Source of the DNA: Cetobacterium sp. NK01
GTDB lineage: Bacteria; Fusobacteriota; Fusobacteriia; Fusobacteriales; Fusobacteriaceae
DNA: 64,000 nt
NCBI RefSeq assembly: GCF_024506395.1
Contig: NZ_JANIBO010000001.1
Location: forward strand, 806,001-870,000
Reading direction: 5' to 3'
The notes below the pieces were generated by a model that did not search any database, was not told the DNA's origin, and worked only from the letters and a program-made list of their open reading frames with translations. The position numbers and the translations under genes were made by a program. Below, one piece after another: positions 1 to 64,000 of this stretch (the first letter of the stretch is position 1; every line of letters starts with the position of its first letter).

Positions 1-695
1 ACTGTCTCTCCATCTAAAGGTTTTATTGTTCCTACATTTACTACTCTTACTGAAACTCCTTCACCTTGTAACTTTTCTGCTGCTTCTAAAGCTCTTGCTG
101 TCATAAGTCCTGTTGCTAATATTGTAACATCAGTTCCTTCTTTTATTGTATTTGCTACTCCTATTTGGAAATCATATGAATCATCAAATAATACTGGCAC
201 ATCTAATCTTCCCATTCTTATATATACTGGTCCATTATACTCTGCTGCTGCAAATATCATCTTTTTAGTTTCTGTTGCATCTGCTGGTGATAGAACTACC
301 ATTCCAGGAATACTTCTCATTAAAGATATATCTTCAATTGATTGGTGTGATCCTCCATCTTCTCCTACTGAAATTCCAGCATGTGTTGGAGCTATTTTTA
401 CATTTAACTTTGGATAAGCTACTGTATTTCTTATTTGTTCAAAAGCTCTTCCTGCTGCAAACATGGCAAATGTCGATGCAAATGGTATTTTTCCACATGT
501 AGCAAGTCCTGCTGCAGTTCCAATTAAATCTGCTTCAGCTATTCCAACATTTATATGTCTTTCTGGAAAAGTTTCTTGAAAAAGATTTGTTTTTGTAGAT
601 TTTGTTAAGTCTGCATCTAAAACAACTATATTATTATTTTGTCTTCCAAGCTCTACTAATGCTTCACCGTAAGCTTGTCTTGTAGATTTTTTCAT
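1..695 (-). CDS. Transketolase, C-terminal subunit (partial, runs off the left edge)
   Basis: This is the second half of a split transketolase, which moves two-carbon ketol units between sugar phosphates with thiamine diphosphate in the non-oxidative pentose phosphate pathway. About 231 codons are visible and the 3' end lies outside the window. The translation starts MKKSTRQAYGEALVELG and carries the family pyrimidine-binding and C-terminal features, including NVGIAEADLIGTAAGLA and the HAGISVGEDGGSHQ stretch. An ATG at 695 follows GGAGG at a spacing of about 10 bases. The N-terminal subunit ends 20 bases upstream, so the two are one transcription unit. Family assignment is strong. A role in a dedicated pathway other than pentose phosphate cannot be excluded. 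Confidence 0.93.
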   Translation of the reverse strand, partial: MKKSTRQAYGEALVELGRQNNNIVVLDADLTKSTKTNLFQETFPERHINVGIAEADLIGTAAGLATCGKIPFASTFAMFAAGRAFEQIRNTVAYPKLNVKIAPTHAGISVGEDGGSHQSIEDISLMRSIPGMVVLSPADATETKKMIFAAAEYNGPVYIRMGRLDVPVLFDDSYDFQIGVANTIKEGTDVTILATGLMTARALEAAEKLQGEGVSVRVVNVGTIKPLDGET

Positions 696-715
696 TATTT
701 CATCCTCCAAATTTA

Positions 716-1543
716 TTATATCTCTGATACTTTTTCAAGCTCTGCTATTGCTCTTTCTGTCTCTTCACAAGTTGGAGCAACTCCATGGAAACCACAAACA
801 TCTTCCATAAATGACACTCCTTTACCTTTTACAGTTTTAGCAATAATAACTGTAGGTTGTCCTTTTGTCTCTCTCGCTTTATCTAAAGCATCAAATATCT
901 CTTGGAAATTGTGTCCATCAATTACAATTACATTCCATCCAAAAGCTTCCCATTTTTTATCTAGAGGTTCTACACCCATAATTTTGTCCACATTTCCATC
1001 TATTTGAAGATTGTTTGAGTCAATGAAAGCGCATATTGAGTCAAGTTTAAAATGTGCTGCTGACATAGCTGCTTCCCATACTTGCCCCTCTTGTAGCTCT
1101 CCATCTCCCATTAAAACATAAGTTCTATAATTTTCTCCTGAGATTCTAGCTGATAGTGCCATTCCATTAGCTACAGATAATCCTTGTCCTAAAGAACCTG
1201 TTGAAATCTCTATTCCTGGAAGTTTTTTCATATCTGGATGTCCTTGTAGTGGTGATCCATAAGCTCTTAAAGTTCCTAAAAGTTCTCTATCAAAATATCC
1301 TCTTTCAGCTAATGCAGAGTAAAGTACTGGAGCTGCATGTCCTTTTGATAAAACAAATCTATCTCTTCCCTCCATTTTAGGGTTTTTCGGATCTATATTC
1401 ATTTCTGAAAAATATAGTGCAGTTACTATATCTGCAGCTGATAACGAACCTCCTGGATGACCTGATTTTGCTTTACAAATCATTTGAACAATATCTTTTC
1501 TTATTTTAGTAGCTTGTTCTACTAAAAAATTAATGTCTCTCAT
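716..1543 (-). CDS. Transketolase, N-terminal subunit
   Basis: This 275-residue protein is the thiamine-diphosphate-binding half of a two-subunit transketolase. It shows the opening helix region and KAKSGHPGGSLSAADI, which is typical of the family, and the GDG...N cofactor motif (GDGELQEGQVWEAAMSAAHF, then IDSNNLQ). An ATG exists at 1558 in frame, but the ATG at 1543 has an AGGAG sequence 6 bases upstream and gives the usual N-terminus MRDINFLVEQATKIRKDI, so I place the start there. Split transketolases are common in Firmicutes and Fusobacteria, so the split is not a frameshift. The C-terminal subunit follows after 20 bases. Confidence 0.95.
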   Translation of the reverse strand: MRDINFLVEQATKIRKDIVQMICKAKSGHPGGSLSAADIVTALYFSEMNIDPKNPKMEGRDRFVLSKGHAAPVLYSALAERGYFDRELLGTLRAYGSPLQGHPDMKKLPGIEISTGSLGQGLSVANGMALSARISGENYRTYVLMGDGELQEGQVWEAAMSAAHFKLDSICAFIDSNNLQIDGNVDKIMGVEPLDKKWEAFGWNVIVIDGHNFQEIFDALDKARETKGQPTVIIAKTVKGKGVSFMEDVCGFHGVAPTCEETERAIAELEKVSEI

Positions 1544-1575
1544 TTTTTCTCCTCTCAATCCTTTTATTTAGTTAA

Positions 1576-1605
1576 ATTATATTAAAAATTAACTTCTTTT
1601 GTCAA
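1576..1605 (-). promoter_or_regulatory. Sigma-70-type promoter of the transketolase pair
   Basis: Read on the minus strand there is a perfect TTGACA (1605-1600), an 18-base spacer and TATAAT (1581-1576). Transcription would start near 1568, about 25 bases before the ATG at 1543. Confidence 0.75.
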
Positions 1606-1639
1606 GTTAAGGTCCAGGATTTATATGAATTTTCATGTA

Positions 1640-2248
1640 CTAAAATAGGATTTTAACTTTTTCAAAAATTAAGTGTACAATAAAACTAATTGAACTACTT
1701 ATTTCTTCATATTTTACTGCACTTAAGAATATACAAACACTGGCAAAAAATGTAAATGGTCTAAAAAATTTTTCCTCTTTTTTTATATTCTTTACAATTG
1801 TGTACACTCCTAATAAGGTTAAAATAATAACCTCTATATGTGTCTGTGAATATTTAATAGACAAAAAAATACAATATACTCCTGTTAGAAAAATAAATCC
1901 TTTACTTCCTTTTACACCCAAGCCAATCCTACAGTATGGGAAATATATCAAAGCTCCCCTCGACCAACCTTTTGGAAAAAAGTCAAAAATCATATGTAAA
2001 CCTAAAGCTAATGCAAATCCCATTATAGAAAATCTAAAAACCTCTACATCTTTTTGAGTACTATAAAAATAAATCATTACCCAAAGAATTATTGGACTAT
2101 GAGTTAAAATATTTCTATGTTTTATTTTTAATTTAAAATCCCAATCTGGAAACTTTATTCCTATTAAAAAAGACATCCAAATTAATATTAATCCTATAAA
2201 ACTTATAGATTCAAATATTTCTATAATTTTAGTAAAATCTACTATCAT
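1640..2248 (-). CDS. YdjM-like membrane-bound metal-dependent hydrolase family protein
   Basis: This 202-residue protein is very hydrophobic, with about five to six predicted membrane segments. It contains the polar signature of the YdjM/DUF457 family: PDWD near residue 35, HRNILTHSPI near residues 46-55, and HMIFDFFPKGWSRG near residues 85-98. The His and Asp residues are those expected to bind a metal in this family. Its substrate is unknown; members are sometimes annotated as LexA-regulated hydrolases, but I see no LexA-type operator here. The start ATG at 2248 is preceded by AAGGA. It is transcribed alone between the tuf terminator and the transketolase promoter. Confidence 0.75.
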   Translation of the reverse strand: MIVDFTKIIEIFESISFIGLILIWMSFLIGIKFPDWDFKLKIKHRNILTHSPIILWVMIYFYSTQKDVEVFRFSIMGFALALGLHMIFDFFPKGWSRGALIYFPYCRIGLGVKGSKGFIFLTGVYCIFLSIKYSQTHIEVIILTLLGVYTIVKNIKKEEKFFRPFTFFASVCIFLSAVKYEEISSSISFIVHLIFEKVKILF

Positions 2249-2301
2249 TTATTATCCTTTCTATTTTTTAATATTATAACATATTTTTTTAATGAAAGTA
2301 T

Positions 2302-2335
2302 AAAAAAAGAGAGTTAAGTTTTAAACTTAACTCTC
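2302..2335 (-). terminator. Intrinsic terminator of tuf
   Basis: The arms GAGAGTTAAG and CTTAACTCTC form a near-perfect hairpin (2309-2335). On the minus strand it is followed by seven U residues (2308-2302). It lies about 20 bases after the tuf stop codon. Confidence 0.9.
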
Positions 2336-2354
2336 ATATATTATATAAGTAAGA

Positions 2355-3539
2355 TTACTTAGTAATTTCTGCAACAACTCCAGAAGCTACTGTTCTTCCT
2401 CCCTCTCTGATCGCGAATCTTAATCCTGGTTCCATTGCGATTGGGTGGATTAACTCTACTGTCATCTCAATGTTGTCTCCTGGCATTACCATTTCTACTC
2501 CCTCAGGTAAGCTGATTGCTCCAGTTATATCTGTAGTTCTGAAGTAGAACTGTGGTCTGTATCCTGAGAAGAATGGAGTATGTCTTCCTCCCTCTTCCTT
2601 AGTTAATACGTATACCTCTGATTTGAATCCTGTATGTGGTAATATTGATCCTGGCTTACATAATACTTGTCCTCTTTCAACATCCTCTTTCTTGATTCCT
2701 CTTAATAATGCTCCGATGTTATCTCCTGCTTGACCTTGATCTAACAGCTTTCTGAACATCTCTACTCCTGTACAAGTTGATTTTGTAGTATCTTTGATTC
2801 CTACTATTTCAATCTCTTCTCCAACTTTTACAATTCCTCTTTCTACTCTTCCAGTTACAACTGTTCCTCTTCCTGTAATTGTGAATACATCCTCAATTGG
2901 CATTAGGAATGGTTGGTCTACTGCTCTTGCAGGTGTTGGTATGTAAGAATCTACAGCGTCCATTAGAGCTTTGATTTGGTTAACCCATTTCTCTTCTCCG
3001 TTCATTGCTCCTAAAGATGATCCCATTATTACTGGTAGATCGTCTCCTGGGAATCCGTACTCTGTTAATAACTCTCTTACTTCCATTTCAACTAACTCTA
3101 ATAACTCTTCGTCGTCTACCATGTCAGCTTTGTTTAAGTATACTACGATGTATGGAACTCCAACCTGTCTTGATAATAGGATGTGCTCTCTTGTTTGTGG
3201 CATTGGACCATCTGCTGCTGATACAACTAAGATAGCTCCGTCCATTTGTGCTGCTCCAGTGATCATGTTCTTTACGTAGTCCGCGTGACCTGGACAGTCA
3301 ACGTGCGCATAGTGTCTCTCTACTGTTTCGTACTCGATGTGAGCTGTATTGATTGTGATTCCTCTTTCTCTCTCTTCTGGTGCAGCGTCGATGTTAGCGA
3401 AATCTACTTTCTTAGCTAGTCCCATATCTGATAATACTTTTGATATTGCTGCTGTTGTTGTTGTTTTTCCGTGGTCAACGTGTCCGATTGTTCCAATGTT
3501 AACGTGCGGTTTGCTTCTTTCAAATTTTTCTTTAGCCAT
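2355..3539 (-). CDS. tuf: Elongation factor Tu
   Basis: This is the 394-residue GTPase that carries aminoacyl-tRNA to the ribosomal A site. All G motifs are visible: GHVDHGKT at residues 19-26, DCPGHADY near residue 81 and NKAD near residue 136. They are followed by the two beta-barrel domains ending in the usual [11 protein letters not shown]. The frame is open to 3617, but the ATG at 3539 has AGGAGG at good spacing and gives the canonical N-terminus [16 protein letters not shown]. Codon choice looks more GC-rich and restricted than in the neighbours, as expected of a very highly expressed gene. Three tRNA genes lie just upstream on the same strand and are probably co-transcribed with it. 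Confidence 0.98.
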
Positions 3540-3656
3540 TTGAAATTTCCTCCTGTTTTTCTTTATATTTATCTTTTCTTTTCTTTTATAAAAAAATCCG
3601 CTTAAAAAAAAATCCACACATATCCTTGAAACTGTTTCAGGTTAGTGTAGTATAAG

Positions 3657-3741
3657 TGGTGGTGAGAGAAGGATTCGAACCTTCGAAGGCAGAGCCGTCA
3701 GATTTACAGTCTGATCCCTTTGGCCGCTCGGGAACCTCACC
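3657..3741 (-). tRNA. tRNA-Tyr (GTA)
   Basis: An 85-base class II tRNA with a long variable arm, acceptor stem GGTGAGG/TCTCACC, encoded CCA and the T-loop GGTTCGAATCC. The anticodon loop CTGTAAA gives GTA. It is the last of three tRNAs before tuf. Confidence 0.96.
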
Positions 3742-3760
3742 ATATCTTATTTAATTTTAA

Positions 3761-3835
3761 TGGTACCCCGTAGGGGAATCGAACCCCTGTTTATAGAGTG
3801 AAAATCTATTGTCCTTACCACTGAACGAACGGGGC
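3761..3835 (-). tRNA. tRNA-Glu (TTC)
   Basis: A 75-base cloverleaf with acceptor stem GCCCCGT/ACGGGGT (one G-U pair at the end), encoded CCA and GGTTCGATTCC in the T arm. The anticodon loop ATTTTCACT gives TTC. Confidence 0.96.
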
Positions 3836-3840
3836 GTTCA

Positions 3841-3916
<76 letters not shown>

Positions 3917-3935
3917 ATCCCTTCAGACATTTATA

Positions 3936-3964
3936 ATTATACCCTATCATATAAAAAATGTCAA
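3936..3964 (-). promoter_or_regulatory. Consensus promoter of the tRNA-tuf unit
   Basis: On the minus strand there is TTGACA (3964-3959), a 17-base spacer and TATAAT (3941-3936). Both hexamers are perfect. Initiation would be near 3929, about 13 bases before tRNA-Thr. No terminator separates the tRNAs from tuf. Confidence 0.88.
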
Positions 3965-3974
3965 TATTTTTTTT

Positions 3975-4007
3975 AAAAAAAAGAAGTAGAATATTTCTCT
4001 ACTTCTT
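3975..4007 (-). terminator. Intrinsic terminator after the 4021-4452 gene
   Basis: Stem GAAGTAGA/TCTACTTC (3983-3990 and 3998-4005), followed on the minus strand by about eight U residues. Confidence 0.85.
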
Positions 4008-4020
4008 AACTCTTCATAAT

Positions 4021-4452
4021 TTATTTTTTTAATTGAATTAACAACTCTCTATATTGTTTTATCATAACTTTTGTCATAGATTTTTTTATTAACTGGTACC
4101 ATTTGAATTGGACTGTTTCCATTCCTTTTACTGCATCTGCAACCATTCTTGTTAAAAACTCTTGTTCTTCGTAAGATAATTTTAATTCTGTTCTATCTTT
4201 TGAATCTGCTATTGATTTTACATAATCTAGAAATTGCCCTACATTTTGCATACCGCTATTAACTGAAAATTGCTTTTTTATTTCCTCTATAAATTTAGAT
4301 AAAAACTTCTTTGTTCCTTTATCTAAAGATACTGAATATTTTCTTTTTCCTTTACCAATCTTTTGAATTGAATTCATCATTCCCATCATTGATGACATTG
4401 CATTCATTTGCATAGGATTCATGTTATTTGGGTTTACCTTTTGTGCCTTCAT
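4021..4452 (-). CDS. Conserved hypothetical protein with Met/Asn-rich N-terminus
   Basis: I do not recognise a family for this 143-residue protein. The first 35 residues are rich in Met and Asn (NPNNMNPMQMNAMSSMMGMM), and no signal peptide or membrane segment is visible. The rest is basic and helical, with many Lys and Gln (KKFLSKFIEEIKKQF, ending LIQLKK). The ATG at 4452 is chosen over the in-frame one at 4464 because GGAGG sits about 6 bases before it. It follows the tsaC-like gene by 17 bases and ends at a terminator, so it is the last gene of that operon. Size and charge would suit a soluble, possibly nucleic-acid-associated protein, but that is a guess. Confidence 0.6.
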   Translation of the reverse strand: MKAQKVNPNNMNPMQMNAMSSMMGMMNSIQKIGKGKRKYSVSLDKGTKKFLSKFIEEIKKQFSVNSGMQNVGQFLDYVKSIADSKDRTELKLSYEEQEFLTRMVADAVKGMETVQFKWYQLIKKSMTKVMIKQYRELLIQLKK

Positions 4453-4469
4453 TTTTTCCTCCAAATTTT

Positions 4470-5105
4470 TTATATTTTTCCAATAAGTTTCTCTATTGTT
4501 TCCTTTTTAATAGCACCCTCTCTAAGAATTATAGGTACTTCTTTTGTTAAATCTATTATTGTTGATTCTATACCCAGAGGAGATTCTCCTCCATCAATTA
4601 TAATATCAACTCTTTCTTTAAACTTATTATCTAACTCATCATAGCTTCTTGGTGTTATTTCTCCAGATATGTTTGCACTTGTTGTTGGTAGAATTCCTCC
4701 TACCTTATCTATAATATCTTGTGCTAATTTTAGAGCTGGAATTCTAACTCCTACTGTTTTTCCACCAGAAACCATTATGTCTGGAACATTATTTTTTTTA
4801 TTTAAAATAATAGTTAAAGCTCCAGGCCAGAATTCTTTAGTTAATTTTTCTAAAATTATTCTTTTATCATTATCTATAACAGCTATTTTCTCTATATATT
4901 CAGCTTTACTTAAAAGAGCTATTAAGGGTGATTTAAAATTTCTTTCTTTTGCAACATATATTTTTTCTATACCTTTTAAAGAATCAATACTTGCTCCTAC
5001 TCCATATACAGTATCTGTAGGATAAATTATTATTCCATCATTTTTTAAGATATTTTTAAGAACTTCAAAGTCAATATTGTCTTCTTTAAATACAATTCTT
5101 TTCAT
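4470..5105 (-). CDS. L-threonylcarbamoyladenylate synthase (Sua5/YrdC/TsaC family)
   Basis: This 211-residue single YrdC-domain protein makes threonylcarbamoyl-AMP from threonine, bicarbonate and ATP for the t6A modification at tRNA position 37. The N-terminus shows GIIIYPTDTVYGVGASI, and further on there are KERNFKSPLIALLS, FWPGALTIIL, VGVRIPAL and TTSANISGE, all landmark motifs of the family. It lacks the extra C-terminal Sua5 domain, so it is the short, TsaC-like form. The ATG at 5105 has GAGGA upstream. Its product feeds the same t6A pathway as the MtaB-like enzyme at 44976, which thiomethylates t6A. Confidence 0.9.
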   Translation of the reverse strand: MKRIVFKEDNIDFEVLKNILKNDGIIIYPTDTVYGVGASIDSLKGIEKIYVAKERNFKSPLIALLSKAEYIEKIAVIDNDKRIILEKLTKEFWPGALTIILNKKNNVPDIMVSGGKTVGVRIPALKLAQDIIDKVGGILPTTSANISGEITPRSYDELDNKFKERVDIIIDGGESPLGIESTIIDLTKEVPIILREGAIKKETIEKLIGKI

Positions 5106-5154
5106 AATTAATCCTTTTCCTCACCTTTATTTATATAAATAATTCTAACATATT

Positions 5155-5187
5155 AAAAAAAAAAAAGCTAGTAGTATACTAGCTTTT
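5155..5187 (-). terminator. Intrinsic terminator of the glmU-prs unit
   Basis: Stem GCTAGTA/TACTAGC (5167-5183) with flanking A and T runs. The minus-strand transcript ends in twelve U residues. It lies directly after the prs stop. Confidence 0.9.
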
Positions 5188-5197
5188 CTATATGCTT

Positions 5198-6148
5198 TTA
5201 CTTTTCAAATAACTCAGACACTGATTCATTATTTACAATTCTTCTCACTGCTTCTGCTAAAATTTCATCTACAGAAACTACTTTTATTTTATCTATTCTT
5301 TTTGCTTCAGGTAATGCTATTGAATCTGTTATAATAACCTCTTTTAAACAAGATGCTTCCAATCTCTCTATAGCTGGATCTGAGAATACTCCATGTGTAC
5401 AACATGCATAAGCCTCTAATGCACCTCTAGCCATGATAGCTTCAGCTCCATTAGTTATTGTTCCTGCTGTATCAATCATATCATCTATGAAAATAGCAAT
5501 TTTTCCTTCAACTTCTCCTATTAGATTCATAACTTCTGACATATTTGGCTTTGGTCTTCTTTTATCAATTATTGCAATTTTACAGTCTAACCACTCTGCT
5601 AACTTTCTTGCTCTTTTTACTCCACCGATATCTGGTGATACTACAACAACTTTATCTCCTGACATTCCTCTAGCTATAAATGACTTTGCTAATAATGGTA
5701 ATGCTTGCATATGATCCACTGGAATATCAAAGAATCCTTGAATTTGGTCAGCGTGTAAATCCATAGTTACAATTCTTGTTGCTCCTGCTGTTGTTAATAA
5801 ATTTGCCACTAGTTTAGATGTAATCGGCTCTCTTGGTCTTGATTTTCTATCTTGTCTAGCATATCCATAGTAAGGAATAATAACATTTATAGATTTTGCT
5901 GACGCTCTTTTTAGTGCATCAATAAATATTAATAATTCCATAAGATTCTCATTTACAGGTTCAGATGTAGATTGTACTACAAATATATCTCTACCTCTTA
6001 CTGTTTCACCAACACAAACATAAACCTCTCCATCTTTAAATCTAACAATTTCAACATCTCCTACAGAAGTTCCATACTTCTCAGCTATTTTTTTAGCTAA
6101 TTCCACATTCGATGTTCCGGCAAAAATTTTTACCCCAGGTCTTTCCAT
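5198..6148 (-). CDS. prs: Ribose-phosphate pyrophosphokinase (PRPP synthetase)
   Basis: This 316-residue enzyme makes phosphoribosyl pyrophosphate from ribose 5-phosphate and ATP, the precursor of nucleotides, His, Trp and NAD. It shows the class I landmarks: [14 protein letters not shown] near residue 95, [17 protein letters not shown] near residue 125, [13 protein letters not shown] near residue 160 and the PRPP loop [11 protein letters not shown] near residue 215. The frame opens with a TTG at 6166, but that codon overlaps the GGAGG site, so the ATG at 6148 is the start. The binding site lies inside the end of glmU (stop at 6154), which implies translational coupling. Confidence 0.97.
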
Positions 6149-6153
6149 TTTTT

Positions 6154-7500
6154 CTATTTCCTCCAATCAAATTTTATAACTTGTTTACTTCTTGATACTG
6201 CTAATGCATTTTCTGGTACATCTTTCGTTATAACTGATCCAGCTCCAACCAACGCATTTTCTCCTATATTAATAGGAGCCACTAACATCGTATCACTTCC
6301 TATAAAAGCATTTTTTCCAATTGTGGTTTTGAATTTATTTTTTCCATCATAGTTACAAGTTATTGTTCCTGCTCCTATATTGGTTTTTTCTCCTACTGTA
6401 GCATCTCCTAAATATGTCAAATGTCCTGCCTTAACACCTTTTTCAAGAGTTGATTTTTTGACTTCTACAAAGTTTCCTATATGAACTTCTTCTTTTAAAT
6501 GAGACTTCGGTCTTAAATGAGCAAAAGGACCTATAGTTACTTTATCTTCAATAGTACTTTCTTCTAGCACTGAGCTTTCAATTTTTACATTATTTCCTAT
6601 CAAACAATCTATGATTCTTGTATTACCTAATATTTCACAATTTTTACCAATTTTTGTATTTCCCTGCAATAAAGCTCCTGGATATATTATTGTATCTTGT
6701 TCAATTTCAACAGATTCTTCTATATACGTGCTTTTTTGATCTATTAATATAACTCCATTTTCCATATGAGCTAAATTTATTCTATCTCTCATAATACTAT
6801 TGGCTTGTTCTAATTCAACTTTAGAATTTATACCAAGTATTTCATTATTATCTTCTAATAAAAAAGCTTCTACTTTTTTCCCAGATTTTACATTTATTGA
6901 TATTACATCTGTTAAATAATATTCACCTTTTTCATTATTATTATCTATTTTTTCTAAAGCTATTAATAACTCCTTAGAATTAAAACAATAAACTCCTGCA
7001 TTAACCTCTTTTATTGCTTTTATCTCTTTTGTTGCCTCTTTTTCTTCCACAATACCAATAACTTTTCCATTTTCTTTTACTATTCTTCCATAACCAAAAG
7101 GATTTTCATAAATTGATGTTAATATTGTTGTTGTTGCTCCAGTTTCTATATGATAGTTATATAAGTTTTTTAAGGTTTCTTCTCTTAGTAAAGGTGTATC
7201 TCCACATAAAATCATAACCGTACCATCAAAATCTTTTAATTTTTCTTTAGCTTGAATTACAGCATGACCAGTTCCTAATTGTTCCTCTTGAACTACATAC
7301 TTAATATCAGGCAGTACTTTTAATATCTCTTCTTTTTTATGTCCTAATATTAATATATTTTCAATTGATCCAATTTTACTACACGTATTTACAATTTTTT
7401 GTACCATTGGTACTCCACAAACTTTATGTAAAACTTTTGGCAACTCTGATTTCATTCTAGTTCCTTTTCCAGCTGCTAAAATTAATGTCTTTAAACTCAT
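6154..7500 (-). CDS. glmU: Bifunctional N-acetylglucosamine-1-phosphate uridyltransferase / glucosamine-1-phosphate acetyltransferase
   Basis: This 448-residue enzyme makes UDP-GlcNAc for peptidoglycan and outer-membrane glycolipid. The N-terminal pyrophosphorylase domain (about 1-225) has [18 protein letters not shown], the signature nucleotide loop. The C-terminal left-handed beta-helix (about 245-440) has hexapeptide repeats and the acetyltransferase motifs [12 protein letters not shown] and [14 protein letters not shown]. The start at 7500 is the ATG with GGAGGG upstream; the open frame extends to 7521. Length is normal for the family. glmU-prs is a common pair in low-GC bacteria. Confidence 0.97.
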
Positions 7501-7528
7501 TATACCCTCCATTTTGTTCAACTTTTAC

Positions 7529-7558
7529 ATTGTACCATAAGATTTAACATTTTTGCAA
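7529..7558 (-). promoter_or_regulatory. Promoter of glmU-prs
   Basis: TTGCAA (7558-7553), an 18-base spacer and TACAAT (7534-7529) on the minus strand, placing the start about 20-25 bases before the glmU ATG. Confidence 0.65.
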
Positions 7559-7575
7559 AACAATTTAATCATATT

Positions 7576-8097
7576 TTATTGAAGTTTTTCATAAGCTTCA
7601 TTTATTTCTTTAAACTTTTTTTCATGCATTTCTCTCACTTCTGGCTCTGCATTAGCATATCTATCAGGATGGTGCTTTTTAGCTAATTCTCTATACGCTT
7701 TTTTTATCTCTTCTGGCGTCGAAGTTTCTGTCACTCCCAATATTTTATAATATTTTGTTTTATCTTCGAAACTTCCAAAAGGATTATTTTGATAGCTTCC
7801 TTGATAGTTACCACCATATTGATTTCCTTGGTTTCTAAACATATCCTCAAAATCTTTTTGAGTATATGTTTTATAGTAAAAATTTCCCTTTCTTGGATTC
7901 TTCTTATTCATAAAGTACCTAATAACTAAAAATATAAGAATTATTGGGAAAAATTGAACTACTATAAATCCAAAGAAAGAAATTAGTAACATTATAAAAA
8001 ATAGTGCTGGCAAAGCTGCTATAGCTCTATTCATACCAAACAGTAATGCTATTATTAAAAAAATAGCTGCTGTTAAAACTAATGCTATTGATATCAT
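7576..8097 (-). CDS. Membrane-anchored J-domain protein
   Basis: This 173-residue protein has two closely spaced hydrophobic segments at its N-terminus (about residues 1-63), a Gly/Asn/Gln-rich linker ([18 protein letters not shown]) and a C-terminal J domain (about 117-173). The J domain includes YYKILGV, the invariant HPD in KKHHPDRY and [10 protein letters not shown] domains stimulate the DnaK ATPase. This one would recruit DnaK to the inner face of the membrane. It lacks the Gly/Phe, zinc and substrate domains of the true DnaJ at 18435, so it is a type III co-chaperone. The ATG at 8097 has AGGAG. The client is unknown. Confidence 0.82.
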
Positions 8098-8133
8098 TAT
8101 TTTCTCCTTGATTCTCTACTATATTATAAAATA

Positions 8134-8160
8134 AGGGAATAGAATTTCTATCCCCTATTT
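8134..8160 (-). terminator. Probable terminator after the TPR gene
   Basis: Minus-strand hairpin GGGGATAGAA/TTCTATTCCC followed by TTATTTTATA. The U tract is interrupted, so it may be leaky toward the J-domain gene. Confidence 0.55.
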
Positions 8161-8171
8161 TTTACATTAAC

Positions 8172-8726
8172 CTACATTTTCTCTTTTAAATATTTTATTT
8201 TTTCTTTAATTTCTTTATCTCTTGGGTCAATTTCATAGGCTGCTATATATTCATTTAGAGCTTTACTATATCTTCCTAAAAATTCATATTCTTTAGCAAA
8301 GTCTAAGTGAGCATTATATATATCTAAATCTAAAAATATTGCAAAATCATAACTATTTATTGCTTCTACTATTTTTCCAGCACGTGAATATGCATTTCCC
8401 AATAGAAAATATACAAATGCATCTCCTGGCTTATTATCTAAAAACATATTAAAATATTTTATACTATTACTATAATTACCTAATTCATAGTTTAAATATC
8501 CCAGAAATCCTATTGTATCACTGTCTTTTTTCCCTAAAGATCTAAGTTTCTCATAAATCTCTAAAGCACCTTCACAATCTCTTTTATAAAAAAGAATTGT
8601 TCCTAATTTTTCTAAATTTTCAATATTATTGGCCTTACTTAAAAGCTCAAACCTTATTTCTTGCTCTTGATTTAATAAATCTTCTTTACTTATATCTATT
8701 CTTTTTAGTATCTTTTTTCTTAGCAT
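8172..8726 (-). CDS. Tetratricopeptide-repeat protein
   Basis: A 184-residue soluble protein made almost entirely of TPR-like helix pairs: GALEIYEKL near residue 55, FLGYLNYELGNYSNSIKYFNMFL near 73-95, YFLLGNAYSRAGKIVEAINSYDFAI near 106-130 and LGRYSKALNEYIAAYEIDP near 149-167. Such repeats mediate protein-protein contacts. No enzymatic domain or signal peptide is present. GGGGG lies 6 bases before the ATG at 8726. It precedes the J-domain gene on the same strand, which would suit a chaperone-related adaptor, but the partner cannot be read from sequence. Confidence 0.75.
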   Translation of the reverse strand: MLRKKILKRIDISKEDLLNQEQEIRFELLSKANNIENLEKLGTILFYKRDCEGALEIYEKLRSLGKKDSDTIGFLGYLNYELGNYSNSIKYFNMFLDNKPGDAFVYFLLGNAYSRAGKIVEAINSYDFAIFLDLDIYNAHLDFAKEYEFLGRYSKALNEYIAAYEIDPRDKEIKEKIKYLKEKM

Positions 8727-8820
8727 TTTAATCCCCCTTAGGTTTTTTAAAACTACTCCAAAACTACTCTCTGAAAAATTATACCATATTTTTTATTTTT
8801 ATTTAAGATATTTTAAAATA

Positions 8821-8845
8821 AAAAAAAGAGCCTCAGCTCTTTTTA
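8821..8845 (-). terminator. Intrinsic terminator of infC-rpmI-rplT
   Basis: Stem AAAGAGC/GCTCTTT with a TGAG loop and seven U residues on the minus strand, just after the rplT stop at 8853. Confidence 0.88.
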
Positions 8846-8852
8846 ATTATAA

Positions 8853-9203
8853 TTATAATGCTGCTTTTGCAGTTTCAGCTAATTTAGCGAACTCTGCTGC
8901 ATTGTTTAAAGCGATATCTGCTAAAACTTTTCTATCTAACTCGATTCCTGCTCTCTTTAATCCATTCATTAAAGTTGAGTAAGTTAATCCGTTAATTCTT
9001 GCTGCTGCATTGATTCTGATGATCCATAATTGTCTCATCTTTCTCTTTCTAACTTTTCTATCTCTTGTAGAGAAAGCCTCTGCTCTCATTACAGCTTGTT
9101 TAGCTTGCTTAAATACGTCACCTGACGCACCTCTAAATCCTTTAGCAGCTTTTAAAACTTTTTTATGTCTTCTTCTTCTAACTATTCCAGTCTTAACTCT
9201 CAT
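8853..9203 (-). CDS. rplT: 50S ribosomal protein L20
   Basis: A 116-residue, very basic early-assembly protein of the large subunit that binds 23S rRNA. The sequence [20 protein letters not shown], the [18 protein letters not shown] stretch and [19 protein letters not shown] are unmistakable. In Firmicutes and enterobacteria L20 also represses its own operon by binding the leader mRNA. The leader upstream of infC here (10006-10167) has the architecture to do this. The ATG at 9203 follows AGGAG. Confidence 0.97.
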
Positions 9204-9253
9204 TTAATTCTCCTCCTAAAATTGGTCCTTAGCAATAATATTCCTAAGAATTA

Positions 9254-9460
9254 TTATCTTCCTACTCCGTATGGTAATAATCCTTTTAAGTGCTTCTCTA
9301 ATGTTGAAGTGATTACTGTATCCTTCTTTAATCTGTTCTTTCTTTTTCTAGTTTTCTTTGTTAAGATATGGCTCTTTCCTGGCTTTTTAACAACGAATTT
9401 CCCTGTTCCAGTAACTTTAATTCTTTTTCTAGCACCTCTATGAGTTTTCATTTTTGGCAT
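9254..9460 (-). CDS. rpmI: 50S ribosomal protein L35
   Basis: A 68-residue, Lys/Arg-rich large-subunit protein. The N-terminus MPKMKTHRGARKRIKVTGTG and the KKTRKRKNRLKK core are diagnostic. It sits between infC and rplT in the widely conserved infC-rpmI-rplT order, with 27 bases to infC and 50 bases to rplT. Confidence 0.97.
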   Translation of the reverse strand: MPKMKTHRGARKRIKVTGTGKFVVKKPGKSHILTKKTRKRKNRLKKDTVITSTLEKHLKGLLPYGVGR

Positions 9461-9487
9461 TGTAATGTTCCTCCTCTCAAATCTTCA

Positions 9488-9991
9488 CTATTTTTTTGGT
9501 GATAAGATCAAATATTTTTGCTTATCATTATATTTTTTATCAACATCTGCGACTTCAACAAATCTATCAGATATTTGATCTAGCATTTCTATTCCCTGAT
9601 CAGCATACATTCTTTCTCTTCCGTACTGAACAAGAGTTATTTTTACTTTATTATCTTTTTCTAAAAACTTTTTAACTTGAGCTATTTTCGTATCCATATC
9701 GTGCTGATCTATTCTAGCTCTAAACTTTACCTCTTTAACAATAACTTGCTTTTGGTTTTTCTTAGCTTCTTTAGCTTTTCTAGTTTGCTCGTATTTAAAT
9801 TTTCCATAATCCATTATTTTACATACTGGCGGCGCAGCATTTGGAGATATTTCAACTAAATCTAATTCTTTTTGCATAGCTAGCTCTAAAGCTTCTGATG
9901 CTGACATAATTCCTAATTGCTCTCCAGTTTCAGAGATAATTCTTAATTCTCTACCTCTTATCTTTTCATTAATTCTAACTTTGTCCGAAAT
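9488..9991 (-). CDS. infC: Translation initiation factor IF-3, probable ATT start
   Basis: IF-3 binds the 30S subunit, blocks 50S joining and checks the start codon. The two domains are clear: N-terminal INEKIRGRELRIISETGEQLGI and C-terminal YGKFKYEQTRKAKEAKKNQK through VKFRARIDQHDMDTK. No ATG precedes the conserved N-terminus in this frame. A GTG at 10000 shares its first G with the AGGAGG site (10005-10000) and cannot use it. Two ATT codons follow at 9994 and 9991; the second lies 8 bases after the site. ATT starts are known for infC in other bacteria, where IF-3 discriminates against them and so limits its own synthesis. From 9991 the protein is 167 residues. Confidence 0.93.
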   Translation of the reverse strand: MSDKVRINEKIRGRELRIISETGEQLGIMSASEALELAMQKELDLVEISPNAAPPVCKIMDYGKFKYEQTRKAKEAKKNQKQVIVKEVKFRARIDQHDMDTKIAQVKKFLEKDNKVKITLVQYGRERMYADQGIEMLDQISDRFVEVADVDKKYNDKQKYLILSPKK

Positions 9992-10005
9992 AATAGACAC
10001 CTCCT

Positions 10006-10167
10006 ATTAACTATCAAATAAAAAAAACAGGACGTAAATTTCCTGTTTAACTCAAATAATTATTAAGGCTAGCCCTAAACAAAAATTTAATAATACCTAT
10101 ATGTAGGTCATCGCCCCATTAGGTGAGAAACAGGAAGTCTCTTCTTGATAAATCTTTTTCATTGTCT
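10006..10167 (-). promoter_or_regulatory. infC operon leader with terminator/antiterminator (L20-leader-like attenuator)
   Basis: The roughly 160-base untranslated leader between the promoter and infC holds an intrinsic terminator. Its stem pairs 10041-10048 with 10025-10032 (AAACAGGA/TCCTGTTT), and eight U residues follow (10027-10020). Further upstream the transcript contains TTCCTGTTT (complement of 10128-10136). This is perfectly complementary over 9 bases to the AAACAGGAA (10048-10040) that makes the 5' arm of the terminator, so the two structures exclude each other. Smaller hairpins (ACCTA/TAGGT near 10096-10109 and GGGCTAGCC near 10067-10075) lie between. By analogy with the Firmicutes L20 leader, L20 binding would favour the terminator. 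The homology is inferred from position and logic only. Confidence 0.75.
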
Positions 10168-10173
10168 TTAATT

Positions 10174-10201
10174 ATTATAACACGATTCTACAAAAAGTCA
10201 A
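10174..10201 (-). promoter_or_regulatory. Promoter of infC-rpmI-rplT
   Basis: TTGACT (10201-10196), a 16-base spacer and a perfect TATAAT (10179-10174) on the minus strand. Start near 10167. Confidence 0.82.
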
Positions 10202-10225
10202 CTGAATTTTTTATTGATTTTATTG

Positions 10226-10256
10226 AGGTCCTCTCATATTTAGAGGACCTTTTTTA
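10226..10256 (+). terminator. Strong hairpin with U tract on the plus strand, after rpsA
   Basis: A 9-base perfect stem AGGTCCTCT/AGAGGACCT (10226-10234 and 10242-10250) with a run of T on the plus strand (10250-10256). On the minus strand, where rpsA ends, no U tract follows, so it is not a standard rpsA terminator. It could protect the rpsA 3' end or stop antisense transcription. Confidence 0.6.
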
Positions 10257-10258
10257 TT

Positions 10259-11881
10259 TTACTCTTCGCTTGAAGAAGTTCCGTACTTTTCTATCAACTC
10301 TTTATTTTCATTTTTTTCTTTTTCTAACTGAACTTTTTTCATAGATAATTTAATTCTTTTTTTCTCTGAATCAATTTCAACAATTTCAGCTAAAATAGTT
10401 TGTCCTGGTGTGAATACATCTTTCAAGTTCTTTATAAAATCTTTAGAAGCTAATTGTGTTGGAATAAATCCATCTACTCCTTCTTCTAATTTTACAAACA
10501 TTCCAAAGTCTTGAATATTTTTAATTTCTTTTTCAACTCTATCTCCAACTTTATAATTCTCTAAAGCTGTTTCCCAAGGACTTTTAGTTAAATCTTTTAT
10601 GCTTCCTTTAATTTTTTGATCTTCTAAGTTTAACTCTACCACTTTAAACTCTACTTTATCTCCCTTTGAATATTTTTTATTTCCAGTCCATGCAAAGTCA
10701 GAGTTATGAATAAATCCATCTACTCCCTCTTCTACCTGAACAAAAATACCAAAAGGCTTAACTTCTACTACTGTTCCAGTTAGAACTTTTCCTATTGCAA
10801 ATTTTGTCTCTGCTTTCTCCCAAGGATTAGAGCTTAATTGCTTTATTCCTAACTTTAACTTTCTTTCTGCTGGATTTAATTCGATTATTGAAACTTTAAG
10901 TTCATCTCCAACTTTTACAAAGTTATTTACATTAACTTTTTTGCTTGTCCAAGAGAAATCTGAACTGTGAACTAATCCTTCAACACCTGGCATTAACTCT
11001 ACAAATGCTCCATAATTAACTATTCTTGTTACTTTTCCAACAACCTCTTGTCCTACATTATTATTTTCTGCAATAATATCCCAAGGATTTCTAGTTAAAG
11101 CTTTTATAGATAATTTTATATTTCTTTTTTCTCTTTCAATCTCTATGATTTTAGCTTCAACTATATCTCCTGCTTTAAATAATTTATGTAAATCAGCAGT
11201 CTTTTTCCAATCTACTTCTGAAATATGAATAAACCCTCTAGCTCCATTAAGTTTTACAGTTAATCCAAAATCTAAAACTTCTAAAACTGTAACTTTTACA
11301 ACTTCTCCAACCGCTAATTTATCAATTGCCTCTAATTCTTTTGCGGCTATAATCTCTTTTCTTGATAATAGAATTTTTTTACCTTTTCTATCTTCTTTTA
11401 TCTCTTTTATAGATACTGATATTTCTTTTCCAACGAAAGAATCACCTTGTTCTAAAGATATTTCAGATAATGAATTTGGTAAAAATCCTTGCTGATGGAA
11501 CAACTCAACTATATATCCACCTTTAACTCTTTTTGAAATTTTTCCTGTTACAATTTCGTGATTTTCAAATGCTTTCATTAATTGTTCTGCACCAATCTCC
11601 ATGTCGATTCTTCTTTTAGAACCAATTAAAATCAATGAATCACTCTCTTCAGCTTGTGCTACTATTAGAACTTCAACTTCGTCTCCTACAGAATATCCTA
11701 TTAACTCTTCTGTTCTTACTCTTACAGCTTTTGGCTCTCCAGGTACTTCTAAATAAGTAAAGTTTCTATCCATATTTACAATTATTCCTGTTACTTTACT
11801 TTTTATTTCTTCATCCTCTTTTACTGGCATATACTCGTTTAATAATGCTTCAAATTCTTCGTAGTAATCAAAGTTAGACAT
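10259..11881 (-). CDS. rpsA: S1-domain RNA-binding protein, ribosomal protein S1-like
   Basis: A 540-residue protein with six S1 repeats of about 75-85 residues each. The repeats are recognisable by phrases such as FGLTVKLNGARGFIHISEV, YGAFVELMPGVEGLVHSSD, FGIFVQVEEGVDGFIHNSD and FGMFVKLEEGVDGFIPTQL; the first two are more divergent. S1 binds mRNA upstream of starts and helps structured messages onto the 30S subunit. The ATG at 11881 overlaps the end of ispH by 8 bases, with AAGGGGG upstream. In many Clostridia and Fusobacteria IspH and S1 are one fused polypeptide; here the frames differ, so they are separate products. Confidence 0.9.
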   Translation of the reverse strand: MSNFDYYEEFEALLNEYMPVKEDEEIKSKVTGIIVNMDRNFTYLEVPGEPKAVRVRTEELIGYSVGDEVEVLIVAQAEESDSLILIGSKRRIDMEIGAEQLMKAFENHEIVTGKISKRVKGGYIVELFHQQGFLPNSLSEISLEQGDSFVGKEISVSIKEIKEDRKGKKILLSRKEIIAAKELEAIDKLAVGEVVKVTVLEVLDFGLTVKLNGARGFIHISEVDWKKTADLHKLFKAGDIVEAKIIEIEREKRNIKLSIKALTRNPWDIIAENNNVGQEVVGKVTRIVNYGAFVELMPGVEGLVHSSDFSWTSKKVNVNNFVKVGDELKVSIIELNPAERKLKLGIKQLSSNPWEKAETKFAIGKVLTGTVVEVKPFGIFVQVEEGVDGFIHNSDFAWTGNKKYSKGDKVEFKVVELNLEDQKIKGSIKDLTKSPWETALENYKVGDRVEKEIKNIQDFGMFVKLEEGVDGFIPTQLASKDFIKNLKDVFTPGQTILAEIVEIDSEKKRIKLSMKKVQLEKEKNENKELIEKYGTSSSEE

Positions 11882-12743
11882 TAAAGTTCCCCCTTATTTT
11901 ATTTTCTATTTTTTTTATTATATCTTCTGGTGTTGATGCTCCAGCTGTTATCCCTACCTTCATGTCTCTTGAAAATAATGATAAATCCAACTCGTTCTCA
12001 TTTTGAACTAAGTAACTTTTTGGATTTTCAGCTAAAGCTACTTCTAGAAGTTTTTTACTATTTGAGCTTTTTAAATCTCCTATCACAACTAATATATCAC
12101 AGGTCTTTGCTAATTTTTTTGTAGCCTCTTGCCTTTCACTAGTTGCTCCACATATCCTATCAAATATCTGCGCATTTGAATAGTATTTTTCTAAATAATC
12201 TTTTATCTCTAAAAATTTATTTTTATTTAAAGTAGTTTGAGTTAACACCGAATATCTTTTACTAATATCTAATGTACTTTCTTTTAATTCTTCTAAATTT
12301 TTAAAAACTTTTACTGTTTTTCCAAAAGATATTATACCCTTTACTTCAGGATGTTCTTTATCTCCAATGAATATTATTTCATCTCCTACACTTTCTCTTT
12401 GGATAAGCATCTCTTTTATTTTATCCACAAAAATACAAGTTGCATCATATATTTTAACTTCTTTTTCTTTTAATTTTTCAATTATTTGAGATGTAGTTCC
12501 ATGTGCCCGAATTATAATTATATCTCCTTTTTTTAAAGGATCTTTTCCGTTTAAAATATCTTCTTCATTGATTATTACAAACCCAATATTTTCCATCTCT
12601 TTAACAACATCTTTATTATGAACAACCATTCCTAAAATATATTTATTCACTTCTTTTTCTTCCGATACTTTATAACAAGTTTCTACAGCTTTTTTTACTC
12701 CAAAGCAAAAACCCATTTTTTCAGCTCTTATGATTTCCAACAT
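11874..12743 (-). CDS. ispH: 4-hydroxy-3-methylbut-2-enyl diphosphate reductase
   Basis: This 289-residue iron-sulfur enzyme makes IPP and DMAPP in the last step of the MEP isoprenoid pathway. The three cluster cysteines are visible in GFCFGVKKAVE (near residue 12), DATCIFV (near 100) and ICGATSERQ (near 195). The substrate residues VVHNKDVV, HPEVKGI, TQTTLN and TAGASTPEDII are in order. The ATG at 12743 follows AGGAG, which lies in the last codons of ptsH; ptsH stops one base before this ATG. dxs at 37236 supplies the first step of the same pathway. Confidence 0.95.
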   Translation of the reverse strand: MLEIIRAEKMGFCFGVKKAVETCYKVSEEKEVNKYILGMVVHNKDVVKEMENIGFVIINEEDILNGKDPLKKGDIIIIRAHGTTSQIIEKLKEKEVKIYDATCIFVDKIKEMLIQRESVGDEIIFIGDKEHPEVKGIISFGKTVKVFKNLEELKESTLDISKRYSVLTQTTLNKNKFLEIKDYLEKYYSNAQIFDRICGATSERQEATKKLAKTCDILVVIGDLKSSNSKKLLEVALAENPKSYLVQNENELDLSLFSRDMKVGITAGASTPEDIIKKIENKIRGNFNV

Positions 12744-12744
12744 C

Positions 12745-13014
12745 TTACTCCTCATTAAACTTTTTAACTTCTATCAACTCTATAAGATCTGCAATCATTT
12801 CATCTTCATCTTCTCCGTCACACTCTAAAGTTAGCACTCTTCCTTGTTCTGCTGCAAGAAGCATCAATCCCATAATACTTTTTCCATTTATAATCTCATC
12901 ATCAAATATTACATTTATATCTGAATCATATTTACTTGCTGTTTGTACAAATAACGATGATGGTCTTGCATGTAATCCAGCCTTATTTTTAATAGTTACT
13001 TCCACTTTTTTCAT
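12745..13014 (-). CDS. ptsH: Phosphocarrier protein HPr
   Basis: An 89-residue HPr that passes phosphate from Enzyme I to sugar-specific EIIA proteins. The active His lies in KAGLHARPSS (His15). The regulatory-serine region reads NGKSIMGLMLLAAEQG, with Ser at about 46, as in HPr proteins that HPr kinase can phosphorylate. It follows ptsI by two bases and runs into ispH, so ptsI-ptsH-ispH-rpsA is one operon. Confidence 0.96.
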   Translation of the reverse strand: MKKVEVTIKNKAGLHARPSSLFVQTASKYDSDINVIFDDEIINGKSIMGLMLLAAEQGRVLTLECDGEDEDEMIADLIELIEVKKFNEE

Positions 13015-13016
13015 TT

Positions 13017-14768
13017 TTAATTTCTCCCTTCAATTATTTCTAAATATTCATTTAGGATATTTTTTACCTCTTGAGAATCTTTAGATTTTAATAGTTTTAT
13101 TTTAATTTCTTTCAACTCTGACATCTCGATTTTTCTAATTAAATTTCTTACTTTTGGAATATATGCTGGTGCCATACTTAAATCTCTTATTCCTAAACTC
13201 AATAAAGCTATGACAGCTTGGTTTTCTCCAGCCATTTCTCCACATACCGAAACTTTTTTATGTTTTCTAAGCCCTGCACTAGAAACCATATTTATTGCTC
13301 TTATAACTGCAGGATCATAACAATCATAAAGCTTTTCAGCTATTGGACTATAACGATCTGTTGCAAGTATATATTGCGTTAAATCATTCGTTCCAATAGA
13401 AAAAAAGTCTACATAATCAGCAAAAATATCTGCTAACATAACATTTGATGGTACTTCTACCATCATTCCAACCTCTATATTTTCTTTAAATTCTTTTCCT
13501 TCAATTAAAAGTTCTTTTTTACACTCTTCTACTAAATCTTTAGCTTCAATTATTTCTTTTAAATTTGTTATCATTGGATACATCATCTTTATATTATGAT
13601 GAGTTGCAGCTCTTAAAATTCCTTTAATTTGATTTTTAAAAAGATTCTTATCTGCTAAAGTTAATCTCATACCTCTGCATCCTAATGAGGGATTTTCTTC
13701 ATCAACCATTTTATAATAAGATAGTTTTTTATCTGCTCCTATATCTAAAGTTCTTATAACTATAGGTTTGTTTGTTTGACTCTCTTCAAACTCTCTTGCT
13801 ATATTTTCGTATATTTTTTTTTGCTTCTCCTCATTTGGAAATTCTACTGCATCCATATATATAAGTTCTGTTCTCAACAATCCAATACCATCAGGTCTTT
13901 TTCGACTAACTTGAGTTATATCTAACCTACCACCTATATTCAAATGCAAATAAACTCTTTCTCCATCTAAAGTAACTGTTTCTTTATCAATAGATTCCTC
14001 TATCTCTTTCATTTTATTTCTATATCTATTTTTTTCTTCATCGTATCTATTTAATGTTTTTATATCTGGATTAGTTACAACTTTACCTTCCATAGATGTT
14101 GTATCTAAAATTATTTTATCTCCCCAATCTACAGAAAAAATATCATTTCCGCCCATTAGTGTAGGTATCTCTAATGCTTTTGTTAATATTGCAGTATGAG
14201 ATGTCTCTCCCATATACTCCATTATTATTCCACTTAAATTTATTCCACTATAATAAATTTTTAAAAGCTCTGATGGTAGTAATTCCCTGATTACCAAAAT
14301 CTTCCCATTTAAATTGGAATCTATATCATCTTCATGCGTTAGATTCATTATTATTCTTTCGCTTATATCCTTTATATCTAATGCTCTTTGTTTATAAATT
14401 GGATCTGCTATTTTTTCAAACATCTCTATATATTTATTAGAAACTTTCTTTACAACTGCTTCTGCATTATTTTCTTCTTTTTTTATTCCTTTTTTTATAT
14501 CACTTATAAATTGAGGATCATCTAACATCATTATATGTACTGTTAAAATTTGCAAGTCTTCCTTGTTTATTTTACCCTCTAAATTCCCTTTGATTTGTTT
14601 TATATCATTTTTAGCTTTTTGTACACTTTCTAAAAATCGTTCTATTTCCTCTTCAACCTTTTCAGAAGAAATTTTATAATTTTCAATATCTATCTTTTTC
14701 TTTCTTTCTATATAGGGTTGACCTATAACTATTCCTGGGAAAATACTTTTACCTACAATAACTCCCAT
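13017..14768 (-). CDS. ptsI: Phosphoenolpyruvate-protein phosphotransferase (PTS Enzyme I)
   Basis: A 583-residue enzyme that takes phosphate from PEP and hands it to HPr. The phospho-His is in GETSHTAILTKAL (near residue 187). The PEP-binding barrel shows GIGLLRTELIYMD (near 292), LGCRGMRLTL (near 363), FFSIGTNDLTQY (near 447) and VCGEMAGE (near 499). A GTG at 14777 is in frame but overlaps the AGGGGTG site, so the ATG at 14768 is preferred. Upstream, TATAAT near 14802 with a weak -35 probably drives this operon, divergent from hrcA. Confidence 0.96.
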   Translation of the reverse strand: MGVIVGKSIFPGIVIGQPYIERKKKIDIENYKISSEKVEEEIERFLESVQKAKNDIKQIKGNLEGKINKEDLQILTVHIMMLDDPQFISDIKKGIKKEENNAEAVVKKVSNKYIEMFEKIADPIYKQRALDIKDISERIIMNLTHEDDIDSNLNGKILVIRELLPSELLKIYYSGINLSGIIMEYMGETSHTAILTKALEIPTLMGGNDIFSVDWGDKIILDTTSMEGKVVTNPDIKTLNRYDEEKNRYRNKMKEIEESIDKETVTLDGERVYLHLNIGGRLDITQVSRKRPDGIGLLRTELIYMDAVEFPNEEKQKKIYENIAREFEESQTNKPIVIRTLDIGADKKLSYYKMVDEENPSLGCRGMRLTLADKNLFKNQIKGILRAATHHNIKMMYPMITNLKEIIEAKDLVEECKKELLIEGKEFKENIEVGMMVEVPSNVMLADIFADYVDFFSIGTNDLTQYILATDRYSPIAEKLYDCYDPAVIRAINMVSSAGLRKHKKVSVCGEMAGENQAVIALLSLGIRDLSMAPAYIPKVRNLIRKIEMSELKEIKIKLLKSKDSQEVKNILNEYLEIIEGRN

Positions 14769-14887
14769 TTTACTCACCCCTTGACCATTAATTGATATAA
14801 AAATTATACCGTATTTCTATTCATTTTTAAACTATTATTTAATTATAATTATTTTTTAAAAAAAATTAAATTTTTTCAAAAAAAGTA

Positions 14888-14916
14888 TTGACATTTTTTT
14901 TTTTTTGTATTATATT
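14888..14916 (+). promoter_or_regulatory. Promoter of the hrcA-grpE-dnaK-dnaJ operon
   Basis: TTGACA (14888-14893), a 17-base spacer made mostly of T, and TATATT (14911-14916). Initiation near 14923 lies directly before the CIRCE element. Confidence 0.85.
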
Positions 14917-14926
14917 AATTGCAAGA

Positions 14927-14953
14927 TTAGCACTCCTTACAGTTGAGTGCTAA
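14927..14953 (+). promoter_or_regulatory. CIRCE operator (HrcA binding site)
   Basis: Perfect inverted repeat TTAGCACTC, nine bases, GAGTGCTAA, the consensus CIRCE element. It overlaps the start of the hrcA transcript, so HrcA would block transcription here. Confidence 0.97.
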
Positions 14954-14978
14954 TAAAAAGGTAGAAAAGGGTGATTTT

Positions 14979-15974
14979 ATGGTTGTCAGCGATAGAGAAA
15001 AGCTCGTTCTTAGTGCCATTATTGATTTTTATCTTCTTTCTGGAGAAACAATCGGTTCTAGAACTCTTGTTAAAAAATATAATATAGATCTATCTTCTGC
15101 AACAATAAGAAATGTGATGTCTGATCTAGAAGATATGGGGTTTATCTCAAAAACTCATACTTCTTCAGGAAGAATACCCACGGATAAAGGCTATAAATTT
15201 TACTTAGAAGAACTTCTAAAGATTGAAAAGCTTTCAAGAGAAGAACAAGCTCGAATAAATTCTGTTTATGATATTAAAATGAGAGAATTGGATTCTGTTT
15301 TGAAAAAAACTTCAATGCTTTTATCTAAATTAACTAACTATGTTGGAATTGTTATTGAACCTACGCATAAGAAAGAAAAAATAAAAAAAGTTGAACTAGT
15401 TCATATTGATGATTATATGTCTATGGCTGTTATTGTTATGGAAAACAAAAGTGTTCGAACTAAAAAAATTTTCTTCGAAGAAGTGTGTAGTCAAAGTGAG
15501 CTCTTAAAGTTATCACAACGAATTAATAATGAAATAAGAAATAGTTCTGTTGAATCTCACGAAATCGAAAAAATTATTGATTTTGTTTATAGTGAAGTAG
15601 AGGGAAAACTTTTTTTAGAAAACTCCTCTGAAATATTTAAAGATAAACAAGTTAATGAAATTAGTGATGTTTTAGATATTTTTTCTAAAAGAGAAAAAAT
15701 AAAAGAACTTTTCGAAGAGGCAATTAAGTCTAGACCTTTTAAAGAGGGTGAAGTTAATGTTATTTTTGGCGAAGAACTCGCTGTAAAAGGATTGGAAGAT
15801 TATAGCTTTGTATATTCTGTTTATAATATGGATAACTCTCCAGGTATAATTGGTGTTATGGGACCTAAAAGAATGTCTTATTCAAAAACTATGGGTCTTA
15901 TACAACATGTTACAAAAGAGGTTAACAAAGTTATAAAAGAAATAAGTAATGAAGGAGATAGTGATGGCAGATAA
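14979..15974 (+). CDS. hrcA: Heat-inducible transcription repressor HrcA
   Basis: A 331-residue repressor of class I heat-shock genes that binds CIRCE and needs GroEL to fold. The N-terminal winged helix reads SDREKLVLSAIIDFYLLSGETIGS and SSATIRNVMSDLEDMGFI, then THTSSGRIPTDKGY. The C-terminus has the typical GIIGVMGPKRMSYSK. The frame opens at a TTG inside CIRCE (14943); the ATG at 14979 with GGGTGA upstream is the real start. The gene overlaps grpE by 11 bases. Confidence 0.97.
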   Translation: MVVSDREKLVLSAIIDFYLLSGETIGSRTLVKKYNIDLSSATIRNVMSDLEDMGFISKTHTSSGRIPTDKGYKFYLEELLKIEKLSREEQARINSVYDIKMRELDSVLKKTSMLLSKLTNYVGIVIEPTHKKEKIKKVELVHIDDYMSMAVIVMENKSVRTKKIFFEEVCSQSELLKLSQRINNEIRNSSVESHEIEKIIDFVYSEVEGKLFLENSSEIFKDKQVNEISDVLDIFSKREKIKELFEEAIKSRPFKEGEVNVIFGEELAVKGLEDYSFVYSVYNMDNSPGIIGVMGPKRMSYSKTMGLIQHVTKEVNKVIKEISNEGDSDGR

Positions 15975-16506
15975 AGAAATAAAAGAAGAAATAGTTGAAG
16001 AAATAATTAATGATACAGAAAATAAAAATGAAAATATAGAGACTACGTCTCAAGAAGATGAAATAAAAAAATTAAAAGGTGAGGTTGAAGATTGGAAAAA
16101 CTCTTACTTAAGAAAACAAGCTGATTTCCAAAACTTTACCAAAAGAAAAGAGAAAGAATTTGATGATTTAAAAGCTTTTGCTTCTGAAAAAGTAGTAGTA
16201 AAAGTTTTAGATATAATCGATAATCTTGAAAGAGCTATCGCTGCTTCTTCTGAAACAAAAGATTTTGATTCCCTTGTAAAAGGTGTTGAATTAACACTTT
16301 CTCAAATGAAAAGTACTGTTGCTAGTGAAGGTGTTGAAGCTATAGAAACTGAAAAAGCTACATTTGATCCTCATTTACATATGGCTGTTTCCGTTGAAGA
16401 CTCAGCAGATTATGCTAATGATGAAATTATAGCAGAGTTTCAAAAAGGTTATAAAATGAAGGGGAAAGTTATTAGACCCTCAATGGTTAAAGTTTGTAAA
16501 AAATAA
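15964..16506 (+). CDS. grpE: Nucleotide exchange factor GrpE
   Basis: A 180-residue co-chaperone that releases ADP from DnaK. An acidic, disordered N-terminus (residues 1-40) and a long coiled coil with LRKQADFQNFTKRKEKE are followed by the beta domain, ending MKGKVIRPSMVKVCKK, the family signature. The ATG at 15964 is preceded by AAGGAGA, and its codons lie inside the end of hrcA, so translation is probably coupled. The in-frame ATG at 15949 has no comparable site. Confidence 0.96.
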   Translation: MADKEIKEEIVEEIINDTENKNENIETTSQEDEIKKLKGEVEDWKNSYLRKQADFQNFTKRKEKEFDDLKAFASEKVVVKVLDIIDNLERAIAASSETKDFDSLVKGVELTLSQMKSTVASEGVEAIETEKATFDPHLHMAVSVEDSADYANDEIIAEFQKGYKMKGKVIRPSMVKVCKK

Positions 16507-16542
16507 AATTAAAAAATTCAGATATATTAGGAGGTTTTTTAA

Positions 16543-18354
<1,812 letters not shown>

Positions 18355-18380
18355 TATTAGTAATTAATATATACTTTACT

Positions 18381-18412
18381 TAAGGGATAGAGATGACTCT
18401 ATCCCTTATTTT
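18381..18412 (+). terminator. Stem-loop between dnaK and dnaJ
   Basis: A 12-base perfect stem TAAGGGATAGAG/CTCTATCCCTTA (18381-18392, 18397-18408) with only four U residues after it. It probably acts as a partial terminator or stabilises the dnaK 3' end, lowering dnaJ expression. Confidence 0.65.
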
Positions 18413-18434
18413 AAGAAATGGAGGATTTTTGTAA

Positions 18435-19595
18435 ATGGCTAAAAGAGACTTTTATGAAGTTTTAGGGGTTGCTAAGGGGGCATCTGACACTGAAATAAAA
18501 AAAGCATATAGAAAAGCTGCTATGAAGTATCACCCAGATAAATTCAGTGGTGCTAGTGATACTGAAAAAAAAGAAGCTGAGGATAAGTTTAAAGAGGTTA
18601 ATGAAGCATACCAAGTTCTTTCAGATGAAAATAAAAGAGCTCAATATGATAGATTTGGTCACGCTGCTTTTGAAAATGGTGGTAGTGCTGGTGCTGGCGG
18701 ATTTGGTGGTGGATTTGAAGATTTAGGAGATATCTTCGGATCATTTTTTGGCGGAAGTGGCGGATTCGGTGGTTTTGGTGGTTTTGGCGGTTCTCGTCAA
18801 AGAGGTCCGGAACCTGGGGAAGATTTAAGATATAATCTTGAACTAACTTTAGAAGAAGCAGCAAAAGGTGTAGAAAAGACATTAAAATATAAAAGAACCG
18901 GAACTTGTGGAACTTGTCACGGTACTGGAGCTCAAGAAGGTTCTAAAATGAGTAAATGTTCTAAATGTAATGGTTCTGGAACTATAAACGTTACTCAAAG
19001 AACTGTTTTTGGAAATTTCCAAACAACACAAGAATGTGATGCTTGTCATGGTAAAGGTGAAGTTCCTGAAAAAAAATGTAAAAAATGTCATGGAACTGGA
19101 ATTGATACAGAAACTGTTGAAAAAACAATTAAAATTCCTGCTGGTATTGATGATGGACAAAAACTTAGACTTTCTGGAATGGGTAATGCTAGTACAGAAG
19201 GCGGTCCTAATGGTGATTTATATGTCTATATCTCTGTTAAACATCATCCATTCTTTGAAAGAAATGGTGAGGATATAATTTGTAATGTACCAATTACCTT
19301 TGCTCAAGCAGCTCTTGGAGGAGATATTGAAATCCCTACACTAAACGGTAAGAAAACAATTAAGATTCCTGCTGGAACTCAAAATGATAAAATGTTCAGG
19401 TTAAAAGGAGAAGGAATTAAAAACCCTCGAAGTCCTTATACGGGTGATCAAATTGTTAGAATAAAAATTGAAGTTCCTGTTAATTTAAACTCAGAGCAGC
19501 AAGAACTTCTTAAAAAATTTGATGAAAGTTTAAAAGATAAAAATCATAAAGATAATAAAAACTTCTTTGATAAGCTAAAAGATTTCTTCTCTTAA
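18435..19595 (+). CDS. dnaJ: Chaperone protein DnaJ
   Basis: A 386-residue type I Hsp40. The J domain (1-70) has YHPDKFSGA with the HPD triad. The Gly/Phe region (about 75-120) is rich in GGFGG repeats. Four zinc motifs follow: [24 protein letters not shown] and CKKCHGTG. The two C-terminal substrate domains include [22 protein letters not shown] lies upstream of the ATG. It is the last gene of the HrcA-controlled operon. Confidence 0.98.
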
Positions 19596-19601
19596 AAATC
19601 A

Positions 19602-19630
19602 TTGAAAAGAACATCGCCTTGTGGTATACT
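19602..19630 (+). promoter_or_regulatory. Promoter upstream of yajC
   Basis: TTGAAA (19602-19607), a 17-base spacer and TATACT (19625-19630), starting just after dnaJ ends. Confidence 0.75.
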
Positions 19631-19668
19631 TGTCTTAGAAAAATTATATTATCTAAGGGGGCTATAAG

Positions 19669-19941
19669 ATGAACGAATTATTTGCTAAATATGGTGGAAT
19701 GATACTTACGTTTGCTATTTGGGCGGCTGTATTCTATTTCCTACTTATTTTACCGAACAAAAAGAAGCAAAAGAAACATCAAGAAATGTTAGACTCATTA
19801 AAAGAGGGAGCTGAAGTTGTTACTACCGGTGGTATAAAAGGTACTATAGCTAGTATTGGCCCTGAGTTCTTAACTATTAGAGTTGATAAAGGTGTTAACA
19901 TCCAAGTGCTTAAGAATTCTATTTCAAGAGTTTTAAAATAA
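19669..19941 (+). CDS. yajC: Preprotein translocase accessory subunit YajC
   Basis: A 90-residue protein with one N-terminal membrane helix (about 10-27, FAIWAAVFYFLLILPNKKKQKK), followed by a small cytoplasmic domain with the family motif VVTTGGIKGTIASIGPEFLTIRV. YajC associates with SecDF in the Sec export machinery; no secDF is visible nearby. GGGGG lies upstream of the ATG at 19669. A hairpin follows the stop, so it is probably monocistronic. Confidence 0.93.
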   Translation: MNELFAKYGGMILTFAIWAAVFYFLLILPNKKKQKKHQEMLDSLKEGAEVVTTGGIKGTIASIGPEFLTIRVDKGVNIQVLKNSISRVLK

Positions 19942-19953
19942 AAATATCTAAAA

Positions 19954-19990
19954 AGGATGGGATGGATAAACTTTTCCATCCTATTTTATT
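19954..19990 (+). terminator. Probable terminator of yajC
   Basis: AGGATGG...CCATCCT stem (19954-19960 and 19976-19982) followed by ATTTTATTATT. A second GGATGG copy at 19960-19965 offers an alternative pairing. Confidence 0.6.
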
Positions 19991-20014
19991 ATTCTAAATC
20001 AATGGAGAGGAAAT

Positions 20015-21046
20015 ATGAAAAAATACCTTATATTTTTTGTTTTTTGTCTATTTTCTTTAACACTTTTTGCTAATAACACAATAAAAAAAATTAGACTTAA
20101 CAATAACCCACCTCAATTAGTTTTTGATATATCGAGTACAATAAAACCTAAATATAATTCAAATTATGATGAATATAATCGATTACTTTTTATTGAAATC
20201 GAAAAAGTTAAAATGGGAACAAAATTAAATAATTCTAATTTTATGGGAAAAAATATTGAAAAAATAGATATGATTGACTATGGTTCCAATGTTGGATTTT
20301 TTATAAAATTAAAAAAAGGAACTGGTCACAAAGTTTATTCTCTAACTAATCCACACCGAGTTGTCGTAGATTTAAGACCAACTAATTCTTCTAAAAAAGA
20401 GTTTACTATCGCTATCGATGCAGGACACGGTGGAAAAGATCCTGGAGCTATCGGATTCAATAAATATAAAGAAAAAGATATTGCTCTAGCTGTAGCTAAA
20501 AAATTACAGACTAAACTTTCTAAGGATTTTAATGTAATAATGACTAGAAGTTCTGATACTTTTATAAGTCTTTCAGAAAGAAGTAAAATAGCAAATAGAA
20601 GTAAAGCTGATCTTTTTGTCAGTTTACATTTGAATGCTTCTAAAAGTTCTTCAGCTCAAGGAATGGAAATATTTTATTTCTCTAAAAAATCATCTCCATA
20701 TGCTGAAAAAATTGCTTCCTATGAAAATAGTTTTGGGGAAAAATATGGGGAAAAAACAACTAGTATAGCACAGATTATGGGTGAACTTTCTTACAATAAA
20801 AATATGGAAAAAGCAATTACTATAGCAAGACCACTTAATACCTCTCTCTCTAAAAGACTAGGAATGAGAGATCGTGGAATTTACGGAGCTAATTTTGCTG
20901 TTCTTAGAGGATTTAATGGACCTGGTATTCTTGTAGAATTAGGTTTTATAACAAATAAATCTGATGTAACAAAACTTTCTAGAGATACAAATCAAACTGT
21001 TATGGCAGATGAATTAGCAAATAAAATTAGAGCATTTTTCTATTAG
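20015..21046 (+). CDS. N-acetylmuramoyl-L-alanine amidase with AMIN domain
   Basis: A 343-residue exported enzyme that cuts the amide bond between muramic acid and the stem peptide, typically to separate daughter cells. It has a signal peptide (MKKYLIFFVFCLFSLTLFAN), an AMIN-like beta domain (about 22-125) that targets peptidoglycan or the septum, and an Amidase_3 domain (about 128-343). The zinc and catalytic motifs are AIDAGHGGKDPGAIG, KEKDIAL, FVSLHLNAS and GILVELGFITNKSD. It resembles AmiC-type enzymes. AGAGGA precedes the ATG. The GerMN-domain gene follows after eight bases. Confidence 0.92.
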   Translation: MKKYLIFFVFCLFSLTLFANNTIKKIRLNNNPPQLVFDISSTIKPKYNSNYDEYNRLLFIEIEKVKMGTKLNNSNFMGKNIEKIDMIDYGSNVGFFIKLKKGTGHKVYSLTNPHRVVVDLRPTNSSKKEFTIAIDAGHGGKDPGAIGFNKYKEKDIALAVAKKLQTKLSKDFNVIMTRSSDTFISLSERSKIANRSKADLFVSLHLNASKSSSAQGMEIFYFSKKSSPYAEKIASYENSFGEKYGEKTTSIAQIMGELSYNKNMEKAITIARPLNTSLSKRLGMRDRGIYGANFAVLRGFNGPGILVELGFITNKSDVTKLSRDTNQTVMADELANKIRAFFY

Positions 21047-21054
21047 GAGGTTTT

Positions 21055-21594
21055 ATGTCATATAAATTAAAAAGTTTTCTAGTAATTTTAATTGTTATTG
21101 TTGTTGGAACTGGAATTTATTCAAACAAACTTAATAAAAAAAGTGAAATAATTACTCCTATATCTACTCCAACATTCGAATCAATGGAAGTTACTAAAGT
21201 TACAACACCTATTTTTTTTCCTAATTTAAAACAAGGAAAATTAAACAGTGAAGATATCAATCTTATTTCTAATTTAAGTAATCAGCAAGATATTTTAAAA
21301 GATATTCTTTTTCAACTTATTAAGAAATTAGAAGATAAAAATATCATAAAAAAAGAAAATTTTAAATATGAAGTATATTTAAAAAATAGAACCCTATACT
21401 TAGATTTAGATTCAAAAATTTTATCCTCTGCTAAAACTCCACAAGAGGAATTACTTTTGATCTATTCTTTTGTAAATAGCTTGTTAACACCTGGTGGTGC
21501 GGATAATGTAGTCCTACTTATAAATGGTATTCCAACTGATAAAGTTAACTTTATCAACATCAATAAAAGCTATAAATTAAATAGCAATATATAA
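21055..21594 (+). CDS. Membrane-anchored GerMN-domain protein
   Basis: A 179-residue protein with a single N-terminal hydrophobic segment (about 6-24), which could be an anchor or an uncleaved signal, and an extracytoplasmic GerMN-like domain (about 85-165). The domain is suggested by VYLKNRTLYLDLDSKIL, QEELLLIYSFVNSLL and NVVLLINGIPTD. In sporulating bacteria GerMN occurs in germination proteins, but it is also found in non-sporulating lineages beside wall amidases, as here. The gene starts eight bases after the amidase stop with AGGAGG, so the two are co-translated. An accessory role in peptidoglycan hydrolysis is inference. Confidence 0.75.
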   Translation: MSYKLKSFLVILIVIVVGTGIYSNKLNKKSEIITPISTPTFESMEVTKVTTPIFFPNLKQGKLNSEDINLISNLSNQQDILKDILFQLIKKLEDKNIIKKENFKYEVYLKNRTLYLDLDSKILSSAKTPQEELLLIYSFVNSLLTPGGADNVVLLINGIPTDKVNFININKSYKLNSNI

Positions 21595-21601
21595 TTTTTT
21601 G

Positions 21602-21631
21602 AGGAGTTTCTATTTTCAGAAACTCCTTTTT
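21602..21631 (+). terminator. Intrinsic terminator after the GerMN gene
   Basis: Perfect 10-base stem AGGAGTTTCT/AGAAACTCCT with a six-base loop and five U residues. Confidence 0.9.
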
Positions 21632-21650
21632 AAAAATTTGGAGGCTTCCT

Positions 21651-22214
21651 ATGACAATAGATTTTTTAAAAAAAGAATTAAGTAATATACTTTCAAAAAA
21701 GCGATATGATCATTCCATAAGAGTTTTAGAAACTGCTCTTACTCTTGGAAAAATATATGATGGCGATTTAAATAAAATATCTACTGCAGCTCTTTTACAT
21801 GACTACGCTAAAGAATTTAAAAGAGAAGACCTTATTAAAATTGCTAAAGAGCACTTCCTATCTGAAACAGAAGACTATTTAGAAAATATTGAAATCTTAC
21901 ATAGCTATGCTAGTGCATACATAGCTAAAGAAATTTTTAAAATAACTGATACAGAAATTTTAAGTGCAATCAAATACCATACTACTGGCAGAAAAAATAT
22001 GAGTTTAACTGAAAAAATAGTTTATATAGCTGATGCTATTGAACCAAAAAGAGATTATCCTCACGTTGAAAAAATCAGAGATTTAGCTCTAGTAAATTTA
22101 AATAAAGCCATTTTACTAGAAGTTAATAAAAAAATTGAATATCTTGTAAAAGGAGAATTTATTATACATATAAATTCTATTGAGATGCGTAATTGGCTTT
22201 TAAAAATAAGCTAA
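21651..22214 (+). CDS. yqeK: HD-domain hydrolase, YqeK-type symmetrical Ap4A hydrolase
   Basis: A 187-residue HD-superfamily protein. YqeK enzymes cleave diadenosine tetraphosphate to two ADP. Metal ligands are His21 (RYDHSIRV), His50-Asp51 (LLHDYAKEF), His81 in EILHSYASAYIAKE and His109 in IKYHTTGRKNMS, followed by the diagnostic YIADAIEPKRDYP. The terminator at 21602-21631 separates it from the amidase pair. It precedes rnr by 13 bases, so yqeK-rnr-smpB form an operon. GGAGG is upstream of the ATG. Confidence 0.9.
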   Translation: MTIDFLKKELSNILSKKRYDHSIRVLETALTLGKIYDGDLNKISTAALLHDYAKEFKREDLIKIAKEHFLSETEDYLENIEILHSYASAYIAKEIFKITDTEILSAIKYHTTGRKNMSLTEKIVYIADAIEPKRDYPHVEKIRDLALVNLNKAILLEVNKKIEYLVKGEFIIHINSIEMRNWLLKIS

Positions 22215-22227
22215 TAGGAGGAATTAT

Positions 22228-24378
22228 ATGAAAACAAATACAAAATTAGATAAACAACTTGATAAATTAAAAAATATATTAAAAAATAGTAAAGCTTTAA
22301 CTCTTGATGAAATAACTAAAGCTATGGGATGGTCTCCAAAATTTAAAAAAGAAAATAGAGAAATTCTTGAAATTTGGATTAATTCTGGAGAGATTATGAA
22401 AAATAAAAGAAATAAATATAATATCCCTGAAAATTTAGGTTTTATTAAAGGAAAATTTTCAAATATTAAAGGAAAGTTTGGTTTTGTTGATACTGATACT
22501 GAGGGATACTTTATCCCTAGAAGTAAATTCGGAACAGCTTTAGATGGAGACACTGTTTTAATAAACGTTACAACACCTGAAGGCAAAGGAAAGCAAGAGG
22601 GAGAAATTGTTGAAGTTCTTGTAAGAGAAAAAAATACAATTATAGGAATCTTTGAAAAGAAAGAAAACTTTGGTTTTGTAAGACCAACACAATCTTTTGG
22701 TAGAGATATATATATTCCTAAAAACTTTTTCAATAAAGCCAAAGATGGTGAGTTAGTTGTTGTTGATGTAACTTTTTGGGGAAGCGATGAAAAAAAGCCT
22801 GAAGGGAAAATTCTTGAATCAATTGGTAACCCTTTCGATACAGATAATATGATTAAGGCTTTAATTCTTAGAGAAGGTTTATCAGAAGAATTTCCAGATG
22901 ATGTCATTGCAGAAGCTCGTCAAATCCCAACTGTAATATCTGAGGATGAAATAAAGAAAAGAAAAGATTTAAGACACCTTCCAATAATAACAATTGATGG
23001 TGACGATGCCAAAGACTTAGATGATGCTGTTTATGTGGAAAAATTAGATAACGGATACTATAAACTTATCGTAGCTATTGCCGATGTTTCCCACTATATT
23101 CCAACTGGATCTAAATTAGATAAAGAAGCTGAAAAAAGAGGAAACTCTGTTTATCTAGTTGATAGAGTTTTACCTATGTTCCCTAAAGAAATTTCAAATG
23201 GAATATGCTCTTTAAATCCACATGAAGACAAACTTACATTCTCTGTTGAACTTCTTATTGATTCTCATGGAAGAGCTATTGATGTTCAAACATATAAATC
23301 AGTTATTAAAACTGCTCACAGAATGACTTATGGAAATGTTAATAAAATTATTGCTAAGGATCCTGAAACTACTGAGAAATATAGTGATATCGTAGATATG
23401 CTATTTACTATGTTAGAGCTTTCTAAGATTATAAGAGCTATCAAATACAACAGAGGTTCTATTGATTTTGATCTTCCTGAAGTTAAAGTTGTTTTAGACG
23501 AAAATAAAAAAGTTAAATACTTAAAAAATATTGAAAGAGGTGAATCAGAAAGAATCATCGAAGATTTTATGATTATGGCTAATGAAGCCGTTGCAGAAAA
23601 ACTTTTCTGGTTAGAAATACCTTCTGTTTATAGAGTTCATGAAACTCCTGACCCAGAAAGAGTAAAAACTTTAAGCGAAACTCTTTCTAGATTTGGATAT
23701 AGACTTCACTCTTTTGAAGATATTCATCCAAAAAAATTCCAATCAATTATTGAAGACTCTGAAGCTAGAGGTATTAATATGATTGTACATAAAATGATTT
23801 TAATGTCTCTTAAACAAGCTAGATACGGTGTTGAAAACTTAGGACACTTTGGTCTATCATCTAATTATTATACACATTTTACATCTCCTATTAGAAGATA
23901 TGCTGATTTACTTATACATAGAATTTTAAATATTGCTATACATGGTTATCCAACTAAAAAGCAATTTGGAACTCTTATAAACTACTTACCAGAAGTTACA
24001 CAACATATTTCTCAAACAGAAAGAAAAGCTATGAAGGTAGAAGATGAAAGTGTTAAAATTAAAATAGTTGAATATATGCTTGATAAAATTGGAGATGAAT
24101 TTAAAGCTACTATAGTTGGATTTAACAATAAAAAAATATTCTTTGAAACAGAGGAACATGTAGAATGTTTCTGGGATGTAACTACAGCTAAAAACTTCTA
24201 TGAATTTGATGAAAATAATTATGTTATGAAAGATTTAGATACAAATAGAGAGTTTCATTTAGGTGATAAAATGGATATCCTAATAGTTAGATCTGATTTA
24301 CAAATGCTTGAAATAGAAGTTGTTCCAACTGAATTTTGTCACGAATACACAGGGAGAAGAAAAGAGGGGAGATTTTAA
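22228..24378 (+). CDS. rnr: Ribonuclease R
   Basis: A 716-residue 3'-5' exoribonuclease that degrades structured RNA and, with tmRNA-SmpB, messages of stalled ribosomes. In order it has an N-terminal helix-turn-helix-like region, cold-shock OB folds (FGFVDTDTEGYFIPRSK near residue 87 and FGFVRPTQSFGRDIYIPKN near 148), the RNB catalytic domain with four Asp in TIDGDDAKDLDDAVYVE (near 255) and HFTSPIRRYADLLIHR (near 550), and a C-terminal S1 domain. Its TAA overlaps the smpB ATG by one base (TAATG), so the two are translationally coupled. AGGAGG precedes the start. Confidence 0.97.
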   Translation: MKTNTKLDKQLDKLKNILKNSKALTLDEITKAMGWSPKFKKENREILEIWINSGEIMKNKRNKYNIPENLGFIKGKFSNIKGKFGFVDTDTEGYFIPRSKFGTALDGDTVLINVTTPEGKGKQEGEIVEVLVREKNTIIGIFEKKENFGFVRPTQSFGRDIYIPKNFFNKAKDGELVVVDVTFWGSDEKKPEGKILESIGNPFDTDNMIKALILREGLSEEFPDDVIAEARQIPTVISEDEIKKRKDLRHLPIITIDGDDAKDLDDAVYVEKLDNGYYKLIVAIADVSHYIPTGSKLDKEAEKRGNSVYLVDRVLPMFPKEISNGICSLNPHEDKLTFSVELLIDSHGRAIDVQTYKSVIKTAHRMTYGNVNKIIAKDPETTEKYSDIVDMLFTMLELSKIIRAIKYNRGSIDFDLPEVKVVLDENKKVKYLKNIERGESERIIEDFMIMANEAVAEKLFWLEIPSVYRVHETPDPERVKTLSETLSRFGYRLHSFEDIHPKKFQSIIEDSEARGINMIVHKMILMSLKQARYGVENLGHFGLSSNYYTHFTSPIRRYADLLIHRILNIAIHGYPTKKQFGTLINYLPEVTQHISQTERKAMKVEDESVKIKIVEYMLDKIGDEFKATIVGFNNKKIFFETEEHVECFWDVTTAKNFYEFDENNYVMKDLDTNREFHLGDKMDILIVRSDLQMLEIEVVPTEFCHEYTGRRKEGRF

Positions 24379-24821
24379 TGATATTAGCTAATAACAAAAA
24401 AGCTTTTTTTGACTATTTTATTGAAGATAGATTTGAAGCCGGAATTGAACTAGTTGGTAGTGAGGTTAAATCTATAAAGGCTGGTAAAACTAGCATTAAA
24501 GAGTCTTTTATTAGAATAATAAACAATGAAATTTTTATCATGGGTATGACTGTTGTTCCATGGTCTTTTGGTAGTGTTTATAATCCTGATGAAAGAAGAG
24601 TTAGAAAATTGCTTTTACATAAAGGAGAGATTAAAAAATTACACGAAAAAGTTATGCAAAAAGGTTATACAATTGTACCTTTGAATATTCACTTATCTAA
24701 AGGCTTTGTCAAAGTAGAAATTGCTTTAGCTAGAGGTAAGAAAAATTATGATAAACGTGACTCTTTAGCAAAAAAAGATCAACAAAGAAATATTGAGAGA
24801 GAAGTAAAAGAAAGATATTAA
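24378..24821 (+). CDS. smpB: SsrA-binding protein SmpB
   Basis: A 147-residue protein that binds tmRNA and brings it to stalled ribosomes. It begins ILANNKKAFFDYFIEDRFEAG and has GSEVKSIKAGKTSIKESF, an OB-fold core and the basic tail GKKNYDKRDSLAKKDQQR that mimics the codon-anticodon helix. The frame is open from 24336, but GGGGAGA precedes the ATG at 24378. Its partner tmRNA is at 59665. Confidence 0.97.
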   Translation: MILANNKKAFFDYFIEDRFEAGIELVGSEVKSIKAGKTSIKESFIRIINNEIFIMGMTVVPWSFGSVYNPDERRVRKLLLHKGEIKKLHEKVMQKGYTIVPLNIHLSKGFVKVEIALARGKKNYDKRDSLAKKDQQRNIEREVKERY

Positions 24822-24822
24822 T

Positions 24823-24856
24823 AAAAAAAGCAGATAAATTATCTGCTTTTTTTGTT
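24823..24856 (+). terminator. Bidirectional terminator between smpB and the porin gene
   Basis: AAAAAAGCAGATAA/TTATCTGCTTTTTTT (24824-24853) ends smpB on the plus strand. Its A tract gives U residues on the minus strand, so it can also end the convergent porin gene. Confidence 0.9.
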
Positions 24857-24859
24857 TTA

Positions 24860-26137
24860 TTAAAATTTATAAATCAATCCTAATCCAAAGGCATCTACAT
24901 GCTTACTATATCTAATATTTTTAATATTTTTATCATTCATATAATCTACATATGAGTATGTTGCCATTAATTCAAGTTGTGAGCTATATTTGTATTTAAC
25001 TCCTGCTGAATACATATTTGCATCTAAAACATAATCAGTATCTGTATATGTTTTTTCATTAGCTCCTGTATCTGTATACTGGTAACCTGTCATTAAGGTC
25101 CACTTTTCATTTAATTGATAATCTAAACCAACTGCTACCTCATATCCATTATCATAATGATCAAAGTTTCCTAAGTCATCGCTTGCTTCTTTTATGAAAT
25201 AATAGTTTCCAGAAGCTAAAAGTGTCAATTTATCTGTTGCTCTATAAGATGCTCCAATCGCTGCCATTGCAGGTAAGTTTCTTTTTCCACTTCCCTCTGC
25301 CATCCATTGTTTAATTGCAGGATCTTTAGATATTATATCATAAAATATATTTCCTATAATTGGAGTTCCTGTAGATGCATTAAATCCATTTTTTAATTTA
25401 TGCTCTTTATTATCAAAATCTAGCTTAGTTTCAGTTTCGTATCTCATTCCTAAATTAAATCTATCATTTGGATGATAATTTACTCCAAATATTCCAGCTA
25501 CTCCAAAAGCTGTTCTTTCTGAATCTATATCAAATTTTACATTTCCTGTTATAGGCGATGCTTTTGTTGTAAAATTCCCTTCACCTTTAAATTTTCTTTC
25601 AGCGTCAATTAATCTAAGCCCAACTGCTCCACTCCAAGCTTCATTGAATTTTCTAGCTATTCCACCTTGAAAAGCAACATAGTATGACTTACCATGTATT
25701 GTCGAACCACCTGTAAATTCTCCAGCAGGAAACTTGTCCGCTATCTCTGGGAATGTTGCTATTCCTCCACTATATGCTACACTTCCTCCACCTGCTATCG
25801 CTCCAGCGTGAAAGAAAAATGCTGTATCTCCTTTTTTCTTTACAATTTGTAAGCTTGGAACTACTGGTGATGGTTTATCACTTTTAAATTTATAATCTCC
25901 ATGTTCCATACTATATTCTTTCAAATGTGTTTGATTATTTACTTGTATATAAGTTCCATCTTCTAGCCATACCGTTCCAGCTGGATTATAATATGCTCCA
26001 GACACTCCAATTTTTCCAACCATAGCTGGATGTGCTAAATACTCTGCATCCTGTTGTGAAAGATAGTCTATGCTTCCCCCCATAGCATTAGCTGATAAAA
26101 CTATCCCTAATAACATTAATTGTTGCTTAAACTTCAT
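24860..26137 (-). CDS. FadL/OmpP1-family outer membrane protein
   Basis: A 425-residue predicted beta-barrel. After a signal peptide (MKFKQQLMLLGIVLSANAMGG) comes a FadL-like hatch region with YLAHPAMVGKIGVSGAYYNPAGTVWL, matching the AxxNPAG signature of this family. The rest alternates polar and aromatic residues, with typical strand phrases such as YQYTDTGANEKTY, and ends in KHVDAFGLGLIYKF with terminal Phe, the outer-membrane insertion signal. FadL proteins take up long-chain fatty acids or other hydrophobic compounds. Its start overlaps the TetR-like gene by 11 bases, so the regulator and porin are co-transcribed. The substrate is unknown. Confidence 0.88.
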   Translation of the reverse strand: MKFKQQLMLLGIVLSANAMGGSIDYLSQQDAEYLAHPAMVGKIGVSGAYYNPAGTVWLEDGTYIQVNNQTHLKEYSMEHGDYKFKSDKPSPVVPSLQIVKKKGDTAFFFHAGAIAGGGSVAYSGGIATFPEIADKFPAGEFTGGSTIHGKSYYVAFQGGIARKFNEAWSGAVGLRLIDAERKFKGEGNFTTKASPITGNVKFDIDSERTAFGVAGIFGVNYHPNDRFNLGMRYETETKLDFDNKEHKLKNGFNASTGTPIIGNIFYDIISKDPAIKQWMAEGSGKRNLPAMAAIGASYRATDKLTLLASGNYYFIKEASDDLGNFDHYDNGYEVAVGLDYQLNEKWTLMTGYQYTDTGANEKTYTDTDYVLDANMYSAGVKYKYSSQLELMATYSYVDYMNDKNIKNIRYSKHVDAFGLGLIYKF

Positions 26138-26720
26138 TATCCCTCTCCTTTGTCATTTCTAAAGCTTTTTCTATCAATACATTTCCCATTTCAATAACTT
26201 CTTTTTTAAAAGTTTCAAACTCTATATCAATATAGAACCCTGTACATATTAAAGTTGCATATCCATGAGAAAAATACCATCCTTTTTTTATAACCCATTC
26301 TATTATATCTTCTGGAAATTGATTATATTCTCTATTATTATTAAATCCACTATATATTAAATTTCTAAAATCATCCATAATCTGATCCATAAATTCTCTA
26401 GGTAAACCTTCTCTTAAAAAAATTGTTCTAAATAATGCTTTTTCCTCTTTTGCAAAAAGACATATTCCTATCCCTATATTTAAAATTGATAAATCAGTAT
26501 AGTCACGTTTTGTATATTCAAAAAGTTTTGTTTTAGCTTTTTTAGCTAATTCATTTTTTAGTTCATCCATTGATTTAAAAGCTGAATATATAGCTATTGT
26601 AGATACTCCCAGCTTTTTTGCTATATTTCTTGCTGTTACATCTTTTAAACTCTCATTGTTTAAAATTTCAAATGCACTATTCAAAATTTCTTCTCTAGTA
26701 AAATTAGGTTTTCTTCCCAT
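26127..26720 (-). CDS. TetR/AcrR-family transcriptional regulator
   Basis: A 197-residue regulator with the N-terminal TetR DNA-binding domain: FTREEILNSAFEILN, then the helix-turn-helix VTARNIAKKLGVSTIAIYSAFKSMDELKNEL (about 24-55). The rest is an all-helical ligand domain of unknown specificity. It is the first gene of an operon with the FadL-like porin, which suggests it senses a hydrophobic substrate or product of that porin and represses its own promoter. A palindrome at 26750-26759, just after the -10 box, is a candidate operator. The ATG at 26720 has AGGAG. Confidence 0.88.
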   Translation of the reverse strand: MGRKPNFTREEILNSAFEILNNESLKDVTARNIAKKLGVSTIAIYSAFKSMDELKNELAKKAKTKLFEYTKRDYTDLSILNIGIGICLFAKEEKALFRTIFLREGLPREFMDQIMDDFRNLIYSGFNNNREYNQFPEDIIEWVIKKGWYFSHGYATLICTGFYIDIEFETFKKEVIEMGNVLIEKALEMTKERDNEV

Positions 26721-26749
26721 TTTTTCTCCTATATGTTATGTTATTTTTT

Positions 26750-26791
26750 AAACATGTTTTATATTATATCTCACTATATGTATAAATTCAA
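26750..26791 (-). promoter_or_regulatory. Promoter and candidate operator of the tetR-porin operon
   Basis: On the minus strand: TTGAAT (26791-26786), a 17-base spacer and TATAAT (26768-26763). The perfect palindrome AAACATGTTT (26759-26750) lies at about the transcription start, a good place for repressor binding. Confidence 0.65.
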
Positions 26792-26807
26792 GATTTTTAT
26801 TATATAG

Positions 26808-26849
26808 CACTGTTATGGAATCGTCATTTTTTTACACAACACTGTTATG
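26808..26849 (-). repeat. Two direct copies of CATAACAGTG upstream of the tetR-porin promoter
   Basis: The decamer occurs at 26817-26808 and again at 26849-26840, 32 bases apart, which is about three helix turns. A second possible promoter overlaps them: ATGACG, 17 bases, TATAAT just downstream of the first copy. They could bind an activator or be chance. Confidence 0.45.
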
Positions 26850-26869
26850 AAATTTATTATATAAATAGA

Positions 26870-26896
26870 AAAAGAGGCTATTAAATAGCCTCTTTC
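26870..26896 (-). terminator. Terminator of the M20/DUF3100 operon
   Basis: Stem AAAGAGGCTATT/AATAGCCTCTTT with five U residues on the minus strand, 30 bases after the amidohydrolase stop. Confidence 0.85.
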
Positions 26897-26926
26897 TATG
26901 AGAAAATTATTAAAAATAAGTTATTA

Positions 26927-28243
26927 TTAAGCTTTTATAACTTTATCATTTGACTCCATAAAAGTTAAATACTCTTCCTTAGTCATAACTGGTTTAAAGT
27001 TATCTAAAATTTCTTTTGCTTTTTTTCCTTGAGCAAATAATAAGTCAACAACTGTTAATGCTAAAGCTTTTGCTGGCATTAATATTGCAATTTCATCATC
27101 TACAGTTTTGAAATCTCTTGTATGAAGAGCTCCGTTTATTCCTCCAAACATTGGATGAAGAGTAGGCATTATATGAGATACATCTCCAAAATCAAAAGAT
27201 CCTGTAAAATCTCCACCTTTAATCATATCATCTTTTAACCCTAAATACTCTAAGTTTCCTTCTAAAACATCTTCCATAGAATCATGTTTTAAAATTGGTA
27301 AATATCCTGGAATCTCTGTTATTTCTATTTCAGCACCAACTGCATAAGCACCTGCTGTTAAACCTCTATTTACTTTTTTATTAGCATCTATCATTCCCTC
27401 AATTGTTCTAGCTCTAACATAAGCTTCCATTCTTACATCTGCTGGAACTGAATTTACAATATCTCCACCCTTTGTTATAATTGGATGGAATCTTACTCTA
27501 TCGCTATCTTTAAATGTTTCTCTTTGAGCATGCACATTATTTATACCTAACATTGCTGCATTCAGAGCATTTATACCCTCGTGAGGTGCTGATCCTGCAT
27601 GAGATTCTTTTCCTATGAACTTAACAGTTTTTCCTATAAAACCATTGCTTACAGGACCAGTTAAGACTTTTTTATCGCCTAAATCTAAAGCATGAAACAT
27701 AACTGCCATATCTACATCATCAAATGCTCCATTATAAATCATTTCTTGCTTTCCACCAAAGTACTTTATTTTACCTTCTTCTCTAAGCTGAGTTCTATAT
27801 CCTAGTTCTACAAATTCTTCTGCTGGAGTAGCCATAAAATCTATCTTTCCACCTAATTCATTTAAAATCCCTGATTTTATAAGTCCCGTAGCTGCTCCCA
27901 ACATTCCCGCTATTTGAATATGATGTCCACACGCATGAACTGCTCCCAGCTCATTAGAATCTTTATGATCACTACAAGAAATTGCATCTAACTCTCCTAA
28001 AATTGCTATCTTAGGTCCCTCTACATTTTCATTAGCTCTAGCTCTACATCCTGTATATGCAATTCCTTCTTCTACATTTAATCCTAATTCATTTTTAAAA
28101 TAATTTGAAACAATCTCTGTTCCTTTAAATTCTTTGTATCCAAATTCTGGATTATTATACATATCTTGTCCAGCTTTTAAAATTAAATTTTTATTTTCAT
28201 CAATAGCTTTTATTACTCTCTCTTTAATTTCATTTAAATTCAT
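26927..28243 (-). CDS. M20-family amidohydrolase (AbgB-like)
   Basis: A 438-residue metal-dependent amidase or peptidase. Metal-binding motifs are ILGELDAI (near residue 83), AVHACGHHIQIAGMLGAA (near 105), TPAEEFVELGYR (near 138) and the C-terminal FDFGDVSHIMPTLHP. The dimerisation domain holds GKESHAGSAPHEGINALNAA. This architecture matches aminobenzoyl-glutamate hydrolase and related N-acyl amino acid amidohydrolases rather than aminopeptidases. No signal peptide is seen, so it acts in the cytoplasm. It is the last gene of an operon with two membrane proteins that may import its substrate. AAGGAG precedes the ATG. Confidence 0.88.
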   Translation of the reverse strand: MNLNEIKERVIKAIDENKNLILKAGQDMYNNPEFGYKEFKGTEIVSNYFKNELGLNVEEGIAYTGCRARANENVEGPKIAILGELDAISCSDHKDSNELGAVHACGHHIQIAGMLGAATGLIKSGILNELGGKIDFMATPAEEFVELGYRTQLREEGKIKYFGGKQEMIYNGAFDDVDMAVMFHALDLGDKKVLTGPVSNGFIGKTVKFIGKESHAGSAPHEGINALNAAMLGINNVHAQRETFKDSDRVRFHPIITKGGDIVNSVPADVRMEAYVRARTIEGMIDANKKVNRGLTAGAYAVGAEIEITEIPGYLPILKHDSMEDVLEGNLEYLGLKDDMIKGGDFTGSFDFGDVSHIMPTLHPMFGGINGALHTRDFKTVDDEIAILMPAKALALTVVDLLFAQGKKAKEILDNFKPVMTKEEYLTFMESNDKVIKA

Positions 28244-28280
28244 AATTTTTTCTCCTTAAATTTATTTAAATCTTAACTAA

Positions 28281-28748
28281 TTAAATCGCACCCTGTAATC
28301 TTAATACCCCTTGAGCTATTAAAGCACAAGCAAAGAAAATTGTTGTAAATACAACTAATGCTATTATAACAATTTTCCAAGACATAGCTTTTAATTGTTC
28401 AATTTTATCTCCCACCGAAATACCTGCAAATGCAAGTAATGGCGTACATAAAGGCATAAATTCAACTGTTCCAATTTGTGGAGCAAAGAATTTTGAAATT
28501 GATAATGCTGGAATACTAACTATCATTCCTACTATTGTTGATAATGCATATGCTGGTAATGGAAACTTAGGAAAAGCTTCCTTAACAGCAAAACATCCTA
28601 ATGCTAAAATTATTATTAAAAACATTCCTGGAATAGCTCCTATAAATTGTTTCTGTAAGCCAATTGCTTGTCCTGCTAAAACTATAATTCCAGTCATTGA
28701 CATAAGTATAAAGTATAATACATATTTTTTTATATCTAAACTACGCAT
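28281..28748 (-). CDS. Small multi-pass membrane protein paired with a DUF3100 protein
   Basis: A 155-residue protein with about four to five hydrophobic helices (near 10-28, 38-55, 66-85, 98-112 and 125-147) and short polar loops. I do not recognise a family beyond its partnership with the DUF3100 gene immediately before it. The start overlaps the end of that gene by eight bases, so the two are likely made in fixed ratio and form one complex. A transporter subunit is the simplest reading, with the M20 enzyme as its cytoplasmic partner. Substrate unknown. Confidence 0.72.
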   Translation of the reverse strand: MRSLDIKKYVLYFILMSMTGIIVLAGQAIGLQKQFIGAIPGMFLIIILALGCFAVKEAFPKFPLPAYALSTIVGMIVSIPALSISKFFAPQIGTVEFMPLCTPLLAFAGISVGDKIEQLKAMSWKIVIIALVVFTTIFFACALIAQGVLRLQGAI

Positions 28749-29550
28749 GTTGTTTCACTTCCTTTTTTAAAAACTTTGGAGATAATTTTTTATAATACCA
28801 CTCTGTAAATGGTAATGATATAAATACAAGAATATTTACTCCTGTTAATCCTGATAGCATATTACTCGTTGACGCATATGCAAAAACTTGATCTGCATAT
28901 TGAGGTCCAACTACTTCTGCTAAAGATGAAGCTGCTGCCGTCATCATACTTCCGCTTCCTACTCCACAAGCCATTCCTAAAGCTAATGGATGAATTCCTG
29001 TGTATATTGCTAATGAGCCTAATACTCCAAAATATATAGTTCCTACTATTGTTCCTGCTAAATAAACTCCTAATACCCCACTTCCTTCTAAAGATGAAAT
29101 TCCATATTTCTCTCCAATTACTCCTAAAGAAGCTTCTCTACTTATACTTGATCCTGCTCCAATAGCCTCTCTTGTTAATCCTAATTTAAGAGCTAAAGGT
29201 ACTGCTACAAGTGGAGCCAAAACATGCCCAAACTCTTGTGCTAAAAATGCAGGTCCTGCCTGAATAATTTTATCTAAATTAGGTCCTACAAAAGTTCCTA
29301 ATTTTATCCCTAACATTAAAAGAATTAGCATAACCATATCACTAGCTATTTTCATCTCTTTTTCACCGATGATATCTCTTAATTTTTTAATTTTTTTCCC
29401 TAATAAATCTGGTGTTAATATCATTCCAATAATTACCGCAAATAACATTGGGAATAAAGCAACTTTCCCTAATTGAATTTTTCCAACTTTTTCACATACT
29501 AGTGAAATAATTGTTACAACTAAAAATACATTAATTGTGTTTTTGTTCAT
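28741..29550 (-). CDS. DUF3100-family membrane protein, putative transporter
   Basis: About 269 residues with roughly eight to nine membrane segments. The Gly/Ser-rich stretches SSISREASLGVIGEKYG and MACGVGSGSMMTAAASSLAEVVG in the middle resemble discontinuous transporter helices of sodium-coupled carriers. I assign DUF3100 from the overall pattern. The ATG at 29550 is chosen; a GTG at 29559 in frame is possible because AAGGAAGAG precedes both. A good promoter lies upstream, and it heads the operon with the 155-residue protein and the M20 amidohydrolase. Confidence 0.72.
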   Translation of the reverse strand: MNKNTINVFLVVTIISLVCEKVGKIQLGKVALFPMLFAVIIGMILTPDLLGKKIKKLRDIIGEKEMKIASDMVMLILLMLGIKLGTFVGPNLDKIIQAGPAFLAQEFGHVLAPLVAVPLALKLGLTREAIGAGSSISREASLGVIGEKYGISSLEGSGVLGVYLAGTIVGTIYFGVLGSLAIYTGIHPLALGMACGVGSGSMMTAAASSLAEVVGPQYADQVFAYASTSNMLSGLTGVNILVFISLPFTEWYYKKLSPKFLKKEVKQHA

Positions 29551-29592
29551 AGTACTCACTCTTCCTTAATTTATTTTTTATATACTACCTAA

Positions 29593-29618
29593 AAGGACAA
29601 TGTCTTAAATAGGTCCTT
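29593..29618. promoter_or_regulatory. Inverted repeat in the leader of the DUF3100 operon
   Basis: AAGGAC (29593-29598) and GTCCTT (29613-29618) are perfect inverted hexamers separated by 14 bases. They lie just after the predicted start of transcription and are a candidate binding site for the regulator encoded next door. Confidence 0.5.
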
Positions 29619-29632
29619 ATTTTATATTTAAA

Positions 29633-29661
29633 ATAATACTATTTTTTTAATATTATGTCAA
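29633..29661 (-). promoter_or_regulatory. Promoter of the DUF3100-M20 operon
   Basis: TTGACA (29661-29656), a 17-base spacer and TATTAT (29638-29633) on the minus strand. Confidence 0.78.
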
Positions 29662-29735
29662 GATTTTTTTCGTATTTTTCAGTTATTTTTAAATTGTAAT
29701 GTTCTGTTTCAATACTTATTTTGGTTTTTTTAAAA

Positions 29736-29773
29736 TAAAAAAAAGATGAAAAATTATTTTCTCATCTTTTTTT
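29736..29773 (-). terminator. Intrinsic terminator after the regulator gene
   Basis: AAAAAAGATGA/TCATCTTTTTT-type stem around 29742-29769 with A and T runs on both sides, so it can work in both directions. It follows the stop at 29777. Confidence 0.85.
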
Positions 29774-29776
29774 ATT

Positions 29777-31063
29777 TCAAAACTTAAATTTTATTACTCT
29801 CCTTGGGCGACCAGCTGAAGAACAAACTTCATACTCTATTATTTCAGCATACCCATTTCCTATAATAGGCTTTACTATTCTATTAACACTTCTTTCTGTT
29901 ATATCTAACAGTTCAGAAAGTTCTTTACTTGTAAACTCTCTTTTGCTTAAACTTTCTTGTAAAGCTCTTATTTTTGATAAATATTTTGGGGTAATTCCAA
30001 TTTTTTTAGCCTCTTTTTCAAAAGTATTACTTATTTTAGTAGAGTAATCAAACCTATTTTTCTTATATAATGGTCCTCTTATTTTATTATCAGAAAAAAG
30101 ATACGCTTCTCCTTTATCATTTAGAATACTTATATTTAAAGCTTTTTTTGCATTAGCTGTTGCATCTTGGATATTTTCTGCATAGCCAATTCCAATCGCA
30201 ACTTTCCCACCTAAAATATAAATTTCATTTAACAGCTTTAAAAAATTTAGCTCACTATCTTTAGTTTCTAAAATTTTTTGAGTTGTAAAAAATATATACT
30301 CATTCTCTGTTAACTCTTGATAATTTCCATGAATTTCTTTAGAATATTTTAAAAAAATTTGATTAAGCTTCATCTTAAAAGAGATTTTATCATAATCACT
30401 TTCATCCTTTTTTATTTTTTTTACAACTTTTATTATCTTTATTCCAATTCTATTTTTAGAATTTTCATTAATTTTTATATCTTTTAATAAAACTTTCATT
30501 TGATTAGTTATTTCATTTTTTGTTGATTGTAATCTATAAACTGGTTTATTTTTACTTTTAAAATAATCATAAACATATCCAAAAGCAGTTAATACACAAT
30601 GAACATTTCCTTTTGATAGATTTTTAATATGCTCATCTAAAAAATCTAACTCTGTTTTATCTTCTTGATATTCTTGAACATCAACCCCTCTTAGTCTTAT
30701 TCCAAACTCATCTAAAGTATCAAACAGAACTTTTTTTTCTACAATATCAAATCCTATCTTTAAACTAAATAAACTCTCATAATCTTCTCTTACTTCCCAC
30801 AAAGCTTTTAAAATACTTCCTGCTTCTCTATTAGAATAAACCATTGGTACTTCAAGACCTAATTTACTAACAAGTTCCGAATGAACTCCTACTCCTGTAG
30901 AAAAAATACCATCTACTTTCCCCTTTAGTTCCATTAAACTTTCTAAAGAATCGCCAAGCTGCTTTATCTCATATGATAAAAATATAATTTGAGAATATTG
31001 CGATTCCAATGTTCTTAAAATTTTTTTTACTGAATCTGGATAACCGACAATAGCAATTTTCAT
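29777..31063 (-). CDS. Multi-domain transcriptional regulator with a cyclase-like middle domain
   Basis: A 428-residue protein I cannot name. The N-terminal third (1-190) starts KIAIVGYPDSVKKILRTL and reads like a periplasmic-binding or PrpR-N-like sensor fold (GKVDGIFSTGVGVHSELV, VHCVLTAFGYVYDYF). The middle (about 205-320) contains GGKVAIGIGYAENIQDATAN followed by AKKALN, the kind of sequence seen in GTP cyclohydrolase III and degenerate GGDEF domains. The C-terminus (about 355-428) is a winged helix (FTSKELSELLDITERSVNRIVKP) ending in GRPRRVIKF. It lies next to the DUF3100-M20 operon and probably controls it. GGGGAG precedes the ATG; the gap from the upstream gene is 27 bases. Confidence 0.7.
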   Translation of the reverse strand: MKIAIVGYPDSVKKILRTLESQYSQIIFLSYEIKQLGDSLESLMELKGKVDGIFSTGVGVHSELVSKLGLEVPMVYSNREAGSILKALWEVREDYESLFSLKIGFDIVEKKVLFDTLDEFGIRLRGVDVQEYQEDKTELDFLDEHIKNLSKGNVHCVLTAFGYVYDYFKSKNKPVYRLQSTKNEITNQMKVLLKDIKINENSKNRIGIKIIKVVKKIKKDESDYDKISFKMKLNQIFLKYSKEIHGNYQELTENEYIFFTTQKILETKDSELNFLKLLNEIYILGGKVAIGIGYAENIQDATANAKKALNISILNDKGEAYLFSDNKIRGPLYKKNRFDYSTKISNTFEKEAKKIGITPKYLSKIRALQESLSKREFTSKELSELLDITERSVNRIVKPIIGNGYAEIIEYEVCSSAGRPRRVIKFKF

Positions 31064-31090
31064 TTACTACTCTCCCCTAAATAAATTTTT

Positions 31091-31510
31091 TTATTTTCCA
31101 CAACATTTTTTATATTTTTTTCCTGAACCACAGATACATGGATCGTTTCTTCCTATTTTCTCTTCTTTGACTATAGTACCATGAAGAGGTAAGCATCCAT
31201 AATAAAACCACTGATCATTCACTTTTATAAACTTACTTTTTTCATGATGGATAGTTTCTTTTCCTTTTTCTTTGTAAAATGCTTTAAACTCTACAATTCC
31301 CTCTATATCATTTTCAGTTCCTTTTTCAGTTGATATAATTTCAAGACCTAACCATTCTGAATTTAGTGCCCATTTTCTAGTTTCTTCAATATCCATATTT
31401 TCTTTTGTTTCTATATAATGAGTTTCTACTATAAATTCTATATCCCCATTTTCAAAGGCATTATACCTTGCTTTCATTAGCTCTTCAGCAGTTTTAAAAT
31501 TATTTATCAT
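31091..31510 (-). CDS. YchJ-family protein with C-terminal SEC-C zinc motif
   Basis: A 139-residue protein with an NTF2-like YchJ domain ([23 protein letters not shown], ending [10 protein letters not shown]) and a C-terminal SEC-C motif, [20 protein letters not shown], whose Cys residues bind zinc. The same motif ends SecA, and YchJ proteins are uncharacterised. The frame opens with a TTG at 31519; the ATG at 31510 has GGAG ten bases upstream. It overlaps the preceding membrane-protein gene by 11 bases. Function is unknown. Confidence 0.82.
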
Positions 31511-31892
31511 CTTGTTCAAGCTCCTCTTTTTTCTTTAATCCCTCTAATTCTTTCTCCATTTTTTTCACTTTTTTATAAATTTCATTTATCCTGAACTCTA
31601 AAGAGTTTAAAATCCAAAATTGAAAATGACTAGCTTTTTGTGATTCGTAAAACATCCAAATTAATTTAATTACACTAAATAAAATAGCCACTTGTACTGC
31701 CAAAGCTGGAGTTATTCTATTAAAAACCCCACCTAACAATAATAATGTTGCTATTATAACTATCAATAATGTATTTACTATTTTATTTTGTTTACTATTA
31801 GAACCACCTATTTGACCAACAATATTTCTAATTCTTTCCTTTTCTTTTTGAAATTCTTGTAACTCTTCTCTTAGTTGCTCTTCCCCTCTCAA
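31500..31892 (-). CDS. Small membrane protein with flanking coiled coils, TTG start
   Basis: A 130-residue protein with no family I recognise. A charged N-terminal helix ([19 protein letters not shown]) precedes two membrane segments (about 42-58 and 64-82), and a long charged coiled coil follows ([21 protein letters not shown]), ending in an acidic tail. No ATG or GTG precedes this region; a TTG at 31892 sits eight bases after GGAGG, so it is the start. It lies between nadE and the YchJ gene with tight spacing, so it belongs to the long minus-strand operon. Confidence 0.65.
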
Positions 31893-31911
31893 ATTTGATC
31901 CTCCTTATTTT

Positions 31912-32736
31912 TTATACTCCCCAATCTCTAGGATATCTAAACTCTCTCCCTATAGTTCTTGTTGACACCTTTGCTATTAAAGGAAGTTTTCTTTTATATT
32001 GAGACATTTTAATTTTCCAAATAACTTTATTTACTACTTCTTCTGGATAACCCATTTTTATAATATTTTCTTTTTTTTCTCTCTCATCTATTAATAAAAA
32101 TAAAATCTCATCTGCTAATTTATATGAAAATCCTAATTCACTTTCATCAGTTTGACCTTCCCATAAGTCAGCACTTGGTTTTTTGTCAATTAGTGCTTGA
32201 GGAACACCTAAATGTTTTGATAGTTCCCAAATTTGTGTTTTATATAAATCTCCTATCGCGTTAATTGCGGAAGCAGCATCTCCAAATTGAGTGCTGTATC
32301 CTAATAGCATTTCAGTTTTATTTGATGTTCCTAATACCAAAGCTTTTTCTTTAGCAGAATAGTCAAATAAGATACACATTCTTTCTCTGGCCATTCTATT
32401 TCCTTTTCTTAATCCATCCATATCTGGATTCATTTGAAAATACGGCTCTACCATTGGAGTTATCTCTATAACTTTTGATTTTATTCCCAAATCTTTTACA
32501 ACTAATTCAGCATGTTCTACACTTTCTTTACTAGAAGATTTATAAGGCATTAATATACCTAAAACATTTTCAGATCCAAAAGCTTTCGCTGCTAAATAAG
32601 CTACCAATGCTGAATCTATTCCTCCAGAAAGTCCAAGAACTACTTTTGTAAATCCAACTTTATTAGCCTCTTCCTTTAAAAAATTTACTAATATTTTTTC
32701 AACTAAATTTAAATCTAAATTCAATTTACAACTCAT
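31912..32736 (-). CDS. nadE: NH3-dependent NAD+ synthetase
   Basis: A 274-residue enzyme that amidates nicotinic acid adenine dinucleotide with ATP and ammonia. The PP-loop motif is [20 protein letters not shown] (near residue 31). The substrate and dimer motifs [20 protein letters not shown] and [20 protein letters not shown] follow. There is no N-terminal nitrilase-type glutaminase domain, so it uses ammonia directly. AGGAG precedes the ATG; it follows the rbgA-like gene by nine bases. Confidence 0.95.
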
Positions 32737-32745
32737 TTTTTTCTC

Positions 32746-33642
32746 CTACTTGTATAAGTTTTTTATTTCTTCAGCTATATCCATATCTAAGCCAAATTTT
32801 CCTAACTTACAAGCTCTATAATCTCTTAAAAGTGTATACGTAGCTTGTTGTACATTTAAATTTCCACCTTTTTGTAACATGTTCATTCTAAGAGCTATTG
32901 ATTCTATTATTGCTCCACTTACTTGATCAAAGTCTTCTTCTAAAAGCTTATATTTTTCTTTTAAAACATTCTTTTTTCCCATTTTTAACATTTTTTCAAT
33001 TAAAACACAAGCTACTTCATCTATTGGAAGAATCTCATCTCTTATTGCACCAGTTATTGCCAAATTATAACCAACTTCTTGATTTTCAAATTTTGGCCAT
33101 AAAATACCCGGAGTATCTAGTAACTCTAATCCTTCTTTTATTCTAATCCATTGTTTTCCTCTTGTAAATCCAGGTTTATTTCCAACACCAGCACTATTTT
33201 TACCAACGATTCTATTTATTAATCTTGATTTTCCAACATTTGGAATCCCTGCCACCATAAGTCTGGTATTTACTTTTCTTAAACCTTTTTTCATTAACTT
33301 TTCTTTTTTCTCTTTTGAAACTTTATCTATGATTGTGTAAAGAGTCTTTATATTAAAACCTGTTTCAGCTGATAATTCTAAAACTTCATCTGCAAAATTA
33401 TTCTCTTTAAAGAATTTTTTCCAAAAATTAATTTCTTCTTTTGTAACTAAGTCAGATTTATTTATTACAATTACTCTTTTTTTATTTTTTGCAAAACCAG
33501 CTATATCAGGGTTTTTACTTGATAAAGGAATTCTTGCATCTACAACCTCTAGAACAATATCTATTAATGGCATATTCTCCTTAATTAAATCCTTTGTTTT
33601 TTTCATATGCCCTGGATACCAGTTAATTTTTGTCATCGACAT
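32746..33642 (-). CDS. rbgA: Ribosome biogenesis GTPase A (YlqF)
   Basis: A 298-residue circularly permuted GTPase that helps late assembly of the 50S subunit. The N-terminus INWYPGHMKKTKDLIKENM is diagnostic. G motifs run in permuted order: NKSD (near residue 58), then GIPNVGKSRLINRI (near 130), then LLDTPGILWPKF. The C-terminal helical domain binds rRNA. The ATG at 33642 is preceded by GAGGTGAG. Confidence 0.95.
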   Translation of the reverse strand: MSMTKINWYPGHMKKTKDLIKENMPLIDIVLEVVDARIPLSSKNPDIAGFAKNKKRVIVINKSDLVTKEEINFWKKFFKENNFADEVLELSAETGFNIKTLYTIIDKVSKEKKEKLMKKGLRKVNTRLMVAGIPNVGKSRLINRIVGKNSAGVGNKPGFTRGKQWIRIKEGLELLDTPGILWPKFENQEVGYNLAITGAIRDEILPIDEVACVLIEKMLKMGKKNVLKEKYKLLEEDFDQVSGAIIESIALRMNMLQKGGNLNVQQATYTLLRDYRACKLGKFGLDMDIAEEIKNLYK

Positions 33643-33654
33643 TTTTACTCACCT

Positions 33655-34320
33655 CTATTTTTCATTACCCTTTATTAAAAGAACAATCTCTCCCTTTATT
33701 GGATTTTTCTCTAATTTTTCTATTAATTCAGTTGTTGTCCCTCTTAAAATCTCTTCATATATTTTTGTTATTTCTCTAACTATCACTACTTCTCTAATCC
33801 CTATAAATGTTTCAATATCTCTTAGAGTCTTTTCTATTCTATGAGGAGATTCAAAAATAACTATAGTTCTTTCCTCTGTAGCTAAAGATTTTAAAAGAGT
33901 CTGTCTACCTTTTTTCTTTGGCAAAAAACCTTCAAAACAAAATCTTCTTGTTGATATTCCTGCTACTGATGCTGCCGCCGTCATCGCACTTGGTCCAGGA
34001 ATAGGTATAACTTTTATACCCCTTTTTAAAGCTTCATCCACTACTTCAAATCCTGGATCTGATATGCAAGGTGTCCCCGCATCTGTTACTAATGCAATTT
34101 TATTTCCATTCTCTAGCATATTTGCTATATTTGATACTTGATGCATTTTTGTATGTTCATCATATCTATAAACTATTTTTTCAATTCCTAAATGGTTTAA
34201 CAACTTTTTTGTTACTCTTGTATCTTCTGCAAAAACAAAATCTACCTCTTCAAAAGTTTTTATAGCTCTTAAAGTTATATCATCTAAATTCCCTATGGGA
34301 GTTGCTACTATATAAAGCAT
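33655..34320 (-). CDS. rsmI: 16S rRNA 2'-O-ribose C1402 methyltransferase
   Basis: A 221-residue SAM-dependent enzyme that methylates the ribose of C1402 in the 30S decoding centre. It shows LYIVATPIGNLDDITLRAI at the N-terminus, FAEDTRVTKKLL, LVTDAGTPCISDPGFEVV and IPGPSAMTAAASVAG. It has the tetrapyrrole-methylase fold and normal length. TGAGG lies upstream of the ATG at 34320. Confidence 0.95.
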   Translation of the reverse strand: MLYIVATPIGNLDDITLRAIKTFEEVDFVFAEDTRVTKKLLNHLGIEKIVYRYDEHTKMHQVSNIANMLENGNKIALVTDAGTPCISDPGFEVVDEALKRGIKVIPIPGPSAMTAAASVAGISTRRFCFEGFLPKKKGRQTLLKSLATEERTIVIFESPHRIEKTLRDIETFIGIREVVIVREITKIYEEILRGTTTELIEKLEKNPIKGEIVLLIKGNEK

Positions 34321-34338
34321 TTTTTACCTCATTTCCCT

Positions 34339-35616
34339 CTATTTTTTCTGTAAAAGTTTATTCATTTCTTCAACAGCTTTATCTAATTGAATATCACCCT
34401 TTGATATTATTTTTTTAGCTTCTTCTTCGCCTTTTACCTCTTTTATAATTTCATTTCTATTCTCTTTTGTTTCATCTTCATTTACATTAGTTACAAAACC
34501 ATTAAAAAATAAAAAGTCATCTTTTTCTTCTACTAATATATCAGGCTCAATTCCTTTTCCATGAATAGAAACTCCGCTTGGAGTATAATATTTTGCTATA
34601 GTAAGCTTTATTCCATCACCATCAGGTAAAGGTAACAATGTTTGAACACTTCCTTTTCCAAATGATTTTTCTCCAATTAAAACTCCTCTTTTATAATCTT
34701 TAATTGCTCCAGAAACAATTTCAGAAGCAGATGCACTACCTTCATTTATTAAAACTATAAGTGGAAAATCCCCAAAATATTTACCTTCTCTATATGCTAT
34801 TTCTTCCTCTCCTGTTTTTCCTTTTGTACTTACTATTTTTCCTTCTGGGATAAACATAGATGAAATTTTTACTGCTTGCCCTAGAGATCCTCCTGGATTA
34901 CTTCTTAAATCAAGAATTATTCCTTTAGCTCCTTTTTTTAATAAACTTTCTAGATCTTTTCTTACGTCTTTATAAACATCTTCTCCAAATTGAGTTAACC
35001 TTAAATATCCTATGTCTTTTCCAATCATTTTACTTTTTACATATTTTAATTGAATAATCGATCTTTTTAATTCAACATCTTTGGTTTCTTTTGCTTCTTC
35101 TCTATAAACCGTAAGTTTTACAGATGTTCCTGGTTCACCTTTTAATTTTTTTACACTTTGCTCACTAGTTAACTTGTATGTACTTTCCCCATCTATTGCT
35201 ATAATCTTGTCCTTAGCTCTTATTCCTGCCAAATATGCTGGAGTATCTTCTATAGGTGACACTACTATTAAAGGTTCATCTGATTTTTTTTGAATAACCA
35301 TTCCTACTCCAGCATATTTACCTTCAATATCCTCTTTGAAGCTTTCCAATTCTTCTTTTGTAAAATAATTAGAGTGAGGGTCATCTAAAGATTCCATCAT
35401 TCCTTTTAATGCACCTTGCATAAGAGTCGTATTTGTTGGATCTTTTTCAGTTCCTACATGATTTTCTTTTATAATGTTCATAATATCTGAAAGTTCTTTT
35501 AACTCTTTTATATTTGAAATAAATCCATTATCAACAGAATACGACGGCACTGTGTTTGCAATCATAACTCCTGATAAAAGTAGTGCTACTCCAGTATTTC
35601 TCAACAGTTTTATCAT
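34339..35616 (-). CDS. Carboxy-terminal processing protease (S41 family, PDZ domain)
   Basis: A 425-residue exported serine protease. It has a signal peptide (LLRNTGVALLLSGVMIANTV), a helical N-terminal region, a PDZ domain (about 95-175, PLIVVSPIEDTPAYLAGI and KIIAIDGEST) and the S41 catalytic domain. There the Ser lies in NEGSASASEIVSGAIKDY and the Lys in GEKSFGKGSVQTLL, forming the Ser-Lys dyad. CtpA-like proteases trim or degrade envelope proteins. The start overlaps the stop of the tlyA-like gene by four bases (ATGA). Confidence 0.92.
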   Translation of the reverse strand: MIKLLRNTGVALLLSGVMIANTVPSYSVDNGFISNIKELKELSDIMNIIKENHVGTEKDPTNTTLMQGALKGMMESLDDPHSNYFTKEELESFKEDIEGKYAGVGMVIQKKSDEPLIVVSPIEDTPAYLAGIRAKDKIIAIDGESTYKLTSEQSVKKLKGEPGTSVKLTVYREEAKETKDVELKRSIIQLKYVKSKMIGKDIGYLRLTQFGEDVYKDVRKDLESLLKKGAKGIILDLRSNPGGSLGQAVKISSMFIPEGKIVSTKGKTGEEEIAYREGKYFGDFPLIVLINEGSASASEIVSGAIKDYKRGVLIGEKSFGKGSVQTLLPLPDGDGIKLTIAKYYTPSGVSIHGKGIEPDILVEEKDDFLFFNGFVTNVNEDETKENRNEIIKEVKGEEEAKKIISKGDIQLDKAVEEMNKLLQKK

Positions 35617-36419
35617 ATGGCTCCTCCCAAGTTTTTTCCTTGTTTTACAACTGATTCTACGTTGATGTGAGACTCCTCTTCTCCAATCTCAAATAAAGAT
35701 ATATATTCAATATTTCCTTTTGTTCCCGTTATTGGTGAAAAATCTAATGATTTCAATCTAAGACCTGATTTTTTAGCTTCCTCTATTACCATTTCTATTG
35801 CCATTATATGTTTCTTACTATCTTTTACTATTCCACCCTTTTCAATATTTTCTTTTCCTACTTCAAATTGTGGTTTTATTAGTGCCATTAACTTTGTTTC
35901 TTCTTTAAAAAATTTTATTAAGTGCTCTATAACTTTAGTTATAGATATAAAAGAAACATCCATAACTATGTAATCAACCTTTTCATTATTTAAATTATTT
36001 AGTGTTAAATCTTTTATATGAGTATTCTCTAATGATTTTACTCTAGAATCATTTCTTAATTTCCAATCTAATTGATTAGTTCCCACATCTACTGCATAAA
36101 CAAAAGCAGCTCCATTTTGTAAAGAACAATCTGTAAAACCACCTGTTGAAGATCCTACATCAAGTACTATCTTATCTTGTAAATTTAAATTAAAAACATT
36201 AATAGCTTTTTCTAATTTTAGTCCTCCACGACTAACATATTTACAAGCATCACCTTTTACTCTTATTATAGGTTCTTCATCTATTTTTATAGATGTTCCT
36301 GGTTTATCTATTTTTTTTTCATTTATTATAACTAATCCAGCCATAATAGCTCTTTTTGCTTTTTCTCTAGTTTCGTAAAATCCTTTTTCAACTAGTAGAA
36401 CATCTACTCTTTCTTTCAT
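35613..36419 (-). CDS. TlyA-family RNA ribose methyltransferase
   Basis: A 268-residue protein with an N-terminal S4 RNA-binding domain (RVDVLLVEKGFYETREKAKRA and SRGGLKLEKA) and an FtsJ-like Rossmann methyltransferase domain with VLDVGSSTGGFTDCSLQNGA and YAVDVGTNQL. The catalytic K-D-K-E pattern is consistent with 2'-O-methylation of rRNA, as in TlyA. It is often called a hemolysin because of the Mycobacterium and Brachyspira homologues, but rRNA modification is the better-supported role. It abuts the HD-domain gene, sharing the base at 36419. Confidence 0.88.
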   Translation of the reverse strand: MKERVDVLLVEKGFYETREKAKRAIMAGLVIINEKKIDKPGTSIKIDEEPIIRVKGDACKYVSRGGLKLEKAINVFNLNLQDKIVLDVGSSTGGFTDCSLQNGAAFVYAVDVGTNQLDWKLRNDSRVKSLENTHIKDLTLNNLNNEKVDYIVMDVSFISITKVIEHLIKFFKEETKLMALIKPQFEVGKENIEKGGIVKDSKKHIMAIEMVIEEAKKSGLRLKSLDFSPITGTKGNIEYISLFEIGEEESHINVESVVKQGKNLGGAI

Positions 36420-37249
36420 TATTTTCCTTCCTTTTCAAAAATCTTATCATCCTCTAAATAATTTAATAGAGGATTTTCTAAAATAAGATTTTCAAATCCC
36501 AATCTATCAACTGCTTTTATTAATTTTTCAGTTTCTCTAACTCTTTTTGTAAAAAAATCATCTCCTATAGGAATCTTCTTTTTACTTTTATAATATCCCA
36601 ACAATTGCTTTGTATTTTTTAATCTTAATTCATGCTTTGCTCTTTTTAATCGATCTTTTATAACTCCTGTTGTACAATTAAACTTTTTAGCTACTTCGTC
36701 TATATTCATTCCCTCACTCATTAGCTTTAAAATCTTATCTGCTCCAATAGGATTTATTCTATGATATTTTGCAGAATACATATCTGCTCTATGAACAATA
36801 TGAGCTTCTTTAGTGTTAGGTTGAATTTTTCCCCATTTACCATGATGTGATATAACAATGTGTGTTATATTCTTCTTTATTTTATCTACTATTTTTAAAT
36901 CTAAAACCTCTTCAATTTCTGATAAAACCCTTTCAGCTTCTTTGATGATATATTCAGGTTTTTTGATCATCATTTGAGAATGTGAAAGTTTTTCATCAGC
37001 CTTCCTTATACTTCCTTTGCTCAAATCATGAATAATTACTCCTACAACAATTGAAAAAAATTCAACCTTTTCTCTTGCTTCTCTTAAATCTCTATAATCT
37101 CTTCTTATCTCTTCAAAAGATATTTTTAAAACATCATATGTATGAGTTGTTACTTTAACCCCTTGATCATCATGATGATCTAAATCTAAAACCATCTCAT
37201 GGTTTAATAGAAGTTTTATAAACTTCAGTGCATTGCTATTTTTCGCCAT
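36419..37249 (-). CDS. HD-domain protein with internal helix-turn-helix
   Basis: A 276-residue protein. The N-terminal part carries HD-superfamily ligands: His and Asp in MVLDLDHHDDQ, HTYDVLK, VIIHDLSKGSI, SHSQMMI and VISHHGKWGK. So it is probably a metal-dependent phosphohydrolase. From about residue 190 there is a helix-turn-helix-like MNIDEVAKKFNCTTGVIKDRLKRAKHEL. The combination could be a nucleotide phosphatase with RNA or DNA contact. I cannot name the substrate. The in-frame TTG at 37264 is less likely than the ATG at 37249, which has GAGG nine bases upstream. It overlaps the end of dxs by 14 bases. Confidence 0.75.
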   Translation of the reverse strand: MAKNSNALKFIKLLLNHEMVLDLDHHDDQGVKVTTHTYDVLKISFEEIRRDYRDLREAREKVEFFSIVVGVIIHDLSKGSIRKADEKLSHSQMMIKKPEYIIKEAERVLSEIEEVLDLKIVDKIKKNITHIVISHHGKWGKIQPNTKEAHIVHRADMYSAKYHRINPIGADKILKLMSEGMNIDEVAKKFNCTTGVIKDRLKRAKHELRLKNTKQLLGYYKSKKKIPIGDDFFTKRVRETEKLIKAVDRLGFENLILENPLLNYLEDDKIFEKEGK

Positions 37250-39059
37250 TAATGCTACCCTCAATTCTCTCTATTAGTTTTTTACCTCTTAGACCATAAT
37301 CCTCTAACAGTGCATTTCTTGATCCATGAGGTATTGCTACGCTATCTAAAGCTATTATATTTATATTAATTTTCATTTTTTTCTCATTTAAAAATCTTAA
37401 TACTTCGTTTCCAAAGCCACCTCTTTCGTATCCATCTTCAAAGGTGAATATATTATCATATTTGGAAAATTCATTAAAAATAAAATCTTCATCTAAAGGT
37501 CTTATTGAAGAACAATTTACTATAGCTCCATCTAAGCCTTTTTCTAAAAGTTTATTCTCTATTTCTAAAATTTCTTTTAGCATTGCTCCAGTCACAAGAT
37601 AAAGATTTTTTTTTCCTTTTCTTATTTCATTCCACTTTCCTATTTTAAATTTACAATCTATTTTATTTTCAATTTCAAAAGCCTTGCCTCTTGGGAATCT
37701 AATTACTAATGGTCCCTCTTGAAAATCTTTTGAAAATTCTAGCATCTCTTCTAACTCTTTTCCAGTTGATGGTGCTAAAACTCTAAAATTTGGCATACTT
37801 AAAAACATATTTATATCATGTATTCCTTGGTGAGTTTTTCCATCTTCACCTACTATTCCTGCACGGTCAACTATAAATCTCACTGGTAAATTTTGTAATC
37901 CCACGTCATGGATTAATTGATCTAAAGCTCTTTGAAAAAATGTTGAATATATTGCTACATATGGTTTTTTCCCAGAAATTGCTAGACCTGCTGAAAATGT
38001 AACTCCATGACCTTCAGCTATCCCTACATCTATACACCTATTTTTAAATCTATTTTGAAACTCTCCTAAACCAGTTCCCTTTACCATTGCTGCAGAAATA
38101 GCATAAATATCACTATCTCTCTCTGCTAAAGATACTAATTTTGAACCAAAAATACTAGAGTATGTCTTACCGCCAACTTCAACCTCTCCCGTTTCTGGGT
38201 TAAAGGGTGAAATTCCGTGGAACTTTTCTTTATTCTCTTCTGCCAATTGATATCCTTTACCTTTTTCAGTTTTTATATGTATAAAAACTGGTCCTTCCAT
38301 TTCTTTAGCTATAGTTAATGTTTTTAAAATCTCTTCTAAATTATGACCATCTATTACACCTAAAAATTGATAACCTAAAACTTCTGATATGCTTGAAGGT
38401 AAAAAGAACTGCTTTACAGAATACTCTATTCTTTCTAAAATATTTTTTACTTGATTTCCAACTTTCCCTTTACTTATAACACTTCTAATATCTTTTCTTA
38501 TATTCATATAAGCATTACTTATCATTAGTTTTCCAAAAAATTTAGATAAAGATCCTACATTTTCACCAATTGACATTTCATTATCATTCAAGATAATTAT
38601 CAAATTCTTTAAATTTCCACCTATATTATTTAAAGCTTCTAATGAATGACCATTTGCAATAGAGGCATCTCCAATCACAACAATAACTTTATTATCAGGA
38701 TTTGCCTTAGCTATTCCTGCTCCAGCTGAAAGAGCACTTCCAGCATGTCCTGCTATAAAAAAGTCAAATTCACTTTCTTTAGGATCTGAAAATGGCCCTA
38801 TTCCACCTTTAGTTCTTAAAGTTTTAAACTTTTCTTTTCTTCCCGTTAATAACTTATAAACATAAGATTGATGTCCAACATCAAATAAAAGTTTATCTTT
38901 TGGTAAATCAAAGACTTCTACTATTCCTTGAGTTAATTCAACTACACCTAAATTTGGTGCCAAATGCCCACCATTTTTACTTGTTATTTCCACTAATGTA
39001 TCTCTAATTTCTTGGCTTTCTCTTTGCAACTTATTTATATATTCTTTATCTACCCTCAT
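37236..39059 (-). CDS. dxs: 1-deoxy-D-xylulose-5-phosphate synthase
   Basis: A 607-residue thiamine-diphosphate enzyme that joins pyruvate and glyceraldehyde 3-phosphate to make DXP, the entry to the MEP isoprenoid pathway and to thiamine and pyridoxal. It shows HLAPNLGVVELT, DVGHQSYVYKLLTGR, the cofactor motif VVIGDASIANGHSLEALNN and the transketolase-like DVGIAEGHGVTFSAGLA. It ends with the usual PHGSRNALLEDYGLRG. ispH at 11874 is the final enzyme of the same route. It lies 12 bases after the DUF212 gene. Confidence 0.96.
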   Translation of the reverse strand: MRVDKEYINKLQRESQEIRDTLVEITSKNGGHLAPNLGVVELTQGIVEVFDLPKDKLLFDVGHQSYVYKLLTGRKEKFKTLRTKGGIGPFSDPKESEFDFFIAGHAGSALSAGAGIAKANPDNKVIVVIGDASIANGHSLEALNNIGGNLKNLIIILNDNEMSIGENVGSLSKFFGKLMISNAYMNIRKDIRSVISKGKVGNQVKNILERIEYSVKQFFLPSSISEVLGYQFLGVIDGHNLEEILKTLTIAKEMEGPVFIHIKTEKGKGYQLAEENKEKFHGISPFNPETGEVEVGGKTYSSIFGSKLVSLAERDSDIYAISAAMVKGTGLGEFQNRFKNRCIDVGIAEGHGVTFSAGLAISGKKPYVAIYSTFFQRALDQLIHDVGLQNLPVRFIVDRAGIVGEDGKTHQGIHDINMFLSMPNFRVLAPSTGKELEEMLEFSKDFQEGPLVIRFPRGKAFEIENKIDCKFKIGKWNEIRKGKKNLYLVTGAMLKEILEIENKLLEKGLDGAIVNCSSIRPLDEDFIFNEFSKYDNIFTFEDGYERGGFGNEVLRFLNEKKMKININIIALDSVAIPHGSRNALLEDYGLRGKKLIERIEGSINGEK

Positions 39060-39071
39060 CTTTTTCCATCC

Positions 39072-39533
39072 TTAAGCTTGAATATAACCTTTAAATAAAA
39101 AGGCTACAACCACTCCTAATATAGCCCCTACTAATACTTCTAATGGACTGTGTCCTAAAAGTTCTTTTAATTTTTCATCATGTAATCTCTCTCCAACTTT
39201 TGCTGCAAACCTGTCTAATAGAGTATTTAAAAGTCCAGCATGCTTTCCTGCGGCCCTTCTAATTCCTGCAGCATCGTACATTACTACTCCCGCTAAAACA
39301 AAAGATATGGCAAATATTGTACTTTGTGTTCCATGAGCTAAACCTATTGCTGTACTTAACGATGCCATAGTTGAAGAGTGGGAGCTTGGCATTCCTCCAG
39401 TTTCAAAAATTCTTTTCATATTTAATTTTTTATCAATAAATATTGTAGTTACAACTTTATAAAACTGAGCTATAAACCAAGCTACAAATACTACATCTAG
39501 AATTCTATTCCCTAAAATTATTCCTCTTTCCAT
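39072..39533 (-). CDS. Divergent PAP2 family membrane protein (YuiD/DUF212)
   Basis: A 153-residue membrane protein with about four helices. The family motif is GGMPSSHSSTMASLSTAIGL (residues 46-65), which resembles the phosphatase motif of PAP2 lipid phosphatases, plus MYDAAGIRRAAGKHAGLLN and LGHSPLEVLVGAILG. Substrate unknown; lipid or isoprenoid phosphate is plausible given dxs next door, but that is inference. Confidence 0.88.
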   Translation of the reverse strand: MERGIILGNRILDVVFVAWFIAQFYKVVTTIFIDKKLNMKRIFETGGMPSSHSSTMASLSTAIGLAHGTQSTIFAISFVLAGVVMYDAAGIRRAAGKHAGLLNTLLDRFAAKVGERLHDEKLKELLGHSPLEVLVGAILGVVVAFLFKGYIQA

Positions 39534-39557
39534 AGTTTCCCCACTCTCTTTTTATTT

Positions 39558-39866
39558 TTATTTAACTGCTTTTAATTCTAGTGATATTGTTGGTTTATCT
39601 TGGTTCTCTTTATAGAATATTATAGTTCTTCCAATAATTCCTACAACTTCTGCCTCAATAGCTTCAGCAATTTCATATGCCACTTCATTTTTGTCTACTT
39701 CTGAATTTTGAAGTATTTTTACTTTTATAAGCTCTCTCGGTGTAAGCGCTTCTAAAACACCCTGTGCTAAAGTTTCTGAAAATCCTTCTTTTCCAATTCT
39801 AAATATTGGCTCTAAATTGTGAGCTCTCTTTCTTAAAAATGCTCTTCTTTTACTTGTTAAACTCAT
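39558..39866 (-). CDS. YhbY-family RNA-binding protein (CRM domain)
   Basis: A 102-residue CRM-domain protein: LTSKRRAFLRKRAHNLEPIFRIGKEG, then ALTPRELIKVKILQN and VVGIIGRTIIFYKE. CRM proteins bind rRNA and associate with pre-50S particles. It follows rnj and precedes the DUF212 gene. The single-domain length is normal. Confidence 0.93.
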   Translation of the reverse strand: MSLTSKRRAFLRKRAHNLEPIFRIGKEGFSETLAQGVLEALTPRELIKVKILQNSEVDKNEVAYEIAEAIEAEVVGIIGRTIIFYKENQDKPTISLELKAVK

Positions 39867-39900
39867 TTTATCTCCTCTTTACTCTTTATTAATAATATTT

Positions 39901-41805
39901 TTATACATCCATAATTATAGGTAAAATTACTGGTGTTCTTTTTATCTTATTATAGAAAAACTTACCTGCTACATCTCTAACACTATTTTTGATTACAGTC
40001 CAATCTTTTATTGCACTATCTTCAAACTCTTTTAGTTTTACTTTAATCTGTTCATTAGCTTCATTTAATATTTCATCTGAATCTCTCGAATAAACAAAAC
40101 CTCTAGTTACAATATCAGGTCCACTTAAAACTTTTCCAGTTTCTTTATCTAAAGTAAATACAACAATAACTACTCCGTCTTGTGATAACTGCTGTCTATC
40201 TTTTAAAACTATATGACCTATATCACCAACACCAAGACCATCAACTAATGTTGCTCCTGCATTAACTTTTCCTTTTATTTTCGCACTAGTTTTTGTTACT
40301 TCTACCTTACTTCCATTTGTTGCTATAACTATATTTCCCTTTGGAATTCCTGTTTCAATAGCTGTTTCTTTATGTGCTTTTAACATTTTAAATTCACCGT
40401 GAACTGGCATAAAATTCTTAGGTTTTATTAGATTAAGCATTAATTTTTGTTCCTCTTTACTTGCGTGACCTGAAACGTGAATTCCTGCTATTTTTTTAAA
40501 TACAACTTCTGCCTCATATTTTAAAAGGCTATTTATATTGTTTGATACAGCTCTTTCATTTCCTGGAATTGGAGTCGCTGAAATTATAACAGTATCTCCC
40601 TCTTTTACTTTAGTATGCTTATGCATATTTTTAGCTATTCTTGATAAAGCTGCCATTGGTTCACCTTGAGTTCCTGTACATAAAATAACGACTTTATTAT
40701 CTCTCATTTTATCTACATCAGAAAGATTTATCATAATATTTTCTGGTAATTTTAAATATCCAAGTGTTGAAGCAATATCAAAAACTTTTATTAAACTTCT
40801 ACCATCTATTGCAATTTTTCTTCCATGTTCATGAGCTATATTTACAATTTGTTGAAGTCTATGTACATGTGAAGCAAAAGCTGCAATTATAATTCTTCCT
40901 TTTGCTTTTGCAAATTCAACTTTGAAAGCTTCTCCTACACTTCTTTCAGAGGGTGTAAACCCATCTATTTCTGAATTTGTAGAATCTGAAAGTAATAAAT
41001 CTACTCCCTCTTCACCTATTTGTGCAAGTCTTAAAAAGTCTACTCCATCTCCATCTACTGGAGTTAAATCTATTTTAAAGTCACCTGTATACATAACTCT
41101 TCCAGCAGGCGTTGTAACGACAACAGCATAAGCATCAGCTATAGAGTGAGTTACTCCTACAAATTCAACTTCAAAATATTTTCCTACTCTTATTTTATCT
41201 CTTCCTTTTACTTCTCTCATTTTAGGAAGTATTTTAGAAACTTCTCCACTTTCAAACTTAGCCTTTATTAAAGCTAAAGTTAATTTTCCACCATGAAGAG
41301 GTACATTTTTATCAATTTTTTGATATAAATAAGGTACTGAACCAATATGATCTTCATGTCCATGAGTTATAAATAACCCTTTTATCTTATCTTTATTACT
41401 TTCTATATAACTAAAATCTGGAATTACTAAATCTATTCCTAATAATCCATCATCTGGAAATGTTACTCCAGAATCTATAATTATAATTTCATCTCTATAT
41501 TGAACCAATGTCATATTTTTTCCAATTTCATCTAAACCACCTAAAGGAATAACATACATCTTTTCCTCTTTTTCAGTTTTTAAAACTGGTTTTTTTATTT
41601 CCTCTTGAATCTCTACTTTTTTAACTGGTGCTCTTTTTTTAGTTGGTTGAGATACTGTTTTTACCTCAGTTGTTTTTCTCACTTCATTTGTTGTTTCCAC
41701 AGTTGGAGTTTTTTCTCCCTGCTTACCTTTATTATAATATTTTCTTCGTCTTGGTTTCTTTTTTGCTACTTCTTTCTCCTTTTCAACAATATTTTCTAAA
41801 TTCAT
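39901..41805 (-). CDS. rnj: Ribonuclease J
   Basis: A 634-residue metallo-beta-lactamase/beta-CASP ribonuclease with endo- and 5'-exonuclease activity, central to mRNA decay and rRNA maturation. The zinc motif is THGHEDHIGS (near residue 149), with YTGDFKID, SDSTNSEIDG and the C-terminal PVHGEFKML. The first 75 residues are a Lys-rich, Pro/Thr-rich extension (AKKKPRRRKYYNKGKQGEK) not found in the Bacillus enzymes and probably disordered. Its ATG overlaps the stop of the PBP2 gene (ATGA). RNase Y is at 50849, so this organism has the Firmicutes decay pair. Confidence 0.95.
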   Translation of the reverse strand: MNLENIVEKEKEVAKKKPRRRKYYNKGKQGEKTPTVETTNEVRKTTEVKTVSQPTKKRAPVKKVEIQEEIKKPVLKTEKEEKMYVIPLGGLDEIGKNMTLVQYRDEIIIIDSGVTFPDDGLLGIDLVIPDFSYIESNKDKIKGLFITHGHEDHIGSVPYLYQKIDKNVPLHGGKLTLALIKAKFESGEVSKILPKMREVKGRDKIRVGKYFEVEFVGVTHSIADAYAVVVTTPAGRVMYTGDFKIDLTPVDGDGVDFLRLAQIGEEGVDLLLSDSTNSEIDGFTPSERSVGEAFKVEFAKAKGRIIIAAFASHVHRLQQIVNIAHEHGRKIAIDGRSLIKVFDIASTLGYLKLPENIMINLSDVDKMRDNKVVILCTGTQGEPMAALSRIAKNMHKHTKVKEGDTVIISATPIPGNERAVSNNINSLLKYEAEVVFKKIAGIHVSGHASKEEQKLMLNLIKPKNFMPVHGEFKMLKAHKETAIETGIPKGNIVIATNGSKVEVTKTSAKIKGKVNAGATLVDGLGVGDIGHIVLKDRQQLSQDGVVIVVFTLDKETGKVLSGPDIVTRGFVYSRDSDEILNEANEQIKVKLKEFEDSAIKDWTVIKNSVRDVAGKFFYNKIKRTPVILPIIMDV

Positions 41806-43592
41806 TTCATCTCCTCATTGTAATATTCCAAATATTTGTCCACAAATTTTTTAGCGACTCCTCCAGCGACACGTCCTCCTCCTCCAGCTCCTTCTAATAG
41901 AACTGTAAATACAATTTTAGGTTGCTTATCCGCTGGAAAATACCCTGCAACAAGAGCATGCGTTTCATCAAATCTTGAATTTTGAGACGATCCACTTTTT
42001 GCTCCTATAACCAATCCAGGAGTTCTTAATGCTTTTGTTGTTCCATTATCTTTTTCTACTGTATTTATTAATGCTTTATTCAAGGCATCATAATACCAAC
42101 TTGGATAATTATTTTCATATAAGATCTCTGGTTTTATTTCTATTTTTTCATTTCCATTCTCCATATAATCCACAACATGTGGAACATATGCTTTTCCTCT
42201 GTTTGCAAGCCCCATATAAGATACAGCAACCTGCATTGGTGTAGCTAAAAGATACCCTTGTCCTATTGATAAGATAATCGTATCCCCTTTAAACCATCCC
42301 TGCTTAAATCTTTTCTTTTTCCATTTTTCGCTTGGCAATATTCCAGCTCTTTCTCCAAAAACATCCACTTTAGACAATTTTCCATAGCCAAAATTTCCTG
42401 CTACTTCTATAATTGGCTCATGTCCAAATTGATCAGCATATTTATAATAGTATGGATTAACAGATTCTACTATTGATTTTTCAAAATCAACAGTTCCATG
42501 TCCACCCTTTTTCCATGCTCTCCAACTCCATTTACCAATACTATAAACTCCATTATCATAAATTTTTGTTTTTGGATCTAACCCATTATTAAAAAATGCA
42601 AAAGCCGAAAATGGTTTAAAAACTGAACCAGGAGGATATTCTCCTGATATACTTTTATTTGTTAGTGGTTTTCTTGCATCATTTGTTATTTGATCCCAAT
42701 CCTCTTGAGAAATTTTAGAGCTAAATGTTGTTAATGAATATGTAGGATAACTAACCATTGTCAATACTTTTCCAGTTTGTGCCTCAATTGCTATTAATGC
42801 TCCTGATAAATTTTCCTCTTCAAAAACTTTTTCCATATATTTTTGTAGTCTCATATCTAAAGAAAGATGTAAATTATACCCTGGAATAGGATCCTTACTT
42901 TTTTCAATTTTTTGTGCCTTATTTAAAGCATTAACCTCAATATAATCATATCCAGGTTTTCCCTTCATTTGAAAATCATATATCTTTTCAATCCCAGTTT
43001 TTCCAACTATATCTCTTGGAGAATAACCTTCATCTTTAAGCGTTTCATACTCTTTTTCTGTTATTTTTTTTACATACCCTATTGTATGGGCCGCTAATGA
43101 GTCATATATATATTTTCTCTTAGAATAACTTTGTACTTCTAAATATGAATAATCTCCAATTTTTTCCATTAATTTATGAGCTAAATCTAAATCCAAATCT
43201 TCTACTAATATATTTTCTTTAGTGTAAGGTACTATTTCTCCATATTTTATTCTTCTTTGTAAATACTCCTCACTATATCCAGTTACTTCACTCATCTCTT
43301 TTAATTGTTCACTACTAACAGTTCTTTGATTTAGATAAACCAATCTATAACCCAACGTATTTGTTACAACTAACTCGCCATTAGAGTCATATATATTTCC
43401 TCTTTCAGCATCAATTTTTCTCAATTTAACTCTATTTTTTTGAGCTAAATAGTTATATTTATCTTTTTGTAAAATTTGTAAATATGCCATTCTAGATCCT
43501 AGTAAAACAAATACTAGAAATACAAATACCTTATATATTTCTCCTCTAAATTCAAAGCTTTTCCCTAACTTTATTCCTAGATCTTTTTTCAC
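41802..43592 (-). CDS. mrdA: Penicillin-binding protein 2 (peptidoglycan transpeptidase)
   Basis: A 596-residue class B PBP of the elongation machinery. An N-terminal membrane anchor (YKVFVFLVFVLLGSRMAYLQIL) and a pedestal domain precede the transpeptidase domain. Its motifs are SxxK in PPGSVFKPF (near residue 310), SxN in ESVNPYYY and KSG in GAKSGSSQ. The GTG start at 43592 overlaps the stop of the MreD-like gene (GTGA). It sits with a MreD-like and a LytR_C gene, consistent with rod-shape wall growth. No rodA is adjacent. Confidence 0.92.
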   Translation of the reverse strand: MKKDLGIKLGKSFEFRGEIYKVFVFLVFVLLGSRMAYLQILQKDKYNYLAQKNRVKLRKIDAERGNIYDSNGELVVTNTLGYRLVYLNQRTVSSEQLKEMSEVTGYSEEYLQRRIKYGEIVPYTKENILVEDLDLDLAHKLMEKIGDYSYLEVQSYSKRKYIYDSLAAHTIGYVKKITEKEYETLKDEGYSPRDIVGKTGIEKIYDFQMKGKPGYDYIEVNALNKAQKIEKSKDPIPGYNLHLSLDMRLQKYMEKVFEEENLSGALIAIEAQTGKVLTMVSYPTYSLTTFSSKISQEDWDQITNDARKPLTNKSISGEYPPGSVFKPFSAFAFFNNGLDPKTKIYDNGVYSIGKWSWRAWKKGGHGTVDFEKSIVESVNPYYYKYADQFGHEPIIEVAGNFGYGKLSKVDVFGERAGILPSEKWKKKRFKQGWFKGDTIILSIGQGYLLATPMQVAVSYMGLANRGKAYVPHVVDYMENGNEKIEIKPEILYENNYPSWYYDALNKALINTVEKDNGTTKALRTPGLVIGAKSGSSQNSRFDETHALVAGYFPADKQPKIVFTVLLEGAGGGGRVAGGVAKKFVDKYLEYYNEEMK

Positions 43593-43984
43593 TTAGTTGC
43601 TCTCCTCATATATAATAAATTAATTATAAAATAAAATGCTGAAAGAAATAACATATTAACTATAATAAATGGACTTCCTATAAAAAATTTCCAAGCTAGT
43701 ATTTGTAAGAGTGAAAGTATATATAGATTTCCAATATTATAATCAAAATTTATAAAATATAAGTGATAAAAAACTATATTTACACCTATGAATAAAAATG
43801 AAAAAGCAGGTTCTCTTGAATGTAAAGCTAATATAATTGCCAGCACTGGAAATAAAAATGCTATTTTTTTATCTTTTCTATAAGACAAATACGCCAAATA
43901 AGGCATTATTAAAAATCCTTTTGATGTTGTTTGAGGAATATTATCCAATATAAAAATGAATAAAATCGAGATAAAATCTAGCAT
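43589..43984 (-). CDS. Hypothetical multi-pass membrane protein, MreD-like position
   Basis: A 131-residue protein with five hydrophobic segments and few charged residues. Sequence similarity to MreD is not obvious to me, but size, topology and its place directly before mrdA match mreD in many genomes. The ATG at 43984 follows AAGGAG at six bases; the GTG at 43990 overlaps that site. If it is MreD it would link the elongation complex to MreC, which is not in this window. Confidence 0.6.
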   Translation of the reverse strand: MLDFISILFIFILDNIPQTTSKGFLIMPYLAYLSYRKDKKIAFLFPVLAIILALHSREPAFSFLFIGVNIVFYHLYFINFDYNIGNLYILSLLQILAWKFFIGSPFIIVNMLFLSAFYFIINLLYMRRATK

Positions 43985-44002
43985 TTTCACTCCTTTTCAA
44001 TT

Positions 44003-44998
44003 TTAATCTATTAAAACATTTATTTTATTATTTAAACTATTATTTTCTAACATATTAGTTATATTTAATTTCTTTGCAATTTTTAATGCTGTATAATAAT
44101 CTTCACTATTATATTCAATTACAGATTTCTCTAATTTTTTTGAATCATCTTTTAAAGTTACATTTTTATATCCAGAACTTTCTAAATCTTTTAGTGCCGC
44201 TTTAGCTTCAGCTGAAGCCCCTTTTATTTCAATTTTAAAATCAATATCTTTTTCTTTTCCTAAAATTAAAACAACACTTGCTAAAGTTGGGATATCACTA
44301 TCTTCTTTTATTTTAAAATATTTTTCATTAACATTTGCTAGTATATTCTCTATGTTTTCTTTACTTATTTCATTAATTTTAATCAAACTATAATTTGTGT
44401 TTTTTTCATAATTAGCAGCTGTATATGTTAATGCAAGCTTATTTTTCAAATTTTCTCCCGTTTTTCTAGCATAGCCACCAACACCATTAGCATTTAATAT
44501 ATCCACTACTAAATTAGTTGATCCTTTTAATTCTCCTCCATATAAATCAGCAAATAAAGATTGTGTTCCTGATGTTAATATGTACTTTTTATCATCGATG
44601 ACCATCTCAGGAATGTTTCTTGCGTTCTTTACATTTAATGATATCTCACTATATTTTACAACTTTATAGTTCTGAACTTTTTCTGGTAAAAAATTATTTA
44701 TAGAATCTATAACCATTTTATAATTTTTAGAATCTACTAATTTTTTTATTGTTGTTTCTTTATCAACTTGAACATCAAAAGGTATTTTTACTGCTAATTT
44801 ATCTTCGTAAACTACAATAATATTATTTTTTCCTATTATTGCATATCTGTCCCAATTTTCTAAATTCTTATTACTCTTATTTAAGTTATATGTCAAAAAT
44901 ACTCCTAACATACCAATTACTATTATTGCTAATAATAATCCACCTAGAGCTTTTCCAGCTTTTCTTTTTTGTCTTTTAATCCCTTTTTCCCTTCTCAT
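44003..44998 (-). CDS. Membrane-anchored protein with LytR C-terminal domain
   Basis: A 331-residue protein: a basic cytoplasmic tail (REKGIKRQKRKAGK), one membrane helix (about 17-37, GGLLLAIIVIGMLGVFLTYNL) and a long extracytoplasmic part. A LytR_C-like domain is suggested by VVDILNANGVGGYARKTGENLKNK near residue 165. The catalytic LytR-CpsA-Psr domain is missing, so it is not a wall-polymer transferase. A second repeat-like region follows (KDIDFKIEIKGASAEAKAAL). Its start lies 23 bases inside the end of the mtaB-like gene. Context with the MreD-like and PBP2 genes suggests an envelope or division role. Confidence 0.72.
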   Translation of the reverse strand: MRREKGIKRQKRKAGKALGGLLLAIIVIGMLGVFLTYNLNKSNKNLENWDRYAIIGKNNIIVVYEDKLAVKIPFDVQVDKETTIKKLVDSKNYKMVIDSINNFLPEKVQNYKVVKYSEISLNVKNARNIPEMVIDDKKYILTSGTQSLFADLYGGELKGSTNLVVDILNANGVGGYARKTGENLKNKLALTYTAANYEKNTNYSLIKINEISKENIENILANVNEKYFKIKEDSDIPTLASVVLILGKEKDIDFKIEIKGASAEAKAALKDLESSGYKNVTLKDDSKKLEKSVIEYNSEDYYTALKIAKKLNITNMLENNSLNNKINVLID

Positions 44999-46295
44999 TT
45001 GCGATTAGTAACTCCTTTTCTAAATTTGAAATTTCTACTTTTACTAATTCATTTACACCAGATGTTGCATTTAAAGTTTTTACTCTTAAATAGTTTGGAC
45101 TATAACCATAAGAGCATCCATCCTCTTTAACCTCTTCCACTAGAACTTCTAGTTCTTTTCCTATGTATTTTTGTCTTCTTTCTATTCCCATATCTTTTCT
45201 TAAAGTTTCTAAAATTTCAGCTCTTTTCTTTTTTATACTATTATCTATTTTATCTGTAAAAGTATTTGCTAAAGTTTTTTCTCTATCTGAGTACTGGAAT
45301 ACATGTAGGTCAGAGAATCCAATTCTCTTTATTACTTCATATGTATTATTAAACATCTCCTCTGTTTCTCCTGGGAATCCAACAATTACATCAGCTGTAT
45401 ACTCCATATTTTCAACATTTTCTCTAAGTTTTATTAATCTTTCTTGTATAAGCTCAGCACCATAATTTCTTCTCATTCTCTCTAAAACTGTATTATCACA
45501 AGATTGTAAAGAGATGTGTAAATGAGGCATTAATTTTTTATTGTTTTTCATAATTTCAATAAATCTATCTGAAATTTTATCAGGATACATTGATCCTATT
45601 CTTACTCTTTCAACTCCATCTAATTTTACTACTGTTTCTAAAAGAGTCTCTAAACTTACATCTGAATTTAAATCTTCCCCATATGCTCCTAAATTTATAC
45701 CAATTATTATAAATTCTTTAAATCCCTCTTTAGTTAAAACTTCAATTTCTTTACAAATACTTTCTAATGAACGTGATCTACTTTTTCCTCTTCCAAAAGG
45801 TATTTTACAATATGAGCAAAAATTATTACATCCATCTTGTATCTTTATATAAGCTCTTGACATCTCTCTTAATGTTGCAAATTCATATTCTTCATAAGTT
45901 CTTTCTTCAAAAATATTTTCTGTCAATACTTTTGATTTTTTATTTTCTATATCTTGAATAAAATCAACTAATCCACTTTTATTACTATTACCAACAACAA
46001 AGTCTATTTCCTCAATTTCTAATAACTCTTTAGAGTTTGTTTGAGCATAACATCCCGTAACAATAACTATTGATTCTGGATTCATTTTTTTAGCTCTTCT
46101 TAATACATTTCTCGTCTTTTTATCAGCAATACTTGTCACTGTACATGAGTTTACGATGTATATATCTGATTTATTTTCAAATTCTTCCTCTTCATAACCA
46201 ATTTTTATTAATTGATTTTTTAAACTTTCACTTTCATATTGATTCACTTTACATCCTAAAGTATAAAATGCAACTTTTTTATTGTTAAAATTCAT
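44976..46295 (-). CDS. mtaB: tRNA t6A37 methylthiotransferase (MtaB family)
   Basis: A 439-residue radical-SAM enzyme that adds a methylthio group to t6A37 to give ms2t6A. The N-terminal UPF0004 domain has YTLGCKVNQYES, NSCTVTSIADKKTR and VTGCYAQTN with the auxiliary-cluster Cys residues. The radical-SAM domain has IQDGCNNFCSYCKIPFGRGKSRSR with CxxxCxxC, and a TRAM domain ends the protein. MtaB is preferred over MiaB because of the KVNQYES form and overall similarity to YqeV. It starts 11 bases before the rsmE stop. Confidence 0.9.
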   Translation of the reverse strand: MNFNNKKVAFYTLGCKVNQYESESLKNQLIKIGYEEEEFENKSDIYIVNSCTVTSIADKKTRNVLRRAKKMNPESIVIVTGCYAQTNSKELLEIEEIDFVVGNSNKSGLVDFIQDIENKKSKVLTENIFEERTYEEYEFATLREMSRAYIKIQDGCNNFCSYCKIPFGRGKSRSRSLESICKEIEVLTKEGFKEFIIIGINLGAYGEDLNSDVSLETLLETVVKLDGVERVRIGSMYPDKISDRFIEIMKNNKKLMPHLHISLQSCDNTVLERMRRNYGAELIQERLIKLRENVENMEYTADVIVGFPGETEEMFNNTYEVIKRIGFSDLHVFQYSDREKTLANTFTDKIDNSIKKKRAEILETLRKDMGIERRQKYIGKELEVLVEEVKEDGCSYGYSPNYLRVKTLNATSGVNELVKVEISNLEKELLIANEKGKRD

Positions 46296-46995
46296 TTACT
46301 AATACTCCTCCTACTATAATTGAGGCAGTTTCAGCTCTTAATATTCTCTTCCCCAAAGATACTGGTATAACACCATTAGCTTTTAAGAACTCAATCTCCT
46401 CTTTTTCAAATCCCCCCTCTGGACCAACTATATATAAAACCTTTTTAGGTTTGCTTTCTAGTTTATTTAAAATATTTCTTAACGAGTTTTCTTCTTCACA
46501 CTCATATGGAACAATAGCTAAATCATACTCTTCTAAATTTAGTTCACCTATTTTTTTAGGTTCTGAAATTTCCACTAATTTAACTGCCTGACATTGTTTT
46601 GTAGCTTCTCTAACAATTAAATCCCACTTATCTTTTTTTTCAGTAATTTTAGCTACGCCTCTTTTTGTCAAAAGAGGTGTTATTTTTGTTATTCCAATTT
46701 CAGTTAATTTTTGAATCGTTAAATCCATTTTATCATTTTTTAAAATTCCAATAGCTGCTTCTATATAAATCTTAGATGAAAATCTATCTTCATTCTGTTC
46801 TATAATTTTTGCTTCTATTATTTTCTTATCTATATTTATTACTTCACAAATATATTCATACTCTCCATCTACTGCTCTTATTATTTCACCAGTTTTTATT
46901 CTAAAAGCATTTTTCAAATGGTTTATATCATTTTTATCTACTATTTCTATTATTTCATTTGCTATATTCTCTTTAGATATTATAACACTTATCAT
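46285..46995 (-). CDS. rsmE: 16S rRNA m3U1498 methyltransferase
   Basis: A 236-residue SPOUT-class enzyme that methylates U1498 of 16S rRNA. The PUA-like N-terminus contains HLKNAFRIKTGEIIRAVDGE. The knot domain has KMDLTIQKLTEIGITKITPLLTKR, ATKQCQAVKLVEIS, VGPEGGFEKEEIEFL and SLGKRILRAETA. Length is normal. It overlaps mtaB by 11 bases. Confidence 0.93.
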   Translation of the reverse strand: MISVIISKENIANEIIEIVDKNDINHLKNAFRIKTGEIIRAVDGEYEYICEVINIDKKIIEAKIIEQNEDRFSSKIYIEAAIGILKNDKMDLTIQKLTEIGITKITPLLTKRGVAKITEKKDKWDLIVREATKQCQAVKLVEISEPKKIGELNLEEYDLAIVPYECEEENSLRNILNKLESKPKKVLYIVGPEGGFEKEEIEFLKANGVIPVSLGKRILRAETASIIVGGVLVNEF

Positions 46996-47004
46996 TATAA
47001 ACTC

Positions 47005-47430
47005 CTATATCATATCCTTATTTTTTATTAGTTCTGCTAAAGTTGTATCTTCTAAAATTTTTGTCATTGCAATATCTAATTTACTCCATATACAAGTAGT
47101 AGAACACTCATCATCTACACATGAACAATTCTTACTTTTATTATTTTCATTACAATCAATAACTTTTACTTCCTCATCTAATATTTTATATAATTCATGA
47201 AGCGTTATATCTTCAGGATTCATAGATAATTTATATCCTCCATTAGGGCCTCTTTTCCCTTGAATTATATTTTCATTTTTCAACTTAAATAAAATTTGTT
47301 CTAAATACTGTACTGAAATATCTTCCGATTCTGATATCTCTTTTATACGAGCTAAGTTTCCTTTTTGAGAAGCTTCCGCTATATATACTAATGCTTTTAC
47401 ACCATATCTAACTTTTGTACTTATTTTCAT
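47005..47430 (-). CDS. Rrf2-family transcriptional regulator with Cys cluster
   Basis: A 141-residue regulator. The winged helix reads KISTKVRYGVKALVYIAEA and SVQYLEQILFKLKNENIIQGKRGPNGGYKL, typical of Rrf2/IscR/CymR. Five Cys follow the linker (residues 93, 102, 104, 109 and 113), so it may hold an iron-sulfur cluster as IscR does, although the spacing differs from the three Cys of IscR. The open frame extends far upstream into ruvB, but the ATG at 47430 has GGAG and a canonical N-terminus. It starts four bases after ruvB ends. Targets are unknown. Confidence 0.85.
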   Translation of the reverse strand: MKISTKVRYGVKALVYIAEASQKGNLARIKEISESEDISVQYLEQILFKLKNENIIQGKRGPNGGYKLSMNPEDITLHELYKILDEEVKVIDCNENNKSKNCSCVDDECSTTCIWSKLDIAMTKILEDTTLAELIKNKDMI

Positions 47431-47434
47431 CCTC

Positions 47435-48424
47435 TTACTCCTTTGTCTCAAAATGATTATAAGCTTTCTCTGTAACCATTCTACCACGACTAGTTCTCTT
47501 AATATAACCAATTTTTACCAAATAAGGCTCATAGACTTCTTCTATTGTTCTTCTATCTTCACCCAACATTAACGCCAAAGTTTCTACTCCAACTGGACCT
47601 CCACCATAATTTTCTATTATAGCTTTTATTATATCTCTATCTAACTCATCTAATCCTTGCTTATCAACTCCTAAAATACTTAAAGCTTTAACTGCGCTTT
47701 CAAAGTTGATAATACCATTTCCTTTTATTTCACAATAATCTCTTACTCTTTTTAATAATCTATTTGCTATTCTTGGAGTTCCACGACTTCTTAGAGCAAT
47801 CTCTTTTGCTCCATCCTCTTCAACTTTTACTCCTAAAAGTGTTCCTCCTCTTTTTACTATACCTTCCAATTCCTCTTCTTTATAATAATCCATTCTATGA
47901 ACAACACCAAATCTATCTCTCAATGGAGAACTTAATAATCCAGCTCTTGTTGTAGCTCCTATTAATGTAAAAGGAGGTAATTCTATTCTTATTGATCTAG
48001 CTGACGGTCCTTTTCCAATTATAATGTCTAACTCTCCATCTTCCATAGCTGGGTATAAAATCTCTTCTACAGATGTATTTAATCTATGAATTTCATCAAT
48101 AAATAGTATATCGTTCTCTTCTAAAGATGTCAAAATAGCAGCTAAGTCTCCAGCTTTGTCCAATATTGGTCCTGAAGTTATTTTCAAATTAACTCCCATC
48201 TCTGTTGCAATTACTCCTGCTAATGTTGTTTTTCCCAACCCAGGTGGACCGTATAAAAGTATATGATCTATACATCCTCCCCTTTTTTTTGCAGCTTTTA
48301 TGAAAATTTCCATTTTTTCTTTTAAAGATTCTTGTCCTATATACTCTGATAGACATTTTGGCCTTAAACTTTTTTGAACTTCCCCTTCAAATCCTAACTC
48401 TTCATTAGAAACTATTCTATCCAT
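47435..48424 (-). CDS. ruvB: Holliday junction branch migration DNA helicase RuvB
   Basis: A 329-residue AAA+ ATPase that drives branch migration with RuvA. It has [19 protein letters not shown], Walker [19 protein letters not shown], Walker [11 protein letters not shown], the sensor [18 protein letters not shown] and the C-terminal winged helix ending in [15 protein letters not shown]. ruvA and ruvC are not in this window. AAGGAG precedes the ATG. Confidence 0.96.
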
Positions 48425-48433
48425 TTTTTCTCC

Positions 48434-49036
48434 TTAAATTAACACTGTTATTATGAATTGTGCAACACCTATAAGTCCACCTAAAATTGCTCCAATTATC
48501 TCTATATGTTTTAACTCCTTTTTAGCTAAAGAGAATGTTATTCTTTCTAATTCTTCTAATGAAAAAGCATCTACTTTTTCAACTATAATCTCTTTGAAAT
48601 CAACATTTTTTTCTAAAGTTTCAAATAACATAGATATTATCTGATCTTTATTTTCCATTATTGATCCTTTTATTGCTTCCTTTATCTTATTTAAAGCAGA
48701 TTCATTTAAAAACATAGCTATCATAGGAAATTTAGCAGTTATTTCTGATGCTAATTTCTTTTCTAATATACTATCTATTATTTTTTCCATTTGAATATCT
48801 AGGTTTGCATTTTCCAATTTTTTCATTATATCATCTATTGATATTAATTCTTTTTGAATTGTATCTGCTAAAGTTATTCCAATTTCATGTCTTCTTTTAG
48901 GTATTAATCCTTGAATTTTAAAAATCCCTAGATTTATCTCTTTATATGGTCTAAATAACATTTTTATAGCAATATAATTTGTAATCCATCCAATCATTGA
49001 TCCAATAACAATTAAAAGTACCGCTTTTATCAACAT
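48434..49036 (-). CDS. DUF445-family membrane protein
   Basis: A 200-residue protein with membrane helices at both ends (about 2-22 and 180-199) and an amphipathic helical middle. DUF445 traits are ITNYIAIKMLFRPYKEINLG and GLIPKRRHEIGITLADTIQKEL, followed by the closing LGGLIGVAQFIITVLI. Function is unknown; relatives include Bacillus YheB. It is the first gene behind the promoter at 49082-49110 and precedes ruvB by nine bases. Confidence 0.88.
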   Translation of the reverse strand: MLIKAVLLIVIGSMIGWITNYIAIKMLFRPYKEINLGIFKIQGLIPKRRHEIGITLADTIQKELISIDDIMKKLENANLDIQMEKIIDSILEKKLASEITAKFPMIAMFLNESALNKIKEAIKGSIMENKDQIISMLFETLEKNVDFKEIIVEKVDAFSLEELERITFSLAKKELKHIEIIGAILGGLIGVAQFIITVLI

Positions 49037-49081
49037 TTTCTCACCTTTTCAATTCCTTATCAATTTTATAAATTATTATTT

Positions 49082-49110
49082 ATTATACCATTTTATATTT
49101 ATATCTCCAA
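49082..49110 (-). promoter_or_regulatory. Promoter at the head of the long minus-strand operon
   Basis: TTGGAG (49110-49105), a 17-base spacer and TATAAT (49087-49082) on the minus strand. Start near 49075. No clear terminator is seen between this point and about 31091. Confidence 0.7.
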
Positions 49111-49162
49111 TACATTTTTTGCCCTTTTACTCTATATAAATCTTAATATTTTGGATTTTTTA

Positions 49163-49190
49163 TTGTATTATTTTTTATTTATGCTATAAT
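49163..49190 (+). promoter_or_regulatory. Promoter of the tyrosine-leader/AGCS transporter unit
   Basis: A perfect TATAAT (49185-49190) preceded by TTGTAT (49163-49168) at a 16-base spacing. Transcription would start near 49197, just before the leader-peptide binding site. Confidence 0.7.
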
Positions 49191-49218
49191 ACTTTAAATA
49201 ATTAAAAGGAGGAAAGTA

Positions 49219-49275
49219 ATGAAGCAAAAAATAGTTTTTAATACAAATACATATTATTACTATTATTTAACCTAG
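49219..49275 (+). CDS. Tyrosine-rich leader peptide (attenuator uORF)
   Basis: An 18-codon reading frame encoding MKQKIVFNTNTYYYYYLT, with five consecutive Tyr codons at 49252-49266. AAAGGAGG sits seven bases before the ATG, as strong a site as those of real genes here. It lies about 20 bases after the predicted start of transcription and ahead of a set of competing hairpins and an intrinsic terminator. This is the arrangement of ribosome-mediated amino-acid attenuators such as the Trp and Phe leaders of enterobacteria. I infer that it senses charged tRNA-Tyr. Confidence 0.85.
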   Translation: MKQKIVFNTNTYYYYYLT

Positions 49276-49398
49276 GATTGGTATTTTTGTTTCATGAAAA
49301 AATACGAATCCATTTTGTGTTACTTTAATAGTAGTAAGTGGATTTGTTACATAGAACTGTTAATTTACAGCCTGTGGAGTTAATCCACAGGCTTTTTT
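49275..49398 (+). promoter_or_regulatory. Transcription attenuator with competing hairpins 1:2, 2:3, 3:4
   Basis: Segment 1 (GGATT 49275-49279 plus GTATTTTT 49281-49288) pairs with segment 2 (AAAAATAC 49298-49305 plus AATCC 49307-49311), 13 pairs with one mismatch. Segment 2 (AATCCA 49307-49312) can instead pair with segment 3 (TGGATT 49339-49344), supported by an inner TTACT/AGTAA stem. Segment 3 (GTGGATT 49338-49344) can pair with AATCCAC (49382-49388), which is the 3' arm of the terminator. A ribosome at the leader stop (49273-49275) covers segment 1, so 2:3 and then the terminator form. A ribosome stalled at the Tyr codons leaves 1:2 free to form, which releases segment 3 for antitermination. 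Confidence 0.75.
49370..49398 (+). terminator. Leader terminator ahead of the AGCS transporter
   Basis: Nine-base perfect stem GCCTGTGGA/TCCACAGGC (49370-49378, 49384-49392) with a five-base loop and six U residues. It lies 34 bases before the transporter ATG, so transcription must read through it for expression. Confidence 0.92.
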
Positions 49399-49431
49399 GT
49401 TTTTATTTTAAATTTTATAGGAGGTTTTATT

Positions 49432-50772
49432 ATGTCTATTTTAGAAAATATCGTCGATTTTTTTAATTCAATTCTTTGGGGGAAAAATATTTTAGTAGTT
49501 TTACTTATATCTTCAGGAATCTTTTTTACAATAAAAACTAATTTTGTTCAAATTCGTTTTTTAAAACACATGATTTTGCTATTAAGTGACAAATCAAATA
49601 ATGATTCTGAAAACCTTTCTCCTTTCCAAGCTTTCTGTATAAGTACAGCTACTAGAGTTGGTGCTGGAAACTTAGCTGGTGTAGTTAGTGCTATTTCTAT
49701 TGGAGGAGCCGGATCTATATTTTGGATGTGGGTTGTTGCATTTCTTGGATCCGCAACAGCATTTGTTGAAACAACATTGGCTATGATTTTTAGAGAAAAA
49801 GATAAAAGTGGACATTTTTATGGTGGACCGTGCTTCTTTTTAAAAAATGGTCTTGGTAAAAAAAGTTGGGGAATTGCATTTGTTGTTACTGGAATTATAT
49901 GTTGGGCTGGTGTTTTACAAGTTGTTTCTAATTCAGTTACAGAGTCTTTTAATGTCGCTTTTAGCATAAGTCCTATAGTTATATCAATACTTTTAACTCT
50001 ATTGGCCGCTATTGTTATATTTGGAAAAACAGATAAAACAGCTAAAGTTTTAGATAAAGTTGTTCCTATTATGGCTATTTTATACCTAGCTATTGTATTT
50101 TTTATAATTTTAAAAAATATTACACTTTTACCTCAAGTATTTTCACAAATTTTTTCTGAAGCTTTTGGAGTTAGACAAGGAGTAGGTGGAACTATTGGAG
50201 CCATTATTATGCAAGGAGTTAAAAGAGGATTATTTTCTAACGAAGCTGGAACTGGAAGTGCCCCTTGTGCTGCTGCTAGCGCTAATGTTTCACATCCTGT
50301 TCAACAAGGTTTAATTCAAAGTTTAGGGGTTTTTGTAGATACTTTTGTTATTTGTACTGCTACAGCACTCGTTATGTTATTAACTAAAAGTTCAGTTATT
50401 GAAGGTTTAAGTGGAATGGAACTTCTACAAAAATCTTTCAACTACCATCTAGGATCAACATTTGGTGAAATTTTTGTTGCTATTATACTTTTCTTATTTT
50501 GTTTTTCTACTCTTTTAGGAATTTGTTTCTATGGAAAAGTTAATGTAAAATTTTTAACTGATAAGGATTTTGGACAAACACTATTCAAAATATTTGCCCT
50601 TTCAATGATTTTTTTCGGTGGAATCCAACAAAATATATTTATGTGGAATTTAGCAGACCTTGGTTTAGCTCTTATGACGATTATCAATATGTCTGGTGTT
50701 CTCCCACTTTCTAAATTTGCGTTTGATTCTTTAAAAGATTACCAAAAAAGATTTAAAGTTGTCGAAGCTTAA
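49432..50772 (+). CDS. AGCS-family sodium:amino-acid symporter, possibly for tyrosine
   Basis: A 446-residue carrier with about 11 membrane helices. Family landmarks are RVGAGNLAGVVSAISIGGAGSIFWMWVVAF (read in pieces near 75-105), the helix-5 region and RGLFSNEAGTGSAPCAAASA (near residue 265). AGCS proteins usually import alanine or glycine with sodium or protons. The Tyr-codon leader and attenuator upstream predict induction by tyrosine shortage, so tyrosine or an aromatic precursor is the better guess for its cargo. AGGAGG lies upstream of the ATG at 49432. Confidence 0.9.
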   Translation: MSILENIVDFFNSILWGKNILVVLLISSGIFFTIKTNFVQIRFLKHMILLLSDKSNNDSENLSPFQAFCISTATRVGAGNLAGVVSAISIGGAGSIFWMWVVAFLGSATAFVETTLAMIFREKDKSGHFYGGPCFFLKNGLGKKSWGIAFVVTGIICWAGVLQVVSNSVTESFNVAFSISPIVISILLTLLAAIVIFGKTDKTAKVLDKVVPIMAILYLAIVFFIILKNITLLPQVFSQIFSEAFGVRQGVGGTIGAIIMQGVKRGLFSNEAGTGSAPCAAASANVSHPVQQGLIQSLGVFVDTFVICTATALVMLLTKSSVIEGLSGMELLQKSFNYHLGSTFGEIFVAIILFLFCFSTLLGICFYGKVNVKFLTDKDFGQTLFKIFALSMIFFGGIQQNIFMWNLADLGLALMTIINMSGVLPLSKFAFDSLKDYQKRFKVVEA

Positions 50773-50806
50773 AAATACTTGTAAATATTTTCTGGAATTT
50801 AATTAT

Positions 50807-50847
50807 AAAAAAAGTAAGGGAAAATATATTTTCCCTTACTTTTTTTA
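50807..50847 (+). terminator. Bidirectional terminator between the transporter gene and rny
   Basis: AAAGTAAGGGAAAA/TTTTCCCTTACTTT, a 14-base stem, flanked by A and T runs. It ends both convergent genes. Confidence 0.93.
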
Positions 50848-50848
50848 T

Positions 50849-52414
50849 CTATTTTGCATATTCTACAGCTCTAGTTTCTCTTAATATTGTAACTTTTATT
50901 TGTCCTGGATATTGCATTGTTTCTTCTATTCTCTTTGCTATATCTCTTGCCATTTTTGTAGCTGCATCATCTGATACAACTTCTGGATTTATTATAATTC
51001 TTATCTCTCTACCTGCTTGAATTGCGTATGAAGATTCAACTCCATCAAATGATGTTGCAATTTCTTCTAAACCTTCAAGTCTCTTTAAGTAAGTTGATAA
51101 CGTTTCTCTTCTAGCTCCTGGTCTAGATGCTGATATCGCATCAGATGCCTGAACTAAAATAGCTTCAACGCTTTCAAATTCAACTTCATTATGATGTGCC
51201 ATAACTGCATTTATAACAGCTGGTTTCTCTCCAAATTTCTTTAAGAATTCTCCACCTATTATTGCGTGTGATGCTTCTATATCATGATCTAAAACTTTCC
51301 CTACATCATGTAAAAGTCCTGCTCTCTTTGCTAATTTTGTATCTGCACCTAGTTCTGCAGCTAAATTAGCAGCTAACTTCGCTACTTCTATTGAGTGAGT
51401 TAACACATTTTGCCCATAGCTTGTTCTGTACTTTAATTTTCCTAAAGTTTTTATTATTTCCATATGCATACCTGGAATTCCTAACTCTAGTAAAGCTTGC
51501 TCTCCAGCTTCAACAATATCTTTATCAATTTCTTTTCTAGATTTGTTTACAACTTCTTCTATTTTTCCTGGATGAATTCTTCCATCATTTATAAGTTTTT
51601 CAATTGCTCTTCTAGCAACTTCTCTTTTTACTCCATCAAAACTTGATAAAACTACCGCTTCTGGAGTATCATCTATAATTATGTCAACACCTGTTAAAGC
51701 TTCTATAGTTCTAATATTTCTTCCCTCTCTACCAATAATTCTTCCCTTCATTTCATCGTTCGGTAAATTTACAACTGATACTGTTGCATCTGCTACAAAT
51801 TCTGATGATGCTTTTCCTATTGCAGTAGAAAGTATTCTCTTTGATAATCTATCTTTTTCGTCTTCTAACTTATTTTCATACTCTCTTATAGCTAAAGCTG
51901 TCTCATGAACCAAGTCATCCTTTAATTTCGAGATTAACATATCTTTAGCTTCATTTTTTGTCATTTCAGAAATTCTTTCTAATGTCTCTTCTTGAACTTT
52001 CTTTAAATCTTCTATTTCTAATTTTTTATTCTCTAAGTTTTGATTAACTTCTTCTAGTTCAACAGCTCTACTTTCAACCTTTTCAATCTTTGATTCTAAT
52101 GTTTCCTCTTTTTTTGCTAATCTTCCTTCTTTTTGTAAAAGTTCATTTTTAGCTATTTTTATCTCTTTTTCTGCTTCTTCTTTCATCTGATAAACTGTTT
52201 CTTTAGCTTTTAATTCCATCTCTTTACTCTTTGCTAACGACTCTTTTTCTGCTCTCTCTAAGATTTCTTTAGCTTTTATTTTAGCTTTTAACTTTTCATC
52301 TTCTAAGTTATTAAGCTCCTCTATCTTCTTATCTATAGTTGATTTTTTATACATAATACTAAATATTATTGCAAACCCTACTATAGCTAATCCAACTCCT
52401 AATATTAAGTTCAT
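50849..52414 (-). CDS. rny: Ribonuclease Y
   Basis: A 521-residue membrane-anchored endoribonuclease that starts decay of many mRNAs. It has one N-terminal membrane helix (about 2-20), a long Glu/Lys coiled coil (25-190), a KH domain ([23 protein letters not shown] near 230) and an HD domain whose metal pair lies in [14 protein letters not shown] (near 367). The C-terminus [19 protein letters not shown] is conserved. It is preceded in the operon by the STAS gene. Confidence 0.96.
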
Positions 52415-52435
52415 AGTCTCTCCTTTTTGTAAATA

Positions 52436-52783
52436 TTATCTAAAACTAGCTATTGCTTCCTCTTCTGTTGAGTAAATATCGAATAATTCGTCTAATCCTA
52501 TCATTTCAAATATAGTTTTTATATGATCATTTAATCCAACTAATTTTATATCTCCACCTAAATCTCTTACAACTCTTAATTTTCCTCTTAAAATTCCCAT
52601 TGCTAAACTGTTTATATGAACTAAATCTGCAAAATCTATAACAAATTTATTAATGTCAAGCTCTATTTGCTTAGCTATTCTTTCCTTTAATTTCGGTGCA
52701 ACTAACGCATCTAATTCTCCACATACCTTTATTACTCTTATATCATCCACTGTTTTTTCAATTATTTCAAAATTTGTAGTCAT
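52436..52783 (-). CDS. STAS-domain anti-sigma factor antagonist
   Basis: A 115-residue STAS protein of the SpoIIAA/RsbV type. The conserved phosphorylatable Ser is at residue 59 in DLVHINSLAMGIL, with GELDALVAPKLKERI and the C-terminal LDELFDIYSTEEEAIASF. Unphosphorylated antagonists bind the kinase/anti-sigma partner and free its target. That partner is encoded by the adjoining upstream gene. No sigma-B-like sigma factor is in the window, so the target may not be a sigma factor. Confidence 0.9.
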   Translation of the reverse strand: MTTNFEIIEKTVDDIRVIKVCGELDALVAPKLKERIAKQIELDINKFVIDFADLVHINSLAMGILRGKLRVVRDLGGDIKLVGLNDHIKTIFEMIGLDELFDIYSTEEEAIASFR

Positions 52784-53176
52784 TTAAATTTCCTCCTTAA
52801 CTCTCTTCTCAACTTTTATTTTTGTTCCATTAATCTTTTTTTCAACTTTAAAATTATCTGCCATAGCTTTCGCTAAGAAAAGTCCCATTCCGCCTTCATC
52901 TTTACTAATTTTAGATTCATCAAATCCGACACCATTATCTTCAACAACTAAATGAATAATATCGTTATTTTTTTGAAGCTCTATAATTATATCACCAGAT
53001 TTATACTCATAACCATGTTCTATAACATTTGTCGCCAATTCGTCAACAATTGATAAAATTTTCATTATATCTTTTTGCTCAACTTTTTGATGCTCTAAAT
53101 ATGTTTTAGTCATAGCCCTAATGATAGAAAGATTTTTTAAAGAGGATGGAACATACAGTTTTATTTCATTCTGCAT
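52784..53176 (-). CDS. Anti-sigma regulatory factor / serine kinase (RsbW/SpoIIAB-like)
   Basis: A 130-residue GHKL-ATPase protein. The N box is ILSIVDELATNVIEHGYE (near residue 44), then VVEDNGVGFDES (near 77) and DEGGMGLFLAKAMAD (near 91). It would phosphorylate the STAS partner and bind a target regulator. Its stop directly abuts the STAS start, so the pair is made together. RsbW-like proteins outside Bacilli often act on other switch proteins. Confidence 0.9.
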   Translation of the reverse strand: MQNEIKLYVPSSLKNLSIIRAMTKTYLEHQKVEQKDIMKILSIVDELATNVIEHGYEYKSGDIIIELQKNNDIIHLVVEDNGVGFDESKISKDEGGMGLFLAKAMADNFKVEKKINGTKIKVEKRVKEEI

Positions 53177-53180
53177 TTTT

Positions 53181-53567
53181 TCACCTTCTCTCTGTAAATT
53201 TGGTTATTTTCCAATCACCATTTAAATATTTATACTCTACATTAAAATAAAAAATCTCTTCACCAAACCTCATTCCTATAGTATTTTTGCCTAAATTCTT
53301 AGAAATTTCTGGTTTTGTAAAGTAGAACTTTACTTTAGACAAGTCGTATTCTGAAAGTTTATTTATTGCAAATCTCTCACTAAGTGAGACATCTAAGCTT
53401 TCCTTTAGCCTTGTCACATTGTTCAGTTGTAAATCTTTTTGAATAAGCTCTAATTTAGAGACTAACTTTTCATCTACATTTAGTAAATTTTCATTATACC
53501 CTTTATCTAAATTTGAACAAGAAGCAGTCAAAACAATTAAAAATATAACATAAATCTTCTTTATCAT
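53181..53567 (-). CDS. Predicted lipoprotein
   Basis: A 128-residue protein with a lipoprotein signal (MIKKIYVIFLIVLTASCSNL) whose lipidated Cys is residue 17 in the lipobox LTASC. The mature part (110 residues) is charged, with alternating Leu and Lys segments and a closing YFNVEYKYLNGDWKITKFTERR, and has no family I recognise. It is the first gene of the operon with the anti-sigma pair and RNase Y; four bases separate it from the kinase-like gene. That could make it an envelope input to the switch, but this is inference. Confidence 0.75.
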   Translation of the reverse strand: MIKKIYVIFLIVLTASCSNLDKGYNENLLNVDEKLVSKLELIQKDLQLNNVTRLKESLDVSLSERFAINKLSEYDLSKVKFYFTKPEISKNLGKNTIGMRFGEEIFYFNVEYKYLNGDWKITKFTERR

Positions 53568-53598
53568 TCAGCACTTCCTTTTAAAGCTTTTCTGTACA

Positions 53599-53627
53599 AT
53601 AATACCATACGAATACCTTTTTATCAA
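53599..53627 (-). promoter_or_regulatory. Promoter of the lipoprotein-RsbW-STAS-rny operon
   Basis: TTGATA (53627-53622), a 17-base spacer and TATTAT (53604-53599) on the minus strand, about 30 bases ahead of the lipoprotein ATG. Confidence 0.75.
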
Positions 53628-53674
53628 GACTATTATTTTTAATGTTTTTATATGGTTCTAGACTAATTAAGGCT

Positions 53675-54571
53675 TTATAAGGCATTAAATCTTTCTAAAA
53701 TATCTGAAAATATTTCCTCTTCATTCATTTCATCTAAATCATACCAAATATATTCATGATCATTTTTAAACCATGTGAATTGTCTTTTAGCATAATTTCT
53801 AGAATTTTTCTTTATTAATTCAATGGCCTCATCTAAAGTTAACTCTGAATTTAGATACGCTATTAATTCTGAATATCCTATAATATTTATCTTTTTTAAT
53901 ATATCTCCATATTTTTCATAAAGATATTTTACTTCTTCTAAAAGACCATTTTCTATCATTAAATCTACACGTATATTTATTCTTTCGTATAAATATGCTC
54001 TGTCTCTTTCTAATGCAACTTTTAAAAATTTAAAATTATTTCCTTTTATGTTTTTTTTAGATAATACTGAAAATTTTTCTCCTGTTTGATAAAAAACTTC
54101 CACAGCTCTTTCTACTCTTCTTTTATTATTAGGATGTATACTTTCAGCACTCTCTTGATCTATTTCTTTTAGAAGATCATAGAGTTCTTCTCCACTTTTA
54201 TTCATTAAACTTTCCCTTATAAGTGGATCGCTCTCTGGCAAAGCTGATAGTCCTCTAACTACAGAATCTATATATAATCCTGTTCCTCCTACTAATAATA
54301 TATTTTTTTCTTCATTTTCATTAAGTATATTATCAACTTTTCTTTGATAATCTCCAACACTGTACTTTTTAATAGGCTCAACAACATCTATCATATGATG
54401 AACCACTTCTTGCATCTCATCTTTTGATATTTTTGCCGTTCCTATATTCATCTCATTATATACTTGAGCTGAATCTGCCGAGATAATATCAGCATTTAAA
54501 GCTTTTGCCAGTTTTATAGATAACTCTGTTTTCCCTACTCCAGTAGGTCCTGCTATAACTATCCCCTTCAA
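53675..54571 (-). CDS. miaA: tRNA dimethylallyltransferase
   Basis: A 298-residue enzyme that adds a dimethylallyl group, made by the MEP pathway, to A37 of tRNAs reading UNN codons. The P loop is IAGPTGVGKTELSIKLAKAL, then DIISADSAQVYNEMNIGTAK, VGGTGLYIDSVV and NYAKRQFTWFKND near the C-terminus. I place the start at the TTG at 54571 because GAGG sits eight bases upstream; the in-frame GTG at 54580 overlaps that site. It follows obgE. Confidence 0.93.
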   Translation of the reverse strand: MKGIVIAGPTGVGKTELSIKLAKALNADIISADSAQVYNEMNIGTAKISKDEMQEVVHHMIDVVEPIKKYSVGDYQRKVDNILNENEEKNILLVGGTGLYIDSVVRGLSALPESDPLIRESLMNKSGEELYDLLKEIDQESAESIHPNNKRRVERAVEVFYQTGEKFSVLSKKNIKGNNFKFLKVALERDRAYLYERINIRVDLMIENGLLEEVKYLYEKYGDILKKINIIGYSELIAYLNSELTLDEAIELIKKNSRNYAKRQFTWFKNDHEYIWYDLDEMNEEEIFSDILERFNAL

Positions 54572-54598
54572 TTTTTTCACCTCTTACATGTTTTTAAT

Positions 54599-54628
54599 AA
54601 AAAAGCTGAACCATATGGCTCAGCTCAA
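54599..54628 (-). terminator. Intrinsic terminator after obgE or before it is passed into miaA
   Basis: Hairpin AGCTGA...TCAGCT with inner CCATATGG pairing (54604-54625) and about six U residues on the minus strand. It lies between the obgE stop (54643) and miaA, so miaA depends on read-through or on a separate start. Confidence 0.7.
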
Positions 54629-54642
54629 TAAATAACTCTTTA

Positions 54643-55932
<1,290 letters not shown>

Positions 55933-56001
55933 TTATCTCCTCCAAATATATTTCATATCTATAATATCAATTCTAATTCATTTAAATGCGTTAATTGTTA
56001 T

Positions 56002-56030
56002 ATTCTACACCTTTTTCTAATATTTTGCAA
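56002..56030 (-). promoter_or_regulatory. Promoter of obg
   Basis: TTGCAA (56030-56025), a 17-base spacer and TAGAAT (56007-56002) on the minus strand. It lies in the 186-base divergent gap with aroC. The plus-strand promoter for aroC is less clear; TATGATAGAAT near 56068-56078 is a candidate -10 region. Confidence 0.6.
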
Positions 56031-56115
56031 TTAATTTTAGTATGTTTTTATTTAATATTTCTAATGTTTTATGATAGAATTAGGTTATACATATTATTTT
56101 ATTTTGGAGGATTTT

Positions 56116-57147
56116 ATGAATAGTTTTGGATCTCTTTTTAGAGTTCATATTTATGGGGAATCTCATGGCCTAGGTATTGGTGTTTTAATAGATGGTGTTC
56201 CCCCAGGTTTAAAGCTCAGTATAGATGATTTTATTCCAGATCTTTCCAAAAGAAAATCTGGAAAACTTGGAACAACACCTAGAAATGAGGATGACATACC
56301 TCAAATTATTTCTGGAGTTTTTAATAGTTTTACAACAGGAGCTCCAATAAATATTTTTTTTGAAAACAAAAATACTGATTCTAAAGTTTATGCTGATTTT
56401 AAAAGTCATCCTAGACCTGGCCATGCTGATTTTGCTGCCACGTCAAAATATCTTGGATTTAATGATATTAGAGGGGGAGGGCACTTCTCGGGAAGACTAA
56501 CTTTAGCTTTAGTTGCTGCTGGTGTTATTGCAAAAAAAATATTAAAAACCACTACTTTTATCAGCGAAATAGAAACAATTGGTACTTTATCAAAGAAGTT
56601 TTTCAGTGATAATTTGGATGATTATCTATCTCAAATTAGAGAGGAAGGTGATTCACTTGGAGGTACAATTTCTTTAACTATAAAAGATGTTCCCATCGGA
56701 TTAGGAGAGCCTTTTTTTAATTCAGTTGAATCGGTTATTTCTTCTATGGTTTTCTCTATTCCAGGTATAAAAGGAATAGAATTTGGTTCTGGATTTAAAG
56801 GTAGTGAACTTTTAGGAAGTGAATTCAATGATTGTTTTATAAATAAAAATGGAAAAACTGCGTCTAATAATAATGGTGGTATAAATGGTGGTATCTCAAA
56901 TGGAAATGATATTTTTCTAAAAATCGCTGTAAAGCCAACTTCAAGTATCTTTAAAACTCAAGAAACATTTAATTTTAAAAGCGAGTGTATCTCCCCTTTA
57001 AAAATAAATGGACGACATGATGTTGCATTTATTCTTAGAGTTCCTATTGTTTTAGAGAATGCAGTAGCTATTGCTATTGCAGATTTATATTTACAAAGCA
57101 AAAAATACAACTTCAATTGGGAGGATTTAAATGGCAAAAAGAGCTAA
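56116..57147 (+). CDS. aroC: Chorismate synthase
   Basis: A 343-residue FMN-dependent enzyme that makes chorismate, the branch point to Phe, Tyr, Trp and folate. It shows FRVHIYGESHGLGIGVLIDG, RPGHADFAATSKYLG, DIRGGGHFSGRLTLALVAAG, the SNNNGGINGGISNG flavin-binding stretch and GRHDVAFILRVPIVLENA. The open frame begins at 56071, but the ATG at 56116 follows GGAGG. No other aro genes are in the window. It overlaps the deaminase gene by 17 bases. Confidence 0.96.
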   Translation: MNSFGSLFRVHIYGESHGLGIGVLIDGVPPGLKLSIDDFIPDLSKRKSGKLGTTPRNEDDIPQIISGVFNSFTTGAPINIFFENKNTDSKVYADFKSHPRPGHADFAATSKYLGFNDIRGGGHFSGRLTLALVAAGVIAKKILKTTTFISEIETIGTLSKKFFSDNLDDYLSQIREEGDSLGGTISLTIKDVPIGLGEPFFNSVESVISSMVFSIPGIKGIEFGSGFKGSELLGSEFNDCFINKNGKTASNNNGGINGGISNGNDIFLKIAVKPTSSIFKTQETFNFKSECISPLKINGRHDVAFILRVPIVLENAVAIAIADLYLQSKKYNFNWEDLNGKKS

Positions 57148-57622
57148 TTATATTGATTGGGACGAATATTTTATGGGTGTTGCTATTCTTTCAGCAAAAC
57201 GTAGCAAGGATCCTGGTACACAAGTTGGAGCCTGTATTGTTACCCCTGATAAAAGAATTGTAGGAGTTGGTTATAATGGTCTTCCTGCAGGATGTTCAGA
57301 TGATGAGTTCCCTTGGGATAGAGATGGAGATTTTTTAAACAGTAAATACGCATATGTTTGTCATGCTGAATTAAATGCCATTTTAAATAGTACTAAAAAT
57401 TTAAAAGGGTGTACTATTTATGTAGATCTTTTTCCATGTAATGAGTGTGCTAAAAGTATTATTCAAAGTGGAATAAGTGAAATAGTTTATCTTTCTGATA
57501 AATATGATAATACTGATTCTAATATCGCCTCTAAAAAACTTTTAAATGCTGCTAATGTCAAATTAAGACAACTAGACCCTAAATTTGATGAACTTATTTT
57601 AAACTTTAGAAAAAATGGATAG
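57131..57622 (+). CDS. Deoxycytidylate (dCMP) deaminase
   Basis: A 163-residue zinc deaminase that converts dCMP to dUMP for thymidylate synthesis. The zinc and proton-shuttle motifs are YVCHAELNAIL (near residue 76) and FPCNECAKSIIQSG (near 98), with KDPGTQVGACIV and VGYNGLPAGC for substrate. The same family contains ComEB, a competence protein. GGGAGG precedes the ATG, inside the end of aroC, so the two are coupled. Confidence 0.92.
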   Translation: MAKRANYIDWDEYFMGVAILSAKRSKDPGTQVGACIVTPDKRIVGVGYNGLPAGCSDDEFPWDRDGDFLNSKYAYVCHAELNAILNSTKNLKGCTIYVDLFPCNECAKSIIQSGISEIVYLSDKYDNTDSNIASKKLLNAANVKLRQLDPKFDELILNFRKNG

Positions 57623-57631
57623 GAGGTCCTT

Positions 57632-58261
57632 ATGAATGATACATTAACAAGATTAGAAGAATGGATCAATTCTATGACTCATTACTTCGGAGCAGTTCTT
57701 GCTCTTATTGGAACAGGTGCTCTTTTAGTTCACTCTTTAAAAACAAATAATATCGGTTACGTTATTGGATGTATGGTTTTTTGTTTTTCTTTAGTCTTAC
57801 TCTATACAATGTCAGGAACATATCATATTTTGTATGTTGGAAAAATTAAAAAACTTTTTAAAATATTAGACCATTCTGCTATTTATATTTTAATATCAGG
57901 TTCATATACTCCATACTTACTTGGTGTATTTGATGGAACTACTAAATGGGTTCTCTTCTTTATTCAGTGGGGAATGACTTTATTTGGAATTCTTTTTAAA
58001 GTTTTTTTTGTTGGAAGATTCAATTTTATTTCAACTTTAATCTATCTTTTTATGGGATGGATGGTTATGTTTGTTTTTAAAGATTTACAAGTTCTAGCTT
58101 CACCACTTTCTCTAAAATTATTAATTTGGGGAGGAATTAGCTATTCTGTCGGTACAATTTTTTATTTAATGAAAAATAAAAAATTTACTCATGGAATTTG
58201 GCATCTTTTCGTTTTAGCAGGAAGCGTATTTAACTATTTTTCAGTTTATTTTTTAATATAA
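57632..58261 (+). CDS. Hemolysin III family protein (PAQR/TrhA-like)
   Basis: A 209-residue membrane protein with seven predicted helices. Family metal-site residues are in NSMTHYFGAVLALIG (near residue 15), MSGTYHILYVGKIK, LDHSAIYILISGSYTPYL and HGIWHLFVLAGS. These are PAQR-type, so the name hemolysin III is historical; TrhA proteins have been linked to membrane-lipid homeostasis. GGAGG lies before the ATG, nine bases after the deaminase stop. Confidence 0.9.
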   Translation: MNDTLTRLEEWINSMTHYFGAVLALIGTGALLVHSLKTNNIGYVIGCMVFCFSLVLLYTMSGTYHILYVGKIKKLFKILDHSAIYILISGSYTPYLLGVFDGTTKWVLFFIQWGMTLFGILFKVFFVGRFNFISTLIYLFMGWMVMFVFKDLQVLASPLSLKLLIWGGISYSVGTIFYLMKNKKFTHGIWHLFVLAGSVFNYFSVYFLI

Positions 58262-58282
58262 TAATTTTATAGGGGGAGTATT

Positions 58283-59620
58283 TTGCAAGACTTAAGTTTA
58301 AAGTTTGAAAAACAAAGCACTTTGAGCACCATTTTAAAATTTAGTATCCCATCTTCATTTGGAGCTATAATTGGAATGCTTTGTGTTTTAACTGATAGAT
58401 ATTTTATTGGTCAAGTTGCTGGAAGAGAGGGCATGGCAGCAGTTGCCCTCGTTTTTCCTTATGCTATGATTATAAATAGCTTTAATTTTGCTTTTTCTGG
58501 AATTGCTATTATAGTTGGAGTTAAATTAGGTTCAAAAGATCGAACTGGTGCCGAAAAAGTTTTATGTACTGGTTTTTTATGGATTTTTATTGTAGGGATT
58601 CTTCTTACACTATTTCTGTTTCTTTTCAATATTCCAATTTTAAAAATTTTAGGAGCAAGTTCATCTAATATTCCATTTGCCATTGAGTATACTAATTTTT
58701 TAATCCCTATTGCTACTTTTCAAATAATTTTAGGTCAAAGTACTCTTATAAGAGGAATTGGTGATTCTGTTACAGCTATGGGTGTTAATATTTTTACAGG
58801 GCTTTTTAATGTTGTTCTAGACTATATTTTTATTATGAAACTTAATATGGGAATCGGCGGAGCTGCTTTAGCTACTTTAATATCTACAGCTTTAAGTGCT
58901 TTTTATGTGCTTTTTTATTTTTATAAATCTGACGTTATATCTTTTTCAAAAGATCATTTATCTCTTAATATAAAAATTTTGAAAGAGATTTTTAAAATTG
59001 GAAGTCCTAGATTTTATAATCAACTTTTACAATCCTCAGTTATAACAGTTACAAATAGACAAGCTGGAGTTTACGGTGGTGATATTGCCACAGCAGCAAT
59101 TGGAATTATATCTATCTGCAGAAGTGTTATGAACACTAGCTTGCAAGGTTTTAACCAAGGAACAGCAGCTATTATATCTTATACTTTCGGTTCTAAAAAC
59201 TATAGTAGAGTTAAAGAAGTTTTAAAAATTCAACTATATACAGTTGTTAGTGTTTCAACTATTCTAGTTTTATTAATGCTTTTTTATACAAACGAAATTG
59301 TTTCTTTTTTTATAAAAGATGATCTACCTTTAGTTAAATTTACTGTTTCAGCTATGAGATTAAATCTTTTTTTGATGCCATTTACTGCTATATTTTTAGC
59401 TTGTAATAATTTCTTTCAATCCATTAAAGATAGTGTTATAGCAACAAGATTTTTTATGTTAAGAATTATTATTTTGAATATTCCTTTAGTGTATATTTTA
59501 GGATACTTTTTCAATGAGATTGGTGTTTGGTTAGCATTTCCAATATCTGATACACTAGTAGCTATAGTTATGTTTTTCTTAACAGTAAAAAAAATAAGAA
59601 AGATATCACCAGACAATTGA
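58283..59620 (+). CDS. MATE-family multidrug/cation efflux transporter
   Basis: A 445-residue protein with 12 predicted helices in two similar halves. Helix motifs include PSSFGAIIGMLCVLTDRYFIG, GAALATLISTALSAFYVLF and the second-half LQGFNQGTAAIISYTFGSKNY. MATE proteins export organic cations in exchange for sodium or protons. The start is TTG at 58283, five bases after GGGGGAG; no ATG fits. It follows the PAQR gene by 21 bases. Substrate cannot be inferred. Confidence 0.9.
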   Translation: MQDLSLKFEKQSTLSTILKFSIPSSFGAIIGMLCVLTDRYFIGQVAGREGMAAVALVFPYAMIINSFNFAFSGIAIIVGVKLGSKDRTGAEKVLCTGFLWIFIVGILLTLFLFLFNIPILKILGASSSNIPFAIEYTNFLIPIATFQIILGQSTLIRGIGDSVTAMGVNIFTGLFNVVLDYIFIMKLNMGIGGAALATLISTALSAFYVLFYFYKSDVISFSKDHLSLNIKILKEIFKIGSPRFYNQLLQSSVITVTNRQAGVYGGDIATAAIGIISICRSVMNTSLQGFNQGTAAIISYTFGSKNYSRVKEVLKIQLYTVVSVSTILVLLMLFYTNEIVSFFIKDDLPLVKFTVSAMRLNLFLMPFTAIFLACNNFFQSIKDSVIATRFFMLRIIILNIPLVYILGYFFNEIGVWLAFPISDTLVAIVMFFLTVKKIRKISPDN

Positions 59621-59645
59621 GTTTAAGAAAAATTTGTGTTATAAT
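59617..59645 (+). promoter_or_regulatory. Promoter of ssrA
   Basis: TTGAGT (59617-59622), a 17-base spacer and TATAAT (59640-59645). It overlaps the last codon of the MATE gene. The 5' end of tmRNA at 59665 would be made by RNase P from a short precursor. A second TATAAT is at 59650-59655. Confidence 0.65.
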
Positions 59646-59664
59646 AATCTATAATTTAATAATT

Positions 59665-60013
59665 GGGGATGCAAAGGTTTCGACAGGGTTGTGAGGTTAT
59701 AGGTAGCAGGCCAGGTTGATCGCTGTGAGAGATCAACTCATCGTTTAGATGGAAACAGAAATTACGCTTTAGCTGCATAATGTCAGCTCACCTCTGAACA
59801 TTCTTTTCTGTAGGAGCGTTCAATCAAGGTGTCACTTAAAATACAGATTACCCTAAACGATTTCTCTAAGTTCTAGGGGACATTTTAGAGAATAGCTTTA
59901 GTTAGCCCTGTTTGCGGGAGTAACTATCGCGAAATCAAATAGCAAACTAAGCTTGTAGAAGCTTATGGCGCTTGCAATTTTGGACACGGGTTCGATTCCC
60001 GTCATCTCCACCA
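59665..60013 (+). ncRNA. ssrA: Transfer-messenger RNA (tmRNA)
   Basis: A 349-base one-piece tmRNA. The tRNA-like ends pair as GGGGATG with CATCTCC, with encoded ACCA and the T arm GGGTTCGATTCCC. The tag frame at 59751-59780 reads GGA AAC AGA AAT TAC GCT TTA GCT GCA TAA, so the tag is GNRNYALAA after the tRNA-borne Ala; the YALAA ending is the usual protease signal. Pseudoknot stems are present but not traced in detail. Partners smpB and rnr are at 22228-24821. Confidence 0.96.
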
Positions 60014-60050
60014 ATGAATCCACCAACTAAAATTTAGTTGTTGAAATAGT

Positions 60051-60088
60051 AAAGACCGTATTGAATTTTTCAATACGGTCTTTTTATT
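60051..60088 (+). terminator. Terminator after ssrA, bidirectional
   Basis: Fifteen-base stem AAAGACCGTATTGAA/TTCAATACGGTCTTT (60051-60065, 60069-60083) with a T run on the plus strand. A short CAACTAAAATTTAGTTG hairpin lies before it. It overlaps the end of the convergent 92-residue gene. Confidence 0.92.
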
Positions 60089-60362
60089 TTCTATTTATAT
60101 GTAACATATTACTTCTAGGAAACTCTATATCTCTTAATTTGTCCATCAATTTAATAACTTCATGTCTATTTAAATCATCAAAGTTTCTTTGTTTAAATCC
60201 ATCTTCTTCTACTATAAATTTTTCATTTGAAATTTTTATAATCGTTATTTTTCTATCTCTTTTAAAAGTCAATAAATTTACTTTTTTTCCAATCTCTAAT
60301 TCAGTTAATATTTTCTCTATAAACCTACTATAATCTTTCATACTTATTCTATTTATTGCCAT
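60084..60362 (-). CDS. Small hypothetical protein
   Basis: A 92-residue, charged, soluble protein with no family I recognise. The N-terminal half is basic and helical (RISMKDYSRFIEKILTEL) and is followed by alternating beta-like stretches (KVNLLTFKRDRKITIIKISN, EKFIVEEDGF). The ATG at 60362 has AAAGGAG; the open frame to 60383 starts at a TTG with no site. It sits alone between the tmRNA terminator and the terminator of the reductase gene. A real gene is likely from the start signal. Confidence 0.6.
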   Translation of the reverse strand: MAINRISMKDYSRFIEKILTELEIGKKVNLLTFKRDRKITIIKISNEKFIVEEDGFKQRNFDDLNRHEVIKLMDKLRDIEFPRSNMLHINRK

Positions 60363-60454
60363 TTTTATCTCCTTTAAATACAATTTATTTTATATTAAAA
60401 AAGTCATCCATTTTTCCTTTAATTTTAAAATTTTATATAAAAGTTTGCTTTAAT

Positions 60455-60486
60455 AAAAAAGATCATATAAATATATGATCTTTTTT
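60455..60486 (-). terminator. Bidirectional terminator of the aldo/keto reductase
   Basis: AAAAAAGATCATATA/TATATGATCTTTTTT, a 15-base perfect stem (60455-60469 and 60472-60486), directly after the reductase stop. Confidence 0.9.
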
Positions 60487-60488
60487 AT

Positions 60489-61313
60489 TTAAAATGTTAT
60501 TTCATCTGGGTCTGGACCTATTCTTTCTTCCTTATTTAAAGAGTTTATATATTCCATATCTTTATCATCTAACCTAAAGTTTAATTCAAAATTTTCCTTT
60601 ATTCTCGATGGCGTCACTGATTTTGGTAAAGGTAGTAAACCATTTTGTAAATGCCATTTCAAAATTACTTGAGCTACCGTTTTCTCGTTCTTCTTTGCAA
60701 TATTTTTTAAACCTTCATGATCTAAAGCTCCCTGCATTAACGGACTCCACGCTTCAACTAGAATACCATTATTATCACAAAATTTCTTTAACTCTCTTTG
60801 TTGTAAATATGGATGTAATTCAATCTGATTTACTGCAGGTACTATCTCAAAATTATCCATTATATAATTTAAATGGTGCTCTTTCATATTACACACACCA
60901 ATGGCTTTAACTTTACCAGTTTTATATAATGTTTCTAAAGCCTTCCAAGTTTCCCAAGTTTTATTTAAATCTTTAGGTTGTGGCCAATGAATCAAATACA
61001 TATCTACATAATCAAGTTTTAATTTTTTTAATGAATCTTCATATGCCTTTAATGTTGTTTCATATCCTTGATCTGTATTCCAAACCTTAGTTACAATAAA
61101 TAACTCACTTCTTGATACTTCACTATTTTTTAAAAAATCAGCTATCCCCTCTCCTACAGCGTCCTCGTTTCCATAAATAGCTGCGGTATCAATGTGTCTA
61201 TATCCATCTTCTAAAGCTAATCTAACAGCCTTCTTACATTGTTCCTTGTCTGTTGCTTTCCAAGTTCCAAAACCAATTTTTGGAATATTAATACCATTAT
61301 TCAATAGATACAT
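60489..61313 (-). CDS. Aldo/keto reductase
   Basis: A 274-residue NADPH-dependent reductase of the AKR5-like group. The catalytic Asp and Tyr are in HIDTAAIYGNEDAVGEGI, Lys in ELFIVTKVWN and His in MYLIHWPQPKDL. The cofactor site shows QIELHPYLQQ and LPKSVTPSRIKENFE. Such enzymes reduce methylglyoxal, glyoxals or 2,5-diketogluconate; the natural substrate is open. The ATG at 61313 is preferred over the GTG at 61322, which lies too close to AAGGG. Confidence 0.9.
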   Translation of the reverse strand: MYLLNNGINIPKIGFGTWKATDKEQCKKAVRLALEDGYRHIDTAAIYGNEDAVGEGIADFLKNSEVSRSELFIVTKVWNTDQGYETTLKAYEDSLKKLKLDYVDMYLIHWPQPKDLNKTWETWKALETLYKTGKVKAIGVCNMKEHHLNYIMDNFEIVPAVNQIELHPYLQQRELKKFCDNNGILVEAWSPLMQGALDHEGLKNIAKKNEKTVAQVILKWHLQNGLLPLPKSVTPSRIKENFELNFRLDDKDMEYINSLNKEERIGPDPDEITF

Positions 61314-61336
61314 ATTTTCCACTTCCCTTTTTATTT

Positions 61337-62503
61337 TTAAATTACTCTTACTAAAAATCCTTTTAAATATTCAGTTTCAGGAACTGCTACTGAAATTGGA
61401 TGACATGGACTTTGATGTAACTGATTTACTATAATTGCTTTCACTCCGGCGTCTTTCACAGCGTAGGCTAAGGCCATTCTTAAATCAGCACTTGTTACAG
61501 CTCCACTACAACTATAAATAGAAAGTAATCCACCTTTTTTTGTTAATTTAATTCCATTTAAAATTATATCCTTATATGCTTTTAAGGCTTTATCTAAGTC
61601 CCTTCTATTTGGTGCTAATTTTGGTGGATCTAAGTTTACAACATCCCATTGACGCCCCTCTTTTACTAGTTCTCTTAGAACATTAAAAATATTTCCCTTT
61701 ATATACTCAACGTTATTAAATTTACTCAAATTTATTTTTGCAACATTTAAAACATCTTCACTAACATCTATTAACGTTGTAGAATTTGCACCATTTACCA
61801 TAGCATGCAAAGAAAAACCACCAGTATAACTACAAACATCTAAAAAATCTTTTCCTTTAGATAAAGATCCCATAAGCATTCTATTATCTCTTTGATCCGA
61901 ATAAAATCCTGTTTTTTGACCTTTTAAATCTATAGTAAATTTTGCTTCCCCTTCATAAATTTCAATCTCATCTGGAACTTCTCCAAAGATAACTCCTGAA
62001 ACTTCAGGAAGTCCTTCTAATTTCCTTCCATCACCTTCGCTTTTTTCATATATCCCTTTAATATTCGGTATCTCTTTTTTCAAGGCTTTCACTAATATTT
62101 CTTTATCTCTCTCCATTCCTAAAGTTGATGCTTGAACTATTAAATAATCACCAAAACGATCTACTATAACTCCTGGTAAAGAATCTGACTCACTGTGTAT
62201 CAATCTATAGCCATTGCTATTAATATTTAACATTTCTCTCAAAGTATATGCTTCTCTCACTTTTTCAGAATACCAATTTAAATCTATTTTTTTATTAATA
62301 TCTTTTTCAAGCATACGCACCATTATTTTTGAATTTTTATTATAATGACCGTAACCTATAAATTCTTTTTTCCAATTATAAACTTCTACAACTGTTCCTG
62401 CTTCTGGGGCTCCCTCTATCTTTTCTATTGCCCCTGAATACATCCAAGGATGACCACTTTGCCACATTCTTTCTCTATCTTTTTTCACAAAAATTTTACT
62501 CAC
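61337..62503 (-). CDS. SAM-dependent 23S rRNA cytosine-C5 methyltransferase (RlmI family)
   Basis: A 388-residue enzyme with an N-terminal PUA domain (KKDRERMWQSGHPWMYSGAI and GTVVEVYNWKKEFIGYGHYN), a central domain and a Rossmann methyltransferase domain. Motifs are FLDVCSYTGGFSLHAMVNGA and VVNLDPPKLAPNRRDLDKALKAY, then the Cys in IYSCSGAVT. RlmI methylates C1962 of 23S rRNA. The start is GTG at 62503 with AAGGA upstream. It runs 23 bases before the reductase. Confidence 0.88.
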   Translation of the reverse strand: MSKIFVKKDRERMWQSGHPWMYSGAIEKIEGAPEAGTVVEVYNWKKEFIGYGHYNKNSKIMVRMLEKDINKKIDLNWYSEKVREAYTLREMLNINSNGYRLIHSESDSLPGVIVDRFGDYLIVQASTLGMERDKEILVKALKKEIPNIKGIYEKSEGDGRKLEGLPEVSGVIFGEVPDEIEIYEGEAKFTIDLKGQKTGFYSDQRDNRMLMGSLSKGKDFLDVCSYTGGFSLHAMVNGANSTTLIDVSEDVLNVAKINLSKFNNVEYIKGNIFNVLRELVKEGRQWDVVNLDPPKLAPNRRDLDKALKAYKDIILNGIKLTKKGGLLSIYSCSGAVTSADLRMALAYAVKDAGVKAIIVNQLHQSPCHPISVAVPETEYLKGFLVRVI

Positions 62504-62576
62504 TTTTCACATCCTTTTAATTTTTAAAAATTCATATAGTATATTACATTTTATAACTATATCTAAAAAAATACAA

Positions 62577-63971
62577 TTAATTTTGTGAAAATAGAAGAAT
62601 ATCACCTATTAAAAGAACAACATCACCTTTAGGTGTTATATAATTATCATCTCTTTTTATAGATACTATAAGCATTCCTTGAGGCAGTTCCAACTCTTTT
62701 ATCCTTTTATTAATATAATCTGATCTTTCATCTAAAATCATCCTCTTTAAAGCTAACTCTTCTAGTTCTTCAATTTCTATAAATTTTTCATCTTCCATTT
62801 CTTCTTCAAATAAATCTAATTTTTTTCCTACATATTTTAAGGTCATTCCTTGAAGCAAAACTGAAAATACAACTATATAAAAAGTTAAATTAAACATTCC
62901 TTGTGCATTAGGTAATCCTTCTGTTATAGCCATTGTAGCAAATATTATAGGAACAGCTCCTTTTAAACCAGCCCAAGATATAAAAAATTTTTCTTTATAA
63001 CTAAATTTAAATGGCCATAATAAACTATATACAACAAGCATTCTAATGCATATAATCATAATTACAGATAATAAGCTTCCAATTAATATATAACTCAATA
63101 ATTGACTTGGAAATACTAAAAGTCCTAACATTACAAACATTCCAATTTGCATAAACCATGTTATTAATCTCATGTTTCTAATAGAATTTAATTTATAATT
63201 AAACTTTTTATTCCCAATCATAATACCAGCTATATATATTGCCAAAAATCCATTTCCATCTAAAACTGTAGCTAATCCAAAACAAATAAAAAGTATTGCT
63301 ATTAAATGTATAGTTAAAAATTCTTCTCTAACTATTTTTATATAGTTAGCTAAAGGTAACGTAACTACTCCAAAGATATATCCTATTATTGCTCCAAGTG
63401 TTATTTGTTTTAAAAGAAAAATTATACCTGTAGCTATAGACGTGCTCTCTCCTTCTTTAAAAAAAGAAAGAAGAAAAAGTATTAATGCATAAGCCATCGG
63501 ATCATTACTTCCAGATTCTATCTCCACAACTGATTTAACATCTTTTTTTAATTTAGAATCACCTAAGATTGACATTACTGCAGCTGCATCTGTTGATGAT
63601 ACCATAGCGCTAAATAATAAGGACTCTTTTAAAGTAAAGTCTGTTAAGTAATAAACTGCCACTCCAGAAAGACCAGCAGTTAAAAGTACACCTAAAGTTG
63701 CTAATACTCCACTCGGATAGATTGATTTTTTTACATCCTCTTTTTTAGTTTCTAATCCACCAGAAAATATAATAAACATTAAAGCTATTGTTCCTATATT
63801 TTGAGCTACTAGAGCGTTATCAAAATATATTCTTCCTAACCCTTCAGATCCTGCAAGCATTCCTATTAATAAAAACATTATTAGCAATGGAATCTCTAAT
63901 TTTTTAGATATTCTTATTGAAAATAAACTTATTAGTATAATAATACCTACAACAAATATTTCAATTCCCAT
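62577..63971 (-). CDS. CPA1-type cation/proton antiporter (NhaP2/CvrA-like)
   Basis: A 464-residue antiporter with about 12 helices in the first 380 residues and a cytoplasmic RCK/TrkA-C-like tail (about 385-464, KRMILDERSDYINKRIKEL and LLIGDILLF). The Asp residues that carry ions lie in SAMVSSTDAAAVMSIL (near residue 127) and VVEIESGSNDPMAYALILF (near 152). The regulatory tail suits K+/H+ or Na+/H+ exchange controlled by nucleotides. AAGGTAGG lies upstream of the ATG at 63971. Confidence 0.9.
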   Translation of the reverse strand: MGIEIFVVGIIILISLFSIRISKKLEIPLLIMFLLIGMLAGSEGLGRIYFDNALVAQNIGTIALMFIIFSGGLETKKEDVKKSIYPSGVLATLGVLLTAGLSGVAVYYLTDFTLKESLLFSAMVSSTDAAAVMSILGDSKLKKDVKSVVEIESGSNDPMAYALILFLLSFFKEGESTSIATGIIFLLKQITLGAIIGYIFGVVTLPLANYIKIVREEFLTIHLIAILFICFGLATVLDGNGFLAIYIAGIMIGNKKFNYKLNSIRNMRLITWFMQIGMFVMLGLLVFPSQLLSYILIGSLLSVIMIICIRMLVVYSLLWPFKFSYKEKFFISWAGLKGAVPIIFATMAITEGLPNAQGMFNLTFYIVVFSVLLQGMTLKYVGKKLDLFEEEMEDEKFIEIEELEELALKRMILDERSDYINKRIKELELPQGMLIVSIKRDDNYITPKGDVVLLIGDILLFSQN

Positions 63972-64000
63972 CTATTCACCTACCTTGAGATGCCATATTT

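Follow-up and report, generated by a model that had tools for sequence, protein, structure and literature searches.

The window, by which is meant the whole 64,000-nucleotide stretch of Cetobacterium sp. NK01 DNA that was analysed, carries an attenuator region (49207–49398) between a minus-strand gene and the gene of an AGCS-family carrier (Table 1). The carrier scores well above the cut-off of TIGR00835 (443.9 bits, cut-off 272.65), and tyrosine is probably its substrate, as predicted from the leader without any transport data. If the putative extended −10 element upstream is used, the transcript would start at approximately 49197; the element was not listed by a consensus promoter scan because of its weak −35, and a TATAAT box is present at the same position in the Cetobacterium orthologs of the locus. 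Elsewhere in the window, Rfam matches at gathering mark a tmRNA gene and three tRNA genes (59665–60013, plus strand, and 3660–3916, minus strand).

Table 1. Features of the carrier locus, in window positions
Feature	Position	Strand	Basis
Minus-strand gene 5' of leader region	48434–49036	−	
Putative extended −10 promoter element, TG-C-TATAAT (TGCTATAAT)	49182–49190	+	Sequence reading
Shine-Dalgarno of leader ORF, AGGAGG	49207–49212	+	Conserved in orthologs
Leader ORF MKQKIVFNTNTYYYYYLT with stop TAG	49219–49275	+	Sequence, ortholog conservation
Control codons, five consecutive Tyr	49252–49266	+	Kept in 16/16 nearest AGCS orthologs; cognate residue in other classes
Hairpin 1:2, segment 1 GGATTGGTATTTTT and segment 2 AAAATACGAATCC, 13 pairs	49275–49311	+	Folding, covariation, swap test
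Alternative hairpin 2:3, excludes 1:2	49304–49347	+	Folding, pairing statistics, swap test
Near-invariant element ATTTTGTGTTA directly 3' of segment 2	49312–49322	+	Class-weighted column frequencies
Extended antiterminator	49338–49388	+	Constrained folding energies
Intrinsic terminator, 10-bp stem (49369–49393) then T run	49369–49398	+	Folding; two-sided changes in family
Shine-Dalgarno of carrier gene, AGGAGG	49419–49424	+	Sequence
AGCS-family amino acid:cation symporter, 446 aa, predicted tyrosine importer	49432–50772	+	TIGR00835; substrate inferred

The leader ORF opens with the ATG at 49219, has 18 codons and closes with the TAG at 49273–49275, the last G of which is also the first base of hairpin 1:2. 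It is a short ORF with a ribosome site of its own, as evidenced through sequence and conservation, and its translation is inferred. Runs of five Tyr codons occur at six places in the 3.1-Mb genome, two of them overlapping, and only the run in the window belongs to a short ORF that is preceded by a ribosome site.

Hairpin 1:2 is made up of 5 + 8 pairs, while helix 2:3 has nine, joining ACGAATCCA (49304–49312) to TGGATTTGT (49339–49347) around an inner TTACT/AGTAA stem. The extended antiterminator combines three parts, in which GTGGATT (49338–49344) pairs with AATCCAC (49382–49388), CATAG (49350–49354) with CTGTG (49372–49376) and CTGT (49357–49360) with ACAG (49367–49370). The fold of the leader RNA lies 7.5 standard deviations below dinucleotide shuffles (z = −7.5), and the fold from 49271 onward 5.6 below them. 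A preliminary description of this DNA had correctly read the strong ribosome site, the 18-codon ORF with five Tyr codons in a row, the contact of the leader stop with segment 1 and the 13 pairs of segments 1:2. Other parts of it needed revision: the 2:3 pairing, given as AATCCA/TGGATT, is present and excludes 1:2 but is longer than described; a terminator does precede the symporter gene, with a stem of 10 pairs rather than nine; and the 3:4 pairing of GTGGATT with the terminator 3' arm is real, but is merely the outer part of the longer antiterminator. This exact 3:4 pairing is clear in Cetobacterium and weaker or different in more distant orthologs. Directly 3' of segment 2, the aligned family members share the near-invariant consensus ATTTTGTRTTA, which lies mostly outside the modelled helices. 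It is placed where a synchronising pause would be expected, just after 1:2, and a role as polymerase pause or binding site is conjecture.

In the mechanism proposed here, stalling and the response to tyrosine are, like the substrate of the carrier, inferred in the absence of expression or transport data. When tyrosine is plentiful, the ribosome would reach the stop codon and cover segment 1, upon which 2:3 would form, segment 3 would be locked and the terminator would end transcription. When tyrosine is scarce, the ribosome would stall at the first Tyr codons, hairpin 1:2 would form, and segment 3 would be left free to pair with the terminator 3' arm around the CATAG/CTGTG hairpin, allowing the carrier gene to be transcribed. 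Without translation, the stretch of Tyr codons is predicted to pair with the segment 3 region while 1:2 forms, and termination would be the default. The best reading is that the carrier is turned on when charged tRNA-Tyr is scarce, with nothing experimental yet behind it.

Orthologs of the AGCS carrier were obtained from a protein search over 61 genomes of the taxonomic family. The Tyr5 leader, the 1:2 and 2:3 segments and the terminator are present in all 16 of the closest orthologs, which belong to five genera, so that Tyr codons and pairing segments are conserved among these relatives. The AGCS orthologs in a Fusobacterium-like genus (g4), in g5 and in genome G060 are without the leader attenuator, and a single branch of the carrier tree (support 84/78) separates the leader-bearing proteins from the rest. 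Genera g13 and g14 have a tandem of Tyr attenuators before one carrier gene (L022 and L023, also L021 and L027), the first with Tyr5 and a terminator and the second with Tyr6 or Tyr7, different helices and a second terminator. One ortholog, L011 (G002:C11), has an in-frame TAA in the matched region, which points to a disrupted gene or to an error in the sequence.

Covariance models extended the search beyond the carrier. With the first, R1, the regions before tyrS, aroF, trpS, metY and a His-type ABC system matched more weakly, and their codons fit the genes; independence of the codons is claimed only for the later models R2 and R3, from which the codon region was left out, so that codons there constitute independent evidence. 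The E-values of all three models are rough. Matches were found in 46 of 98 Fusobacteriota genomes with R2 (E ≤ 1) and in 61 of the 98, from 17 of 29 genera, with R3 (E ≤ 0.1). The family lies upstream of tyrS, trpS, thrS, metG, hisZ-like genes, asnA, metY, metN, putP, aroF, aspartokinase and asd, and 118 members were parsed. Seven of these are in the window's genome, namely AGCS-Tyr, His ABC (L253), MetN (L254), PutP (L174), an SNF symporter (L175, leader FWWWP), L255 and L256. A control search of 79 AGCS loci (550 kb), nearly all outside Fusobacteriota, gave noise of at most 27.1 bits except at the Cetobacterium locus L035. The single element that had been envisaged at first is supported but was underestimated, since it belongs to a wider family in Fusobacteriota whose codons can be exchanged. 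Of 60 parsed model matches, 12 were rejected as chance or leaderless terminators (e.g., L210, L217, L227, L236–L242), and antisense matches over the window's leader (49227–49317, minus strand) were ignored because they arise from palindromic helices.

Leaders were picked only by ribosome site and stop position, and gene identities were assigned by NCBIfam or Pfam on representatives. The leaders contain HHHHH before the histidine-type ABC protein and hisZ-like genes, LNMMMMLWKGL before metG and metN, NNNNNNGNMSGF before asnA, QPIPPR before putP, WWW before SNF-family symporters, WW before trpS, TTTT before thrS and YYYYY before tyrS, with a mixed aromatic NWYFYYYF before DAHP synthase. In 65 of the 69 members with independently set specificity, the residue most enriched in the leader is the cognate one, whereas 20,000 label shuffles averaged 12.9 such members and never exceeded 27. 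Each of the 12 classes has a cognate majority residue, and the four non-cognate cases are all putP leaders, in which Pro codons number only two. The 69 members are related within classes, and hence are not 69 independent events. The His ABC class was excluded from the final concordance count because NCBIfam gives no substrate for it.

Some members depart from the common layout. Loci L255 and L256 (G000:C1:1362551–1362675 and G000:C2:44266–44393) have the aromatic leaders FWFTYYF and FWFMYYF; with L287, they precede genes for a multi-pass membrane protein to which no NCBIfam model matches and a glycerol-dehydrogenase-like protein, and the aromatic link is unexplained. The Asn (L191, L200, L203) and Met (L190, L195) leaders run through segment 1 and keep extra residues (NMSGF, LWKGL); their stop codon thus does not fall at segment 1, where it stands in the Tyr, His and Pro classes. 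Several Pro-class members (putP leaders L174, L208 and L225) have no clear terminator at the modelled place, and it may lie further downstream, or there may be other control.

Covariation was assessed in 48 members aligned to R2, an alignment fitted to the 1:2 and terminator helices. All ten modelled 1:2 pairs and all nine modelled terminator pairs change on both sides among these members, and 93% of cells in these helices are paired, as opposed to 74% in shuffles and at most 44% with the partners slid. Helix 2:3 was not in the model and segment 3 was not aligned by structure, so its statistics are weaker than those of 1:2: 74.7% of cells are paired against at most 41% when slid, two-sided changes number 27 against 15.7 in shuffles, and the covariation score alone is not clearly beyond shuffles (43/500). 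In a swap test that depends little on the alignment, segment 1 was paired better by the segment 2 of its own member than by those of other classes (mean z −1.5, negative in 12 of 12 classes), and so was the downstream region (mean z −1.7). Segments 1, 2 and 3 change together between classes, as in the trios of aroF (GGATTTGT:ACAAATCC:GGATTTGT), metY (GAGTTTGT:ACAGACTC:GAGTTTGT) and putP (GGATTTGTG:TACAGATCC:GGATCTGTA). Two suppositions of the preliminary description, that the pairing segments would co-vary and that the helices exclude one another, are thereby upheld, the exclusive 1:2 and 2:3 being backed by both covariation and the swap test.

The switch was modelled with constrained energies. 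Equilibrium base-pair probabilities were discarded for this purpose, as the full-length terminator wins in every state at equilibrium, which means that kinetics must decide, as they do in known attenuators. Once 1:2 has formed in the window, the extended antiterminator and the terminator are nearly isoenergetic (−32.0 and −32.5 kcal/mol), while with 2:3 formed only a short antiterminator remains (−17.7) and the terminator (−28.5) is ahead by 10.8 kcal/mol. When any antiterminator is allowed, antitermination gains 3.5–11.8 kcal/mol in all 14 distinct orthologs if 1:2 rather than 2:3 is formed, an energetic coupling of the kind that was sought by folding the leader and comparing energies. Its mean over these orthologs is approximately 6 kcal/mol, in an equilibrium model only, compared with averages of 0.7–2.7 kcal/mol for composition-matched random terminators and linkers. 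The coupling in the window itself (6.3 kcal/mol) is matched by 7 of 60 random versions and is within reach of the null, and the family therefore outweighs the single case as evidence. An antiterminator that is nearly isoenergetic is found only in some Cetobacterium and at locus L012, being approximately 4–8.5 kcal/mol short elsewhere. With a ribosome placed at the stop codon, the probability of 2:3 is 1.0 in all 16 sequences; without translation, the Tyr codons are predicted to pair with segments 2/3, and nearly all 16 form 1:2; and in many orthologs a stalled ribosome leaves 2:3 in competition with 1:2. Pairing of the control codons with the stretch just 3' of segment 3 (codon:3b) was rejected as a family-wide feature, being strong for the His class (mean z about −5) and not significant for the AGCS class.

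With a probability of roughly 0.88, the element is a sensor of charged tRNA-Tyr that works by ribosome-mediated transcription attenuation, and belongs to a homologous Fusobacteriota family with exchangeable codons. The leader, its codons, the exclusive covarying helices, the terminator, the energetic coupling and the codon-gene concordance in relatives are established by sequence and computation. Prephenate dehydrogenase (PF02153) was not found above cut-off in any of 12 Cetobacterium genomes, with 14 of 14 control genomes positive, and tyrosine must therefore probably be imported; Cetobacterium is probably unable to make it, and a tyrosine-gated importer would be sensible.

The alternative that survives best accepts the Tyr attenuator as real and supposes that the carrier mainly moves another substrate (e.g., alanine, glycine or glutamine), being induced by general starvation that is signalled through tyrosine. 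Characterised AGCS members do transport alanine, glycine or glutamine. Glutamine is documented as a substrate of the family (PMC12795558). The codon nevertheless fits the gene in the classes of known specificity, and the leader marks one AGCS clade, with no strong match from the leader models at the other AGCS copies of the window's genome, so this alternative is considered unlikely without being negligible. Fewer grounds remain for the suggestion that the leader peptide arrests its own ribosome on free tyrosine in a TnaC-like manner, with tyrosine as an inducing ligand instead of tRNA charging as the signal. It would use the same sequence parts, some classes keep extra residues (LNMMMMLWKGL, NNNMSGFGLK), and induction by tyrosine is sensible if an organism consumes it. 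However, the leader outside the Tyr run varies between genera (KQKIVFNTN, FRFRKINTT, KKSNFITTL), and the same RNA carries gene-matched His, Met, Pro, Asn, Trp or Thr codon runs, as expected of charging sensors, which makes such arrest improbable. Control that is mainly translational, by coupling or reinitiation at the carrier with the terminator incidental, would agree with a leader ORF near the gene, but compensatory changes preserve the terminator stem at nine of nine modelled pairs, the terminator ends 38 bases 5' of the carrier start codon, and the carrier ribosome site is outside the helices; little can be said for it. A chance Tyr run with hairpins, to be considered in AT-rich DNA where TAT runs are not rare, is rejected on the z of −7.5, the lone short-ORF Tyr5 run with a ribosome site in the genome, the conservation in 16 orthologs, the covariation and the 118 parsed members.

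Beyond the attenuator as such, a wider proposal can be advanced tentatively, with the odds that all of it holds falling slightly short of even. One codon-swappable scaffold would be the Fusobacteriota counterpart of the T-box, reaching at least eight specificities (Tyr, His, Met, Trp, Pro, Asn, Thr and mixed aromatic) by codon exchange and helices covarying in threes; ATTTTGTRTTA would serve specifically for polymerase pausing or for the action of a factor; two Tyr attenuators would be stacked in series in some genera; and the AGCS clade would be a new tyrosine-specific carrier. If true, this shows how fusobacteria, which are almost T-box-free, adjust the uptake of amino acids and the charging of tRNAs to what is available. 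The codon rule would also assign substrates to carriers (tyrosine to the AGCS clade, tryptophan to the SNF-family symporter, histidine to the ABC system), and a natural series of one RNA scaffold re-targeted many times would make the design rules of attenuators readable from evolution. The element is apparently missing from Rfam, and the covariance models could be used to annotate it phylum-wide.

No Rfam family, riboswitches included, matched at gathering at the locus or at 12 family loci. The trpB motif (RF04312) is alike in having a hairpin followed by a terminator and aligns to 49307–49404, but at 31.6 bits against a gathering threshold of 59 (E = 0.21) the element is not a member. The T-box (RF00230) serves a similar regulon of tRNA synthetases and amino acid carriers with specificity by codon identity, but senses uncharged tRNA directly without translation; no T-box match was found in Cetobacterium, the window's genome and locus included, and few in the phylum, and none was found in the two Fusobacteria/Thermotogae genomes of an earlier study (PMC2494555). 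Leader-peptide attenuators outside Proteobacteria have been predicted in Actinobacteria (trp, ilvB, trpS and leuS; PMC1262725) and for His leaders of Bacilli (PMC2965389); these concern other phyla, and no Tyr leader is reported in the parts of those papers that were available. Two further uORF-associated structured RNAs, uORFC-13-1 upstream of aroF in Acholeplasma, which adjoins a terminator, and uORFC-8-2 (cysS, Rhodobacterales), termed a ribosome-mediated attenuation sequence, differ in belonging to other taxa and having a single specificity (PMC8632094). No leader-peptide attenuator of Fusobacteriota and no Tyr-specific leader attenuator was found in the open-access literature (subscription journals were outside the search), which agrees with the preliminary description, where no Tyr-specific leader for a carrier of the AGCS family was known. 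The mechanism class is known, and the modular Fusobacteriota family appears to be new with respect to Rfam at gathering and the searchable open-access literature.

The classical leader-peptide attenuators are those of trp, his, phe, thr, leu and ilv in Proteobacteria. The element was said from the outset to follow the same logic, and the parts are indeed shared: a leader ORF with control codons, exclusive helices, an intrinsic terminator and, by inference, a stalled ribosome that decides between them. Whereas the proteobacterial attenuators use 1:2, 2:3 and 3:4, the Fusobacteriota relay has more pairing elements, namely 1:2, 2:3, an antiterminator of segment 3 with the CATAG hairpin, and codon:3 pairing. 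In contrast to Proteobacteria, one Fusobacteriota scaffold serves at least eight specificities, including Tyr, Asn and Pro, and widely controls carriers and tRNA synthetases.
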